DNA of 48,869 nucleotides from IMG/VR virus record IMGVR_UViG_3300023174_000248, positions 1 to 48,869 of that record; one strand, 5' to 3'. Under the pieces are notes generated by a model. That model was given only the letters and a program-made list of their open reading frames with translations, was not told the DNA's origin and did not search any database. Below, in pieces: positions 1 through 48,869 of the stretch (position 1 is its first letter; each line of letters begins with the position of its first letter). The position numbers and the translations under genes are program-made. The stretch comes from a virus.

Positions 1-15
1 TCGCAGGCCCCCACC

Positions 16-372
16 GTGCTCTACCACGGCACCCTCCGAGAGCGCGTCCCCTCCATCCTCGCGGCGGGACTCCGCGCGACCGAGGGCTGGGGAGGAGCGG
101 CGTCTCCGGGCGTCTTCCTGTCTCCCACGCGAGAGGGCGCCGAGTACTGGGCCACCGCGGCGCTCCTCAAGAAGCTGGGCCTTCCCGTCCCGCAGGGAGT
201 GGAGCTCGTGGCTCCCTCCGAACACGCGGGTGCCGTCGCCGTCCTCGCCGTCGCCGTGCCGCCCGCCGCCGCGGGGAACATCGTGCCCCGCCGCAAGTCC
301 TTCTCCCTCCCGGGCGACGTGCAGTTCGTGGGATCCGTGCCGCCCGAGTGGATCTCTGTCGATGAAATGTAA
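16..372 (+). CDS. ADP-ribosyltransferase-fold protein, possibly 5'-truncated by the window edge
   Basis: The protein opens with LYHGT, then an IL..GL helix and a VFLSP...A.YW segment. This arrangement is seen in small members of the ART superfamily (PARP/Tpt1-like) that bind NAD through a His in the first strand. A GTG at 16 puts the motif right at the N terminus, but the frame stays open to base 1, so the true start may lie outside the window. Codon use is very GC-rich, like the next two genes. If active it would transfer ADP-ribose to a protein or nucleic acid. I cannot place the catalytic Glu with confidence, so the fold is inferred from the first third only. A NADAR-domain gene at 36.8 kb is a possible functional counterpart. 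Confidence 0.5.
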   Translation: MLYHGTLRERVPSILAAGLRATEGWGGAASPGVFLSPTREGAEYWATAALLKKLGLPVPQGVELVAPSEHAGAVAVLAVAVPPAAAGNIVPRRKSFSLPGDVQFVGSVPPEWISVDEM

Positions 373-396
373 AGTGACCGAGGCATTGTGTATAAC
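368..396 (+). promoter_or_regulatory. Phage promoter, TGTAAAGT box class
   Basis: TGTAAAGT at 368-375, 15 bases, then TATAAC at 391-396. The ATG of the 405 gene follows after 8 bases, so the mRNA would have almost no leader. The box overlaps the stop codon of the upstream gene. Confidence 0.7.
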
Positions 397-404
397 TGTA
401 TCAA

Positions 405-635
405 ATGAACGACACAACGACACAACTCGTCCAACCACCTCCTCACGACGTTCCTGTCCATGCATACAACGCCTGGGCGGTGACGGGAGCCTTCCTGTAC
501 ATCGGATTCTTCGCGGTCGCCGCGGGCGGCCTCGCGCTGTGGCATGAGGTCCGATGCCTCCGACGGGCTTCAGAGTCCCTGCTCGCCCGGATCATAGAGG
601 TCAGGTCTGCCCTCGGCGGAAAGGACCGACCATGA
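405..635 (+). CDS. Small single-pass membrane protein
   Basis: The protein has 76 residues. A polar N terminus of about 20 residues is followed by one hydrophobic segment (roughly residues 22-46, ending LALWHEV) and a basic, probably cytoplasmic helix at the C terminus. No family is recognised. It is the first gene after a TGTAAAGT promoter, and its stop overlaps the next start (ATGA at 632-635), so it leads a three-gene unit. Small membrane proteins of this kind in phages can be holins or superinfection proteins, but nothing here shows either role. Confidence 0.65.
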   Translation: MNDTTTQLVQPPPHDVPVHAYNAWAVTGAFLYIGFFAVAAGGLALWHEVRCLRRASESLLARIIEVRSALGGKDRP

Positions 636-955
636 GCGGCTTCGACTCGACAGACCGATTTCGGGTGACCGTCAAGATGAAGGACGGTGCCGTCCTCGAC
701 TTGGGCACGTTCATGACTCTGCACGAGGCGGTCGCCGCCGTGGACGACTTCAAGGCCGAAAGAGACGACGTGAAGTGGACCGTGAAGCAGAGAACGATGG
801 GCGAGGCAAAGAACACATTCGTCGCTGCAATCGGCCACGACGGGGTGACGGACCCGTCCATCGTCGTCGCGCGCGTCGCCCCCGCGGCGGGCCGGGTTCA
901 CCCGGACAGGGGCACGGGCTGGTACTCTGCGAACAAGAGGGGACGCGAGCTGTGA
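632..955 (+). CDS. Hypothetical protein, 107 aa
   Basis: The frame is open from 554, but the ATG at 632 overlaps the preceding stop as ATGA, which fixes the likely start. The protein reads MSGFDSTDRFRVTVKMKDGA and continues as a mixed alpha/beta sequence with a basic C terminus (WYSANKRGREL). The N-terminal part, with alternating hydrophobic strands and a helix (EAVAAVDDFKAER), suggests a compact single domain. No family is recognised. It sits in a translationally coupled three-gene unit (405-1254). Confidence 0.6.
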   Translation: MSGFDSTDRFRVTVKMKDGAVLDLGTFMTLHEAVAAVDDFKAERDDVKWTVKQRTMGEAKNTFVAAIGHDGVTDPSIVVARVAPAAGRVHPDRGTGWYSANKRGREL

Positions 956-1254
956 TCTACACGTTCTTCGACCTTCAGTTCAAGGCCCGCCCGGGCCTCG
1001 GCGGGCTGCATTCCCGGATTGATTTCTCGAACGGATATTCCGCCTCAGTCGTTCAGGGACCGGGAACGTACGGGGCCGAACGAGGCCTATACGAGCTCGC
1101 CGTTCTTCGCGGCGATGCCCTCGTGTACGACACTGAGATCACTCCGGACGGCGACGTGCTCGGCTGGCTCGACCGCGGAGAAGTCACTGTGCTCTTGAAC
1201 CGAATATCGGTCCTGCCTGTCAGGCCGAGGAGTGCGGCGCCGCCTGCGCCCTAG
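952..1254 (+). CDS. Small conserved phage-type hypothetical protein, 100 aa
   Basis: It starts at a GTG that overlaps the previous stop (GTGA, 952-955). The core IDFSNGYSASVVQGPGTYG followed by ELAVL...YDTEIT..DVLGWL resembles a small phage protein that often begins with an aromatic-rich strand and ends with a GWL helix. I recall it only as a hypothetical family without assigned function. It is the last gene of the 405-1254 unit. A strong GC hairpin covers its stop codon. Confidence 0.65.
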   Translation: MIYTFFDLQFKARPGLGGLHSRIDFSNGYSASVVQGPGTYGAERGLYELAVLRGDALVYDTEITPDGDVLGWLDRGEVTVLLNRISVLPVRPRSAAPPAP

Positions 1255-1262
1255 CGCAGGCG
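1241..1262 (+). terminator. GC-rich hairpin over a stop codon
   Basis: A perfect 9-bp stem (CGCCTGCGC pairing with GCGCAGGCG) with a 4-base loop contains the TAG of the preceding gene. The following bases are GAAAACG rather than a T run, so this is an imperfect intrinsic terminator or an mRNA 3' end stabiliser. Confidence 0.4.
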
Positions 1263-1409
1263 AAAACGACGCAGACGAGGCCTCCTGCATGTCACATTTT
1301 TCCACCGTCCGGATCCAAGGAATATTTATGAAGAATATTTCTGATTGGAATCCGTCGACATGTGCAATCCATCTGCAGACCATTGTGCGCGCCGCCGCAG
1401 GGCGGCCTC

Positions 1410-1679
1410 ATGATCCAAGGAGACCTCATTGCTCTCGCAAGGAGGGATGCGGTCTCTCTTGCAGACCTCACATTGTTCACGAATCCTCCGGTGTTCAGGT
1501 CAGACCCGACCGGAAAGGCGCGGGCAGGAGAGCTCTATCTCGTCGTCGGCACGATGGAATACCTGTCGTCTCCAGATTTTTTCGTGCAATTGACGGGTCC
1601 AGGAGGCACAGGTTGGGCAGGATCGATGCACTTCTACGTCGTTTTCCCGTTTCAGCACTTCATGTTGGCACCTACGTAG
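1410..1679 (+). CDS. SH3-like small beta protein
   Basis: The frame opens at 1362, but ATG 1410 gives the N terminus MIQGDLIAL, which matches the M..GDLV start of several relatives in this window. The rest (ELYLVVGTMEYLSSPDFFVQL then GTGW) has the strand pattern of a small SH3-like barrel: a GD turn, a VVG strand, a strand ending in a hydrophobic pair and a terminal G.GW turn. A 6-bp GC hairpin (GCCGCC/GGCGGC) lies just upstream of the start. There is no clear Shine-Dalgarno. Function unknown. Confidence 0.55.
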   Translation: MIQGDLIALARRDAVSLADLTLFTNPPVFRSDPTGKARAGELYLVVGTMEYLSSPDFFVQLTGPGGTGWAGSMHFYVVFPFQHFMLAPT

Positions 1680-1730
1680 TATGTGTCCATACTCCTGTGC
1701 GAACCCACCAGCAGCAAGACTTCTCGGCCG

Positions 1731-2018
1731 ATGCCGGGTGACCTCGTGGTCGTCAATGCTGCGAACGACAGGGTGAATGCATACAAGGTGTGCCCAGACT
1801 TCTCTTTCGCGAACGTCGTCGGCACGGTGAGCCGAGGCGACATGGGCATCATTCTCGACTTTGCGTCTTCTGAGAACGGGTCGATCCTGTACCACTACGT
1901 CAAGGTTCTGTTCTCGTCGAAGATTGTAGGGATTGTGCATTATGGTCTGTTGCAGAACATCGAGGTCTCAAAGGCACACGAAGATCTCAGTGAAATGATC
2001 GAAGAGAGGATGAGATGA
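1731..2018 (+). CDS. SH3-like small beta protein
   Basis: The frame is open from a GTG at 1683, directly after the previous gene, but ATG 1731 yields MPGDLVVVNA, the family-style start, so either is possible. The protein continues with DMGIILDF, a YVKVLF strand and an IVGIVHYGLLQNIEV strand, which is the GIV(L)...W/V-KVL...G core shared by the SH3-like paralogues here. The C terminus is a short acidic helix. It overlaps the next gene by ATGA at 2015, which implies coupling. Confidence 0.55.
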   Translation: MPGDLVVVNAANDRVNAYKVCPDFSFANVVGTVSRGDMGIILDFASSENGSILYHYVKVLFSSKIVGIVHYGLLQNIEVSKAHEDLSEMIEERMR

Positions 2019-2209
2019 TACCACAACCAGGAGACGTCGTCGCTGTTGATCCCCGCGCTGAGACTGGGACAGTCGTAAGAGTGACGCAGCATGTTGTCGG
2101 AGACGGTCGGTATGTGACCGTGAAGTTCAATGATGGATCCACAGGAACAGTTCATGAGTCCAGAGTGAGAAAATTGGAACATTCTCCGGGAGAACCGATT
2201 ACCATCTAA
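2015..2209 (+). CDS. SH3-like small beta protein, 64 aa
   Basis: MIPQPGDVVAVDPRAETGTVVRV is followed by a YVTVKFNDGSTGTVHESRVRKL segment. It is a minimal barrel with the strand order of the SH3/KOW-like group: GDVVAV, GTVV, VTVKFNDG, GTV, and a final R-rich strand. The start overlaps the preceding stop (ATGA). Such folds often bind RNA or proteins, but nothing here identifies a partner. Confidence 0.65.
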   Translation: MIPQPGDVVAVDPRAETGTVVRVTQHVVGDGRYVTVKFNDGSTGTVHESRVRKLEHSPGEPITI

Positions 2210-2211
2210 TT

Positions 2212-2493
2212 ATGACCAATCGAATCGCATTAGAGTCGATGAGCGCTATGTTCGGCACGCTTTCCAAGGAGAGAAAGGCTCATTTGTCGGTCATTGCTGA
2301 CAGAATGGTTCTTCTTGGAATACCTCCCGAAACGTCTGACATCCTCGTCGGAGTCCTCATCCTCGAGGCCGCAGAACGTCAATTTGTGGATGACGGTGGG
2401 GCGCGCCCGCCAAACAGGGAGTCGACGCTGGAGATTCTACGGCCTCTCTTCGAGGTCGCAAAGTCCCCTCCAAACCCAAAGGGATCGAACTAG
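2212..2493 (+). CDS. Helical hypothetical protein, 93 aa
   Basis: Two bases separate it from the previous stop, so it is probably co-transcribed. The sequence is mostly helical (MSAMFGTLSKERKAHLSVIADRMV and ILVGVLILEAAERQF segments). A Pro-rich insert (GGARPPNRES) precedes a final helix. No family recognised. Its stop overlaps the end of the convergent metzincin gene. Confidence 0.55.
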   Translation: MTNRIALESMSAMFGTLSKERKAHLSVIADRMVLLGIPPETSDILVGVLILEAAERQFVDDGGARPPNRESTLEILRPLFEVAKSPPNPKGSN

Positions 2494-3188
2494 TCTTTCT
2501 TCATCTTGCATCCGGTTTTGGGTTCCATGCCGGACTTCTTGTTCACCGCATAGACGTCGACGATATCCTTGTGGGTGATGCAGTGGGATGCCGGCCACGA
2601 ACCGTTCATGACCGATCTTTTTCCTTCGTTGTTGTCAGGAAGCCCCCACATGTGTCCCAGCTCGTGGAGCATCGTTGTGTACATCATCTCCTCGTCTCTC
2701 ATCCTGTCCGCCACGATCGCGATGAACTTGAATGTGCACCCTGAGAACGTGAAGCCGAGGACCTCTCTTGTCTCCCCGCCCATGTTGTCGATCGCCTTCA
2801 CTGTGGGACTGTTTGACATCACACGAACGACGTAGAACGTATGCCTGCATCCTTTTTGCCAGGGGTCATGATTTGTTGAATCTGCTTTCAAGTCGAGGTC
2901 GAAGACCTGTAGATCCTGCGAATCTCCTTTGACTGCAGCATCATAGAAGAGCCCATCAGACTCATTTGGGGGATCTATCGAGATGTCTCCCTGCGTCTCC
3001 TCCATCCACGTGTAGAATGCCCGGACGATTGGGTTCGTCTCTAGGCCGCTAAATTCATCTTGGATCATTGCCCTAGATGATATCATGTGCGTCTTCTGTG
3101 GGTCTCGCTTTGCCTCTGATGCGCTCAGGATGCCCACAAGGGATGCAACTGCTGAAAACACGCAAACATTTTTATAGATCTTGAGCAT
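2490..3188 (-). CDS. Secreted metzincin-type zinc protease
   Basis: An N-terminal signal peptide (hydrophobic residues about 8-22, cleaved near SASEA) precedes a catalytic domain. The zinc motif HELGHMWGLPD has H175, E176 and H179, with Asp185 in the third-ligand position (HExxHxxGxxD). A Met-turn follows at SVMNGSW (M194). The Asp third ligand is known in snapalysin-like metzincins. Cysteines at 114, 151, 203 and 227 suggest disulphides, in keeping with export. It is one of few minus-strand genes outside the fibre modules. The upstream GAAGGTGGG is a good ribosome site. A secreted protease is unusual cargo for a phage. It could remodel the host surface or be carried on the virion. Confidence 0.8.
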   Translation of the reverse strand: MLKIYKNVCVFSAVASLVGILSASEAKRDPQKTHMISSRAMIQDEFSGLETNPIVRAFYTWMEETQGDISIDPPNESDGLFYDAAVKGDSQDLQVFDLDLKADSTNHDPWQKGCRHTFYVVRVMSNSPTVKAIDNMGGETREVLGFTFSGCTFKFIAIVADRMRDEEMMYTTMLHELGHMWGLPDNNEGKRSVMNGSWPASHCITHKDIVDVYAVNKKSGMEPKTGCKMKKD

Positions 3189-3264
3189 GGTCCCACCTTC
3201 AGAGGCTCAAGGATGCCTCTTTTATTAACTAAACTCGGAAGACAATTTTTATTATTTGGCACTG

Positions 3265-3282
3265 AACTATCTTAAAATAGTT
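3265..3282. repeat. Inverted repeat in the divergent intergenic region
   Basis: AACTAT (3265-3270) and ATAGTT (3277-3282) form a perfect 6-bp inverted repeat with a 6-base spacer. It lies between the minus-strand protease and the plus-strand promoter at 3294, where an operator or a transcript-end hairpin would fit. Confidence 0.35.
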
Positions 3283-3293
3283 GGACGTCCCGG

Positions 3294-3322
3294 TGTAACG
3301 AGTCACCTACTTGAAGTATTAT
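3294..3322 (+). promoter_or_regulatory. Phage promoter, TGTAACGA box class
   Basis: TGTAACGA at 3294-3301, 15 bases, then TATTAT at 3317-3322. ATG 3329 follows after exactly 6 bases, so the box begins 35 bases before the start codon. This spacing selects ATG 3329 over the upstream TTG at 3311. Confidence 0.6.
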
Positions 3323-3328
3323 TTGGTT

Positions 3329-3589
3329 ATGGAACATTTCTTCCTACACAAGAGCATCGAAGTTGGTTCCTCTGTCAGATTGAAACGCTACGGACCTTCC
3401 GCCGTAAAAACCGGCATCCTTTGGGCTACAGCAGAGCCGACAGGAGAGGTCGCATATAGGTCGTCAGGTCGCATCGGCGAGAGAGACTGCGGTATCGTTC
3501 TGGAGATTTCAGAAAATATGATGAGGCTTGTGACGACAGCGTGCGCGGATGGATGGATTTCTACTGACAAAATTGAAAGAATTTTATGA
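3329..3589 (+). CDS. SH3-like small beta protein
   Basis: The start at 3329 is chosen because a promoter with fixed spacing abuts it. The protein has VGSSVRLKRYG, an insert rich in Ala/Thr, then CGIVLEI, MRLVTTA, and DGWISTDKIERIL. The last part is the clearest copy of the G.GIVLE...W/M-.V....GWI...KI signature of this paralogue family. It overlaps the MazG-like gene by ATGA (3586-3589). Function unknown. Its coupling to a nucleotide-pool enzyme is the only contextual hint. Confidence 0.65.
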   Translation: MEHFFLHKSIEVGSSVRLKRYGPSAVKTGILWATAEPTGEVAYRSSGRIGERDCGIVLEISENMMRLVTTACADGWISTDKIERIL

Positions 3590-4128
3590 CCGACGACGAG
3601 CTTAAAATCAAATTTTTCGACAACTTGCTCTGCGCATTTCAGCTCTCTTCTGAGACGATAAAGGCGTGGGGTGAGACCACTCAGCTCGACAAGGTCGTTG
3701 AAGAATGTGCAGAGCTCATCGTCGCACTGCAGCACTCGAAGACTCGAACTCTCGACACTAGAACCGTTGCCTCTGAGATTGCAGATGTTCTTGTCATGTC
3801 GATGTGTGCCGCGCGAGTCATCGGCGTCGATGCCGTCGTCGATGAGATGGGAAAAAAGCTCATCCGACTCAAGGGCAGGCTTGAGACGACGCGCCCGAAG
3901 GCAGATGCAGAACTGCAGGAGAAGTATGTTCAGGCCAAGGAGCTTGCCACTGAAATGGAGTCCCGTTACAGAAAAGAACTTGCAAAGACAGAAGAGCTCA
4001 GGCGGATGCTGACCGAGGTGAAAGGAATTTCAATCGACGTCCCCGAAGAAAACGAGAAATCCGTCAACAAGCTTTCTGACTCAGAAAAGATCGGGCCAAA
4101 AAAGAAGATCGCACGCAAGAGCCGTTGA
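3586..4128 (+). CDS. MazG-like NTP pyrophosphohydrolase with C-terminal coiled coil
   Basis: The N-terminal half carries the all-alpha NTP pyrophosphatase signature. VVEECAEL provides E39, E40 and E43, and SEIADVLVM provides E64 and D67, together the EExxE...ExxD set that binds Mg and the triphosphate. Relatives hydrolyse (d)NTPs to monophosphates, or lower alarmone levels in phage-infected cells. After about residue 105 the protein continues as a charged coiled coil (LQEKYVQAKELATEMESRYRK) with a Lys/Arg-rich tail (GPKKKIARKSR). That extension is not part of the usual short MazG fold and could mediate oligomerisation or nucleic acid contact. The start overlaps the previous gene. Confidence 0.75.
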   Translation: MTDDELKIKFFDNLLCAFQLSSETIKAWGETTQLDKVVEECAELIVALQHSKTRTLDTRTVASEIADVLVMSMCAARVIGVDAVVDEMGKKLIRLKGRLETTRPKADAELQEKYVQAKELATEMESRYRKELAKTEELRRMLTEVKGISIDVPEENEKSVNKLSDSEKIGPKKKIARKSR

Positions 4129-4142
4129 CTCCTATTTAGCTT

Positions 4143-4223
4143 ATGCTTTATGCCGCACTTTTTGCAACAGGACTATTTATAGGATTCTTTGGAGTTGCCG
4201 CACTGGTCGACTCTTTTAAGTGA
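4143..4223 (+). CDS. Possible 26-aa membrane miniprotein
   Basis: A short frame starting 14 bases after the MazG-like gene reads MLYAALFATGLFIGFFGVAA and then LVDSFK. It is almost entirely one hydrophobic helix with a short polar end. Similar one-helix miniproteins recur in this window in overlapping arrangements, which raises the chance that this one is real. No ribosome site is evident. Confidence 0.35.
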   Translation: MLYAALFATGLFIGFFGVAALVDSFK

Positions 4224-4260
4224 TGGATGTTTCTTCACAGAAATATTTGCATTGATTCAG

Positions 4261-4289
4261 TGCAAAGTTTGGTGCTGTTGTTATAAACT
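4261..4289 (+). promoter_or_regulatory. Phage promoter, TGCAAAGT box class
   Basis: TGCAAAGT at 4261-4268, 15 bases, TAAACT at 4284-4289 (within TATAAACT). ATG 4295 lies 5 bases downstream. The promoter is intact although the gene behind it appears broken. Confidence 0.7.
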
Positions 4290-4294
4290 AGGCC

Positions 4295-4502
4295 ATGGAC
4301 AAGAAGAAATCCGCCAAGAACATTAAGCTCTTTGTCACCCTCGAGGATGAGCAGTTTGAGCTAGAACAGTAGATCGAGATCTTTCAGGGTTTCTTAATGC
4401 CGTTGCAAAGGACATCAAGTCGTCCATGAAGACAGTTGGCAGGCCCGCTATGCGGACGGAATCTAGGTCAATCCCCGCAACATCAAGAAGATCTCAGAGT
4501 AA
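4295..4502 (+). pseudogene. Decayed small gene behind an intact promoter
   Basis: ATG 4295 starts MDKKKSAKNIKLFVTLEDEQ and stops at a TAG (4370-4372) after 25 residues. Coding-like sequence then continues in shifted frames: SGFLNAVAKDIKSSMKTVG in the frame two bases on, then QARYADGI, a second TAG, and VNPRNIKKISE ending in TAA at 4500-4502. Joined together these give a plausible helical protein of about 70 residues. Two frame changes and two TAG codons are needed, so decay (or assembly error) is more likely than recoding. The first 25 codons could still be translated from the leaderless promoter. Confidence 0.45.
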
Positions 4503-4521
4503 TCAAAGCAAGGAAATGAAG

Positions 4522-4770
4522 ATGAATTCGAACCCAAAGTCCCGAGTTGAAAGCAAGTTCTTAGAGCTCTTCGGTGACAAGATCTCTTTTGGTGTCACAG
4601 GATGCAGAGAGCACCGTGGCTTGTCTGATACGCGCAGCGGTTATAGAACACAAATCATCGTGGACAACCACGTCATTGCTGAGGCCGTTGACAAGGACTG
4701 GAGGAGATCGTACAAGAAGCTAATGTTCGAGATCGAAAAACTGTACATCGAGGGAATTGCACTAGTGTAA
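4522..4770 (+). CDS. Hypothetical protein, 82 aa
   Basis: The frame is open from 4426, but the upstream part overlaps the decayed gene. An AAGGAA ribosome site lies 6 bases before ATG 4522, giving MNSNPKSRVESKFLELFGDK. The protein has a helix, a short strand pair around GYRTQIIVDNHVI and a C-terminal helix (SYKKLMFEIEKLYIEGI). No family recognised. Its stop codon lies inside the promoter box of the MoxR unit. Confidence 0.5.
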   Translation: MNSNPKSRVESKFLELFGDKISFGVTGCREHRGLSDTRSGYRTQIIVDNHVIAEAVDKDWRRSYKKLMFEIEKLYIEGIALV

Positions 4771-4794
4771 AGTGCCGTCTAGAAGTTATAAACT
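4766..4794 (+). promoter_or_regulatory. Phage promoter for the MoxR unit
   Basis: TGTAAAGT at 4766-4773, 15 bases, TAAACT at 4789-4794 (TATAAACT). Unlike most of the class, the ATG lies 29 bases further on, behind an AAGGAG ribosome site at about 4808, so this mRNA has a normal leader. Confidence 0.7.
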
Positions 4795-4823
4795 GATTTC
4801 ATCAACCAAGGAGATACCAATCA

Positions 4824-5954
4824 ATGTCGAACATGTCCATCAAGACCTTTCTCAGTGTCGCCGAAGTCCTCCCGATCGAGTCGTCGGTCCTCCTCCGCGG
4901 GCCACACGGCATCGGCAAGAGCCAGGTCGTCCGCCAGGTGGCGAAGTCCTTTAATCTTCCAGTGATTGACCGGCGCCTCAGCCAGATGACGGAAGGAGAC
5001 ATGGTTGGTCTTCCTTCGACCGACGGTGAAGTGACCCGCTTCAATCCGCCTGATTGGTTCAAGCGTGCATGCACCAATCCTGTGTGCCTCTTCCTCGATG
5101 AGATCAATCGAGCGACTCCAGAGGTTATGCAGGCAGCCTTCCAGATCGTTCTCGATCGTGAGCTCAACGGTTGGAAGCTCCACTCCGAGACCCGTGTTTT
5201 TGCCGCAGTGAACAACTCTGCTGCATACACCGTCAATGAGATGGACCCCGCTCTTCTAGACCGTTTCTGGGCGATCGACCTCGAGCCGACAGTTGAAGAT
5301 TGGCTCGTTTGGGCACGCAGCGAAGATGCGAGCGGCACTCCTCGGGTCTATAACGTCGTGTCTGACTTCATTGCAGGAAACGAGAAATGGCTTGATTCGC
5401 CAAAGGATGCCGAGCCCGGTAAGGTGTCTCCGTCTCGCCGCTCGTGGGAGCGACTCTCTGATGCCCTCACCAAAGGCGGCATCACTCAGCTTGATGAGCC
5501 TGCCAGCCATCCTCTCTTTTACCCAATGTGCCTCGGCTATATCGGAACTGAGGCAACCATTGCACTCAACGGTTTTGCGAAGACCATCGACTCACAGGTC
5601 AGTGGCCAAGAGATCCTCAGCGACTATTCAAAAGTGAAGCGCAAGGTCAAGAAGCTCGGCGCTGAGAAACAAAACATTCTGATCGACAAGGTGACCACCT
5701 ATATCACCAAGGAAATTAAGTCGCTTAACGACAAACAAGGACAAAATCTCCGTGCCTTTATGAACGATCTGCCTGGTGAGCACCGTGTCTCCTGTTGGTC
5801 CAAGCTCACGCAAGGCAGCGGCACAGAAAATCTTGAACTTGCTAAATCGATCCACAAGTGGTGCGTCGAAGGCATCCTCGAGTCTTTTGGCGTCTCCGCC
5901 GATGCTGCTGTTAAGGCGCTCTCAGCTCAAACGAAGAAGAAGGCAGAGAAGTGA
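4824..5954 (+). CDS. MoxR-family AAA+ ATPase
   Basis: This is a chaperone-type AAA+ ATPase that usually works with a VWA-domain partner to load metal or remodel a target complex. Walker A is GPHGIGKS (residues 26-33). Walker B is VCLFLDEINRA. Sensor-1-like AAVNNS and the DPALLDRFW arginine-finger region follow in order. The C-terminal lid extends to 376 residues, somewhat longer than a minimal MoxR. The likely partner, a metallopeptidase/VWA protein, lies 24 kb away at 29591-30919, whereas cellular pairs are usually adjacent. It heads an operon with a zincin-like protein and a basic protein. AAGGAG supports the start. Confidence 0.88.
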   Translation: MSNMSIKTFLSVAEVLPIESSVLLRGPHGIGKSQVVRQVAKSFNLPVIDRRLSQMTEGDMVGLPSTDGEVTRFNPPDWFKRACTNPVCLFLDEINRATPEVMQAAFQIVLDRELNGWKLHSETRVFAAVNNSAAYTVNEMDPALLDRFWAIDLEPTVEDWLVWARSEDASGTPRVYNVVSDFIAGNEKWLDSPKDAEPGKVSPSRRSWERLSDALTKGGITQLDEPASHPLFYPMCLGYIGTEATIALNGFAKTIDSQVSGQEILSDYSKVKRKVKKLGAEKQNILIDKVTTYITKEIKSLNDKQGQNLRAFMNDLPGEHRVSCWSKLTQGSGTENLELAKSIHKWCVEGILESFGVSADAAVKALSAQTKKKAEK

Positions 5955-5964
5955 GAGGGTAAAC

Positions 5965-6510
5965 ATGGAGTTCGACGCCGAGATCTGGAAGCAGAAAGCT
6001 TGGGCCCGGTATACCCGGCGTGTCCAGACCGGCCGTGCAGGAAAAGCCGACGAGACAAATTGGGCTTTTGAGGTCCTTGCAATCAGAGATCTTTACCTGC
6101 TAGTCGATTGGTGCTCTAGCCACAAATTAAAAGTGTCTTTTGCCAAAAAGTCCAACGGTGAGTACCATTCATACGACAAACAGATCATTGTGAGCTCGCA
6201 CCTTAATCCAAGGAAGCAAGCGGTTGTTCTTCTTCATGAATGTGGGCACCACCTTATCGACGGCCAAGACATCCAGGATAGATTTGCGCTTGGTTACTCA
6301 CAGGTTGACCCTGAGATCATCAAAACATTTCCTCACCGTCTTGCCTGCCTTGAAGAGGAATTCGAGGCATGGCACAGAGGATGGAAGCTTGCAAAGCGCC
6401 TTAATCTCACAGTTGATCGAAACTATTTTGATGAATATCGCATTAAGTGTCTTAATTCTTACATTAAATGGTCAATTGATCCTAAGAAATTTAAGGATCT
6501 AAACGAATGA
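5965..6510 (+). CDS. Zincin-like (HExxH) protein
   Basis: ATG 5965 (10 bases after the MoxR stop, with GAGAGGGT upstream) begins MEFDAEIWKQKAWARY. VVLLHECGHHLIDG supplies an HExxH motif (H91, E92, H95) on a helix preceded by a strand, as in ImmA/IrrE-like and other gluzincin-fold proteins. A later EEEFEAWHRGWKLA segment may supply the third ligand Glu. There is no signal peptide, so it acts inside the cell. Its place right behind MoxR suggests a shared substrate or an antirepressor-type protease. Substrate unknown. Confidence 0.7.
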   Translation: MEFDAEIWKQKAWARYTRRVQTGRAGKADETNWAFEVLAIRDLYLLVDWCSSHKLKVSFAKKSNGEYHSYDKQIIVSSHLNPRKQAVVLLHECGHHLIDGQDIQDRFALGYSQVDPEIIKTFPHRLACLEEEFEAWHRGWKLAKRLNLTVDRNYFDEYRIKCLNSYIKWSIDPKKFKDLNE

Positions 6511-6842
6511 GCAATCTAGTTCTTGACTTCCTGATGAATGCCGCCGCACACGAGGCAGGCATCGTGCCCCTCGAGAAGACCCACCACGATTTCAATCGTA
6601 TCCTCACATCTTTGCCGCCGGAGGAGGCCCGAGCCATGAAGCGGAAGTTCCGCAAGCTGTGGCGGAAGGTCGCGAAGGCGAAACCCACGAAGAACTCACG
6701 ATTGAAGCGCATCACCACGGGCCTCGGCAACACGAATCCCACTCGATCTCAGAAGAACAACCGTAAACATGCGGTGTACATGCACCTGTGGCTCGAGGCC
6801 GTGATGCCCCTCCACAAGAAAATCGAGAATGGTGATACATAA
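6507..6842 (+). CDS. Basic hypothetical protein, 111 aa
   Basis: The start overlaps the previous stop (ATGA). The centre is strongly basic (AMKRKFRKLWRKVAKAKPTK, then RLKRITTGLG), and the C terminus is helical (YMHLWLEAVMPLHKKI). The charge suggests nucleic acid or ribosome contact, but there is no recognisable domain. Last gene of the MoxR unit. Confidence 0.6.
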   Translation: MSNLVLDFLMNAAAHEAGIVPLEKTHHDFNRILTSLPPEEARAMKRKFRKLWRKVAKAKPTKNSRLKRITTGLGNTNPTRSQKNNRKHAVYMHLWLEAVMPLHKKIENGDT

Positions 6843-6856
6843 CATTAGGAATGTGA

Positions 6857-7020
6857 TACCTTGAGATACGTCCACCCACGGCATCGGTGGACATGATTGG
6901 CTACGATCTCACTCGGCCGTGCGTTGGTGGCTTATATTACGCGAAGGTGAAATCCCCTGCGAGGCCCAGGGCGAGTAACCGCGAGGCCGGTAGCCATCGA
7001 GATGGGTGGGGCCGGCCTCA
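6857..7020 (+). ncRNA. Structured non-coding region, possible small RNA
   Basis: No gene fits between 6843 and 7127. A TACCTT hexamer (6857-6862) would place a transcript start at about 6869, exactly at a hairpin GTCCACC (6870-6876)/GGTGGAC (6886-6892). Further on, AGGCCGG (6984-6990) pairs with CCGGCCT (7012-7018) and encloses CCATC-GA-GATGG. A CCCTG/CAGGG pair lies between them. The series of stable stems in a gene-free stretch suggests an RNA or riboswitch-like leader. I could not match it to a known family. Confidence 0.35.
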
Positions 7021-7091
7021 CTCTTTATCCTAGAAATATTCGAAAGAATGTTTCCGTGGGGTTACACGAATCTTCACGATGATTTATCCAG

Positions 7092-7120
7092 TGCAATCTG
7101 ATGCTTCACGATGTTAAGGT
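7092..7120 (+). promoter_or_regulatory. Phage promoter, TGCAATCT box class
   Basis: TGCAATCT at 7092-7099 (6 of 8 matches to TGCAAAGT), 15 bases, TAAGGT at 7115-7120, then 7 bases to ATG 7128. The -10 is identical to that of the RtcB promoter. Confidence 0.55.
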
Positions 7121-7127
7121 AAGGATC

Positions 7128-7460
7128 ATGGATCACAATTCAAAGTCTGCAACGGGAAACCTCTTCGAACAAGTTGCAGGTGAGCTCGAGGATATTCCGA
7201 AGGTTCCGACCGTTCCCTTTCCCACCGATGAGATCATCCCCCACGCGGGCTTGGAGGTGAACATGGTGGGCGATGAGTGGATCCCAGCCACACAAGTTCT
7301 GTGGCGATCTTGGACAGGTCGGCGGAAGGTGTGGGGAATGGAATACCACGGGCCTGTGTTCAACATTGATCGCGATGATTCGGTTCCTTATGCTGGGAAA
7401 CGTGTGTGTGTCTGTCAAGAGTGTCAGAAGCACGTTTCTCCTGAATCGAAGCCGAACTGA
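7128..7460 (+). CDS. Hypothetical protein, 110 aa
   Basis: An in-frame ATG exists at 7101, but the promoter spacing favours ATG 7128, giving MDHNSKSATGNLFEQVAGEL. An acidic helix is followed by a Pro-rich linker and an aromatic-rich beta region (VLWRSWTGRRKVWGMEYHG). A CVCQECQKH motif near the C terminus could bind zinc together with other residues. No family recognised. Confidence 0.55.
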   Translation: MDHNSKSATGNLFEQVAGELEDIPKVPTVPFPTDEIIPHAGLEVNMVGDEWIPATQVLWRSWTGRRKVWGMEYHGPVFNIDRDDSVPYAGKRVCVCQECQKHVSPESKPN

Positions 7461-7466
7461 GAGAAG

Positions 7467-7495
7467 TGAAAAGCATCTCTGAATAATGGTATGGT
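7467..7495 (+). promoter_or_regulatory. Phage promoter, TGAAAAGC box class
   Basis: TGAAAAGC at 7467-7474, 15 bases, TATGGT at 7490-7495, and exactly 6 bases to ATG 7502. The box is a weaker match (6 of 8) but all spacings equal the consensus. Confidence 0.55.
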
Positions 7496-7501
7496 GATCA
7501 C

Positions 7502-7924
7502 ATGAGGAACCTATACAAAAAAGTGAACTGGCTTCCTGGTGCGAGAGAGGAAAAGAAGGCAATTGCTCCTCTTCATCCTCTACTCGCCGAGCGGAAGATC
7601 GAGGAATACAACAATTCCGCATCCCTCAAGGACGGGCTCATTCCCGGGGCATTGTGGTTCACTCACTATGATCTTCGTGAGGAAGGGAGATATGTTAGGT
7701 GCGGATACTCGCCGCACCCTTTTCCCTACGTTGCTCTCGCTGCTAATGCCTACACCCAAGGAACAATCATTCCTTGTGGATCAACCGCAATCTATCTGGG
7801 GGCAGTGCGACTCGAAGAAGAATCCTCCAAGAAGGCGCTCGTTCGGGTGCTCCGCCACTCCTTTCTCATCGGCGGTCGACAGTACATCACCAACGATATT
7901 GGAAAGTACTTCTATCCAGCATGA
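7502..7924 (+). CDS. SH3-like small protein, 140 aa
   Basis: A basic and helical N terminus (RNLYKKVNWLPGAREEKKA) precedes a beta domain containing YVALAANAYTQGTIIPCGSTAIYLGAV, RVLRHSFLIGGRQYITNDI. The order (strand, Gly turn, hydrophobic strand, R-V-L strand, GG turn, final strand) matches the SH3-like paralogues of this window, fused to a longer N terminus. It starts a four-gene overlapping unit that ends at 8627. Function unknown. Confidence 0.6.
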   Translation: MRNLYKKVNWLPGAREEKKAIAPLHPLLAERKIEEYNNSASLKDGLIPGALWFTHYDLREEGRYVRCGYSPHPFPYVALAANAYTQGTIIPCGSTAIYLGAVRLEEESSKKALVRVLRHSFLIGGRQYITNDIGKYFYPA

Positions 7925-8166
7925 GGTGGTTACGACGCGTCTGGCGGGTTCTCATCGGGAGGCCCCTCCGAGCGTGGAGAAAGCCCGCGATAACCTATAC
8001 GTGCCCGCGGTTCGAGGGCGGAGAACAGGTGCTCTGGCACGACGGATTGTACGTGGTCACACGAATCTCCGTCCGGTGCGCGACGGGAATCGCCCTCTAC
8101 GAGGCGATCGATCAACACGGGCGGATCGCCTCCATCACATCCTGGGAATCTGAGAGATTGACATGA
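7921..8166 (+). CDS. SH3-like small protein with basic N terminus
   Basis: ATG 7921 overlaps the preceding stop (ATGA). The N terminus is strongly basic and amphipathic (RWLRRVWRVLIGRPLRAWRK), followed by a small beta domain (GGEQVLWHDGLYVVTRISV and a final SITSWESERL strand). The N-terminal helix could lie along a membrane surface. Overlap with the next start (8163) indicates coupling. Confidence 0.6.
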   Translation: MRWLRRVWRVLIGRPLRAWRKPAITYTCPRFEGGEQVLWHDGLYVVTRISVRCATGIALYEAIDQHGRIASITSWESERLT

Positions 8167-8501
8167 TAATCTTCACACTAGTAACATGCTTGATCATCAT
8201 TGGGTATGCCGCATACGGTGTTGTTCAAGATCTGCGCGAGCCTCCTGTTGCTGCCCATGATTCTTCGACCGAAGAGATCAATATCGATGTTCACATCGAC
8301 AGAAAGGTTGGAGAGATCCTGATGATGCCTACGACCTCGAGCATCACAGCTAAAGATTATTATTCAGTAATTGTTACCGAATTCGTCGGAGAGGGTTATT
8401 ATAGGGTTCAAACTTTTCACGAACCGCCAAAATCGTTCACGGTGCACACGAGCTGTTTGCACACCCGCGCGGAGATCGTGAGGTTCTCATCTCTCACATG
8501 A
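8163..8501 (+). CDS. Membrane-anchored small beta protein
   Basis: An N-terminal transmembrane helix (IIFTLVTCLIIIGYAAYGVV) is followed by a linker (PVAAHDSSTEEI). The soluble domain contains VGEILMMPTTSS and YYSVIVTEFVGEGYYRVQTF, then a final strand (AEIVRF). It resembles an SH3-like barrel tethered to the membrane and probably facing the periplasm, if the short N terminus stays inside. Overlaps the gene before it by ATGA. Confidence 0.6.
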   Translation: MIIFTLVTCLIIIGYAAYGVVQDLREPPVAAHDSSTEEINIDVHIDRKVGEILMMPTTSSITAKDYYSVIVTEFVGEGYYRVQTFHEPPKSFTVHTSCLHTRAEIVRFSSLT

Positions 8502-8504
8502 AAC

Positions 8505-8627
8505 ATGCTCCAGGAAATTATCGAATCTTTTGTAATCGCATTTGTGTTCTACCTAATCTTTTATCTTCCTGCCAGGTTTCTCATTAAGGAACCTGCTCTC
8601 ACGAAGATAGGAAGGAAGAAGAAGTAG
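8505..8627 (+). CDS. 40-aa membrane miniprotein
   Basis: MLQEIIESFVIAFVFYLIFY is followed by LPARFLIKEPALTKIGRKKK. It has one long hydrophobic helix with a positively charged C terminus, which orients it with the C terminus inside. It begins 3 bases after the previous stop and probably relies on translational coupling. No family recognised. Confidence 0.5.
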   Translation: MLQEIIESFVIAFVFYLIFYLPARFLIKEPALTKIGRKKK

Positions 8628-8872
8628 AACGGGATACGTGCCAGAGGCGTTCGCTGGCTAGCTCCACTGGGAGCGAATAGAAGGGAGATGAACTTCCCAC
8701 CAGTTTCTGTTCCCCGGAATTAAAAGGGGAGGCAACCCAGGATGCCAAAAAGCCGTGAAATTCGGTGCTGGGAAGCGTTCCTCCACGCTGTAAAGTTTTG
8801 ATCAAATAAGATCTTCAGGCGGATAAGCTGCACTCCGCGGAATTGGCCACCGCCGGGTGCAGTGATCTTTTT
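8628..8872 (+). other. Structured intergenic stretch ending in a terminator
   Basis: No gene is evident here. Several hairpins can be drawn: TTCGCT/AGCGAA near 8648-8678, GGGA/TCCC around 8695, AGCGT/ACGCT around 8774-8789, and a long one at the end. It could be an untranslated RNA or a long 3' region. A TGTAAAGT at 8789-8796 lacks a -10 at the right distance and is not taken as a promoter. Confidence 0.35.
8808..8872 (+). terminator. Intrinsic terminator
   Basis: CTGCAC (828-833 of the 8 kb block) pairs with GTGCAG (857-862), with an inner GCGG/CCGC stem. An outer AAGATC/GATCTT pair runs into a TTTTT run at 8868-8872. It closes the 7502-8627 unit just before the next promoter. Confidence 0.6.
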
Positions 8873-8884
8873 GCAAGCATTCAG

Positions 8885-8913
8885 TGTAAATTGTTGTATT
8901 CTCAGTGTATTAT
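8885..8913 (+). promoter_or_regulatory. Phage promoter, TGTAAATT box class
   Basis: TGTAAATT at 8885-8892, 15 bases, TATTAT at 8908-8913. No ATG abuts it. The first start (8967) is 53 bases on, so this transcript has a leader. It sits directly after a terminator. Confidence 0.6.
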
Positions 8914-8966
8914 GTTGATCAAGTTCAGCGGACGCGGAACCACAACAAAATTTTAAGAAGCTATTC

Positions 8967-9047
8967 ATGAACACAAAGAACATTGCAGCTGAAAACAACT
9001 ACAAGTCTTGCTCGTGGGACCGGCGTTTCGCGCCTCGAGGCATGTGA
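8967..9047 (+). CDS. Possible 26-aa miniprotein
   Basis: A short frame MNTKNIAAENNYKSCSWDRR then FAPRGM ends in TGATG, where the next start begins, so it sits in an overlapping chain of three frames (8967, 9047, 9126). The peptide is polar and basic. The chain and the promoter upstream are the only support. Confidence 0.3.
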   Translation: MNTKNIAAENNYKSCSWDRRFAPRGM

Positions 9048-9139
9048 TGGTAACCTTAAACCTCTTCGTTCTAGGATTTGCTAACTTTCTTTTCTCTCTT
9101 CTGGTGAAGGCGATATTTAATCCAAGTGAAGCTGGTTGA
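9047..9139 (+). CDS. 30-aa membrane miniprotein
   Basis: MVTLNLFVLGFANFLFSLLV then KAIFNPSEAG forms one hydrophobic helix with a short polar tail. The start shares its first base with the preceding stop (TGATG), and the end overlaps the DUF5522-like gene by 14 bases. This gives it better support than an isolated short frame. Confidence 0.4.
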   Translation: MVTLNLFVLGFANFLFSLLVKAIFNPSEAG

Positions 9140-9332
9140 AGGTGTTGATTTCTATTGGGAGTGTGGACTCATGGTTCTCACTCCCAATTTTCTTTTACTG
9201 CGTGGGAAATGTTGCAACAGCGGCTGCAGGCACTGCCCTTATCACGATGAGGAGATCAATCCTGATGGAACTAAGAACAACATTGCGAGAGTGATCAACA
9301 CTAATCTTGGGAAGGCAATTTCAGGAGGATGA
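9126..9332 (+). CDS. DUF5522-like Cys-rich protein
   Basis: The protein reads VDFYWECGLMVLTPNFLLLR and then GKCCNSGCRHCPY. The aromatic/Glu/Gly opening, the LLLRG strand and the CC..GCRHCPY cluster are the hallmarks of a small family of unknown function (recalled as DUF5522) found in bacteria and phages. The clustered Cys and His suggest metal binding. The start is a GTG. The gene ends just before the RtcB promoter. Confidence 0.75.
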   Translation: MKLVEGVDFYWECGLMVLTPNFLLLRGKCCNSGCRHCPYHDEEINPDGTKNNIARVINTNLGKAISGG

Positions 9333-9333
9333 G

Positions 9334-9362
9334 TGCAAAGTGCCTCCCCGGTGTTATAAGGT
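9334..9362 (+). promoter_or_regulatory. Phage promoter for rtcB
   Basis: TGCAAAGT at 9334-9341, 15 bases, TAAGGT at 9357-9362 (TATAAGGT), 6 bases, ATG 9369. This is a perfect example of the class, with the box starting 35 bases before the start codon and no room for a ribosome site on the mRNA. Confidence 0.8.
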
Positions 9363-9368
9363 GGAGGC

Positions 9369-10589
9369 ATGGAAGTTATCGCAGATCCCAATCACAAGCC
9401 CGTCAAGATGTGGGTTGAAGGTGTTCCCGTTGAAATTGAGGCTGTGAATCAGCTGAAGCACACGGCAGCCCTTCCCTTCGTTTGGCCGCATGTTGCGGTG
9501 ATGCCGGATGTTCACGTTGGCATGGGTGCAACGGTTGGATCCGTTGTTCCCACGATCGGTGCAATCGTTCCCGCTGCGGTTGGGGTTGATATCGGTTGTG
9601 GCATGTGCGCGGTGAGAACCTCTCTTACTTCTCACGACCTTCCCGGTAATTTCTCACATGTTCGTGCAATGATCGAGAAGCTCGTTCCCCACGGCCGCAC
9701 AGATAACGGTGGTGTGAATGATCGAGGCAGATGGAAGAATGTTCCAGAGGCAATCGCGCGTGCCTGGGAAGCCGAGCTAGCTGAAGGTTGGAACCTCATC
9801 CTCGCAAAGCATCCGAAGCTTCACGGGCGGAGCGGAGCAACTGCGGAGCATCTCGGCACGCTCGGCACGGGAAACCACTTCATCGAGTTGTGCCTCGATG
9901 AATCCGATAATGTGTGGATCATGCTTCACTCAGGTTCCCGCGGCGTGGGAAACAGGATCGGATCCTACTTCATCGAGAAGGCAAAGGAGGAGATGGAGCG
10001 ATGGTTCATCAACCTTCCTAATGCAGATCTGGCATACCTTTCTGAGGGTTCTCAGTACTTCTCCGATTACGTTGAGGCGGTTGGATGGGCTCAGAAGTAC
10101 GCTGAAATTAATCGCATCACGATGCTAAATGCAACGATCTCCGCAGTGAAGGCGAGCATCTCCAAGAAGTTTGAGCTCACTGAGGAGGCAGTTAATTGCC
10201 ACCACAACTACATCTCAAAAGAAAATCACTTCGGAAAGAACGTTTGGATTACCCGCAAGGGAGCGGTTTCCGCCAGAGAACATCAGTTCGGCATCATCCC
10301 AGGTTCGATGGGAACGCGCTCTTACATCGTGAAAGGCAAGGGCAATAAGGAGTCGCTCTGCTCTTGTTCCCACGGCGCGGGTCGGAAGATGAGCAGAAAC
10401 GAGGCGTCTCGAACGTTCACCCTCGCTGATCACAGGGCGGCAACCGTGGGCGTTGAGTGCAGGAAGGACAAGGAAGTGATCGATGAAACGCCCGGCGCAT
10501 ACAAGGATATTGATAACGTGATCGCTGCACAGGCAGATCTCGTTGAAGTTGTTCATACGTTGAAGCAGTTCATCTGCGTGAAAGGTTGA
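9369..10589 (+). CDS. rtcB: RNA-splicing ligase RtcB
   Basis: RtcB joins RNA 2',3'-cyclic-phosphate (or 3'-phosphate) ends to 5'-OH ends using GTP and Mn2+. Its 406 residues match the usual bacterial length. Visible motifs are PDVHVGMGATVGSV, GVDIGCGM with metal-binding Cys77, LGTGNHFIEL, HSGSRGVGN, and CSHGAGRKMSR. In the last, His335 corresponds to the guanylylated histidine. In phages it can repair tRNAs cut in the anticodon loop by host defence nucleases. The window also encodes several tRNAs and a cyclic-phosphate-type receiver protein. It heads a unit with membrane and small proteins. Confidence 0.95.
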   Translation: MEVIADPNHKPVKMWVEGVPVEIEAVNQLKHTAALPFVWPHVAVMPDVHVGMGATVGSVVPTIGAIVPAAVGVDIGCGMCAVRTSLTSHDLPGNFSHVRAMIEKLVPHGRTDNGGVNDRGRWKNVPEAIARAWEAELAEGWNLILAKHPKLHGRSGATAEHLGTLGTGNHFIELCLDESDNVWIMLHSGSRGVGNRIGSYFIEKAKEEMERWFINLPNADLAYLSEGSQYFSDYVEAVGWAQKYAEINRITMLNATISAVKASISKKFELTEEAVNCHHNYISKENHFGKNVWITRKGAVSAREHQFGIIPGSMGTRSYIVKGKGNKESLCSCSHGAGRKMSRNEASRTFTLADHRAATVGVECRKDKEVIDETPGAYKDIDNVIAAQADLVEVVHTLKQFICVKG

Positions 10590-10593
10590 CAAC

Positions 10594-10773
10594 ATGAGTT
10601 TCGATGATTTTGTAATGATGATTCTCGCAGGGATTTCCCTCTTCGGGTTCCTCCACGTCTCTCGTAAGTTCATACAGCTCCACCAAGCCTACCACAAGGT
10701 GAAGGCCATCGATGAGTTCCATGCGCAGAAGCACCGTCCCAACTACTTCGGCGTCAGTCCAGATGCTGAGTAA
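10594..10773 (+). CDS. 59-aa membrane protein
   Basis: Four bases after rtcB, MSFDDFVMMILAGISLFGFL is followed by HVSRKFIQLHQAYHKVKAID and a polar tail. One transmembrane helix is followed by a basic amphipathic helix. Its end overlaps the next start by 11 bases. No family recognised. Confidence 0.55.
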   Translation: MSFDDFVMMILAGISLFGFLHVSRKFIQLHQAYHKVKAIDEFHAQKHRPNYFGVSPDAE

Positions 10774-10996
10774 TCGTTTAATGTTCATCGGCATTCTCTT
10801 CTATACACTTTACGTGCTCGCAGCGGCATGCACCGCCTGGACTTCTCAAGTGATCTTCTACGCACATCTAGAAGCTCATCCATCCACCCGTGAACGTGGT
10901 CTCGGGTGGATTGCCTGGCCGCTGGGTGTGCTCATCGGCATCACGTGGCCTATCACAATCCCAATCGCGATCATCATCGCAGGAGTTACGAAGTGA
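10763..10996 (+). CDS. Membrane protein with two to three helices
   Basis: The first in-frame ATG of the hydrophobic part is 10763 (MLSNRLMFIGILFYTLYVLA); 10781 is an alternative. The sequence has helices at about 6-27 and a C-terminal pair around IAWPLGVLIGITWPITIPIA. A short loop (YAHLEAHPSTRERGLG) separates them. It overlaps the genes on both sides, GTGA at 10993. Function unknown; a holin-like role is possible but unsupported. Confidence 0.55.
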   Translation: MLSNRLMFIGILFYTLYVLAAACTAWTSQVIFYAHLEAHPSTRERGLGWIAWPLGVLIGITWPITIPIAIIIAGVTK

Positions 10997-11244
10997 AAGA
11001 ATTTAGAGTTTCAAAAGAGTTAATTACTAATGAAGATAGAGCAGAAGCTGCATGCTTTTATTTCCATTCTCTTACAGGTCTACAAAAAGACTGGGTTGAG
11101 AAGGGTATTTGCGAGGAAAGCATGGATCCCGATGCAGTTGCCCTCTCTTGTGTCATTGCAAAAGTTCGAAGACATGCATATCGAGAGGGCTTTCTCGCTG
11201 GTACTGCAGCTCTCGTAAAAGCAACAGAGAAAGTTAAAAAATAG
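10993..11244 (+). CDS. Helical hypothetical protein, 83 aa
   Basis: GTG 10993 overlaps the previous stop and begins KEFRVSKELITNEDRAEAAC. The body is helical (YREGFLAGTAALVKATEKV at the end, resembling the YREGF..G....A helix of several phage hypotheticals). No catalytic motif is seen. Confidence 0.55.
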   Translation: MKEFRVSKELITNEDRAEAACFYFHSLTGLQKDWVEKGICEESMDPDAVALSCVIAKVRRHAYREGFLAGTAALVKATEKVKK

Positions 11245-11247
11245 ATC

Positions 11248-11520
11248 ATGAACAAGCATCTGGATCACTGGGCCTGGGTTCGCACAAATAAAGGCAAGAG
11301 CCTTCACTGTGTTCCAGGTGTTCTCAATGAGTCGGGCTCATGGCCCGACTCATTTCTGGAGGATCCTGGAATGGAGGCTTTTGCCTTGTGCGGCCGTCTG
11401 GCCAAATTCTATCCTCCTGGCATCTTTACTCGAATACATGCTCCACGGTGTGCTTCATGCTGTGATGCCCTTGGGTTGCAACACGGCTATGGAACTCCAC
11501 GAAATGATAACTATATATAA
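11248..11520 (+). CDS. Small zinc-finger-like phage protein
   Basis: HWAWVRTNKGKSLHCVPG opens the protein, ALCGRLAKFYPPG lies in the middle, and APRCASCCDALG with GYGTPRNDN closes it. The pattern (aromatic, His, C, then CG, then RC..CC) resembles a widespread small phage protein that probably folds around one zinc. The start lies 3 bases after the previous stop. Function unknown. Confidence 0.6.
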   Translation: MNKHLDHWAWVRTNKGKSLHCVPGVLNESGSWPDSFLEDPGMEAFALCGRLAKFYPPGIFTRIHAPRCASCCDALGLQHGYGTPRNDNYI

Positions 11521-11539
11521 TTATGTGTGAGGTACAACT

Positions 11540-11779
11540 ATGAAGATGGAAGAAGCCCCTGAAAAACTTGTCGAATCTGTTGCAGAAGGCATGTGGTGCC
11601 TCATCAGAGATGTTTGGGAACATGACTGGAATTGGTGCATCAAGAACGACCCTGCCACTGCGGATGAACTTCGATACAGGGCCCGATGTTCTATAGTTCG
11701 TGCAGCCATTCCTCATCACAATGATTCACCTGTAGCTCTAGATCTTGCCTTTAAAAAGGCATTCGTGGAGGGATCGTGA
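11540..11779 (+). CDS. Helical hypothetical protein, 79 aa
   Basis: A GAGG ribosome site precedes ATG 11540. The protein is a run of amphipathic helices (EAPEKLVESVAEGMWCLIRD, then ALDLAFKKAFVEGS). Trp-rich segments (VWEHDWNWCI) are notable. A perfect TATAAT at 11516-11521 lies upstream without a recognisable box, so it may also be transcribed separately. No family recognised. Confidence 0.55.
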   Translation: MKMEEAPEKLVESVAEGMWCLIRDVWEHDWNWCIKNDPATADELRYRARCSIVRAAIPHHNDSPVALDLAFKKAFVEGS

Positions 11780-11859
11780 TGGATCATCCCTCACTCGCAC
11801 TGTGGATCGTTGCTGGTTTAGCCATTCTGGTCCTCTTTGTTCATCGCATGAAACCATAA
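11779..11859 (+). CDS. 26-aa membrane miniprotein
   Basis: The start shares a base with the previous stop (TGATG at 11777-11781). MDHPSLALWIVAGLAILVLF then VHRMKP is one transmembrane helix with a basic end. The next promoter box begins at the base after the stop, so this compact packing supports a real gene. Confidence 0.45.
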   Translation: MDHPSLALWIVAGLAILVLFVHRMKP

Positions 11860-11888
11860 TGCAAAGTTGGTCCATGCGTGTGTAGGAT
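11860..11888 (+). promoter_or_regulatory. Phage promoter, TGCAAAGT box class
   Basis: TGCAAAGT at 11860-11867, 15 bases, TAGGAT at 11883-11888, 6 bases, ATG 11895. The spacing is an exact match to the consensus. Confidence 0.75.
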
Positions 11889-11894
11889 GAGGTC

Positions 11895-12152
11895 ATGCCA
11901 CTAATCATCGTGATTTTTGTTGCCCTGATTATTTCATTCCTCTTCCCGAAGTTAGCACAGGCTCTTGCCTGGTTCCTCACTCTCGCCTTTATTATCCCCT
12001 TCTGTACGTTTGGTATTGGCTCTTTTGCATGGGCTGTTGCCAACATCTTTACGGGTACGGCCTTTTGGGGATGGCACGGCTGGTGGGGGTTCTGCATGTT
12101 TATTGGTTTTCCCATTGGGCTCGCCGCGGCTTGGTGGATTCACACGGATTGA
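11895..12152 (+). CDS. Membrane protein, 85 aa
   Basis: It is nearly all hydrophobic, with helices at about 2-17, 24-52 and 58-81, separated by short Gly/Trp-rich turns (GTAFWGWHGWWGFC). Probably three transmembrane segments. It is the first gene after a leaderless-type promoter. No family recognised. Confidence 0.6.
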   Translation: MPLIIVIFVALIISFLFPKLAQALAWFLTLAFIIPFCTFGIGSFAWAVANIFTGTAFWGWHGWWGFCMFIGFPIGLAAAWWIHTD

Positions 12153-12159
12153 GGTTCAC

Positions 12160-12468
12160 ATGATGATACGAATGCGTGAACTGAAACCGGGCGATCTCAT
12201 CGCGATCGATCCGATGGGCATCGCGAAACCTCTCCACAGGGAGAACATCAAGTACGATCTCTACTTCGTGTTCGATGTGCAACACGATGGGCGCTCGCGG
12301 TTCGAGAGATCATACACGATCCGCACCCTCACCACCGTGAACGGAGCACCACACATCCAGGAGTTCACCAACAATCATGGTGCCCCCTTCACCGATCGGT
12401 GCATCCCCCTGCAGTTCCAGGGAGCCCATCTCTACCTATCAGATTCCATCCCAGAATATTCAGAATAA
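12160..12468 (+). CDS. SH3-like small beta protein
   Basis: A GAGG site precedes ATG 12160. The protein opens with MRELKPGDLIAIDPMG, the closest match in the window to the 2015-2209 protein (PGDVVAVDP). It continues with YDLYFVFDVQHDG and several further strands. It belongs to the SH3-like group but is longer (102 aa). Co-transcribed with the membrane protein before it. Confidence 0.6.
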   Translation: MMIRMRELKPGDLIAIDPMGIAKPLHRENIKYDLYFVFDVQHDGRSRFERSYTIRTLTTVNGAPHIQEFTNNHGAPFTDRCIPLQFQGAHLYLSDSIPEYSE

Positions 12469-12534
12469 TGGGGCGGGTGGATTACCCATGGGGATCCTCC
12501 GATTAATCCTGTGAGATCGCAGATGATCTTTCTG

Positions 12535-12563
12535 TGCAAAGTGCACCCGGGAGATGGTATCCT
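12535..12563 (+). promoter_or_regulatory. Phage promoter, TGCAAAGT box class
   Basis: TGCAAAGT at 12535-12542, 15 bases, TATCCT at 12558-12563. A short 18-codon frame starts at ATG 12568. The main gene starts at 12599 behind a GAGG site, so this promoter serves a short-leader mRNA. Confidence 0.65.
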
Positions 12564-12598
12564 ATAGATGTTCAACCCCCAACGTTCTCGAGGTTATC

Positions 12599-12937
12599 AT
12601 GATTCGCGAATGCATCCACTGTGAAGGCACCTTCGATACCGATTCCCCTGCGAAGAAGCGCGCTGGTGGGCGCATCAACGAGTGCCCCGAGTGCACCGGC
12701 GAGGATGTTCCCCGTTACCTCGGCGTGGCATCGGGCGATGGCAAGATGGCATCGATTGCGATCCTCTCTTTTGGCAATGCCAAGGAACGTGAAGCGTACA
12801 AGTCATTTTGGGCCAACAACTCCGGCCTTCACAAAGGTAAATCCTGCCAACTCGGTTCCCATCTCTCCACGGATCCTGGTATTAAGTTCCGTACCGTTAC
12901 TCAATCCGGGGCTATGAATCACAAGGGCAAGCTATAG
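12599..12937 (+). CDS. Zinc-ribbon protein, 112 aa
   Basis: The first 40 residues form a zinc ribbon: MIRECIHCEGTF (CxxC) and INECPECTGEDV (CxxC). The rest (YLGVASGDGKMASIAILSF, then a Lys-rich C terminus) has a strand-helix pattern without recognised motifs. The frame opens at 12554 inside the promoter, so 12599 is preferred. Possibly a nucleic acid-binding protein. Confidence 0.6.
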   Translation: MIRECIHCEGTFDTDSPAKKRAGGRINECPECTGEDVPRYLGVASGDGKMASIAILSFGNAKEREAYKSFWANNSGLHKGKSCQLGSHLSTDPGIKFRTVTQSGAMNHKGKL

Positions 12938-12944
12938 TTATGGC

Positions 12945-14138
12945 ATGCCCATAAAGATCAAGAAGAGCTCTAAGTACACCGGCGGAACCATCAAGGCTCG
13001 GGCCAGCGCCCTGGGTGTTGGTGGTTTCATTTTGATGCTTGCATGTTCATCTGATAGGTACCTCGAGCCCGTTCAAGTGAACCCAGAAGGAACGGGATTT
13101 CAACTGGCCAAATCACACAGGGCCTTCGAGGTGTGGGGTTTCAACTACTTCAGGCGGCCGAGCACCTCAGATACAACTGAGCTGATACTTGAGGAGTATT
13201 GGGACGATTATTCGCTTGTTCTCGCAGATCTTCAGGAGATGAAGGATCTCGGTGCAAACACTGTGAGGATCCACCTGCAGTTCGGAAAGTTCTTTCCCAA
13301 CAGCAACCTTGTCCCAGATTCCACACAGCTAGGCCATCTGCAACAGTTCGTTTCGATGGCAGAGGAAGTTGGCCTGTACGTGCAGATCACCGGGCTCGGA
13401 TGCTACTACACATCCGTGAATCCCGTTTGGTACATGGCTCTTGACGAGGCCTCGAGGCTCACCGCTCAGGAAACGTTCTGGAGCACTATATCCTCTGCAC
13501 TCAGCGGAAGAAACGCTGTTTTTGCATATGATCTGATCAATGAGCCTGCGTTGCCTGGTGCAGGAGAAACGCGCACGAACTGGCTCACAGATGATAACTT
13601 TGGTGGTTCCTACTACGTGCAGTACATCGCTCTCTCCCTCAATGGCAGAACCCCCACACAGATATCTAAGGCGTTCTTCGATAGGATGGCTGCAGCGATA
13701 CGCCAGCACGATCAGAAAACTCTTATCACAACGGGCATCATACCGATCACGAAAGGCTGGTTCTACGGTGGTGGAACTGATGCCAGCCTCGATTTTGTAG
13801 ATTTCCACTACTACCCAACTACCGCCGAGATGGAGGCCCAGATAACGGAGCTCAACTCCCTGCGGGTAACCTACGGAAAACCCGTAACTGTGGGAGAAAC
13901 TTCCAACTTGTTCGTGGGCGGCCCTCAGCTGAAATACTTCATCGATCAAACCTATCAATCTACCAATGGGTACTGCGCTCACTACTGGGGCTGGCGCCCT
14001 GAGGAGTACGAAGGAGTCCCGGGCATCATTCCTGCCATCGTGAGGAATCTTCTCAACGGATGGCGTTCTTGGGCTCCTCTGTTCCGTGCTCCCGCCGGGA
14101 ACGAACTGAAGTATTTTTTGTCTGGGAAGTTCATGTAA
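12945..14138 (+). CDS. Lipoprotein GH5-like glycoside hydrolase
   Basis: A hydrophobic segment ends in the lipobox LMLAC (Cys34), so the mature protein is predicted to be lipid-anchored and outside the cytoplasm. The rest is a TIM-barrel of the GH5 cellulase/mannanase clan. GANTVRIHLQFGKF forms an early strand. AYDLINEP holds the acid/base Glu200. DFVDFHYYP is a substrate-site strand. VTVGETS holds the nucleophile Glu318. The substrate would be a beta-linked glucan or mannan, for example capsule or extracellular polysaccharide. TATAGT ends 6 bases before the ATG, so it may have its own leaderless promoter, but with no box. A lipid-anchored glycosidase is unusual in a phage. Confidence 0.85.
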   Translation: MPIKIKKSSKYTGGTIKARASALGVGGFILMLACSSDRYLEPVQVNPEGTGFQLAKSHRAFEVWGFNYFRRPSTSDTTELILEEYWDDYSLVLADLQEMKDLGANTVRIHLQFGKFFPNSNLVPDSTQLGHLQQFVSMAEEVGLYVQITGLGCYYTSVNPVWYMALDEASRLTAQETFWSTISSALSGRNAVFAYDLINEPALPGAGETRTNWLTDDNFGGSYYVQYIALSLNGRTPTQISKAFFDRMAAAIRQHDQKTLITTGIIPITKGWFYGGGTDASLDFVDFHYYPTTAEMEAQITELNSLRVTYGKPVTVGETSNLFVGGPQLKYFIDQTYQSTNGYCAHYWGWRPEEYEGVPGIIPAIVRNLLNGWRSWAPLFRAPAGNELKYFLSGKFM

Positions 14139-14146
14139 GAGCCGCG

Positions 14147-14175
14147 TGCAAAGTTGTGGCATCTCGGTTTATGAT
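14147..14175 (+). promoter_or_regulatory. Phage promoter, TGCAAAGT box class
   Basis: TGCAAAGT at 14147-14154, 15 bases, TATGAT at 14170-14175, then 7 bases to ATG 14183. It lies 8 bases after the GH5 stop codon. Confidence 0.75.
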
Positions 14176-14182
14176 GAGGTTA

Positions 14183-14944
14183 ATGAAACCCTTCGACATC
14201 GATGAGCTCGTCCCCGATTACAGGCCGGCCCTCGTGGCGCCTAAGCGAAAACTCACCGCCGCTGAGAAACGGATGTTCGAGCGTTCACAGAGGATCTACA
14301 CGGCACACCCCTACAACCGTCCCGTAGATTCCTACCCCGGCGTGAAGCCCGAGGCGATCCTGAATTGGCGCGCGATCGAGAGGCGAATGGCACAGATCAA
14401 CGAGATGTGGAAGATCGCCAACGGTGCACTGTGGGCAACGCTACAGTTGGCGCACGAACGCCTCGGGCTCGAGCGCCGCGATTCCCTCTGCGTGTTCACT
14501 CAACGTGATTGGATTCTCCGGTATGAGCGCGGCGGCATCTCACACGTGGATCCCGTTCGCCTCGCGAAGGATCTCGTCTCGGGCAAACGTGACGGTGAGA
14601 AGATCGAGAAGATGGCAACCATCAAGTACGAAGAGGGCGGTCGAGAGATCGGGAGGATGGAGCACAAGGCAAACCGCCTCCACAGGATGTTCACTGTGTA
14701 CGAGAGGATCCTGCATCGGGCAATCCAGGATCGCCTCCAGGTGCAGCTCGATCGCACCAGGGATGCGGTGGGTGAAAACGTAACCCACCCGTACTACTAT
14801 CCACCCACCGTGTACATCATCGAGAACGAGGGTAGGATGATGATCGCCCAGAGCGATTCCATGGGGCGGCTCTCGTGGATCAACGGTGATGTGATGATTT
14901 CCGAGAAGGGAGGAAACGATGAGCGAGCGAAAATTGCTGCGTAA
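14183..14944 (+). CDS. Hypothetical protein, 253 aa
   Basis: The frame opens at 14060, but the promoter fixes ATG 14183 (MKPFDIDELVPDYRPALVAP). The body is rich in long charged helices (AIERRMAQINEMWKIANGAL, KANRLHRMFTVYERILHRAI). A C-terminal beta segment follows (TVYIIENEGRMMIAQS). There is no recognisable motif. First gene of a coupled unit running to 16553; the end overlaps the next start by 26 bases. Confidence 0.6.
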   Translation: MKPFDIDELVPDYRPALVAPKRKLTAAEKRMFERSQRIYTAHPYNRPVDSYPGVKPEAILNWRAIERRMAQINEMWKIANGALWATLQLAHERLGLERRDSLCVFTQRDWILRYERGGISHVDPVRLAKDLVSGKRDGEKIEKMATIKYEEGGREIGRMEHKANRLHRMFTVYERILHRAIQDRLQVQLDRTRDAVGENVTHPYYYPPTVYIIENEGRMMIAQSDSMGRLSWINGDVMISEKGGNDERAKIAA

Positions 14945-15116
14945 CGTGGTTCGTTGCCTCAAGTGCAACACCGTGATCGAATCGAAGCACCGGCACGATT
15001 TCGTGTGGTGTGAGTGCAAGGCGATCTTCACCGATGGTGGGATCAATTACATCAAGCGTGGTGGAGATCTCGAGGCAATGGTGGATCTCTCTGAGTACAG
15101 CGAGGTGGAACAGTGA
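14919..15116 (+). CDS. Small Cys-rich phage protein (DUF7695-like)
   Basis: RCLKCNTVIESKHRHDFVWC followed by ECKAIFTDGGINYIKRGG is a pattern often seen in phage genomes: CxxC, ESKxxHDF, CxC, DGG, YxxRGG. I recall it as DUF7695 and treat the name as tentative. The Cys pairs suggest a single zinc site. It overlaps both neighbours and ends in GTGA. Confidence 0.7.
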   Translation: MSERKLLRNVVRCLKCNTVIESKHRHDFVWCECKAIFTDGGINYIKRGGDLEAMVDLSEYSEVEQ

Positions 15117-16012
15117 GCCTATTCAACGGTTGGGGTTTCAAGCGGATCGATTGGGTGGGCGAGATGCACTCTCGCGGGCTCCTCGATGGTGAAGGTGCCT
15201 GGGCTCTGAGCAATGCCCTCCGAGGTGGTGGATACGTTGCAGGCGGATTCGCCCGAGCACTCGCATACGGTGTTCTGTGCGGAGGAAACAACAAGGCCGC
15301 CTGGGATCGGATCGATTGGTACTCTCAGATTCCGGCATACGCGAAGATGCACGGAGCACCGTGGGGTGCATCAGCCCCCCGCGAGGCTGCGTTCTGGAAG
15401 GCGAGTGCAGGCGATATCGATCTATTCTTCCGCGATCCTCAGGGAGCGGCTGCGATGATCAGCGCCCTCGATTGCCGGCCTGGTATCTATGGCATGGGAA
15501 GTTCTCGTGCAGGATACGCGATGGATTACAGGGTGGGGCGCCGGGCCCTACAGATCATCACGAAGGTTCACGGTGATCCCGAGGATGTTATCGGCACGTT
15601 CGATATCGCGAACGCGAAGGTGGTGCTTGAAGAGGGCGGGATCCACTACACGATGGGTTGGTTGCAACTGGAAGAGAAACGGCAACTTGGAATCGATATC
15701 TGGAACAAACCAAATCTTCTGTGGCGGGTTCGAAAGTGGGCGAAGAAGCACCTCTACGCTGATCTTCGGCCGGGCGATCATGCCCCCTACGTGGATGCAG
15801 TTTTCAGCGCGATGGAGGCGGTGAACGCGGGCACGCTGATACGGTGGGGCGAGGCGGTGAAGAAGTACAGCATCCACTCCTTCGCGAAGATGTTCATCGA
15901 AACCTCGCCGCCGGCCGAGGTGTTGAAGATCTCGATGCTCCTCGATTCCTACGATCAGATGTATGTGATCCGGAATCTCACGAAGCTGGGAATGAAGAAT
16001 GATCAACAGTAA
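15113..16012 (+). CDS. Nucleotidyltransferase-like protein
   Basis: The central part holds SAGDIDLFFRDP, a D-x-D pair after a Gly as in Pol-beta-type nucleotidyltransferases. A later strand GTFDIANAK could supply the third Asp. A helix before it (PREAAFWKAS) and the strand LQIITKVHGDPEDVI fit the phage group of such enzymes that I know only as uncharacterised. A helical C-terminal domain follows (about residues 190-299). Members of the fold add nucleotides to RNA ends, proteins or antibiotics. Coupled to the Cys-rich protein by GTGA. Confidence 0.55.
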   Translation: MSLFNGWGFKRIDWVGEMHSRGLLDGEGAWALSNALRGGGYVAGGFARALAYGVLCGGNNKAAWDRIDWYSQIPAYAKMHGAPWGASAPREAAFWKASAGDIDLFFRDPQGAAAMISALDCRPGIYGMGSSRAGYAMDYRVGRRALQIITKVHGDPEDVIGTFDIANAKVVLEEGGIHYTMGWLQLEEKRQLGIDIWNKPNLLWRVRKWAKKHLYADLRPGDHAPYVDAVFSAMEAVNAGTLIRWGEAVKKYSIHSFAKMFIETSPPAEVLKISMLLDSYDQMYVIRNLTKLGMKNDQQ

Positions 16013-16553
16013 AGATGTTAAGATCGGTGATCTGAGGCTGTGCTACGTGGATGGGCGGGATCGGTTTGCCTGGTTCACTTCCATTCCGCTTGTGGATCAG
16101 TGGGGTGATGATTGGAACGATGCACCGTACGAACACAACGCGGGTGAACCGTACAGTACCCACAAGGAGGGTTCCGAGAGGGTGGAACACCACCTCGTGA
16201 AGGTTGCCTGGGATGGCCCGTATGAAACTCCCGCGGAACAGGCCGGGATCAACTCCATGTGGAGCGTGGAACGCATCAATGGGGGCTCCATCGCGTGGCT
16301 CATCCCAACGAAATGGGGAGTTACCGAGGGTGCCGATGTGAAACCCATCCACACAGGGGCCTCGCTCGTGGATTTCGTGATCGCACTGGAGAAGGCGGGT
16401 GGGTATGCGTACCTGCCCCACAATATCGCCTCCCAGATCGCACACGCGGTGCGTGAAGAGAAGCTTAAGAAACCCTTGTCTAAGGGAGCATGTGAAAATG
16501 ATCAAACATGCAATCTTAGTGCAAACTTAATCAACACAGGAAAGTGTGAATAA
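15999..16553 (+). CDS. Conserved phage hypothetical protein, 184 aa
   Basis: The sequence AWFTSIPLVDQWGDDWNDAP then YEHNAGEPY is highly characteristic of a protein I have seen repeatedly in tailed-phage genomes without function. It continues with VEHHLVKVAWDGPYETP, NSMWSVERINGGSIAWL and a helix with KAGGYAYLPHN. It is compact and Trp-rich. The start overlaps the previous gene by 14 bases. Confidence 0.7.
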   Translation: MINSKDVKIGDLRLCYVDGRDRFAWFTSIPLVDQWGDDWNDAPYEHNAGEPYSTHKEGSERVEHHLVKVAWDGPYETPAEQAGINSMWSVERINGGSIAWLIPTKWGVTEGADVKPIHTGASLVDFVIALEKAGGYAYLPHNIASQIAHAVREEKLKKPLSKGACENDQTCNLSANLINTGKCE

Positions 16554-16827
16554 TTATGTATTTGTGGCCCCAAGAAGAAAAAACAAGAGATTTTACCTTG
16601 GAGAACTCGTTCAACCAAGTTTCAGCAATGAATCAGTTTACCTCTTTCCGCGTGATCCCACACACACTATGGGAGTGGAAGACGTCATCGAAGAGTTCGG
16701 TCCACCCTGGCATCGCGGTTCTACCGGAATCGTTCTGGAGACGCGAGAAAATGGATGGATGAGGTTACTCGTTTCCTCAGGAAACTGGGGATGGATAGGA
16801 GACTGGAATGTTGATCCTGTAGAGTAA
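16546..16827 (+). CDS. SH3-like small beta protein
   Basis: GTG 16546 overlaps the previous stop region and gives NNYVFVAPRRKNKRFYLGEL. The second half, GSTGIVLETRENGWMRLLVS then GNWGWIGDWNVDPVE, is an excellent copy of the GIVLE...WM-LLV..G..GWI core shared with the proteins at 3329 and 16855. A TGCAAACT at 16520 is not followed by a suitable -10. Confidence 0.65.
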   Translation: MNNYVFVAPRRKNKRFYLGELVQPSFSNESVYLFPRDPTHTMGVEDVIEEFGPPWHRGSTGIVLETRENGWMRLLVSSGNWGWIGDWNVDPVE

Positions 16828-16828
16828 T

Positions 16829-16848
16829 ACTTACCTACAGAGGTAAGT
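16829..16848. repeat. Hairpin between two SH3-like genes
   Basis: ACTTACC (16829-16835) and GGTAAGT (16842-16848) form a 7-bp stem with a 6-base loop just upstream of the GTG at 16855. It could end the upstream mRNA or control the next start. There is no T run. Confidence 0.45.
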
Positions 16849-16854
16849 TCAAAC

Positions 16855-17127
16855 GTGAAAGTAGGATCACTTGTAACATCCAACACCAAGGTGTACCTTG
16901 ATCCACCTGAGATGGTCGTCGGGGTCGATGAGGATTCATCATGGAGTGAGATTCTTGAGAAAGACTACAGAGACATTCCTTTCGGTCCTCATCAGGTTGG
17001 AATTGTTGTTGCAATTCGATCAACTAACATTATGAAGCATGCTCAGTGGATTAAGGTTCTCACACCCAGCGGAATGGGCGTGTGTTTCTCAGACGAACTA
17101 GATGAGATTCCAACATTTGTAACCTGA
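16855..17127 (+). CDS. SH3-like small beta protein
   Basis: GTG start; KVGSLVTSNTKVYLDPPEMV opens it, and PHQVGIVVAI, QWIKVLTPSGMGVCFSDELD close it. The GIVV...WIKVL...G.GV order is the paralogue signature. The middle holds an acidic insert (DEDSSWSEILEKDY). A hairpin lies directly before the start. Its last codons overlap the next promoter box. Confidence 0.65.
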   Translation: MKVGSLVTSNTKVYLDPPEMVVGVDEDSSWSEILEKDYRDIPFGPHQVGIVVAIRSTNIMKHAQWIKVLTPSGMGVCFSDELDEIPTFVT

Positions 17128-17146
17128 ACAATTCTTGTTGTAGTAT
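17118..17146 (+). promoter_or_regulatory. Phage promoter, TGTAACCT box class
   Basis: TGTAACCT at 17118-17125, 15 bases, TAGTAT at 17141-17146, then 11 bases to ATG 17158. Weaker box and longer leader than most members. Confidence 0.5.
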
Positions 17147-17157
17147 AGAGAAGCAAA

Positions 17158-17598
17158 ATGACACAAGATTACCATGATATCCTCTCAAGAATCTCAGATC
17201 CACCTCTTTGGTGGACTGCTAACGGAGTTCCTCGTTGGTGTGAATTCCACCCCACTGCGGGGTCCAACCCATATGCCCGAGAGGTTGCTCTACTGCGAAT
17301 AGCCTGCCAGAGTTGCGGACATGAATTTGATGCTGAGGTGACATGGTATGAGCATTCTCACCACTGGAACGGTGATCGAGAAGAACCACTTTCTTCACCT
17401 ACGAGGATTAAAGAGTTGCATTATGGAGATCCACCAAACATCAAGTGTTGTCCACCGGGATACACAATGAACTGCATAGATTTGCGTGTTTTGCAGTTCT
17501 GGTCTCGAGATCGTGCGAGATGGGAGAGATGCCCAGAACTAGAGGTCGAACTGAATAACATAGAGGATTATTTCAGAGATGACATCAAGAATTTCTAA
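17158..17598 (+). CDS. Cys-rich conserved phage protein, 146 aa
   Basis: DPPLWWTANGVPRWCEFHP, then IACQSCGHEFDAEVTW, YGDPPNIKCCPPGYTMNC. This set (DPPLWW.NGVPR, CQ.CG..F, YGDPP..CC..G.TMN) is familiar from many phage genomes as a zinc-binding hypothetical. Five or more Cys and several His support one or two metal sites. The last 20 bases overlap the next gene. Confidence 0.7.
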   Translation: MTQDYHDILSRISDPPLWWTANGVPRWCEFHPTAGSNPYAREVALLRIACQSCGHEFDAEVTWYEHSHHWNGDREEPLSSPTRIKELHYGDPPNIKCCPPGYTMNCIDLRVLQFWSRDRARWERCPELEVELNNIEDYFRDDIKNF

Positions 17599-17902
17599 TG
17601 CAACAGAGGGAATCTCGGGATCTTATCTTCGAGGTGATGGTTTTCACCGGTTCGAGTGCCAGTGCACTACCTTCGATCACAACATTCGATTCGAGGTGGA
17701 TTCTGAGACGGGAGATATCTCAATCTCCGTTCCTCTCAACCACTGGTTGCCTTGGTGGAAGCGGATGATCCTCGCGGTGAAGTACGTGTTCATGCGTACC
17801 GAGAGGTACGGGCACTACGATACCGTGCAACTGAATCCCCACGATTACCCACGGATCAGGGCGTTACTGGACGATTCGGAGAAGAAACTGAGGAGTTGGT
17901 GA
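17579..17902 (+). CDS. Conserved phage hypothetical protein, 107 aa
   Basis: The sequence HRFECQCTTFDHNIRFEVDS then LPWWKRMILAVKYVFM and ERYGHYDTVQLNPHDYPRIR matches a phage hypothetical I recognise by its WKR...A.KY.F helix and YGH.D strand. CQC could bind metal with a His. The hydrophobic helix is short for a membrane span. Function unknown. Confidence 0.65.
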   Translation: MTSRISNATEGISGSYLRGDGFHRFECQCTTFDHNIRFEVDSETGDISISVPLNHWLPWWKRMILAVKYVFMRTERYGHYDTVQLNPHDYPRIRALLDDSEKKLRSW

Positions 17903-17903
17903 G

Positions 17904-18146
17904 ATGAAGTTCTACAAGTTGCGCGACATGACGAATGGGAAGTACTCGAGTGGGGGTAACTTCCCGAAGTGGAGTGACAAGGGCAAGATCTGGTTGAACC
18001 TGGGCGCCCTCAAGTCCCACCTCACCACTCTCGCGAAGTCCGGGGTGAACATCTCGCCCTTCTGGGAGGTGATCGAGATGGAGGTTACCGAGGCGACGGC
18101 GTATCCCGCGGCGGCGATCGCGAAGAAACCGGGAGGTGCGAAGTGA
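17904..18146 (+). CDS. Conserved small phage protein, 80 aa
   Basis: MKFYKLRDMTNGKYSSGGNF then KWSDKGKIWLNLGALKSHLT is a recurrent phage protein: YK.R....G.+S.GG..P+....GK.W...G.LK.HL. A C-terminal Ala-rich tail follows. No function is known. It starts one base after the previous stop and overlaps the next by GTGA. Confidence 0.65.
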   Translation: MKFYKLRDMTNGKYSSGGNFPKWSDKGKIWLNLGALKSHLTTLAKSGVNISPFWEVIEMEVTEATAYPAAAIAKKPGGAK

Positions 18147-18529
18147 GTTTCACATCGAAGTTCTCTGAGGGCATCTACAAGGGCACGTATCCTGAGGAGA
18201 AGGTTTCAACCTGGAAGGATATTGGGGAGATCCAAAGGGAACAACACCCGTATCCCGCGGATCCCTTCTCCCTCGAGGTTCCACGTCCCGATGGGAAACT
18301 GAGGCCCACCCACTTCACCGTGAAGGTGCCACCCAACACCCTCGTGGTGTACTATCCCAATCCAGATGATCACTCCATCTTCTCCCCGTTCAGGCCCGGT
18401 GAAACGGTTCTCTACCTCGGTGAGATCGAGCACATGCGGGGGCACGGGGCCTTCGTGGATCGCGAGGGAAAGGTGAGATACGGATACCATGTATGGAATT
18501 TTAGGGTGATTCCTGAAGAAGAAGTGTGA
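18143..18529 (+). CDS. SH3-like C-terminal domain protein, 128 aa
   Basis: A Pro-rich N-terminal half (QREQHPYPADPFSLEVPRPD) precedes a beta domain: FRPGETVLYLGEIEHMRGHG, FVDREGKVRYGYHVWNFRVI. The PGE(D)-V-LYLGEI turn and the final strand match the SH3-like group here. GTG start overlapping the previous stop. Confidence 0.6.
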   Translation: MSFTSKFSEGIYKGTYPEEKVSTWKDIGEIQREQHPYPADPFSLEVPRPDGKLRPTHFTVKVPPNTLVVYYPNPDDHSIFSPFRPGETVLYLGEIEHMRGHGAFVDREGKVRYGYHVWNFRVIPEEEV

Positions 18530-18544
18530 ATGAAGGAGGATGGC

Positions 18545-18799
18545 ATGAGCGAGAAGAAGAAGATCAAGAAGAAGGAACTGTTGAGGAGGATCGAGGATCT
18601 CGAGTTAAAGGTCGCAGTTCTCCGCGATAAGGTGAAATTCCTGGGTACACACGTTCAATCACCTGTGATTCCGTTCCTCTGCACATCCATAGAGAACACG
18701 CAGCCCATCTGCCCACAGTGCGGGATCGACCCTAACAAGAGTGGAAGCGGAACCTGCACAGGTCTGAACTGTCCATATTCTCTGAAGATCACCTGCTGA
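18545..18799 (+). CDS. Coiled coil plus zinc ribbon protein
   Basis: An AGGAGG ribosome site selects ATG 18545. A Lys-rich coiled coil (KKKELLRRIEDLELKVAVLR) is followed by ICPQCGIDPNKSGSGTC and LNCPYS, a compact Cys cluster that probably binds one zinc. Short helix-plus-ribbon proteins like this are common and uncharacterised in phages. Confidence 0.6.
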   Translation: MSEKKKIKKKELLRRIEDLELKVAVLRDKVKFLGTHVQSPVIPFLCTSIENTQPICPQCGIDPNKSGSGTCTGLNCPYSLKITC

Positions 18800-18809
18800 G
18801 GACGTCCAA

Positions 18810-19052
18810 ATGATTGCACATGTAGGATCCATGTTGAAGGCAAAGTTTAGGCACGTTCACGTTTGGGATGATGATCTCGACGAATCGCTCGATGAGCTAG
18901 CGAAAGGTGATCTCATGCTAATCCTCGCGGAATCAAATCCGAAACGTCCCAAGCGACTCAATCCTGGGTTCTACCGCAAGGTACTCACACAGGGTGGTCG
19001 GGTAGGATGGGTTCATCTCGACAATTGTTCTGAGGTCGACGGCGATCGATAA
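18810..19052 (+). CDS. SH3-like small beta protein
   Basis: MIAHVGSMLKAKFRHVHVWD then KGDLMLILAESNPKR, FYRKVLTQGGRVGWVHLDNC. The VLTQGG.VGWV...N ending is the paralogue signature (compare VLTPSGMGV at 16855). It starts 10 bases after the previous stop. Function unknown. Confidence 0.6.
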   Translation: MIAHVGSMLKAKFRHVHVWDDDLDESLDELAKGDLMLILAESNPKRPKRLNPGFYRKVLTQGGRVGWVHLDNCSEVDGDR

Positions 19053-19063
19053 TACTTAAACAC

Positions 19064-19273
19064 ATGAAGATCAGGTTATCAGAATTAAGGCGAATTATCC
19101 GTGAGGTACTCGAGGAGCAAGGTGACGTTCCTGGGCATCTCTCTCCCGGTTCGAGCGGGCCCATGTCAGGCGAGAAGATGCACTCCACGGAACACGGTGG
19201 AATGGGCGTGCGACACGAGGAAGAGGACGACCTCGAAGAGATCGAGAGTTTCGATGAAGATACGGATCTCTGA
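19064..19273 (+). CDS. Small acidic protein with shared N-terminal helix
   Basis: MKIRLSELRRIIREVLEE begins the protein and is repeated almost exactly at the start of the next gene. The rest is disordered, rich in Gly, His and then Asp/Glu (DDLEEIESFDEDTDL). An N-terminal amphipathic basic helix on otherwise unrelated proteins suggests a targeting tag, for instance for packing into the head. It ends 20 bases inside the next gene. Confidence 0.6.
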   Translation: MKIRLSELRRIIREVLEEQGDVPGHLSPGSSGPMSGEKMHSTEHGGMGVRHEEEDDLEEIESFDEDTDL

Positions 19274-19583
19274 GCTCCGGCGCATCATCAGGTCCGTCCT
19301 CGCGGAGGGCCCGTCTGGTCCTGGTATCACCTCGGATCCCACAGACGTGAAGGGATTCTACAGTTACGACGTGGAGCGCGGCGCGGACATCCACGGTTAT
19401 TGGTACAAGTCGCCGGGCCGAGCGATGGGAACCGATGGCGACCCGATGCGACCAGAGGACGCCGAGGAGTACATCGGATTCAAGACGAAGGGCGCCAAGC
19501 CCGAGGACGCCGCGGCGGAGGCGAAGCCCAAAGACGAAGAATCCAAACCTTCGGTCACGACCGATCTCTCTCCTGTCGACTGA
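19254..19583 (+). CDS. Hypothetical protein with shared N-terminal helix
   Basis: ATG 19254 gives MKIRISELRRIIRSVLAE, almost the same first 18 residues as the previous gene. A Gly/Asp-rich segment follows (VKGFYSYDVERGADIHGYWY), then an Ala/Glu/Lys-rich disordered tail. The frame opens at 19101, but the shared N terminus settles the start. Function unknown. Confidence 0.6.
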   Translation: MKIRISELRRIIRSVLAEGPSGPGITSDPTDVKGFYSYDVERGADIHGYWYKSPGRAMGTDGDPMRPEDAEEYIGFKTKGAKPEDAAAEAKPKDEESKPSVTTDLSPVD

Positions 19584-19584
19584 G

Positions 19585-19613
19585 TGTACTGTTGCAACTC
19601 GTTAGTATATAGT
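19585..19613 (+). promoter_or_regulatory. Phage promoter, degenerate box
   Basis: TGTACTGT at 19585-19592, 15 bases, TATAGT at 19608-19613 (TATATAGT), exactly 6 bases to ATG 19620. Five of eight box bases match, but every spacing fits. Confidence 0.5.
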
Positions 19614-19619
19614 AGTAAC

Positions 19620-19790
19620 ATGATGAGAAACATCAAGAAGAACCTGTGGGATGCCCTTCGTTCACCACGAACTGTGGCATTTCTCAAGTTGGGAGCGGCA
19701 CTCGTTGGCGTGATCCACGCGATCGATGAACTACGTGAAACTCCAACTGCGAAGAAACAGATCGGATTTCAAATCGACGAAGAGGGTTGA
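19620..19790 (+). CDS. Small hypothetical protein, 56 aa
   Basis: The promoter spacing selects ATG 19620 (MMRNIKKNLWDALRSPRTVA). A basic N terminus is followed by a moderately hydrophobic helix (FLKLGAALVGVIHAIDEL) and a polar tail. It could be a membrane-associated or helical-bundle protein. No family recognised. Confidence 0.5.
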   Translation: MMRNIKKNLWDALRSPRTVAFLKLGAALVGVIHAIDELRETPTAKKQIGFQIDEEG

Positions 19791-19803
19791 TTTAACTGCC
19801 TAC

Positions 19804-19962
19804 ATGGAGATAAAAGGTTATAAAACACCCAAGGATGAAGCGAAATGGGCACAATTTCCACTGAAATTAAAAATCCTTGAAGGAAAAGATCTTATACAAC
19901 TTGGAATACTTGATGTAGATTCAGTACGTGAAACAAAAACACATTCCGACTTAGCTCAGTAG
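19804..19962 (+). CDS. Possible 52-aa protein running into tRNA-Asn
   Basis: ATG 19804 gives MEIKGYKTPKDEAKWAQFPL and continues with KLKILEGKDLIQLGILDVDS. It looks coding in composition but has no ribosome site, and its last 18 bases overlap the 5' end of the tRNA-Asn gene. It may be co-transcribed with the tRNAs or be a remnant. Confidence 0.3.
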   Translation: MEIKGYKTPKDEAKWAQFPLKLKILEGKDLIQLGILDVDSVRETKTHSDLAQ

Positions 19963-20213
19963 GCAGAGCAGAGAGCTGTCAAAAAAAGGCAGCGTTTCGT
20001 AGGAATACGAAATGTAAAAGACCCGAACTTCAGGGAACCCTTCATCGAAAGATATGGCAATCCTGAGCCAAGCCCGAAAGGGAAGGTGCAGAGACTATAA
20101 TGGGTCCATCCAGAACGGATGATGGGATAGTCCAGACCACAAATCGAAAGAGCGGCGAAAGCTGAAGTGGTAAAGTAACTCTCAGGTCCCTGGTTCGATC
20201 CCAGGAGTCGGAG
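19945..20213 (+). tRNA. tRNA-Asn(GTT) interrupted by a group I intron
   Basis: The 5' exon (19945-19979) contains acceptor TCCGACT, the D arm and anticodon stem GAGAG plus loop bases CTGT. The 3' exon (20176-20213) supplies TAA, CTCTC, the T arm (CCTGG/CCAGG with TTCGATC) and acceptor AGTCGGA plus G73. Joined, the anticodon loop is CTGTTAA with GTT at 34-36. All stems pair perfectly. CCA is not encoded. The interruption lies between anticodon bases 35 and 36. Confidence 0.92.
19980..20175 (+). mobile_element. Group I intron (IC3-like), 196 nt, no ORF
   Basis: P1: exon GCTGT pairs with intron GCAGC (19990-19994), giving the U-G wobble at the 5' splice site. P2: TTTCGTA/TACGAAA. P3: GACCC (20020-20024)/GGGTC (20102-20106). 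P4: CAGGG/TCCTG. P6a: CCC-GAAA-GGG. P7: GACTAT (20093-20098)/ATAGTC (20127-20132). P8: CATCC/GGATG. P9: CCAC/GTGG. The intron ends in G at 20175. The whole core is intact, so it should self-splice. Small tRNA introns of this type are best known from cyanobacteria and some proteobacteria. Confidence 0.9.
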
Positions 20214-20229
20214 CAAAACAAAGGTAAAA

Positions 20230-20472
20230 ATGCAAAGAGTGAAGAACGTAGACACGAAGGCGGAAACACCTCTCCCTGAGCTTCAGAAGGCACTCGATGC
20301 ATTGAAGCCAGGTGAGAAAGTTTACTGTCCCAACACGAAGGCGGAGATTCTGAAGGTGCAAGAGAATCTCACGCGGCGGAGGCACGAGATACCAGGGGCA
20401 GATTCACATCTCGAGTACATAGAGGCGATGATCATCGCGGAGGCTAATGGAAACTTAGAGTTCAAGAAGTAA
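20230..20472 (+). CDS. Hypothetical protein, 80 aa
   Basis: It lies 16 bases after tRNA-Asn and 15 bases before tRNA-Ser, so it is carried on the tRNA transcript. MQRVKNVDTKAETPLPELQK is followed by KALDALKPGEKVYCPNTKAE and a helical C terminus. An AAAGGT ribosome site precedes ATG. No family recognised. Confidence 0.5.
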   Translation: MQRVKNVDTKAETPLPELQKALDALKPGEKVYCPNTKAEILKVQENLTRRRHEIPGADSHLEYIEAMIIAEANGNLEFKK

Positions 20473-20487
20473 TTTATACTTCAATCT

Positions 20488-20575
20488 GGAGAGATGGCTG
20501 AGTTGGTTTAAAGCAATCGACTTGAAATCGATCGTGCCCGGAAGGGCACCGGGGGTTCGAATCCCTCTCTCTCCG
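20488..20575 (+). tRNA. tRNA-Ser(TGA)
   Basis: Acceptor GGAGAGA/TCTCTCC, anticodon stem ATCGA/TCGAT with loop CTTGAAA (anticodon TGA), a long variable arm (GTGCCC/GGGCAC) typical of class II tRNA, and T arm with GGTTCGAATCC. Discriminator G. 88 nt. Confidence 0.95.
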
Positions 20576-20606
20576 CAATATCGGCGATGATCATATCATC
20601 GATATA

Positions 20607-20627
20607 CTGGATGTTTTTAACATCCAG
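20607..20627 (+). terminator. Strong hairpin after tRNA-Ser
   Basis: CTGGATGTT and AACATCCAG form a perfect 9-bp stem with a 3-base T loop, 31 bases after tRNA-Ser. No T run follows, so it could be a processing or stability element rather than a full terminator. Confidence 0.45.
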
Positions 20628-20697
20628 GCATGCACGCCTCATGTTATTTAATGAAGGTGAAAGCGATCAGGCGAATTATGTCGTGAGTAACCACCTC

Positions 20698-20769
20698 GGA
20701 ACACAAGCATTAGCGGTGATGCAATTGGCTTTTAACCTCTTGAACTGAGTTCAACTCTCAGGTGTTCCA
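20698..20769 (+). tRNA. tRNA-Lys(TTT)-like gene, partly degenerate
   Basis: Acceptor GGAACAC/GTGTTCC is perfect, the D stem GCAT/ATGC is perfect, and the T stem CTGAG/CTCAG carries loop TTCAACT. The anticodon loop CTTTTAA reads TTT (Lys). The anticodon stem ATTGG/CCTCT has two mismatches (T-C, T-T), and position 8 is A instead of T. It is either an unusual tRNA or a decaying one. 72 nt, discriminator A. Confidence 0.55.
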
Positions 20770-20820
20770 CAACGTTGTAAATAATCTGTAAGTTTTAGGA
20801 TCGAACAAATAGTTATTCAC

Positions 20821-21564
20821 ATGCAAAATTGTGAAATTTGCAATTCGTTCCATGATGGAACTTATGGTTCAGGCAGATTCTGCGGTCTAAAATGTTCAAA
20901 AACTTTTTCTTCTACATGTAAGAAAAGTTCTAAAAACGAAAATATAAGCAATTCCTTGAAAGGAAGACTGAGGACAAGAACTCTTCTTGTCAAAAATTGC
21001 TTGAAGTGCAGTAATGAGTTTTCAACTGTTAAAACAAGCAAAAAATATTGCAGTCACCATTGTGCAGTTCTTGCTAGCAATTCTAACGATGCAGTAAAAG
21101 AGAAGTTACGAATTGCAAGAATTCGAGAAATTGAAAAAGGAAATGTTGGTTACGGAATAAAGACAGAATATAGAGGAATCCGATGTGATTCTGCACTTGA
21201 ATATGCTTTTCTAAAAAAGTATTTTCAGGACAATCCTGAATCGAAAATTGAAAGATTCAGGGGTCATATTGTTACGTCAAGTGGTAGAAAATATCAACCG
21301 GATTTTATCATTGATGATAAGATAATAGTTGAAGTCAAGTACACAACGCCTTACGTTGGAGAAAAACTTTCTAGTAAATGGAAAACATATCTTTCAACTC
21401 AAGAAGAAAAATTAGCTGCTCTGAAAGAAATGTCTTCTGAGGGATTCAGCTATTTGTGGATTACTGAGAAGGATGTAGGTGTTCCATTCTACAGAAATTG
21501 TTTAAAAGAAATACGATCTACTGCTATAATAGAACCATGCCAACTTACGATTATAAGTGCTTAG
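20821..21564 (+). CDS. Zn-finger PD-(D/E)XK endonuclease, probable homing enzyme
   Basis: Two N-terminal zinc-finger-like units (CEICNSFHDGTYGSGRFCGL.KC and CLKCSNEF...YCSHHC) precede a nuclease domain: SALEYAFLKKYF, then RKYQPDFIIDDKIIVEVKY. The Glu, PDF Asp and E-V-K form a PD-(D/E)XK site. The C terminus continues with LWITEKDV. The YGSGRFC finger is common in phage homing endonucleases. PD-(D/E)XK homing enzymes are known from tRNA group I introns (I-Ssp6803I). The gene is visibly more AT-rich than its surroundings and lies 0.6 kb from an intron-bearing tRNA, which argues for recent mobile entry. Confidence 0.75.
   Translation: MQNCEICNSFHDGTYGSGRFCGLKCSKTFSSTCKKSSKNENISNSLKGRLRTRTLLVKNCLKCSNEFSTVKTSKKYCSHHCAVLASNSNDAVKEKLRIARIREIEKGNVGYGIKTEYRGIRCDSALEYAFLKKYFQDNPESKIERFRGHIVTSSGRKYQPDFIIDDKIIVEVKYTTPYVGEKLSSKWKTYLSTQEEKLAALKEMSSEGFSYLWITEKDVGVPFYRNCLKEIRSTAIIEPCQLTIISA
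21502..21530 (+). promoter_or_regulatory. Phage promoter, weak box with perfect -10
   Basis: TTAAAAGA at 21502-21509, 15 bases, TATAAT at 21525-21530, exactly 6 bases to ATG 21537. It lies within the end of the endonuclease gene. Confidence 0.5.
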
Positions 21565-21731
21565 TTTGCGATCACGACTTTGAGACGATCCAGTCCATCA
21601 AGGATGATCCTCACACACCTTGTCCACAGTGCAAGATTGAATGCTGCAACCGCCTCATCTCAGGTGGAGGATCTTTTGTGTTGAAGGGCGATGGATGGGC
21701 CGCAGATAACTACAGCTCATCGAAGAAGTGA
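21537..21731 (+). CDS. FmdB-type zinc ribbon protein
   Basis: MPTYDYKCLVCDHDFETIQS then CPQCKIECCNRLISGGGSFV and LKGDGWAADNY. This is the FmdB/CxxC-ribbon pattern: PTY.Y.C..C...FE, CPxC, RLISGG, LKG.GW. Two CxxC pairs bind one zinc. Phages and bacteria carry many copies. The function is uncertain, possibly regulatory. The promoter fixes ATG 21537 rather than the earlier in-frame start. Confidence 0.8.
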   Translation: MPTYDYKCLVCDHDFETIQSIKDDPHTPCPQCKIECCNRLISGGGSFVLKGDGWAADNYSSSKK

Positions 21732-21737
21732 TCGATC

Positions 21738-22442
21738 TTAATCGATCTTGAGGGCATCGAACAGTGCCGCATTTGGAGTTGCGGGATCTCTCAGGGCGAT
21801 CTTATTTGCCTTTGCGAAGGCTGCAACAGCTCCGCTCGTTCCGATCCCCCAGATTCCATCGATGTTCCCCTTGTACAGCCCAGCTGCCTTCAATACCGTT
21901 TGGGCCGCAGTAATTGTTGTTTTATTCCACTGTGGGTTAAGCCTCACAGTTTTTGGGCCAAAAACAGGGGATATTCCGCTTCCTTTGAGGAACAGCTCGC
22001 CTTCTTCCTTGCGCCTGTTGTAGAGACCTGGGACAATCTCCTTCTTGCCGTTGATCGTGGCCTTGCACCAATCGAGAAGCCTCTCAGGAACACCTGCGAA
22101 GTTACCAGCATTGGTCTCACGGGCCACGCCGGAGTTCGAGTAAACTCCAACACCGCAGTTGAAACCGAACGAGACGAGTGCATCGAACATGTTTTGAGTG
22201 AGCTGAACCTTGATGTTCTTTTTGATCGAGTCCTCACACTTCTTCACCTCTTCACGGAGGAGATCGTAGGCCTTCTCCTTCGTGATCGACACGCCGTCAG
22301 GAAAGTTGTCGGTCGGCTTGATAAGATAACCGATTCCGATTGTGCGAAGACCAGCGACGTCCTTGTACGGTGTAAGCACACAACCTTCCCACTTTTCGAT
22401 GAATTGAAGGCCATTTAATGAAGTTGTCAATTTATCATTCAT
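21738..22442 (-). CDS. Endolysin: GH24 lysozyme plus peptidoglycan-binding domain
   Basis: The N-terminal lysozyme domain cuts the MurNAc-GlcNAc bond. EKWEGCVLTPYKDVAGLRTI followed by GIGY gives E19, D28 and T34, with the same spacing as T4 lysozyme (E11, D20, T26). After about residue 155 a peptidoglycan-binding domain follows (ITAAQTVLKAAGLYKGNIDG, then IWGIGTSGAVAAF). There is no signal peptide, so a holin is needed for export. No holin is obvious next to it, although several small membrane proteins are candidates. The minus strand and different promoter suggest late expression. Confidence 0.92.
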   Translation of the reverse strand: MNDKLTTSLNGLQFIEKWEGCVLTPYKDVAGLRTIGIGYLIKPTDNFPDGVSITKEKAYDLLREEVKKCEDSIKKNIKVQLTQNMFDALVSFGFNCGVGVYSNSGVARETNAGNFAGVPERLLDWCKATINGKKEIVPGLYNRRKEEGELFLKGSGISPVFGPKTVRLNPQWNKTTITAAQTVLKAAGLYKGNIDGIWGIGTSGAVAAFAKANKIALRDPATPNAALFDALKID

Positions 22443-22502
22443 GATCTTTAAGTATTAAAAAGAGTTGTTGTACATGCTCCTTCTGCATAGTAAATTGAAT
22501 TT

Positions 22503-22526
22503 ATTGATTGAAATTTGTCAATCAAT
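22503..22526. repeat. Inverted repeat upstream of the endolysin and deaminase
   Basis: ATTGATTG (22503-22510) and CAATCAAT (22519-22526) form an 8-bp inverted repeat with an 8-base loop in the 149-bp divergent gap. Operator or hairpin. Confidence 0.4.
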
Positions 22527-22550
22527 TTTGTCTTTCAACCTGTCAACCAG

Positions 22551-22579
22551 TGTAAAGGTCAACTCAGAGTAGTTATACT
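22551..22579 (+). promoter_or_regulatory. Phage promoter, TGTAAAGG box class
   Basis: TGTAAAGG at 22551-22558, 15 bases, TATACT at 22574-22579, 12 bases to ATG 22592. It leads the unit containing the deaminase, receiver protein and sigma factor. Confidence 0.65.
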
Positions 22580-22591
22580 GAGAGCACCAAC

Positions 22592-22951
22592 ATGGCTTCC
22601 GACAAAAAGATGTTAGCAGAGGCAGCTTCTGCTGCGATCAGGAGCAAAGACATTCGTACCTTCCTCCTAGGTGCAGTAGGCCTGCGTGCCGATGGTGTGT
22701 TTGTTTCCTCGAGAAACATTCCGGCGCCCGAGGCCACATTTGATCGAACTCATCACGCTGAGACTCGCCTCGCGAGGAAGCTGACTCCGGGGTCTACTGT
22801 TTGGGTGGCGCGAGTGGCGCGCAAGGACGGTTCCTGGGCGATGTCTAAACCATGCATGGGTTGTGAACGACGGCTTCGTATCGCAGGAGTGACTCGCATA
22901 GTTTACACTATTGGTCCGAATGAATGGGGAGTAATCTCATGCGAATCTTGA
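22592..22951 (+). CDS. Cytidine/deoxycytidylate deaminase-fold protein
   Basis: HHAETRLARK provides H55-A56-E57, and PCMGCERRL provides C88 and C91, which is the zinc-binding HAE...PCxxC set of the deaminase superfamily. At 119 residues it is a single minimal domain. It could act on dCMP, free cytidine or an RNA/DNA base; the sequence does not say. It overlaps the receiver-domain gene by 13 bases. Confidence 0.75.
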   Translation: MASDKKMLAEAASAAIRSKDIRTFLLGAVGLRADGVFVSSRNIPAPEATFDRTHHAETRLARKLTPGSTVWVARVARKDGSWAMSKPCMGCERRLRIAGVTRIVYTIGPNEWGVISCES

Positions 22952-23343
22952 TCCTTGATGATGAAGAAGTTCGACACACCGATCTTGCTGAGTTTTACTC
23001 TGGGCACGAGGTGGTCCACGTAGAGACTTACAACCATTTCATTCGTGAACTTGTGAGTGGTTCTCCGTGGAGCTTGATCCACCTTGACCACGACCTGGGT
23101 CCTGGTGATTCCTACCTGGATGGATGGGGTAACATGCAATTCTTCACGGGACAACATGCTGCGATTCGCGTGTGTGAGTTGCACGATGATCATCTACCAG
23201 CCGAGGTGATCGTCCACAGCGTCAATCCGTTGGGAGCGAACATCATGGTGACTGATTTGAAGTCTAGAAAGGTGAAAGTGACATGGCGTCCGTACACACA
23301 AATGAATCTGAAGAGGAAGCAAATGTGCAATATGAGAAGTTAG
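22939..23343 (+). CDS. Cyclic-phosphate-processing-type receiver domain protein
   Basis: MRILILDDEEVRHTDLAEFY opens a receiver-like fold, LIHLDHDLGPGDSYLDGWG gives the acidic core, and EVIVHSVNPLGANIMVTDLK the last strand with HSxNPxGA. I recall this set as the cPP-REC (cyclic-phosphate processing receiver) family predicted to act in RNA repair or nucleotide signalling. GGGGAG lies before ATG 22939. The C-terminal 20 residues are basic. With RtcB it forms a possible RNA-end theme. Confidence 0.75.
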   Translation: MRILILDDEEVRHTDLAEFYSGHEVVHVETYNHFIRELVSGSPWSLIHLDHDLGPGDSYLDGWGNMQFFTGQHAAIRVCELHDDHLPAEVIVHSVNPLGANIMVTDLKSRKVKVTWRPYTQMNLKRKQMCNMRS

Positions 23344-23459
23344 ATGATAAAGTGAAGAAAGAACACATCTTTGTAGGTGTGCTCGGAGTTGCAGTGGTAG
23401 CAATATTGGTCTATACAGCAGTCAAAAACATCAACAACAAAAACAAGAGATACAAATGA
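23283..23459 (+). CDS. 58-aa single-pass membrane protein
   Basis: MASVHTNESEEEANVQYEKL leads to a basic stretch and one transmembrane helix (IFVGVLGVAVVAILVYTAV) with a Lys/Asn tail. The first 61 bases overlap the receiver gene in another frame. A later GTG start (23325) would shorten the overlap. It ends in ATGA with the next gene. Confidence 0.5.
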   Translation: MASVHTNESEEEANVQYEKLDDKVKKEHIFVGVLGVAVVAILVYTAVKNINNKNKRYK

Positions 23460-23749
23460 AGAAGAACGTCAACAAGGCATACGTTAGAAACAATCAGATC
23501 AACGTCCCAGAAGTCAAGAACATGGACCTGCTTTCTTGCTTAAATGATGATGAGCTCGATCGTCTACATTCTCATCTTCAAGAAGAGCGAGAAAAGGTTT
23601 CTCGATTCACAGAAGACCTCACTCCATGGGAAGTTGAAATTTGCTATGCCCAGAGAGAGATGAGAATCAGGAATGCACGAAAGATTGCACATGACCGATA
23701 CATTAAGATGAATCCAGATTTTTATGCAGACAACTCCTCCTTCGACTGA
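23456..23749 (+). CDS. Helical hypothetical protein, 97 aa
   Basis: The start overlaps the previous stop. [20 protein letters not shown] then [20 protein letters not shown] and [20 protein letters not shown]: charged, largely helical, probably a coiled-coil adaptor. It precedes the sigma factor by 16 bases. A regulatory role is possible but unsupported. Confidence 0.55.
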
Positions 23750-23765
23750 ATTCAAAAGGACTGTA

Positions 23766-24587
23766 ATGATTACAGATGAAAAAAGAAAAACTTCTATCAA
23801 GTCAAGCGCGATAGGAACATACCTCAATGAATTAAAGTCATATCCTCAACTCAAGCATCCTGAAGTCGTAAGCCTCTTTCAGACTTATGAAACAGGAGGA
23901 CAAGCCGCCGAGAAGGCACGCAAGAAACTTATTGAGAGCAACCTTCGGCTCGTCATCTCAATCGCAAAGAAACAAAAGGGTCACAACATTCCACTTGAAG
24001 ATCTCATTCAGGAAGGAAATCTTGGTCTCCTCAAAGCTATCGAGCGGTTCGACTACAAGAAGGGATTTCGATTCTCCACCTATGCCACATGGTGGATTAA
24101 ACAGGCGATCAACCAGCATCTTCTAAAACACAAGAGAATGATTCGGCTTCCGGCTCATGTCGCAGGCATTCAAAGAAAGCTGCTTCAAGAAGCTGACAAG
24201 TTTCGAAAAATGACAGGAACTGAACCGACACAAGAAGATCTATTTGGGCTTGTAGACGCCTCCGAGACCATTGTGAAGGCGACGATGTCTACAAACAATA
24301 TAATTGTTTCTCTCAATCAACAGATCTCTTCAGATCCTAATTCTGGAACCATAGGAGATAAGATTGAAGACCCGGAAGAGAATCACAATCCTTTCTACAG
24401 CGTCTCTTCTCGTGAACTGATGGGAATAGTAAGCCACGTCCTGTCTTCTCTCACTGAAAAAGAGTCTGCAATCTTAAAGCTGAGATTTGGTCTATTTGAT
24501 GAGCTCGACACCGAAAGCTCTTCGAACGAATACAGTATCACTCACGAAGAAGAGCTTCATCTTAAAGAAGGAATTCCTTTAAGATGA
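23766..24587 (+). CDS. RpoD-like sigma factor lacking region 4.2
   Basis: The protein has a region 1.2-like start ([15 protein letters not shown]). Region 2 is excellent ([57 protein letters not shown]) and binds core and the -10. Region 3 is present ([20 protein letters not shown]). Region 4.1 starts ([19 protein letters not shown]). The sequence then turns acidic and stops ([20 protein letters not shown]), with no -35-reading helix-turn-helix. No frame downstream restores it. AAAAGGA precedes ATG 23766. It probably directs phage promoters together with a separate -35 reader. Confidence 0.88.
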
Positions 24588-24805
24588 TCAGCTATGCGAT
24601 TTTATTTTTGTCAATCGCAACACTGGGAATATCTGTTCTGAATTTTCAGAGAACTTCACATCTTCTTTTTAGGGTTGAATTCATTTTCAGAGAAACAAAG
24701 AAGCTAGCAGGTTCAGAATCCCAAGAGCCTGATTATCTTAATAAGCGTTTACATGAACTTCAGAGGATGCGTTTCTCTTTGATCAAGGGAACACGTCAAG
24801 AATAA
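24584..24805 (+). CDS. Membrane-anchored helical protein, 73 aa
   Basis: The start overlaps the sigma stop (ATGA). One N-terminal transmembrane helix ([19 protein letters not shown]) leads to a charged helical tail ([20 protein letters not shown]). It lies between the two sigma-like genes and shares their transcript. An anti-sigma or tether role is speculative. Confidence 0.55.
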
Positions 24806-24806
24806 A

Positions 24807-25076
24807 ATGAGAAAGAACTATAAAAATTCTTATGCAACGGTGACCTTCGAAGAAGGAGTCAACTACAGAGAAATCGCCGACATGATGACGGAAATAGGCT
24901 ATAAGATGAATCACTCGTCTGCCCGAAACTATGTGTTGAGAGTGATGAGGAAATTTGCAGAGGCTATAATTGACAATTGGCAACTTGAAGTCACAGAAGA
25001 CAGGGTCGAAAAGATTTGCAAATCTCCTGAATTTCAAGCAGCAATCTGCGATTTAATCAAGAGAACCGAAAGCTGA
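24807..25076 (+). CDS. Sigma-region-4-like helix-turn-helix protein
   Basis: Residues 12-52, FEEGVNYREIADMMTEIGYK and MNHSSARNYVLRVMRKFAEA, have the form of sigma region 4.2: an acidic helix (REIADMM), a turn, a recognition helix with polar residues (HSSARNYV) and a terminal helix with RKFAEA like ALRKL. The rest is a short acidic helix. At 89 residues it lacks regions 2 and 3. It lies 220 bases from a sigma factor that lacks exactly this domain. Other HTH regulators remain possible. Confidence 0.65.
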   Translation: MRKNYKNSYATVTFEEGVNYREIADMMTEIGYKMNHSSARNYVLRVMRKFAEAIIDNWQLEVTEDRVEKICKSPEFQAAICDLIKRTES

Positions 25077-25082
25077 GTAAAC

Positions 25083-25433
25083 ATGAGACTACAAAAGAAA
25101 AGCATCTCCAGCATTAATCTGACAGATCTTCTCAGAAAAAAGAAGACGAATCTAGAGAACTACATAAAAGAGAACGGGATAGTGACATATGAGCTTTTGT
25201 CGGCTCGATGTGGTTCTCTTGGGGTCATGCCTCCTTCTGAAAAAGACTTCTTAAGTGCAATGGGAAATCCTGTAACTCCTGAGATTTCATCGCCTACCGA
25301 GGGAATTGTGGTCATCAATCCTGAATTTAATCAAGAGGATGTTCAAGAAGAAGATCCCCAGCAGGTTATTCAAGATGACACTGCAGAGGTACACAGACAA
25401 TCCAGAAAAAAGAAGAAGAATTCCGACCAGTAA
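25083..25433 (+). CDS. Hypothetical protein with disordered acidic tail
   Basis: A basic N-terminal helix (RLQKKSISSINLTDLLRKKK) is followed by a small helical region (YELLSARCGSLGVMPPSEKD) that may form a winged-helix-like unit. An acidic, Gln-rich tail (FNQEDVQEEDPQQVIQDDTA) and a Lys cluster follow. It is the last gene of the sigma unit. Function unknown. Confidence 0.5.
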   Translation: MRLQKKSISSINLTDLLRKKKTNLENYIKENGIVTYELLSARCGSLGVMPPSEKDFLSAMGNPVTPEISSPTEGIVVINPEFNQEDVQEEDPQQVIQDDTAEVHRQSRKKKKNSDQ

Positions 25434-25448
25434 ACAAATGTAGTTTTA

Positions 25449-25478
25449 TTTACACATATTGCTACAATGTGTTATAAT
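25449..25478 (+). promoter_or_regulatory. Sigma70-type promoter
   Basis: TTTACA at 25449-25454, 18 bases, TATAAT at 25473-25478. It lacks the phage box and resembles a host housekeeping promoter. A 19-codon frame at 25490 (MKKFLICLLRLQRRNVSND) begins 11 bases on and overlaps the next gene, so it could be a leader peptide. Confidence 0.6.
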
Positions 25479-25532
25479 TAATAGTCTCAATGAAAAAGTT
25501 CTTAATCTGTTTGTTGAGATTACAAAGGAGAA

Positions 25533-26114
25533 ATGTTAGTAATGACTAATTTGGCTATCGCATTGATAACGGCGCTTCAAATGACAGTAACCGAAGTCAA
25601 TCAGGATCGTCTCAGAGTTATCTCACAGGACATGATCTCAGTCGTTGAACAGGAATTCTTAAACAGCTCACTTAAGAGCGGAATGACAAAAGAAGAAGCA
25701 CTTCACATCCTTGCAGCAGTTGCTGTAGGAGAATCAAATCTCAGAAGCGACATTGAAACATGCAAAGTCACTGGAGATAAAGGAAGATCTATTGGGCTTG
25801 GTCAGATCATGCGAGGACCAAACTGGAGAGGGATGACTAGGAAGCAGATTTGCAACGACAGGCAGGCACAACTAAGGTTGTCTCTTCATGTCATTGATAT
25901 GTGCTGGGAAAAGACACCAAATGCAAATGCATCCCTTCGATGCTACACTTCAGGTAATTCGTACAAGGATTCTTATGCAGCACGTCATGAATTTGATCTC
26001 TACAGAAAGATCAGTAAAGTTGTTTCAAAAAATATTGTTGAACAGAAGATTAGGACGTGCTCAATTGCTCAGAATTACTCCAGAGACTACTCTAAGTTCA
26101 GTTATGAACTATGA
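25533..26114 (+). CDS. Lytic transglycosylase-like protein
   Basis: After a short hydrophobic N terminus (TNLAIALITALQM), ILAAVAVGESNLRSDIE provides a catalytic-type Glu. GRSIGLGQIM gives the GLGQI motif of SLT-fold enzymes. RQAQLRLSLHVIDMCW and LRCYTSG match the later helices and the Y-x-G/S end. Such enzymes cut peptidoglycan to 1,6-anhydro ends during infection or lysis. ATG 25542 is an alternative start, with the AAAGGAG at a better distance. Confidence 0.7.
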   Translation: MLVMTNLAIALITALQMTVTEVNQDRLRVISQDMISVVEQEFLNSSLKSGMTKEEALHILAAVAVGESNLRSDIETCKVTGDKGRSIGLGQIMRGPNWRGMTRKQICNDRQAQLRLSLHVIDMCWEKTPNANASLRCYTSGNSYKDSYAARHEFDLYRKISKVVSKNIVEQKIRTCSIAQNYSRDYSKFSYEL

Positions 26115-26125
26115 AAGATCTGTAG

Positions 26126-26154
26126 TGTAAATTCAGAGAGCACTGTGTTATGTT
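26126..26154 (+). promoter_or_regulatory. Phage promoter, TGTAAATT box class
   Basis: TGTAAATT at 26126-26133, 15 bases, TATGTT at 26149-26154, 6 bases, ATG 26161. Exact consensus spacing. Confidence 0.65.
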
Positions 26155-26160
26155 TAATTC

Positions 26161-26358
26161 ATGAAGTCAATCTCTATATTTATTTTTGGGACTCTATTTT
26201 CGACTCCTTTGTTTGCAGGAACTGCAAGCTGCAATTTCATTCAAGATCATGATGATAGAATGATGTGTATGGCAATTTCAACTCGAAATTCATCGTATTG
26301 CTCATTCATTCATGATTCAGACCTAAAGATCAGGTGCTTTGCACAACTTGGTAAGTGA
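26161..26358 (+). CDS. Secreted 65-aa Cys protein with a duplicated motif
   Basis: A signal peptide (SISIFIFGTLFSTPLFAG) precedes a mature part of about 43 residues. This contains CNFIQDHDDRMMCMA and CSFIHDSDLKIRCFA, two copies of CxFIxDxDxxxxCxA with 12 residues between cysteines in each. Four cysteines fit two disulphides. Small secreted repeats like this are unknown to me. It could be an inhibitor of an envelope enzyme. Confidence 0.6.
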   Translation: MKSISIFIFGTLFSTPLFAGTASCNFIQDHDDRMMCMAISTRNSSYCSFIHDSDLKIRCFAQLGK

Positions 26359-26359
26359 C

Positions 26360-27061
26360 ATGCAAGACACAAAGAAGATCATCTCACGTCTTATCCTACA
26401 GAAGATACTCTCCTCCACGTCGGTGAAGTGGATGAAGAGTTCTCACTTCGAGACGATCTCAAAGTCCTTCCTCTCTCAAGAACCGGAGCGCGAGACGTAC
26501 ATCCAGTACATCCTGAAGAAAACGGGCGTGCCCGAGAATTCGTACGGGAACGACATCGTGACCCTGTCACTGAAGTGGATCGACTCAGACGGAGAGATCC
26601 TCGATCCTGAGGGAAACGTGTGGAAGTCCACCCAGTTGAAGATCTCTCCCTCCATCTCCTCCACCTACGGCGACAAGGAGGAGAATTTCGTCCCGCGAGT
26701 CGAGTGCATGTCGGAGGTACGAGTGCTCATCGGAGAGATTCGCGAGATGATCTCAGGACCCATTCGCATGATGATCCTCGACAACGAGGGGAGAATCGCG
26801 CGCGACACGAAGCGTAAGTACGATGCCATGTGCGACAAGATCGCCTCAAGGCTGAAGTACGAGAACAGAGATTTGAGGCACAACCTCCGCGTCGGAGGTC
26901 GAGGCCGTGGCGCATCACGCGACGCCTTCGCTGGGATCGAGGTGGGAAACTACGCGGTGGTCGTGAACGACGGTTCCCACAGGACGCCGCGATACAAGAA
27001 ATATTCCGTCGTGATCCCGGAGAATCCCGCTTATCTCGTGGTGATCAAGCGGGTAGAGTAG
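26360..27061 (+). CDS. Hypothetical protein, 233 aa
   Basis: ATG 26360 follows the previous stop by one base (MQDTKKIISRLILQKILSST). The central part holds FLSQEPERETYIQYILKKTG and KWIDSDGEILDPEGNVWKST. A conserved-looking basic region follows (LRHNLRVGGRGRGASRDAFA), then a beta end (YSVVIPENPAYLVVIKRVE). No family recognised. The basic Gly-rich stretch could contact nucleic acid. Confidence 0.6.
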   Translation: MQDTKKIISRLILQKILSSTSVKWMKSSHFETISKSFLSQEPERETYIQYILKKTGVPENSYGNDIVTLSLKWIDSDGEILDPEGNVWKSTQLKISPSISSTYGDKEENFVPRVECMSEVRVLIGEIREMISGPIRMMILDNEGRIARDTKRKYDAMCDKIASRLKYENRDLRHNLRVGGRGRGASRDAFAGIEVGNYAVVVNDGSHRTPRYKKYSVVIPENPAYLVVIKRVE

Positions 27062-27090
27062 TGCAAAGTTCACCTTCCCTGTGATAGAGT
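27062..27090 (+). promoter_or_regulatory. Phage promoter for the DNA ligase
   Basis: TGCAAAGT at 27062-27069, 15 bases, TAGAGT at 27085-27090, 6 bases, ATG 27097. The box lies immediately after the previous stop codon. Confidence 0.8.
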
Positions 27091-27096
27091 TGAAGC

Positions 27097-28437
27097 ATGG
27101 AATCAGTTCTCGACATCCTCGAAGCCCTGGAATCTGACAACTCCCGCCTCTTCAAGGAGGATACCCTCCGTAAGTACCGGGGTAACGAGTTACTCAAGAG
27201 TGTTTTCGTGGCCGTGGGTGATCCCTACATGAATTTCTTCGTAAACAAGTTCAAGGCGCCGAAGCCTGTTGCGATCGCGAGTGAAGCCGATGACGATGTT
27301 CTTGTGTCTTTCCTTGACATGCTTCAAGGCAGTCTCGCTACACGCAACATCACAGGTAATGCCGCCAAACGTGCTGTGGAGCAGTTCTTTGTCTCCTTGG
27401 ACTCTCGTCAGTCCAAGTGGTGTACTCGTATCCTCCTCCGCAATCTTCGTGTTGGAGTAAGCGAAAGTATTGTGGAGAAGACGTGGCCCGGAGCGATCTC
27501 CAAGTTCTCCGTTCAGCTCGCAGAATCTCTCGAGTCCCGCCATGAATCTAGCAAGGGTATTGTGATTGCTGAAACCATCGAATATCCAGTTAGGGTTGAA
27601 CCTAAACTGGACGGGCTGCGTTGCGTTGCGATCAAGCGCAACGGTGCAGTTACTATGTTCACTCGCAGTGGTTCTCCCATCGAAACTCTTCCTACGATCA
27701 AGGCAGCCCTCGAGGCCGCACCGTGGGATGGCTTCGTGCTTGATGCGGAATGCATGGGTCGAGATTGGAATGAATCAGCATCTGTCGTGATGTCCCACAA
27801 GACAGCTAAGGATGATTCCGGAATGATCCTCAACGTATTCGATGCGATGGTATTCGATGATTGGCGCGATCAGGCGAACGATTCGCCTCTCGAGGATCGC
27901 ATCGCTCTCGTACAGGAGCTCGTGGCTCAGGTTGCCTCTGAACATGTGGTTCAGGTTGGGGGCATCACCGCGGCGGATCAGGATGCCCTCCTCAAAGCCT
28001 ACGGCAAGGCCATTGAGAACGGTTTCGAGGGCATCATGGTGAAGAAACTCTCCTCCCCCTACATCTTTAAACGCTCCGATTCGGTGATGAAGTTAAAGCC
28101 GGTGGCGACCTACGAGGGTGTTATCGTGGGCCACTACGAGGGCAACCGTGGTTCCAAGCGCGAGGGCCTGTGGGGTGGTTTCCTCGTGGTGATGCCCAAC
28201 GGCGTGGTCACGAAGGTGGGCGGTGGTTACAACGACAAGATCCGTGCAGAGATCTCCATCGATCCTGACGGATGGATCGGTAAGATCATCGAGGTGGAGG
28301 GCCAACCCGATCCTCTCACTCACAACGGATTAACGAGCGATGGCAAGATTCGCTTTCCTGTCTTCATCCGTGAACGTGATCCTCGTGATGTGGATCCCAA
28401 AGTGATCGCGGCAGGGGAGGCGTACCGTGCCAACTGA
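27097..28437 (+). CDS. ATP-dependent DNA ligase
   Basis: It seals nicks in duplex DNA through a ligase-AMP intermediate. Motif I is EPKLDGLRC with Lys170 as the adenylated residue. Later motifs follow in order: VLDAECMG (motif III-like), GFEGIMVKK (motif IV), MKLKPVATYEGVIVG (motif V) and an OB-fold with KVGGGYND. An N-terminal helical domain of about 150 residues precedes them, as in larger viral ligases. The 446-residue length is typical for phage and archaeal-like forms. It heads a unit with a small helical protein and an FGE-fold protein. Confidence 0.93.
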   Translation: MESVLDILEALESDNSRLFKEDTLRKYRGNELLKSVFVAVGDPYMNFFVNKFKAPKPVAIASEADDDVLVSFLDMLQGSLATRNITGNAAKRAVEQFFVSLDSRQSKWCTRILLRNLRVGVSESIVEKTWPGAISKFSVQLAESLESRHESSKGIVIAETIEYPVRVEPKLDGLRCVAIKRNGAVTMFTRSGSPIETLPTIKAALEAAPWDGFVLDAECMGRDWNESASVVMSHKTAKDDSGMILNVFDAMVFDDWRDQANDSPLEDRIALVQELVAQVASEHVVQVGGITAADQDALLKAYGKAIENGFEGIMVKKLSSPYIFKRSDSVMKLKPVATYEGVIVGHYEGNRGSKREGLWGGFLVVMPNGVVTKVGGGYNDKIRAEISIDPDGWIGKIIEVEGQPDPLTHNGLTSDGKIRFPVFIRERDPRDVDPKVIAAGEAYRAN

Positions 28438-28660
28438 GGAAGAACTCAAGGATTCTGCGCACCTCCACAGGTTGCTCATGAAACCTGAGAACGAACCTGC
28501 GAGGCGGGCGTACGCCAAGGTGTACAGGGCGATGATGGCGTGCTCCTCCGCGCTCGATCGGATCCGGAGGAGGGACGTGTGCGGTTCCCTCCAGGAAGAG
28601 GTGGACGAGATGCGCAGGATGGCGTATGATGCGATGAGACAAGCGTTTCCGGAGGAGTGA
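28427..28660 (+). CDS. Helical hypothetical protein, 77 aa
   Basis: GTG 28427 overlaps the ligase end by 11 bases. PTEEELKDSAHLHRLLMKPE then RAYAKVYRAMMACSSALDRI and EVDEMRRMAYDAMRQAFPEE: three charged helices. No family recognised. It could be a ligase-associated factor only by position. Confidence 0.55.
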   Translation: MPTEEELKDSAHLHRLLMKPENEPARRAYAKVYRAMMACSSALDRIRRRDVCGSLQEEVDEMRRMAYDAMRQAFPEE

Positions 28661-29472
28661 TGTTCAAGAATTTTCTTGTGTTCTCTACGTTCCTGTGCCT
28701 CGGTGGTGTCGTGACCGCATCGGAACCGATACCGCAAGAGGTCGAGTATCAAGCACTCAAGGCGAGGGCCTGCCCGGGCGATATGGTCCGAGTGAGAGGA
28801 ATGGCGCTGCCCGCGGGGTCCGATATTGTCGAAGTTCTCCAGGATTCCACGTGTGATGATTGGATCTCCACTCAGTTTCCCGCCAGGTGCGCCAGATTTA
28901 ATCGAGAGAAATGGACCAAGGTTACTGACGGTCTAAAAAACAAACGCCACCAGATGGAATTCTGCATGGACACGTACGAGTGGCCCAACATGCCGGGCGT
29001 GGATCCCCGTGTGTTCATCGATTGGTACTCGGCGAAGAGGACGTGCGAGACCGCGGGCAAGCGACTCTGCACCGAGGAGGAGTGGACCTTCGCCTGTGAA
29101 GGTGAGGAGGGGCTTCCGTATCCATACGGTTACGATCGCGACTCGAGCGCCTGTAACATCGATCACAAGTGGATCGCTCCTGATGTCGACGCGCTTCAGA
29201 ATCCTGCGAAGCGAGGCGAGGAACTCCTCAGGCTCTGGCAGGGGGTTCCCAGTGGATCCATGGAGAAGTGTGTGAGCCCGTTCGGGGTGCACGACATGAC
29301 CGGAAACGTGGACGAGTGGACGAGTTCCACACGGAAGTCTGGGTACAGGTCGATCCTGAAGGGTGGGTACTGGTCAGTCGTCCGGAACCGGTGCCGGCCC
29401 ACCACGAGGATACATTTCGAGGGGTACAGTAACTACCAGCAAGGTTTCCGGTGTTGCACGGATGGTAGGTAG
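28660..29472 (+). CDS. Secreted formylglycine-generating-enzyme (SUMF1)-fold protein
   Basis: A GGAGGAG site precedes ATG 28660. A signal peptide (FKNFLVFSTFLCLGGVVTAS) is followed by an FGE-sulfatase fold: FCMDTYEWPN, DWYSAKRTCETAGKRLCTEE, ACEGEEGLPYPYG, GVHDMTGNVDEWTS, LKGGYWSVVRNRCRPTTR, QQGFRCC. The copper-binding Cys pair of true FGE is not clear (one Cys in RNRCRPTTR), so it is probably a binding or scaffold version, as in many bacterial paralogues. The fold also serves as the variable protein of diversity-generating retroelements, but no reverse transcriptase is present here. Confidence 0.82.
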   Translation: MFKNFLVFSTFLCLGGVVTASEPIPQEVEYQALKARACPGDMVRVRGMALPAGSDIVEVLQDSTCDDWISTQFPARCARFNREKWTKVTDGLKNKRHQMEFCMDTYEWPNMPGVDPRVFIDWYSAKRTCETAGKRLCTEEEWTFACEGEEGLPYPYGYDRDSSACNIDHKWIAPDVDALQNPAKRGEELLRLWQGVPSGSMEKCVSPFGVHDMTGNVDEWTSSTRKSGYRSILKGGYWSVVRNRCRPTTRIHFEGYSNYQQGFRCCTDGR

Positions 29473-29555
29473 GTCGAATTCTCCCGAATATTCTGGTGAC
29501 GTCCCAGTGGGCCTCGCGTGGGGAGCATCATCGTTGATCTTTTTCGTGTGTGTAG

Positions 29556-29584
29556 TGCAAAGTGGAAGAGAGAAGGGATAAACT
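29556..29584 (+). promoter_or_regulatory. Phage promoter for the VWA unit
   Basis: TGCAAAGT at 29556-29563, 15 bases, TAAACT at 29579-29584, 6 bases, ATG 29591. Identical -10 to the promoters at 4261 and 4766, the latter driving the partner MoxR gene. Confidence 0.8.
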
Positions 29585-29590
29585 AAGATC

Positions 29591-30919
29591 ATGTTCGCCA
29601 ACTGTGAAACCGATTTCAACCTCGACCGGCACCTCATCTCCTTCCTGCAGGACAATCCGTTCTTCGCGGAGTTGAGCCGGCACATCCAGAAGACGCCCAC
29701 TCGGTCGATGCCCACCGCGGCGGTGGCGTTCAACGAGAAAACGGACGAGCTCGTCCTCTACTGGAACCCTGAGTTCTTCTCGAAACTGTCGCAGTGGGAG
29801 GTCCGAGGCGTCCTCACCCACGAGTACTACCACCTCGTCTTCGGGCACCTCTACGGTCGCCGACGAACTCCTCCGCAACTGTGGAACATTGCGACCGATC
29901 TCGCCATTAACTCTGTCATTATGGATTCGTCAAAGAATGGAACAGGTGGTCGTCTACAAGGGGACAGACCTCTTCCTACATTCGCACTTGTTCCTGGTGC
30001 TCGACCGAAGCATCCTGACGGTCGTGAATATACGAAAGATGAAGAGCAGGCGCAGAAGCTCGCTAATGTTATCGAGAAGCTGCCTACCATGAAGGCCTCT
30101 GAGTGGTACTTCGAGAAGATCAAGGAGGAATCCGACAAGGACAAGGCGTCGGGCGGAGAGGGCTTCGACTTCGACGGCGGGGGAGAACCCGGGATCGGTT
30201 CGATGGACGAGCACGGTTCGTGGTCGGAGGTTCCCGATGAGATCAAGGAGTACGTGGAGGGCAAGGTCAAGTCGATCGTTGAGAAGGCGGCGAAGCACGC
30301 TGACTCGCAGGCGAACGGTTGGGGAAACATTCCTTCAGAGCTCGTCGACGCGATCCGCAAGTCGGTGTCCAGTGTCGTGAACTGGCGAAACGTTCTCCGT
30401 CAGTTCGTGGGCACGATCACTCGTGGCGGACGTTCCACTTCGATCAAGCGCATCAATCCTCGCTATCCCTACATCCATCCGGGCGTGAAGCGCGGTTACC
30501 AGGCGAAACTCCTCATCGCGATCGACCAGTCGGGCTCCGTGTCCAACGAGATGCTCGGTGAGTTCTTTGCCGAACTTGGCTCGCTCACGAAGAAGGTCAC
30601 GATCGACATCCTGCCCTTCGACACCGAGGCGTACGAGAAGGACCTCTACACGTGGCGCCGCGGCGCCAATCTTCCCGCGAAGCGCGTCCGAGGAGGAGGC
30701 ACCGATTTCAACGCTCCCACCGTTTTCGCCAACAATCCGAAGAATCGTGGTCGGTGGGACGGCATGCTCATCATGACTGATGGTGAGTGCAGCGCACCTG
30801 GTCCCTCCCGGATCAAGCGCGGGTACGTGATCGGAAAGGGCCACACCCTTCTCTTCGCCACGAGCGAGATCGTGATCAAGATGGACGAGGCCGCGGCATC
30901 AGAGGGGGCGTGGCGATGA
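29591..30919 (+). CDS. DUF2201-type metallopeptidase/VWA protein, MoxR partner
   Basis: The N-terminal domain has THEYYHLVFGH (H77, E78, H81, with H86 nearby), a putative metallopeptidase. A Gly/Asp-rich linker and a helical part follow. The C-terminal VWA-like domain has LIAIDQSGSVS (MIDAS residues D312, S314, S316), RVRGGGTDF, and LIMTDGECS. Such proteins pair with MoxR ATPases. Here the partner lies at 4824. The promoter has the same -10. It overlaps the next gene by ATGA. Confidence 0.88.
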   Translation: MFANCETDFNLDRHLISFLQDNPFFAELSRHIQKTPTRSMPTAAVAFNEKTDELVLYWNPEFFSKLSQWEVRGVLTHEYYHLVFGHLYGRRRTPPQLWNIATDLAINSVIMDSSKNGTGGRLQGDRPLPTFALVPGARPKHPDGREYTKDEEQAQKLANVIEKLPTMKASEWYFEKIKEESDKDKASGGEGFDFDGGGEPGIGSMDEHGSWSEVPDEIKEYVEGKVKSIVEKAAKHADSQANGWGNIPSELVDAIRKSVSSVVNWRNVLRQFVGTITRGGRSTSIKRINPRYPYIHPGVKRGYQAKLLIAIDQSGSVSNEMLGEFFAELGSLTKKVTIDILPFDTEAYEKDLYTWRRGANLPAKRVRGGGTDFNAPTVFANNPKNRGRWDGMLIMTDGECSAPGPSRIKRGYVIGKGHTLLFATSEIVIKMDEAAASEGAWR

Positions 30920-31629
30920 TCCAACGACCCCTCACGCTCAATCCTCAGGTCTCGCAATCTCCCGTTGTGATGATCGCCGTTCCCACGGGAGGCGATATCC
31001 ACACTGACACCGTCAAGTCCCTCCTCACCCTCCAGAACGACCTGCTCCGAAGGGGCATGAGGCACCACTTCAATTTCTCCAAGAGTTCCTTCCTTCCCCA
31101 CGGACGGGCACAGGTGTGTGGTGCCTCTCTCGACCGGGGTAAGTTCCAACAACCCTTCGGCACGGAGGAGATCACCCACATCTTCATGGTGGACAGCGAC
31201 ATCGTGTTCACCCCCGAGGACTTCTGGCGATTGTGGGCCCACGACGTTCCCGTGGTGGCGGGTGCCTACTGTTACTCCACCGAGGCGCTGACCCGCGAGG
31301 AGGACAAGAGAATTGTGGCAGGCGCCTGGGACGTGGAGTTCTTCAAGGCGCATTACACGTTCCCAGCGTACACCCTCGGTCAGGCCCGAGGCCTCGCCAA
31401 TCCCCTCCTCGAGGTTGACTGGTTGGGCCTCGGATTCGCTCTGGTGAGGACAGAAGTGTTCGCTAAAATTGAGTACCCGTGGTTCAATTCAGAATTAATC
31501 GTAATTGACGACCTTCAGGACACCACTTCTGAGGACGTGGGCTGGTGTCGAAAAGTGAAACGAGCAGGATACAAGATCCTGCTCGATCCCACTGTGAAGG
31601 TGGGCCACCTCAAGGGTGTGGCAATTTAG
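30916..31629 (+). CDS. GT-A-type glycosyltransferase
   Basis: ATG 30916 overlaps the VWA stop. SPVVMIAVPTGGDIHTDTVK opens a GT-A fold, THIFMVDSDIVFTPEDFW holds the DxD-type D93-S-D95, and TSEDVGWCRKVKRAGYKILL then DPTVKVGH is the typical phage-GT acceptor-side segment. It transfers a sugar from a nucleotide donor with a divalent metal. The target may be virion fibre, modified DNA or host surface; it ends against the convergent fibre gene. Confidence 0.8.
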   Translation: MIQRPLTLNPQVSQSPVVMIAVPTGGDIHTDTVKSLLTLQNDLLRRGMRHHFNFSKSSFLPHGRAQVCGASLDRGKFQQPFGTEEITHIFMVDSDIVFTPEDFWRLWAHDVPVVAGAYCYSTEALTREEDKRIVAGAWDVEFFKAHYTFPAYTLGQARGLANPLLEVDWLGLGFALVRTEVFAKIEYPWFNSELIVIDDLQDTTSEDVGWCRKVKRAGYKILLDPTVKVGHLKGVAI

Positions 31630-34600
31630 ACGGTGTATGTGACAGAGAAGATGACCTCTTCAGTGCCTTGATCTGCATAATTAGCCAAATCTTGGTTGGC
31701 AGTACCTGATGCAAATCTATCAATATATATTTGGTCACCATCAATATAAGCTGTGATTGGACTACTGAGAGTGGATTTAAATCCGGTTATAGATACTGAT
31801 GCCGCAGACTTTAATGCTGGTGCCGGTGCTGAACTTCCATTAAGGTCTATTGAGAGACGTCCGCTTACAGTCGGCTTTGTACCACTAACTTTTAGATGTC
31901 CATGAAGATGAACAGTTCTTCCGTTTCTTGTCATTCTTACCGTCTTAAAGCTGTTATCTAATGTTATTGCGCCGCCGACGCTTGCATATAGTCTTACATT
32001 AAAACTATCTTCATAGTAGCAGTCCAATATTTGCGTGTCACCATTTGACGGGCTCGACGGAAGTCTCACGCCGTATCCCGAAGTATCCACCTTTATATTT
32101 CCAGAATTGACATGAAGTTTTTCGGAAGGGTTGGTTATGCCGATGCCGACGTTGCCGCTTCCGCTGACGAAGAGGAGTGAGGTTCCCGCAGAGTTCTGCA
32201 CGTCGAACGTTCCTGCTCCGCCCGTCGGTGATACGACACCCTCTTTGACAACCATGGTTGGTGTGGTGGCCGTGGAAGATCCTGAAACGTGGAACCTCGC
32301 CGTGTAGATTGATGTTCCGATTCCTATGTTTCCTGAAGAATCAACGGTCAGCGAAGACGTCAGTGAACCGATGGTGCCGTAGTACAAGTCGAGTTTGTCT
32401 GTGGACCTGTTGAACTCTAGCGTCCTGCATGCAGTGCCTGAATTTTTTGATCCGAAGTAGAGAGTCGACAATGCACTTGCCACGCCTAAACCCACTCTGT
32501 CGGGCCCGCCGTTGTGGACAGAGAGCGCTTCATTCGGTGTTATGGTTCCGATTCCGACGTTACCGCTTCCGCTGACGAAGAGGAGTGAGGTTCCTGCGGA
32601 GTTCTGGACGACTAACGTTCCAGCTCCACCCGTCGGTGATACCACACCCTCTTTGACAACCATGGTTGGTGTGGTTGCCGTTGAAGAACCAGAGACAAAG
32701 AGACGAGCGGTGAAGGAGGTTGTTCCAATTCCAACGTTTGCGGCGGAATTAAGCCTCATCACCTCGGTCGTTCCATTTGCTAACTGGAATAGCTGTATCT
32801 GGCCCTTGTAAGTGTTGACAGAAGTTAGTCCAACTTGTCCGCCTATTATTAGAGCCGAAGCTGCGTTGCCCGTGAGGCTGCTTGAAACGTAGAGGTTCGC
32901 GACTGAAGGATTGTTCGTGTTAATTCCAACTCCGCCGCTGCCGCTGACGAAGAGGAGAGAGGTTCCCGCGGAGTTCTGAACGTCGAGGACACCTACGCCT
33001 GATACAGAATTTACTCCTTCTTTAACAATCATTGTCGGTGTTGTCGTCGAGGGAGATCCTGACACAAAGAGTCGTGCACTATAGGTAGATGTTCCTATTC
33101 CGACGTTTCCGGTCGTGTCGACACGCATCCTCTCTACGTCGGCAGTGAGAAGAGCAAAAGGGTGGCCTGTTGAAGTTCCACTGTATGCAATACTGTTGAG
33201 ACAATAACCGACTCTTTGTGAGGTTGTTCCATCTGTCGCTTCAATTTGAACACCTGAAAGACTTGAAACGTGAAGAATAGCACTGGGTGTGGTCGTTCCA
33301 ATTCCGACGTTTCCTCCTACCGGATTCAACAAAAGAGGATAAGAAGCACCAGAGCCATTACCACCGGCGCCTTGATAGTCTTTTGTCTGCAACCAGAAAC
33401 CAAACGGCGTTGTGGCGTACCCGCCTGCAATGAGTCTGACAGTAGAATTTGTGGTGAGTGCTGTTATTCCCGATTCTGCAGTGAGAGATGGAACGTCTGA
33501 AATACCTTTGACTTCGAGGGTCGCCTTCGGGCTTGACGATCCAATTCCGACCTTTCCGCTGCCGCTGACGAAGAGGAGTGACGTTCCTGCGGAGTTCTGT
33601 ACGTCGAGAACCGGGAGGCTTGAACCATTTTCAATCCCGTGTTTGACTAAAAATGTCGTGTCAGCTCCTGTTCCCGAACCTGAGACAAAAATCCTCGAAG
33701 TCGCCGGGTTAGTCATGCCGATTCCGACGTTTCCTGAAGAATCAACGGTCAGAGCTGACATCATCGAAGATCCGTTGACGCCGTAGTACAAGTCGAGTTT
33801 GCCTGTGGTCCTGCTAAACGCTAGCGTCCTGTACGCTTCAGGGGAAACACCGCCGACGGTTGATCCGAGGTAGAGCGTCGAAACCGCGCCAGATACGCCG
33901 AGGCCCACTCTGTCGTGCCCGCCGTTGTGGACAGAGAGCTTTTCGCTTGGAGATACAGTTCCAACGCCGACGTTTGTCCCGTCGTCGTACATCACAGAAG
34001 TCCCGACGTGATTGGAACCCGCCCACTTGGTGACGTAGTTGGTAGTTCCGCTGCCGGAGACGAGGGTCGTCTCTAAATTGAGTTTTCCTGCCTTCCACGT
34101 GTCGGTCGACGTGTCCCAGACGAGAGAGCCCGTCGTGAGCGCCATGTTATCGGCGACGTAGATTCCTCCTGTCGACTGCGGCGAAGGTGCAGCGTTGACC
34201 AGAATTGCGTTATCCTTGATGTTGAGGATGTCAGTGTTGATGATTGTCTGCGTGCCGGCAACTGTGAGGTTTCCGCTGATGGACACGTCTCCATTCACAG
34301 AAAGCTTGTTTCCGTTTGTCACAGACGTTCCGATTCCAATGTTGCCTTCTGCGGTCATGCGCAATCCAGATATTCCGGTTGCCCAGGGGGCGATTACAAA
34401 ATTTCCCGTATCTTTTGATCCACCATCAAAAATGATTCCACTGTCTCCCTCTTGGACGATGGAATTATTGGCTCCGACAGTCATTGCCGGTCTTATCCGA
34501 ATATTGCTTGTCACTGCTCCGCCGAATACACGAAGACCGTTGGTGCCATTGGCACTTTCCGTGTAAACGTTGAGTCGACTGTCTGTTATTAACCTGTTTG

Positions 34601-36395
34601 TTCCGACACCAATATTGCCGCTGCCGCTGACCACGAGAAGAGAGGTTCCTATGTTGCTCTGAACGTCGAGGACAGGACCTGTTGGTGAGGTAACTCCTGC
34701 TTTAATAAGCGTAGTGGCTGCCGATGCCGTTGAAGAACCTGATACTTGAAGGCGGGCAGCAGGCGATGTTGTGCTTCCAATTCCGACGTTGCCGCTGTTG
34801 TCGATATAAACCCTGTACACTTCAGCTGATTCATCAGCTATTACAAATGCTTGCCCGTTATCTTGACCGATTGACCATGTGCGTTCCGGCTTGTAGAGAT
34901 ATATTCTGTTCCAATTACCATTATCATTGTCGATTTGGAATGCATCGCTTGAACTTCCTGATACATGCAGTTTCTTCGTCGGATTAGTCTTTCCTATTCC
35001 CACACTGCCGGTAGTATAAATCACACCGCTCACATCTGAAGTAAAGTAAACAGGGCTTACTGCTGAAATCTCTGTTAAAGTTTTTCCGCTTGTGTTGTTA
35101 AGATCGAAGAACTTCATGTCATTGCTGTTCTTCTCTATCCTTGTTCCTGAGGACCCAAACTGAATGTCATTTGCCGTAACAAAGATCGACCCAGTTCCTA
35201 CAGACAAAGATCCGCTGATTCTTACATCACCACCAAAGACGACTTTGTCTGCACCCGTATTGTTGTCGGTACGAGAACCGCTTATCCACATGAAAACGTC
35301 TGAGCCAACAGCGTTATTTCCGGAGCTGGACGATATCCATAGAACCTCTGCTCCATTTGACTTTTGAGCACTTAGTATCGGGGAAGGAACACCAGCCTTG
35401 ATGGCGAATACGACGTCAGTTGAAGTCGAGGATCCTGTGACGAGCAGACGCGTTGTGTTCGCAGTTAATCCCGGTAGTTCTCCACCGAGGATGGCATTTC
35501 CGTTGTTGTCAATAAAAAACCTCTTTGATGTTCCGTCTCCGCCGAAGAAAGTGTGCTGACGCGACGTGTAAGTGTTGGAAGCAAATCCAAGAATATTAGG
35601 CTGGCCTATTGAGATGCCGTGGGAAGATCCTCCGTAAGATGAAGACACGTGGAGCTTTGCGTCTGGGCTGTTTGTTCCGATTCCTATCCTTCCGCCGACT
35701 GATCCGAGAGTTCCTGTCACAAATAGGACAGAAGTTCCCGAAAAATTCTGAACATCAAAAAGGCTTGAATAACCTCCTTTTATCACGGCTGTAGGAATGA
35801 CTGAAGGAGAGCCAGTGACATAGAGACGACCAGAAAAAGAAGTTGTTCCAATTCCTATTCCCGTACTGTTGTCATAGATGATGCTGTTACCAATAGTATT
35901 TGAGGCAGTAAATTTGGAAACATAATTTGTTGTTCCGCTTCCATTGACTCCACCACCTCCACCACCCGACAATTCAGTCCAGACAAGAGATGTTGAGCCT
36001 ACAGTTATAATGCCCGTGGTGGACATTATGAAAATTTTACCAGAGTTTAGAGAACCTTCTTCTACGTACGTGGTTGCTCCACAGCTTATTGTGTCTTGGC
36101 GGGCATCAGAAGATCTAGTTAGAGAATAGTTTGCACCTGAAACTTCGTAGTAATAGATTCCATTATCCGATCCAGAGCCTTGATCTTTTAAGAGAACTCT
36201 GTCTTCGTCTGCAAGTGTTATGCCATCAACAACAAGGGGTACGGAACCTGCAAGAGCAACACTGGAAGTTGAAGCGGCCTTCACTGACTTCTTCCAGTCT
36301 AGTGTTTCATCAACTATAATCTCTAATAGTTCAGTTTTTGGCTGCACCCTATAGTAAGAGTAGGTCTTCCTGTATCTTTGAGAATCTCTAGACAT
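31626..36395 (-). CDS. Giant repeat-built tail fibre protein
   Basis: A 1589-residue protein. The N-terminal domain (VALAGSVPLVVDGITLADED, RVLLKDQGSGSDNGIYYYE) is the common fibre-attached module with DRVL.KDQ..DNGIY. It is followed by many copies of DVQNSAGTSLLFVSGSGNVG and IGT..P.A.L.VSGSST units and one ISGNLTVAGTQTI element. The C-terminal domain (TRNGRTVHLHGHLKVSGTKP, ending VIFSVTYTV) lacks the S74 chaperone. It probably forms a long trimeric beta-fibre for host binding. Converges on the glycosyltransferase by a 4-base overlap. Confidence 0.85.
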   Translation of the reverse strand: MSRDSQRYRKTYSYYRVQPKTELLEIIVDETLDWKKSVKAASTSSVALAGSVPLVVDGITLADEDRVLLKDQGSGSDNGIYYYEVSGANYSLTRSSDARQDTISCGATTYVEEGSLNSGKIFIMSTTGIITVGSTSLVWTELSGGGGGGVNGSGTTNYVSKFTASNTIGNSIIYDNSTGIGIGTTSFSGRLYVTGSPSVIPTAVIKGGYSSLFDVQNFSGTSVLFVTGTLGSVGGRIGIGTNSPDAKLHVSSSYGGSSHGISIGQPNILGFASNTYTSRQHTFFGGDGTSKRFFIDNNGNAILGGELPGLTANTTRLLVTGSSTSTDVVFAIKAGVPSPILSAQKSNGAEVLWISSSSGNNAVGSDVFMWISGSRTDNNTGADKVVFGGDVRISGSLSVGTGSIFVTANDIQFGSSGTRIEKNSNDMKFFDLNNTSGKTLTEISAVSPVYFTSDVSGVIYTTGSVGIGKTNPTKKLHVSGSSSDAFQIDNDNGNWNRIYLYKPERTWSIGQDNGQAFVIADESAEVYRVYIDNSGNVGIGSTTSPAARLQVSGSSTASAATTLIKAGVTSPTGPVLDVQSNIGTSLLVVSGSGNIGVGTNRLITDSRLNVYTESANGTNGLRVFGGAVTSNIRIRPAMTVGANNSIVQEGDSGIIFDGGSKDTGNFVIAPWATGISGLRMTAEGNIGIGTSVTNGNKLSVNGDVSISGNLTVAGTQTIINTDILNIKDNAILVNAAPSPQSTGGIYVADNMALTTGSLVWDTSTDTWKAGKLNLETTLVSGSGTTNYVTKWAGSNHVGTSVMYDDGTNVGVGTVSPSEKLSVHNGGHDRVGLGVSGAVSTLYLGSTVGGVSPEAYRTLAFSRTTGKLDLYYGVNGSSMMSALTVDSSGNVGIGMTNPATSRIFVSGSGTGADTTFLVKHGIENGSSLPVLDVQNSAGTSLLFVSGSGKVGIGSSSPKATLEVKGISDVPSLTAESGITALTTNSTVRLIAGGYATTPFGFWLQTKDYQGAGGNGSGASYPLLLNPVGGNVGIGTTTPSAILHVSSLSGVQIEATDGTTSQRVGYCLNSIAYSGTSTGHPFALLTADVERMRVDTTGNVGIGTSTYSARLFVSGSPSTTTPTMIVKEGVNSVSGVGVLDVQNSAGTSLLFVSGSGGVGINTNNPSVANLYVSSSLTGNAASALIIGGQVGLTSVNTYKGQIQLFQLANGTTEVMRLNSAANVGIGTTSFTARLFVSGSSTATTPTMVVKEGVVSPTGGAGTLVVQNSAGTSLLFVSGSGNVGIGTITPNEALSVHNGGPDRVGLGVASALSTLYFGSKNSGTACRTLEFNRSTDKLDLYYGTIGSLTSSLTVDSSGNIGIGTSIYTARFHVSGSSTATTPTMVVKEGVVSPTGGAGTFDVQNSAGTSLLFVSGSGNVGIGITNPSEKLHVNSGNIKVDTSGYGVRLPSSPSNGDTQILDCYYEDSFNVRLYASVGGAITLDNSFKTVRMTRNGRTVHLHGHLKVSGTKPTVSGRLSIDLNGSSAPAPALKSAASVSITGFKSTLSSPITAYIDGDQIYIDRFASGTANQDLANYADQGTEEVIFSVTYTV

Positions 36396-36433
36396 TTTGT
36401 TTTTCTTTCGTCTTTAATTACACTGAAGTTATT

Positions 36434-36463
36434 TTGTATACACTTGCTGCGTACTGTTATAAA
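36434..36463 (+). promoter_or_regulatory. Sigma70-type promoter for the lipoprotein
   Basis: TTGTAT at 36434-36439, 18 bases, TATAAA at 36458-36463, in the 112-bp divergent gap. AGGAGA precedes the lipoprotein start, so this is a conventional leader mRNA rather than the leaderless class. Confidence 0.5.
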
Positions 36464-36507
36464 TAAGATGCGCGGATGGAAATTTTCCGCATAGGAGAAA
36501 AAAGATT

Positions 36508-36765
36508 ATGAAGTTATTTACAGGTTTATTCTTGCTCGTTGCAGCTTTTGCCCTTGTTGGATGCGAGAAGAGGGTTGAAGCTCCTGCTGTGGTCGATGCA
36601 GCAGCTGTAGATGCAGTCGATGCAGGTGCCGCTGCCCCTGCTTGCTGTGAAGTTGATGCAACAGCCGCCGTTGCTCCTCTCACAGTCACTGCAACTGTTT
36701 CAACAGAAGTTGTCAACACAGCTGCGGCGCCTGTTAACTCGCCTTCGACGACGACAAAGAAGTGA
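36508..36765 (+). CDS. Small Ala/Val-rich lipoprotein
   Basis: MKLFTGLFLLVAAFALVGCE has a classic lipobox (LVGC, Cys19). The mature part is low-complexity (VVDAAAVDAVDAGAAAPACC), with two adjacent cysteines and a Thr-rich tail. It is likely exported and lipid-anchored. It could act in superinfection exclusion or as a spanin-like piece, but nothing confirms it. An AGGAG site supports the start. Confidence 0.75.
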   Translation: MKLFTGLFLLVAAFALVGCEKRVEAPAVVDAAAVDAVDAGAAAPACCEVDATAAVAPLTVTATVSTEVVNTAAAPVNSPSTTTKK

Positions 36766-36770
36766 AGCAC

Positions 36771-36830
36771 AGGCCTGGCAGTTTGAGGGAACACCTTTTG
36801 GAAGAGTGGATTCGATGTCCACCCAGGCCT
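36771..36830. repeat. Inverted repeat before the NADAR gene
   Basis: AGGCCTGG (36771-36778) and CCAGGCCT (36823-36830) are perfect 8-bp inverted repeats 44 bases apart, ending 4 bases before the next start. It could be a binding site or a long-range stem controlling translation. Confidence 0.35.
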
Positions 36831-36834
36831 CCAG

Positions 36835-37281
36835 ATGACAGACAGAAAAATAATTGATTCTTTCACATTGGCAACAGGATATGCTTTTCTGTCCAATTTC
36901 TATCCTTCCACCATTTGGATCGAGGGGAAGAGTTACCCCACCGTGGAGCATGCGTATCAGTCCTACAAGACATTAAGTGAGGATTCTCGAGAATTGATCC
37001 GAAAATCCAAAGATCCTGCAGTCGCCAAGAAGCTTGGCAAAGGAGTGGAAATGAGGCCTGATTGGGACGAAGTGAAGGAAGGACTGATGCGTAGCTTCAT
37101 CCTAGCGAAGTTTGAGTCTCCTTTTCTTGCTGATCTCTTGTTGAAGACCGGAGATGCAGAATTGGTTTACGGTAATTCCTGGAACGATCGAGTTTGGGGG
37201 GTGTGCAGAGGTTCCGGGCAGAACATCCTCGGTAAGATTTTAATGGAGGTACGTCAGGAGCTAAAGAATTCATCAAGTTGA
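36835..37281 (+). CDS. NADAR-domain protein (YbiA-like)
   Basis: TGYAFLSNFYPSTIWIEGKS, YPTVEHAYQSYKT, DPAVAKKLGKGVEMRPDWDE, and YGNSWNDRVWGVCRGSGQNI then LGKILMEVR match the NADAR family through its whole length (148 residues). Members cleave N-glycosidic bonds in riboflavin intermediates or remove ADP-ribose from nucleic acid bases. In a phage this may counter NAD-based or ADP-ribosylating defence. The 3' end overlaps the convergent patatin gene by 28 bases. Confidence 0.9.
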   Translation: MTDRKIIDSFTLATGYAFLSNFYPSTIWIEGKSYPTVEHAYQSYKTLSEDSRELIRKSKDPAVAKKLGKGVEMRPDWDEVKEGLMRSFILAKFESPFLADLLLKTGDAELVYGNSWNDRVWGVCRGSGQNILGKILMEVRQELKNSSS

Positions 37282-38312
37282 TCGTGCATCTTCTTCGCAT
37301 CTTCATACCCTTCCTTGAGCAGTACCTGAATGTATGGTTGAAAAATGAGCAGGAAAGACAAAGACGACAACCAGCTCGCTGGTAAGAGACCCCAGGCGAT
37401 GTCTTCCTGCACTGTTCTTGCAAGGGCGTCGAGTGAATTGGATGGTCTGGCCATGAGAAGATTAATTCTCCTGTACTTTCCGTAGTAGTCCGCGCCCATG
37501 GAGTCGAGGAAGTCATTGATTGTGTTTGCCTTCGCGATGTCTTGAGCGATGTGGTTGACTGTGAGCGACTCGAACATCCTCGAGGCCTGTGTGAGGATTG
37601 TTGGTTCGCTCGTCCACTCTTGTTTTGTCTCGGGTTCTGGGAGCGTCAGGACGAGTATCTTCACCTCTGGATCCTTGGAAGTCTTTATTTCCCTGTTGTT
37701 GTACATTGACATAATTGCCGGAAGGATCGGAGTGTTGTTGCATAGACCACCGTCAATGTGCCAACCTTCGTTGAGTTGCACAGACCTGAAGGCCACTGGT
37801 ATTGCACCGGATGCTGTTGCATGTTCTGATCCCAGCTCCTTCTTCACAACCTTCCAATTGGCAGATTCGTAATTTCTTTCTGTTTTGGAGTCTACCCAGA
37901 TGTAGGCCTTCTTCTCTGTCAGCTCTGTGGTCGTGAGGATGTTGGTTTCCACGACACCCGTGTCGATGTTCCGTCTATAACTCTCTACGTCCAAAGTGTT
38001 CTTCAAGAACTCCATGAGAGGTGAATTGTCCATAAGCGAGTAGAATTTGAACGAAAAGATGTCGCTCCACGGCACCTTGGCGACCTTTCCAAAAGTAACT
38101 TTATTCCAAGGTTCTATAATCTTCTCGGGCAATTTGTCAGACCCAGCTGCAGAGACATATGAGATTCCATTAAGTGCCCCTGCGGAAGAACCGCACACTG
38201 TAGTAAATTTATGCCCCCAGACTTCCGCAACATATTTTAAGAATCCTGCTTCCCAGGCTCCTTTAACACCTCCGCCCGAAAGAACTAATGCAAACTTCTT
38301 GTTAACTTTCAT
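37254..38312 (-). CDS. Patatin-like phospholipase
   Basis: VLSGGGVKGAW forms the oxyanion loop (residues 10-20). GSSAGALNG gives the nucleophile Ser43 in GxSxG, and WHIDGGLCNN gives the dyad Asp187. This is the Ser-Asp esterase of patatins, which hydrolyses phospholipid acyl chains. A C-terminal hydrophobic segment (SWLSSLSFLLIFQPYIQVLL) may associate with membrane. The frame is open to 38327, but an AGGAAC site favours ATG 38312. It could help lysis or membrane remodelling. Confidence 0.88.
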   Translation of the reverse strand: MKVNKKFALVLSGGGVKGAWEAGFLKYVAEVWGHKFTTVCGSSAGALNGISYVSAAGSDKLPEKIIEPWNKVTFGKVAKVPWSDIFSFKFYSLMDNSPLMEFLKNTLDVESYRRNIDTGVVETNILTTTELTEKKAYIWVDSKTERNYESANWKVVKKELGSEHATASGAIPVAFRSVQLNEGWHIDGGLCNNTPILPAIMSMYNNREIKTSKDPEVKILVLTLPEPETKQEWTSEPTILTQASRMFESLTVNHIAQDIAKANTINDFLDSMGADYYGKYRRINLLMARPSNSLDALARTVQEDIAWGLLPASWLSSLSFLLIFQPYIQVLLKEGYEDAKKMHDQLDEFFSS

Positions 38313-38433
38313 GGTGACGTTCCTCATTCTTGTGATTACTTATAGGAGTAGAAAATTCGAGGAACCATTACAAGTCACCGAGAAAATTTTACCATCTTTT
38401 CACGAATTTAAAATTAGAAATCGGGAGGCCGCC

Positions 38434-38829
38434 ATGGCGAATGGAATGAAGCAAGTGATACTTGTGCGTAATGACCTGAAGATGAAGAAATCTCAGGTGG
38501 CCTCACTGGTGGCGAAGGCATCTACAGAGTTTTTTCTCGTAAATGATGAATCTGAGAGGGGTGACGAGCTGTCCGTAAAACTCACACCCGAAGAAACAGA
38601 TTGGATCAACAGTGGGTCTATTCGCGTGGTCTTGGGCGTCAATTCAGAGGATTCTTTAAGAACTCTTGCATTGCGAGCCGAAATGGCAGGCCTCCAGTGT
38701 TATCCCGTTCAAGGAAAGATATTTGAGGATTCTAATGAAGACGGAACATCAGAAACACTCTGCGTGGCGATCGGCCCCGATGTTTCGTCTAAGATCGACC
38801 AAATAACTGGTAACTTAAAGTTGTTGTAA
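38434..38829 (+). CDS. Peptidyl-tRNA hydrolase, PTH2 family
   Basis: It frees tRNA from stalled peptidyl-tRNA. KQVILVRNDLKMKKSQVASL opens the fold, IRVVLGVNSEDSLRTLALRA the middle, and GTSETLCVAIGPDVSSKIDQ then ITGNLKLL the end, all in the PTH2 order. The usual QxxHA helix is altered here (VAKAS), so the catalytic set is not fully canonical. PTH2 is mainly archaeal and eukaryotic. A GGGAGG site supports ATG 38434. Its stop lies inside the tRNA promoter and two tRNAs follow, so it belongs to a translation cluster. Confidence 0.85.
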   Translation: MANGMKQVILVRNDLKMKKSQVASLVAKASTEFFLVNDESERGDELSVKLTPEETDWINSGSIRVVLGVNSEDSLRTLALRAEMAGLQCYPVQGKIFEDSNEDGTSETLCVAIGPDVSSKIDQITGNLKLL

Positions 38830-38853
38830 AGTTGCTCCCGTGTGTGTTATCAT
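38825..38853 (+). promoter_or_regulatory. Phage promoter for tRNAs and TilS
   Basis: TGTAAAGT at 38825-38832, 15 bases, TATCAT at 38848-38853. The tRNA-Leu begins 12 bases later. It shows that the class also drives stable RNA. Confidence 0.75.
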
Positions 38854-38865
38854 ATAGACATCAAG

Positions 38866-38947
38866 GCCGCTCTGGTGGAACTGGCATACACTTCGGATTC
38901 AAATCCCGACGCCGAAAGGCATGTGGGTTCAACTCCCACGGGCGGCA
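38866..38947 (+). tRNA. tRNA-Leu(CAA)
   Basis: Acceptor GCCGCTC/GGGCGGC, anticodon loop TTCAAAT (anticodon CAA), long variable arm (CGCCGAAAGGCAT) of class II, T arm GTGGG/CCCAC with TTCAACT. One A-C mismatch closes the anticodon stem. Discriminator A. 82 nt. Confidence 0.85.
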
Positions 38948-38959
38948 CTGATATTCAAC

Positions 38960-39034
38960 GGAACGGTAAATCAATTGGTTCAGATTAGTCGCCTCATAAG
39001 CGAAAATGTGTGGGTTCGAGTCCCACCCGTTCCA
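38960..39034 (+). tRNA. tRNA with CAT anticodon, probably tRNA-Ile2
   Basis: Acceptor GGAACGG/CCGTTCC, anticodon loop CTCATAA, T arm GTGGG/CCCAC. The anticodon stem lacks the three G-C pairs of initiator tRNA, so it is elongator Met or Ile2. The adjacent tilS gene favours Ile2, whose C34 is changed to lysidine to read AUA. One G-A mismatch tops the anticodon stem. 75 nt. Confidence 0.85.
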
Positions 39035-39056
39035 CAATCTCTCAATTAGGGTAAAT

Positions 39057-39656
39057 ATGATCAAGTTCATCGGGGATCTTCCACGAAAGTGCACGGTTGC
39101 CTTCTCAGGTGGCATCGACTCCGTGGTGATCTCCGATTTTCTCATGAACGGGAAACGTGACGTGACCCTCGCCTTCTTCCACCACGGAACGATCAACTCC
39201 CAACGTGCAGAGGAGTTCGTTCAACGTTTCGCAGAAGAACGTAAGGTGCCTCTCAGGATCGGGAGGATCAATTCCCAGAAATCCCGCGACCTTTCCCCCG
39301 AGGAATTTTGGAGGAACGAACGGTACGCCTTCCTCGATTCTCTGGGAGGCCCTGTTGTGACGGGACACCACTTGGGGGACGCGATCGAGACGTGGATCTT
39401 CACCTCCCTCCACGGAGAATCGAAGTTGATCCCGTACTCCCGCGGCGCCGTGATTCGTCCCTTCCTCGTCACTCACAAGGAGGAGATCCGCGAGTGGGCG
39501 GCCCGGAGGGGACTTTCCTGGATCGAGGACGAGTCCAACAGCGATCCCAAGTACATGCGCAACCTCATTCGGATGGCGATCGTGCCCGAGGCGCTGAAGG
39601 TGAATCCAGGCCTGGGCAAGGTGATCCGAAAGAAATACGAACTCCTCAGTTTCTAA
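39057..39656 (+). CDS. tilS: tRNA(Ile)-lysidine synthase, minimal form
   Basis: TilS attaches lysine to C34 of CAU-anticodon tRNA-Ile2 so that it reads AUA and is charged with Ile. VAFSGGIDS gives the PP-loop (residues 14-22). VTGHHLGDAIETW matches the GHHxxDxxET motif. EDESNSDPKYMRNLIR matches the conserved DxSNxDxxYxRNxIR. At 199 residues it keeps only the catalytic core and lacks the C-terminal domains of the E. coli enzyme. It starts 22 bases after the CAU tRNA, on the same transcript. Confidence 0.93.
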   Translation: MIKFIGDLPRKCTVAFSGGIDSVVISDFLMNGKRDVTLAFFHHGTINSQRAEEFVQRFAEERKVPLRIGRINSQKSRDLSPEEFWRNERYAFLDSLGGPVVTGHHLGDAIETWIFTSLHGESKLIPYSRGAVIRPFLVTHKEEIREWAARRGLSWIEDESNSDPKYMRNLIRMAIVPEALKVNPGLGKVIRKKYELLSF

Positions 39657-39698
39657 CATTCTTCGCATTTCAATGTAGAATACTTACATTGAGGAAAC

Positions 39699-40220
39699 GT
39701 GAAGAAAGTCAGGCTCAACTTGAAACGTGGTGTGAAGAAGCCGTGGTCATTCACGATCTATGACTCGGCAGAGTCTGCATTCTACCTGAAGGATGAACCT
39801 CCTTATCCTGATGGATTTGAAGAGGAGTATCGAAAAATTGTCTCAATCGGCCCCGGAGATATTCTCGAGGTTGAATGGTTGGGATCTGAATGGGTCTTCT
39901 TGGACGAAGGAGAAGATTTTCTGTTCAAATCGTTAACACCCCCTTCTCCATATGACAAGTATGACAAGGTCCGCATTGGAAAGATCACTCCTTTGAAAGG
40001 AACAGAAGAGAAAATGGGATATCTTGAAGTATACTCTGGGTGGTGCTTCGGTGGAACGGTTCCTTGGTCTTCAAAAACATCTAACCAGGTTGGTCTGAAA
40101 ATAATAGAAGTAAAAGGATCGGTTGTGTCTAAGTTTGATTTCCCAAAGTTGTTCTCAGACCCATCGATGGGTCTGATGCAACAAGAAGAAGAGCAGCCTC
40201 TTTCGGGCATCTTAAACTAA
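39699..40220 (+). CDS. SH3-like beta protein, 173 aa
   Basis: A GAGGAAAC site precedes GTG 39699. Two beta units are visible: GPGDILEVEWLGSEWVFLDE and KVRIGKITPLKGTEEKMGYL then EVYSGWCFGGTV, followed by an NQVGLKIIEVKGS strand. The IG..TPLKG..EKMGYLEVYSGW order recalls the SH3-like family, possibly duplicated. An acidic, Gln-rich tail ends the protein. Function unknown. Confidence 0.55.
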   Translation: MKKVRLNLKRGVKKPWSFTIYDSAESAFYLKDEPPYPDGFEEEYRKIVSIGPGDILEVEWLGSEWVFLDEGEDFLFKSLTPPSPYDKYDKVRIGKITPLKGTEEKMGYLEVYSGWCFGGTVPWSSKTSNQVGLKIIEVKGSVVSKFDFPKLFSDPSMGLMQQEEEQPLSGILN

Positions 40221-40227
40221 ATGCAAA

Positions 40228-40255
40228 TGAGGCCTGATCTGGGTCTCACTTTTTA
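40228..40255. terminator. Intrinsic terminator between convergent units
   Basis: A 7-bp stem (TGAGGCC with GGTCTCA, one G-T) and 7-base loop are followed by CTTTTTA on the plus strand. It separates the plus-strand 39699 gene from the convergent fibre operon. Confidence 0.65.
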
Positions 40256-40260
40256 TGCAT

Positions 40261-40581
40261 CTAAGGAATGTCTGCTGTAGGTTCCGGTGAAGGAGGAGCA
40301 GGAACTTCCCAATAGTTTCTCTCTTCAATCGAATCTATCGTCACATTGAGCTGAGAAGACAACCAGTCATAAATGTAGGAGTCGTCTTGGCCCCAAGCCA
40401 AGTAATCGTCACCCGACAATTGGTTGCTACCTGATTCATAATCACGGCGGTCTGATGCTTGGTCACCCATGAGAGACCACTCTACAGTTGCACGATTTCC
40501 AAGCTGGACCGATATGTTTCGGACAATGAGACATTTGGCTGCCCCTGTCCTGTATGTTACTGATTGAATCTTTGCGTACAT
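40261..40581 (-). CDS. Small protein at the end of the fibre operon
   Basis: MYAKIQSVTYRTGAAKCLIV then RNISVQLGNRATVEWSLMGD begins with two beta-strand pairs. The middle (LSGDDYLAWGQDDSYIYDWL) and a Pro-rich C terminus (VPAPPSPEPTADIP) follow. It lies 23 bases after the S74 fibre and is probably a fibre-associated or assembly protein. No family recognised. Confidence 0.6.
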   Translation of the reverse strand: MYAKIQSVTYRTGAAKCLIVRNISVQLGNRATVEWSLMGDQASDRRDYESGSNQLSGDDYLAWGQDDSYIYDWLSSQLNVTIDSIEERNYWEVPAPPSPEPTADIP

Positions 40582-40604
40582 ATTTGTTGTGACCTTTCGT
40601 TATG

Positions 40605-43600
40605 TTACTTATTGCTAAACTGTGTGAGGATATTTGAAATTTGATCCTTAAGCAACTGTATCTCTGTCTTTGTCTGAGCATTTTCTGCCCTAAGGGAGTC
40701 GATTTCCAATTTAAGTTCCTTGATTCCATTCGTGAGGAGCGCAACCATTGAGTCGTATCTGATTGATTTAGGTGTTCCGTCGCTCTCTCTCAGGAGATAC
40801 TCCTCGAGCGGTATATCAGCGAAGTCTTCAGCGATGAAACCTGCACAGAGAACTTCTTCGTTCTTGAAGTTAAAAGTAACGGGATTCAAAAGCATGATCT
40901 TGTCCAGCCCAGAAGCGTAATGTGCGATATTATCTTTCACTCTTCTCGTAGAGCTGGATTCTCTGACAAGTCCCGTAGTAGTTTCGATGACTAGTGCTGT
41001 GCCTGTGCCTGCGGCAGGTCTTCCAGTGGCATTACCTCCATAATAGAAGGATGTCCATGCATGAAGTTTGCCACTTGGGTTTGTTGTTCCTACTCCAACA
41101 TTTCCTCCTATTGGATTAAGCAATAGCGGATAAGATGATCCGCCCCCACCACCACCACCCTGGTTGTCTTTCGTCTGCAACCAGAAACCATAGGGTGAAG
41201 CTACGTAGCCTCCCATAATTAGTCTGACAGTAGAGTTTGTGGTAAAAGCAGTTATTCCTGAATTTGCTGAGAGAGACGGAGCGTCTGATGAACCATTGAC
41301 TTCGAATCTAGCTGCAGGATTTGTACTTCCGATACCGACGTTACCGCTTCCGCTGACGAAGAGGAGAGAGGTTCCTGCAGAGTTCTGAACGTCGAACGTT
41401 CCAGCTCCGCCCGTCGGTGATACGACACCCTCTTTGACAATCATCGTGGGGGTTGAGGCCGTGGAAGAGCCGGAGACGAATAGACGACCTGTGAATGAGC
41501 TTGTTCCAATTGCGACATTTCCAGAACTGTTCACCACGAATCTGTTACCGGCGCCCCCGACTCCAATCTGAAAGAGGTTGTATGCTTGAGAAGCATGACC
41601 CGTTATCGAGAAAGGAACACGATCACCAGAAAAAGCACTTGTATCTACATCAAGAACTGTACCTCCGGTACCAAGAGCCGTTGTTTTGACAAGGTTGCTG
41701 GATAATCCTACTGTTCCATTAACCGTAAGCTGAAACTGAGGAGCTGTATTTCCAATTCCTACACGAGCATTGGTGTTGTCCCACCAAAAGCTGTTTGACC
41801 CACTGACGACTCCTCCCGTTCCTGCGACGACGACTTGACCTGCAGAAACATTGCTACCTGTGAGAGAACCGCTCACGCTAGTGGCGTAAATGTTGGACCA
41901 ACGTTTGGTGGAGGATCCGAGGCTTCTTGTATTGTCTGCGTCTGGATTTGCTGAACCGGAGAAGACGGAGTTTCCGTTGACAACGAGCTTGGAATCGAGA
42001 AGCGTGGTTCCGATTCCGACGTTTCCGCTCGTGTCAATTCTCAATTTCTCTGAGTTGTTCGTGTAGAGTGTCCAGAAGAAATTCGTAGTACTGAAAAGTT
42101 TCACTTCTCCCGTAGAAGTGTTAGTTGTCCACGATGAGGCCGATCCTCCACCGTTTGCAGCGAATCTTATGCCAATCGACTTGTTTGCTAGAGATTCTCT
42201 TAGGGAGAGAAATTTTGTGTCAGCGAGAAGCACTTCGTAAGAAGTTAGGCCGTCTGTGCTGTTAGTTGCTGACGTACCGAGTCCAACAAAACCGCTTCCG
42301 CTGACGAAGAGGAGAGAGGTTCCTGCGGAGTTCTGGACGTCGAGGACGGGGAGGTTAGATCCGTCGGCGACGTTGTGTTTGACGAGGAGTGTCGTGTCGC
42401 TTCCCGTTGACGTTCCCTGAACCTGCAGTCTCGCAGTGGAGGATCCCGTCGTTCCGATGCCGACTTTTCCTGCACTTGCAATTCTCATCACTTCAGCAGG
42501 AGAAGAACCTCCTGCTTGAGAAGCATTTGCATAGAATCGAATTCCGGTCGAAGAGTACCAGACTCCTGCAGCATTTCCTGTGCTATCGTGTTGAACGGAG
42601 TTAAAAGGGGATGCATCTCCCTTGATGTTGTATCCACCTGCCCATCCTCCTCCGCCGTCTATGAATGCTACACGAGAGAATGAGTTATTGAGTCTAAGTT
42701 CTGCATTGTTGCTTGTAGAAGTTATGTTAACAACGCTGCTAGATTCGGTCAAGGCCGAGTTTCCCACCGTAGAAGTTCCTGTGAACTTTGCGATGCGTGC
42801 CGATGTACCGGTAACTGTTGGAGCTCCACTTAAATCAGAATATTGAAGTTGTGCCGGTACAAATCGTGTGTTATCTCCTCTTAGAACATATCCTGCTGTG
42901 TTTGTTGCACTGATGATACCGTATGTGTTGTCAAATCTTAGGTCGCCACTAACAACATGTAGCTTAGACAAAGGACTGTTTGTTCCGACACCGACGTTTC
43001 CGCTACCGCTAACAAAAAGGATGCTCGTTCCTGCAGAGTTCTGAACATCGAGAACACCAACGCCTCCTATAGGTTCTGCGACACCTGCCTTGATTATGGC
43101 AACGGAGTCGGCAAGTGTCGCAGAACCGGATACAAAGAATTTGGAAGCAGGAGGATTTGTCGTTCCTATTCCGACAGTTCCGCCGCCTGTGTTGAAAACT
43201 GTGTTATTACCAAGATCATTTATCCTGAGTGTGCCGTTGTAGGATTGTATCGTCCCAACGCCGCCTGTTCCTGTGGAATCGATAACGATGCTTTGTGTAC
43301 CAGAACCAACTGAGAGCTTTCCTATCGGAGACCCGGTTCCAATTCCTACTCTTCTGTTCGTATTGTCCCAGATGAAATCGTCGCTGCCGCTAATAACACC
43401 ACCCGTTCCGCCGAGGAGCACCTGGCCTGCAGAAACATTGCTACCTGTGAGAGAGCCAGAGATATTGGCCGCATACACGTTTCTCCACCTCTTTGCGGGA
43501 GAACCAAGATCTCTTGTTGCATCAGAATCTGGGTTTACTGAGCCTGAGAAAACGGAGTTACCGTTCACAACCAGCTTTGAATCGAGAAGAGCAGTTCCGA

Positions 43601-45695
43601 TGCCCACATTTGTGCCATCATCGTATACAATGCTGTTTCCTAATGCGTTGCCGCTTGTGAACTTCGACAGGTAGTTCGTTGTTCCGCTTCCGGTAAGCAC
43701 ATTATTTGCAGAAATTATTGTGCTAACGCTCGCCCAAGTTGGCACACCTGACCCTGCCGACTGGAGGAGTTGACCTGATGTTCCTGCGGCCGTGGATTTG
43801 AGGTTAGTGGATCCATCGAAGTATCCCACTCCACCCGTGGTACCTCCTGAAATATTATTAGAATCGACACCCGATATCGGTATCGTCTTATTGTAGAGAT
43901 TATCTGTCGATCCCGTGGTGACGAGATTGATCTCACTACCCGCAAGTCCCGCGGTCCACCTGTCGATGTTTGAGTTCCAGAGGAGGGATCCCGTGGTGTT
44001 CGCTGTCGTGTCGGCGACGTAGATACCACCGTACTGCTGAGGATTCGCCACAGAGTTGAGGAGGATGATGTTGTCGCCGATGTTGACCTGTGAGGACGAG
44101 ATGATCGTCTGGGTGCCGAGGACTGTAAGGTTACCTGTGATCGAGACGTCGCCGCTGAAAGAACCGGTGTTGGCAGAAATATTCCCGAGATAATCGATCG
44201 ATGCAACAGTTGTTCCAGATTGGTTCCTCACATCGAGGACTTTTCCGGTAGGAGCGGCGATGCCTGCCTGGAGTATCGCAACGGGTGTTGCCGAGGTGGA
44301 GGAACCTGATATGTGAAGCCTTGCAGACGGTGTCGTGTAGACACCGAGACCTGTGGAGTTGAGGACTGAGAAAGTAATATTTCCAATGGCATTGTTGAAA
44401 TTATATGTGTCTTGGTTGTGAATCTCCACTCCGTTTCCAATCGACAATGCCGCGCCAGCATCATCAGGTCTCCTGAAGTTTCCTGTCACTCTAACTGAAC
44501 CGTTGACATCAAGAACGGCATTGGCTGTAGGTGATGCTGTGTTGATACCGACACTCGTTCCGTTGTCATAGATGGCGCTGTTTCCGATGGTGGAAGTACC
44601 AGTGAACTTGGAGAGGTAGTTGGTGGTTCCTGTGCCCGACACTGTGCCAGCAGCGGCAGAGGAAGCGATCGTTACTGCACCACTAGATCCTGTCGTGATA
44701 GTGACGTTGGAACCTGCAATAAGATATGAAGTTCCGTCTGTGAGTCTGGTGAGGGAGCCACTGAATCCTGTAGAGGCCACCACATATGAGCTTGTCAGTG
44801 CGTCTGTCGTCTTGTTATAAGTGAGACCAGAGTCTCCACCAAATGATCCGCCATCGTTGAACTGAACTTGTGTGTCTGATCCTGCAGGGGAAGTGATGGC
44901 TGTCGAAGTGACTGTGACCTGTCCACTCGAGCCTGATGTGATCTGTATTCCGCTTCCTGCGACGAGGAATGAGGTTCCATCCGAGAGTTTTGTGAGAGAT
45001 CCTGTGAGAGCAGAGGCATACACCGTTCCGTTGACAGTGAGCGCAGAGTTCAGCGAGGTGGCAGTGCCGATTCCCACGTTTCCACTGCCGCTGACGACGA
45101 AGAGAGATGTTCCATCGCTGTTCTTCACGTCGACGAGTGCGCCGACAGGTGAGGGAACGCCGCCCTTGACGAGGAGAGTTCCGTCCGCGGAGGTTGAAGA
45201 TCCTGTCACGTAGAGACGCGCCGGTGTGGCGACCTCTCCCAGAGATCCACCGAGGAGTACGTTACCGTCAGATCCGATAACGAGCCGTTGGGTCGTTCCG
45301 TTACCTCCCAAGAAAGTGTGCTGAAGCGACGTGTAAGTGTTTGTGGCGAGTCCAAAGATGTTGGGCTGACCTATTGAGATACCGTGCGAAGAACCGCCGT
45401 AGGAGGAGGAAACGTGGAGCTTGGAATCAGGCCTGTTAGTACCGATGCCCACCCTTCCGCCAACTGTGTCGAGGTTTCCTGTCACGTAGAGAAGCGACGT
45501 CCCCGAAGAGTTCTGGATTTCGAAGATGGGTGTTCCGGAGGCAGTAGACGCTCCCTCTCTTATCACGACTGTCGGTGTCGTCGAAGAGCTAGAACCGGTA
45601 ACATAAAGGTGGGACAAAGGAACAGTTGTTCCGATACCGACGGATCCCGTGGTGTCTATCGTGAGGTATTCGTTTAGAGAGAAGTTAGTTGCCAT
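40605..45695 (-). CDS. Giant tail fibre with C-terminal S74 chaperone
   Basis: A 1696-residue protein built from the same VSGSGNVGIGT and LYVTGSSSS units as its neighbours, with two long elements (SGDVSITGNLTVLGTQTIIS type). The last about 117 residues are the intramolecular chaperone/peptidase S74: a cleavage-site Ser in SSTRRVKDNI with Lys downstream, VTFNFKNEEVLCAGFIAEDF, and a C-terminal coiled coil (EIDSLRAENAQTKTEIQLLK). The chaperone trimerises the fibre, then cuts itself off. The usual Asp after the Ser is Thr here. Confidence 0.88.
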   Translation of the reverse strand: MATNFSLNEYLTIDTTGSVGIGTTVPLSHLYVTGSSSSTTPTVVIREGASTASGTPIFEIQNSSGTSLLYVTGNLDTVGGRVGIGTNRPDSKLHVSSSYGGSSHGISIGQPNIFGLATNTYTSLQHTFLGGNGTTQRLVIGSDGNVLLGGSLGEVATPARLYVTGSSTSADGTLLVKGGVPSPVGALVDVKNSDGTSLFVVSGSGNVGIGTATSLNSALTVNGTVYASALTGSLTKLSDGTSFLVAGSGIQITSGSSGQVTVTSTAITSPAGSDTQVQFNDGGSFGGDSGLTYNKTTDALTSSYVVASTGFSGSLTRLTDGTSYLIAGSNVTITTGSSGAVTIASSAAAGTVSGTGTTNYLSKFTGTSTIGNSAIYDNGTSVGINTASPTANAVLDVNGSVRVTGNFRRPDDAGAALSIGNGVEIHNQDTYNFNNAIGNITFSVLNSTGLGVYTTPSARLHISGSSTSATPVAILQAGIAAPTGKVLDVRNQSGTTVASIDYLGNISANTGSFSGDVSITGNLTVLGTQTIISSSQVNIGDNIILLNSVANPQQYGGIYVADTTANTTGSLLWNSNIDRWTAGLAGSEINLVTTGSTDNLYNKTIPISGVDSNNISGGTTGGVGYFDGSTNLKSTAAGTSGQLLQSAGSGVPTWASVSTIISANNVLTGSGTTNYLSKFTSGNALGNSIVYDDGTNVGIGTALLDSKLVVNGNSVFSGSVNPDSDATRDLGSPAKRWRNVYAANISGSLTGSNVSAGQVLLGGTGGVISGSDDFIWDNTNRRVGIGTGSPIGKLSVGSGTQSIVIDSTGTGGVGTIQSYNGTLRINDLGNNTVFNTGGGTVGIGTTNPPASKFFVSGSATLADSVAIIKAGVAEPIGGVGVLDVQNSAGTSILFVSGSGNVGVGTNSPLSKLHVVSGDLRFDNTYGIISATNTAGYVLRGDNTRFVPAQLQYSDLSGAPTVTGTSARIAKFTGTSTVGNSALTESSSVVNITSTSNNAELRLNNSFSRVAFIDGGGGWAGGYNIKGDASPFNSVQHDSTGNAAGVWYSSTGIRFYANASQAGGSSPAEVMRIASAGKVGIGTTGSSTARLQVQGTSTGSDTTLLVKHNVADGSNLPVLDVQNSAGTSLLFVSGSGFVGLGTSATNSTDGLTSYEVLLADTKFLSLRESLANKSIGIRFAANGGGSASSWTTNTSTGEVKLFSTTNFFWTLYTNNSEKLRIDTSGNVGIGTTLLDSKLVVNGNSVFSGSANPDADNTRSLGSSTKRWSNIYATSVSGSLTGSNVSAGQVVVAGTGGVVSGSNSFWWDNTNARVGIGNTAPQFQLTVNGTVGLSSNLVKTTALGTGGTVLDVDTSAFSGDRVPFSITGHASQAYNLFQIGVGGAGNRFVVNSSGNVAIGTSSFTGRLFVSGSSTASTPTMIVKEGVVSPTGGAGTFDVQNSAGTSLLFVSGSGNVGIGSTNPAARFEVNGSSDAPSLSANSGITAFTTNSTVRLIMGGYVASPYGFWLQTKDNQGGGGGGGSSYPLLLNPIGGNVGVGTTNPSGKLHAWTSFYYGGNATGRPAAGTGTALVIETTTGLVRESSSTRRVKDNIAHYASGLDKIMLLNPVTFNFKNEEVLCAGFIAEDFADIPLEEYLLRESDGTPKSIRYDSMVALLTNGIKELKLEIDSLRAENAQTKTEIQLLKDQISNILTQFSNK
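43990..44160. repeat. Long repeat shared by two fibre genes, copy 1
   Basis: This stretch and 46670-46845 are nearly identical. Both encode GNLTVLGTQTIISSSQVNIG followed by the QQYGGIYVADTTANTTG segment. The match at DNA level points to recent duplication or exchange between the two fibre genes. Confidence 0.7.
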
Positions 45696-45707
45696 GTTTT
45701 GTCACCG

Positions 45708-48700
45708 TTAGAATATCGTCACAGTCGTTCCGGTAGTTGCTCCGGTCGATGTCGCAGCTACATCGAGTGTTATAGCGAAGTTGTGAGTAGATGAGTCAGA
45801 GTTAGTTATCGTGCACAGTGTCTTCGATGCCGTAGGTTTGGAGAAACTTACTGTGAAGTCAGCGCCACTGTAAGGTCCCGTGTCGACTATCTTGAATACA
45901 ACGGGGCTAGCTCCATATTGGGTAGCCACTGTGTATTTCTTGGCGACAGAGAAGCCGCTCTCAGAAGCCACAATAGTGATGTCGAACATCACGGCACCGT
46001 TGTTCGCTTCGAGAGCGACCGTCGCTGTTCCCGCGGCTGTTATGTCCTTCGTGGCCGTGAGTTTTCCTGCCTCGCCGGGAGCGTAAGTCTTTGCGTACGT
46101 GCTGCTCGTGGTCGAGGCAGAGGTGACGAGTGCCGAGAATGATCCTGACGATGCAAAGATACCTCGCCAGACGCTGGAAGTGCTTCCCAAGTCGTACGTG
46201 TTGGTGATACCCGGCAAGGTTGAACCTGACAGTGCCGTTGTTCCGCTGACAGAGAATCTATTGCCGTTTGTCGATGTTGTTCCGACAGCGACATTTGTTC
46301 CGTCGTCGTAGATGACTCCGTTGGATACTGCATTACCGCTTGTGAACTTCGCATGGTATCCTGCAGTACCGCTGCCCGTGATGACGTTGTTACTGCTTAC
46401 AAGCGTGCCGAAGTTGACCCACGTAGGTGAAGACGTCCCAGCGGATTGAAGGATCTGACCTGATGTTCCCGCCGCAGAAGATGAGAGGTAACCAGACGTG
46501 TTGAAGTATCCCACGCCTCCCTGTGTTCCACCAGAAATTGTGCTAGAATTAAGACCCGATATTGGCAACGTCTTATTATAGAGATTGTCTGTCGAACCCG
46601 TGGTGACGAGGTTCGTCTCGTTTCCGACAAGACCGGCGACCCACCTGTCCGTGGAGGAGTTCCACAGAATCGATCCCGTGGTGTTCGCTGTCGTGTCGGC
46701 GACGTAGATACCTCCGTACTGTTGCGGGTTAGCGACAGAGTTGAGGAGGATGATGTTGTCGCCGATGTTGACCTGGGACGAAGAGATTATCGTCTGGGTG
46801 CCGAGAACCGTGAGATTTCCAGTGATCGACACGTCGCCACTGAAGGATCCCGTGCGAGCGTAGAGGTCACGCCAGTATTTCGTAGAAGAACCAAGGTCGT
46901 GCGTGAGTGTGGTTCCCGGGAGTACAGAGCCCGAGAGCGCCACCACTCCGTTGACCGAGAGGGCGTTTCCGTTCGTGGTCGTCGTTCCGATACCCACGCC
47001 GCCGCGGGACACCGCGAACCAGGCATCGTTCTCCGCGTAGAGAGATGCCCTCGTGTTGTTCGTTCCGGATCCACTTCCGATGTATACGACCGCGGTGTCG
47101 AAGACGCCGGACGAGGAAGTGCCGCCCGCGTCGGCGACGTTGAAGGTCGTGTGAGTGTTCTGTTGTGGGTAGGAGGTAGGATCGTCGAAGGTTCGGGTCT
47201 TCCAGGCGTTCTGTGTCCCACCGCCGCCGTTCGCTCGTGCGACGTAGAGGGAGACGAGACCACCGTACGTGGAGATCCTCTTCGTCTCGAGTTTCGCGAG
47301 AGGTAGAGATCCTCCGGAGCTTCCCACGAACTGAAGAGATTTCGCCTCGTTGTCGTTGAGGTACTGGATTCCGATCGAGCCCGTGGATTCCACGAGAGAG
47401 TTGAAACCGTAGAACGTGGATGTTCCGATTCCGATCTTGGACCCGTTGTCGTAAACTAGACTGTCAGTCAAAGTCGTGGACGCAGAGTACTTTGAAATGT
47501 AATTTGTTGTTCCGGCGCCAGACAGTGTGCCTGCAGCAGCCGTGGAAGAGATTGTGACAGCCCCGGAGGATCCCGTCGCTATGGTTATGTTGTTTCCTGC
47601 GATAAGATAAGACGTACCATCCGCGAGACGTGTGAGAGATCCACTGATCCCCTGTGGAGCCTTAATTGTTCCTGAGATGATGTTTGTGCCTGCAGCCGTT
47701 CCCATGTTGATGGAAGTGGCTGCACCTGCAAAGTTCACAGTGGACGCATTGGTGTTGACGAGATCGAAATTTGCCCCCGCTGTGATAATCTTTGCCGTTG
47801 TTAATCCATCACCTATTCTAAGGACGTGGTTAATCTTGTCAAATGTAAGGCCTGGATCTCCACCGAATGTGGATCCTCCATCATTGAATTGCACGTAGGT
47901 GTCCAACCCACCTGGGACAGTTGCGCCGCCGTTGCCGCCGCCGCCGCCTGAAGCTGCTACATTTCTGAAGATGCCTCCCTGAACGAAGCGGGCCTCTGTT
48001 GTATCCGATAGATTAGTTGCATTTCCCCTCACGCACACGGCGCCGAGGTATATGGCCGCGCCGGCGGTGTTTTCACCCTCCGTGAAGTTCTCTAAATTGA
48101 TTGCAGATTGTGCGAGATCGAGTGTCGCATACTTGGCGGATCCGTAGTAAACGTAGAACGCCTTGTTCACAGAGTTGGGAAACCAGAACACGCGCTGTAT
48201 CGAGTACTGTCCTCCTGCGACAGTGTCAAGAGTTCCATTGTTGTTGTAAGTACCGGGATTGATTGTTGGATAGCCTGCATTAGCTATGCCTGAATCAACT
48301 ATCGTTGTTGATCCACTCACGTACTCTCTAAATATTTTTGAGACGGTGGGCGCAGTATCAGTGCTCGCGAGGACATAGTTGGGAGAGTTTGGGTCAGAAG
48401 TGTAGTTTCTGCCTGTAACGTAAGAGTCCCCTGAAGTCTTAGAGAGTGATAGATTAGAACCGCTGTGCGAGATCCGGTGCCCGCTAATCTTTAGGGGTCC
48501 GAAGGCTCTATTGAACTGCTCGTTCGATTGCCCGATGCCGTATGCAACGGTAGGCGTGGTGAGTGTTCCGTTCGTCACGGAGCCCGATTGGTGGAGTACG
48601 CGGCCGATCGATATGCTGTTTGAGAACTCATCTGCTGTGAAGGGCGAAATCTGTTGTATTAATCCGCCCGAAAAATTGATGCCAACGTACGTGATCTGAG

Positions 48701-48869
48701 CAGATCCCGAATATGTGAGAGACTGACTCACATATGCGGGCCATGAAACAAAGTTTACTGCCGGGTAGGGGTCAGTTGAAGTGCTTGCATTGTAATCAAC
48801 TACTATTCCGCTACCTGAAGTGATGCTGAATGTCGTCGATCCATTTGCCGTTGATAGAACTCCTCCGTG
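45708..48869 (-). CDS. Giant tail fibre, 5' end beyond the window
   Basis: The frame is open through the right edge: bases above 48731 still encode fibre-like sequence (SGSGIVVDYNASTSTDPYPA, VNFVSWPAYV), so the GTG at 48731 is not the start. The N-terminal portion visible includes strand-rich SISIGRVLHQSGSVT and a VYYGSAKYATLDLAQ region. Repeat units and the ITGNLTVLGTQTI element follow. A beta-sandwich C terminus ends the protein (TYAPGEAGKLTATKDITAAG to TTGTTVTIF) with no S74. It precedes the S74 fibre by 12 bases, in the same operon. Confidence 0.82.
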   Translation of the reverse strand, partial: HGGVLSTANGSTTFSITSGSGIVVDYNASTSTDPYPAVNFVSWPAYVSQSLTYSGSAQITYVGINFSGGLIQQISPFTADEFSNSISIGRVLHQSGSVTNGTLTTPTVAYGIGQSNEQFNRAFGPLKISGHRISHSGSNLSLSKTSGDSYVTGRNYTSDPNSPNYVLASTDTAPTVSKIFREYVSGSTTIVDSGIANAGYPTINPGTYNNNGTLDTVAGGQYSIQRVFWFPNSVNKAFYVYYGSAKYATLDLAQSAINLENFTEGENTAGAAIYLGAVCVRGNATNLSDTTEARFVQGGIFRNVAASGGGGGNGGATVPGGLDTYVQFNDGGSTFGGDPGLTFDKINHVLRIGDGLTTAKIITAGANFDLVNTNASTVNFAGAATSINMGTAAGTNIISGTIKAPQGISGSLTRLADGTSYLIAGNNITIATGSSGAVTISSTAAAGTLSGAGTTNYISKYSASTTLTDSLVYDNGSKIGIGTSTFYGFNSLVESTGSIGIQYLNDNEAKSLQFVGSSGGSLPLAKLETKRISTYGGLVSLYVARANGGGGTQNAWKTRTFDDPTSYPQQNTHTTFNVADAGGTSSSGVFDTAVVYIGSGSGTNNTRASLYAENDAWFAVSRGGVGIGTTTTNGNALSVNGVVALSGSVLPGTTLTHDLGSSTKYWRDLYARTGSFSGDVSITGNLTVLGTQTIISSSQVNIGDNIILLNSVANPQQYGGIYVADTTANTTGSILWNSSTDRWVAGLVGNETNLVTTGSTDNLYNKTLPISGLNSSTISGGTQGGVGYFNTSGYLSSSAAGTSGQILQSAGTSSPTWVNFGTLVSSNNVITGSGTAGYHAKFTSGNAVSNGVIYDDGTNVAVGTTSTNGNRFSVSGTTALSGSTLPGITNTYDLGSTSSVWRGIFASSGSFSALVTSASTTSSTYAKTYAPGEAGKLTATKDITAAGTATVALEANNGAVMFDITIVASESGFSVAKKYTVATQYGASPVVFKIVDTGPYSGADFTVSFSKPTASKTLCTITNSDSSTHNFAITLDVAATSTGATTGTTVTIF
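46670..46845. repeat. Long repeat shared by two fibre genes, copy 2
   Basis: This is the second copy of the element at 43990-44160, in the neighbouring fibre gene. It differs by scattered third-position changes, which fits duplication followed by drift under protein constraint. Confidence 0.7.

Follow-up and report, generated by a model that had tools for sequence, protein, structure and literature searches.

The window analysed here comprises the whole 48,869 nt of the IMG/VR virus record IMGVR_UViG_3300023174_000248 (positions 1 to 48,869), and three of its genes, which are arranged head to tail, are the subject of this work:

23766..24587, plus strand: truncated RpoD-like sigma factor, 273 aa, with regions 2, 3 and 4.1, without region 4.2, and with a conserved acidic tail
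24584..24805, plus strand: small membrane protein, 73 aa, its start overlapping the sigma stop, with the C-terminal motif LN.RL..LQ.MRFS and a membrane helix read from the sequence
24807..25076, plus strand: HTH protein, 89 aa, the proposed -35-reading subunit (region 4.2 in trans), based on an alignment of 46 relatives, a structure model, co-occurrence and profile comparison

The sigma ORF begins with an ATG at 23766 and ends with a stop at 24587, and both this ORF and that of the 89-aa protein were recovered exactly where a sequence-only reading of the window had placed the two pieces of a split sigma factor. A protein with a cREC_REC (cyclic-phosphate processing receiver) domain is encoded in the same operon (22924-23343), and four tRNA genes (Ser, Lys, Leu and Met) are found at 20488, 20698, 38866 and 38960.

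The 273-aa protein matched the sigma family PHROG_351 (E=7.5e-55) and aligned throughout with full-length RpoD-type sigma factors. In the comparison with Pfam, Sigma70_r2 exceeded its cut-off (E=9.5e-23), Sigma70_r4 was matched at profile positions 1-21 of 50 only, and Sigma70_r3 was weak (E=0.00096, 19.7 bits, under the cut-off of 25.3); strong regions 2 and 3 and the start of region 4.1 had been described from the letters alone, and the observation as a whole was confirmed. Region 2 carries the sigma70 -10 signature. When compared with the full-length RpoD of phage MaAM05, the chain stops at KLRFGLFD, just before the helix-turn-helix, at a point where the MaAM05 protein goes on, and an AlphaFold2 model of the tail consists of the region-4.1 helices 209-228 and 231-241, a low-confidence stretch and a short helix 260-267, with no second HTH. 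The partial Sigma70_r4 match and the model agree with the earlier description of a tail devoid of a -35-reading HTH, and the idea that the tail might fold as a hidden region 4 finds no support in this model. The region 4.2 HTH is therefore missing from the chain, and the cut falls between regions 4.1 and 4.2. Both the truncation and the conserved tail Y..(T/S).EE...G..L recur in 51 non-redundant loci, whereas region 4.2 is kept in the other phage sigma factors that we inspected, including those of Microcystis phage MaAM05, Prevotella phage Lak and Synechococcus phage S-N03. A frameshift, an intein or an assembly error was rejected as the cause, because a whole gene separates the two halves and all 51 of these loci agree. 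In each of seven records between 74 and 369 kb long, one clear sigma region 2 was detected, and the largest of them has an additional weak sigma match below the cut-off (E=0.001).

Searches of IMG/VR yielded 38 loci with the sigma factor as query, 47 with the small protein and 80 with the alignment of the small protein. Whichever protein was used as query, both genes were present on the same strand and in the same order on 102 of 102 distinct contigs (counted by contig name), and no fusion of the sigma and HTH parts (a Rosetta stone) was found among these 102 contigs. The layout in the 51 listed non-redundant loci was the same throughout, with the truncated sigma followed by the small membrane protein and then the HTH protein, the protein in between having one membrane helix and the C-terminal LN.RL..LQ.MRFS motif. 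In one GC-rich clade, one or two additional genes are inserted between the halves, and the linkage persists despite extra intervening genes in L053, L061 and L076; the sigma identity between the clades sharing this linkage is 50-79%. The constant gene order, together with the single clear sigma factor per large record, bears out the split proposed at the outset, and the split as a conserved cassette is strongly supported. The phages carrying it are a family of large uncultured phages. The 73-aa membrane protein is possibly a regulator or anchor of the pair, perhaps acting as an anti-sigma factor or as a membrane anchor.

The identity of the 89-aa protein was addressed at the levels of sequence, profile and structure. 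Across 46 sequences, the residues MNHSSARN are invariant at the putative recognition helix, within the conserved stretch MNHSSARN..R.M.KF. The AlphaFold2 model places helices at residues 20-29 and 36-57 (HTH), followed by 64-72 and 74-88, with a mean pLDDT >90 across residues 21-80; the long recognition helix 36-57, modelled at high pLDDT, fits an HTH fold. As the invariant surface is the recognition helix, contact with DNA is suggested. A fold search of the PDB (Foldseek, VIA) returned no confident match, sigma region 4 included, the top rows being the Sap1 DNA-binding domain and P450 fragments. The Pfam cut-off for sigma domains (Sigma70_r4 / r4_2) was not reached, there was no sigma family among the 25 families listed for the 46 members at E<=1, and neither Pfam nor PHROGs provided a consistent significant family. 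Many members had weak matches to phrog_32519, phrog_1007 and phrog_26158, the functions of which are unassigned, while the Pfam matches to DUF6471, Phage_TAC_19, DUF5605 and others were all sub-threshold and inconsistent between members, and were rejected.

Profile-profile comparison with hhalign, using a panel of seven HTH families with domain sets gathered within this analysis, ranked ECF region 4.2 first, with a probability of 57-64% (32 to 90% on random halves of the small family). The score was 29.7, whereas the highest value among 60 column shuffles was 19.5, and the alignment covers the HTH from end to end, with five residues inserted in the turn. The GerE, HTH_3, DUF6471 (14.7, from a set of two sequences only), HTH_24, recombinase and RpoD-type region 4 sets were near null, so that no unrelated HTH family in this panel of seven scored better. 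The comparison with T4 gp33 showed no relation (hhalign probability 0.1, a weak result as it involved a single T4 sequence), and this identity was rejected. When the profile was run against 296 Bacteroidota genomes, six of the 15 matches at E<=0.1 were sigma region 4.2 (two families) and the others were unrelated; the best match was an ECF sigma region 4.2 (E=4.8e-4), in a genome that had been pre-selected by motif. The bacterial-genome search biased by the motif used gave an ECF sigma region 4 as its sole match. Three divergent queries returned no relatives of the small protein from 50,697 phage records (isolates). The 89-aa protein is thus an HTH protein that probably derives from region 4.2. 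The resemblance to region 4.2 noted in the sequence-only reading turned out to be better than chance but weak, and the further suggestion of a true region 4 is moderately supported by the profile rankings, even if no Pfam sigma match backs it.

When k-mers enriched upstream of genes were sought without supervision, GGTGCAAAGTC emerged from a 298-kb relative (G297), and its core also ranked first among the 8-mers of the window and of a 74-kb relative (G303); the promoter type that we call class 1 was thereby found unsupervised in three phages. Its aligned consensus reads GTGCAAAGt - N - gTGgTATAAT - N5 - C ATG, with a spacer of 17 bp if TGCAAA is taken as the -35 hexamer. Class 1 thus has the spacing of sigma70 promoters but a -35 box that departs from the standard. 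Counted from the start of the -10 element, the ATG follows after 12 nt, at the expected sigma70-type initiation point, and the class-1 mRNAs should therefore be leaderless, a prediction made from the sequence. The sites in the window are as follows:

22550..22579, plus strand: class-1 promoter in front of the sigma operon, identified by the PWM scan, with the sequence GTGTAAAGG-N15-TATACT; the ATG (22592) follows 12 nt downstream
4260..4289, plus strand: class-1 promoter, GTGCAAAGT..TAAACT, with an ATG 35 nt from the promoter start
7466..7495, plus strand: class-1 promoter, GTGAAAAG..TATGGT, with the ATG at 7502, exactly 36 nt from the promoter start
9333..9362, plus strand: class-1 promoter of the RtcB-like RNA ligase gene (9369-10589), ATG at 9369
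11859..11888, plus strand: class-1 promoter, ATGCAAAGT..TAGGAT, ATG at 11895
12534..12563, plus strand: class-1 promoter, GTGCAAAGT..TATCCT
14146..14175, plus strand: class-1 promoter, GTGCAAAGT..TATGAT, ATG at 14183
27061..27090, plus strand: class-1 promoter of the ATP-dependent DNA ligase gene (27097-28437), ATG at 27097
29555..29584, plus strand: class-1 promoter, GTGCAAAGT..TAAACT, ATG at 29591

The DNA ligase orthologue in G297 and G303 is likewise preceded by a class-1 promoter, and the genes behind this class, namely those for DNA ligase and RtcB and clusters of tiny genes, are early or middle in character.

The motif GTG[CA]AA at exactly -36 from the ATG was counted 25 times in G297, 17 times in G303 and 29 times in the relative G298 against backgrounds of 1.1, 0.3 and 1.4, respectively, an enrichment of approximately 20- to 57-fold over other positions in these three relatives that was not found in the controls (2 versus 1.2 in the bacterial control, and likewise in the other phage controls). 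A position weight matrix (PWM) trained without the tested genome gave 11 sites of at least 12 bits in the window and none after shuffling, and 39 versus 3, 36 versus 1 and 50 versus 3 in G297, G303 and G298. There was no clear excess in G300, G301 or the controls, and G300 and G301 have few class-1 sites genome-wide despite an identical recognition helix. Scanning upstream of sigma in 68 loci placed a class-1 site near the sigma operon in most clades; with training limited to clades A and D, it was found before the operon in 11/16 loci of clade B and 15/15 of clade E, and in 0/7 of clade C (L048-L066), which carries the class-1 promoter elsewhere (L396). Among 2.9 million viral contigs, the exact pattern occurred on 18, ten of which hold the HTH gene, while the remaining eight, which have many proteins in common with the phage family, may represent fragments of its members; the promoter class is associated with this family. 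Base counts in pattern-selected loci are partly circular, because the pattern itself chose the loci. In clade D (L364-L373, G298), the -35 box is shifted to GTGAAAG, compared with GTGCAAAG, and in the HTH protein the K that precedes the recognition helix is replaced by S (GFSMNHSS). This co-variation of helix flank and -35 box is a hint in favour of the small protein as the -35 reader, a single clade counting as one event.

A second motif, ATA[TCG]TTA at -12 from the ATG (class 2), precedes endolysin genes in many members, and other genes as well, and has no -35 signal with it. It is present in the window, G297, G303, G298 and G300, and two sites in the window are relevant here:

22449..22455, minus strand: class-2 motif ATACTTA without a -35 box, 13 nt upstream of the endolysin ATG (22442)
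20809..20815, plus strand: class-2 motif ATAGTTA, 12 nt before the ATG at 20821

Class 2 looks like a candidate late promoter. The predicted leaderless arrangement occurs in both promoter classes (window 27061, 29555 and 9333; G297, G303 and G298). Several genes that follow a class-2 motif encode proteins which are otherwise different but have a common MKI..(E/Q)LR.IIREE-like stretch at the N terminus (19064 in the window; L352 3099, L353 7446, L364 2878, L027 749), perhaps a common targeting or processing peptide.

We consider a two-subunit sigma factor, the small subunit of which reads the -35 box, to be the best explanation of these observations and a reasonably probable one. The 273-aa subunit would dock on the host core RNA polymerase via regions 2, 3 and 4.1 and would read and melt a TATAAT-type -10 element, while the 89-aa HTH subunit would replace region 4.2 near the beta flap and read the phage -35 box GTG(C/A)AAAG (GTGCAAAG). 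Together, we infer, the two proteins would contact each other and the polymerase and direct class-1 transcription, their own operon included (positive autoregulation), with starts at or beside the ATG that would produce leaderless mRNAs. The sigma factor ends between regions 4.1 and 4.2, and therefore the part that is missing is the part that the small protein would supply; the spacing is optimal for sigma70 while the -35 box differs from TTGACA, and a dedicated -35 reader is therefore to be expected. The two-subunit model accounts most simply for the constant linkage, for where the cut falls, for an unusual -35 box at ordinary spacing and for the invariance of the helix. Several findings speak against it: the profile match is to ECF-type and not RpoD-type region 4.2, the -35-less class-2 promoters exist and could be the target of the sigma factor instead, class-1 sites are sparse in G300 and G301 and lacking before the sigma operon of clade C, and the small protein has no significant family match, the subunit interaction and DNA binding being predictions.

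The main rival has the small HTH protein acting as a MotA-like activator on GTGCAAAG with the host sigma70, class 1 then being the middle promoters; the late promoters, the -35-less class 2, would be served by the truncated sigma in the manner of T4 gp55. We regard it as unlikely. It draws on the existence of two promoter classes, since a class without a -35 box that precedes endolysin in many phages matches a sigma factor without region 4.2, on the early or middle character of the genes behind class 1, and on a class-1 -10 element that is consensus-like and readable by the host sigma. However, a MotA box is shifted relative to the ordinary -35 distance, whereas the -35 box here stands at the ordinary sigma70 distance of 17 bp, where host region 4 would bind. 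Moreover, the sigma70 -10 signature kept in region 2 suits TATAAT better than ATATTTA, and linkage between the HTH gene and the sigma gene is invariable. A modular switch is a quite unlikely variant, in which the truncated sigma alone or with another factor would read the -35-less late promoters, the small HTH subunit would re-aim it at GTGCAAAG, the membrane protein would control the pairing, and both classes would be leaderless. That the small protein is a gp33-like coactivator, capping the beta flap without reading DNA in a pair that transcribes late genes, appears very unlikely: its size and linkage and the precedents of T4 gp55/gp33 and SPO1 gp34/gp33 (PMC7824862; PMC3601020) agree with this role, but the hhalign comparison with the single T4 gp33 sequence and the invariant recognition helix, which suggests DNA contact, do not. 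Most improbable is a truncated sigma that works alone next to an HTH protein serving as a separate regulator in a conserved operon, for which the sub-threshold region 4.2 homology and the presence of another conserved gene in the operon can be cited, against a linkage that holds on 102 contigs and between clades of 50-79% sigma identity even where extra genes intervene.

Sigma splits are known but rare, and we know of no RpoD-type sigma factor cut between regions 4.1 and 4.2; a literature search for 'split sigma factor' found nothing on the subject. T4 gp55 is far more diverged than an RpoD-like sigma factor, and T4 late promoters have no -35 box. The parallel with T4 gp55 and gp33 drawn in the sequence-only reading therefore applies in part: a phage sigma factor without a -35-reading domain is joined by a small partner, and the class-2 promoters also lack a -35 box, but no relation between gp33 and the small protein could be detected, and class 1, the main class of promoters, has a clear -35 box. 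In Bacillus subtilis, the sigma function of SigO-RsoA is divided between two proteins encoded by adjacent genes, one of them with the region-4 part (PMC8103513, PMC10141391). The likeness lies in the two linked genes (102/102 contigs here), the region-4 identity of the second gene being only probable in the phages. The SigO-RsoA system is cellular and its cut separates sigma2 from sigma4, whereas the phage pair has an RpoD-like sigma factor with regions 2, 3 and 4.1, a cut at 4.1/4.2 and, unlike SigO-RsoA, a membrane-protein gene in between. In phage SPO1, gp34 and gp33 jointly serve late transcription (PMC3601020); compared by sequence via PHROGs only, they showed no significant match to the small protein. 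The survey by Iyer et al. 2021 reports that sigma factors, minimal sigma factors with a single HTH and gp33 orthologues occur in jumbo phages of group 2, and its accessible text describes no RpoD-type sigma factor cut at 4.1/4.2 with a linked HTH partner (PMC7824862). The phage system is set apart from the known ones by the site of its cut, by a large subunit of RpoD-like type, by a conserved gene for a membrane protein and by promoters, predicted to be leaderless, that bear a -35 box.

If the two-subunit reading is true, these phages would present a natural separation of -10 and -35 recognition, and therefore each contribution could be swapped and tested, within a promoter system orthogonal to the host sigma70 (GTGCAAAG, 17 bp, TATAAT, leaderless). 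The findings furthermore provide a promoter signature that can be used to annotate a widespread group of uncultured large phages, and they offer a testable explanation for the redirection of the host polymerase by these phages.
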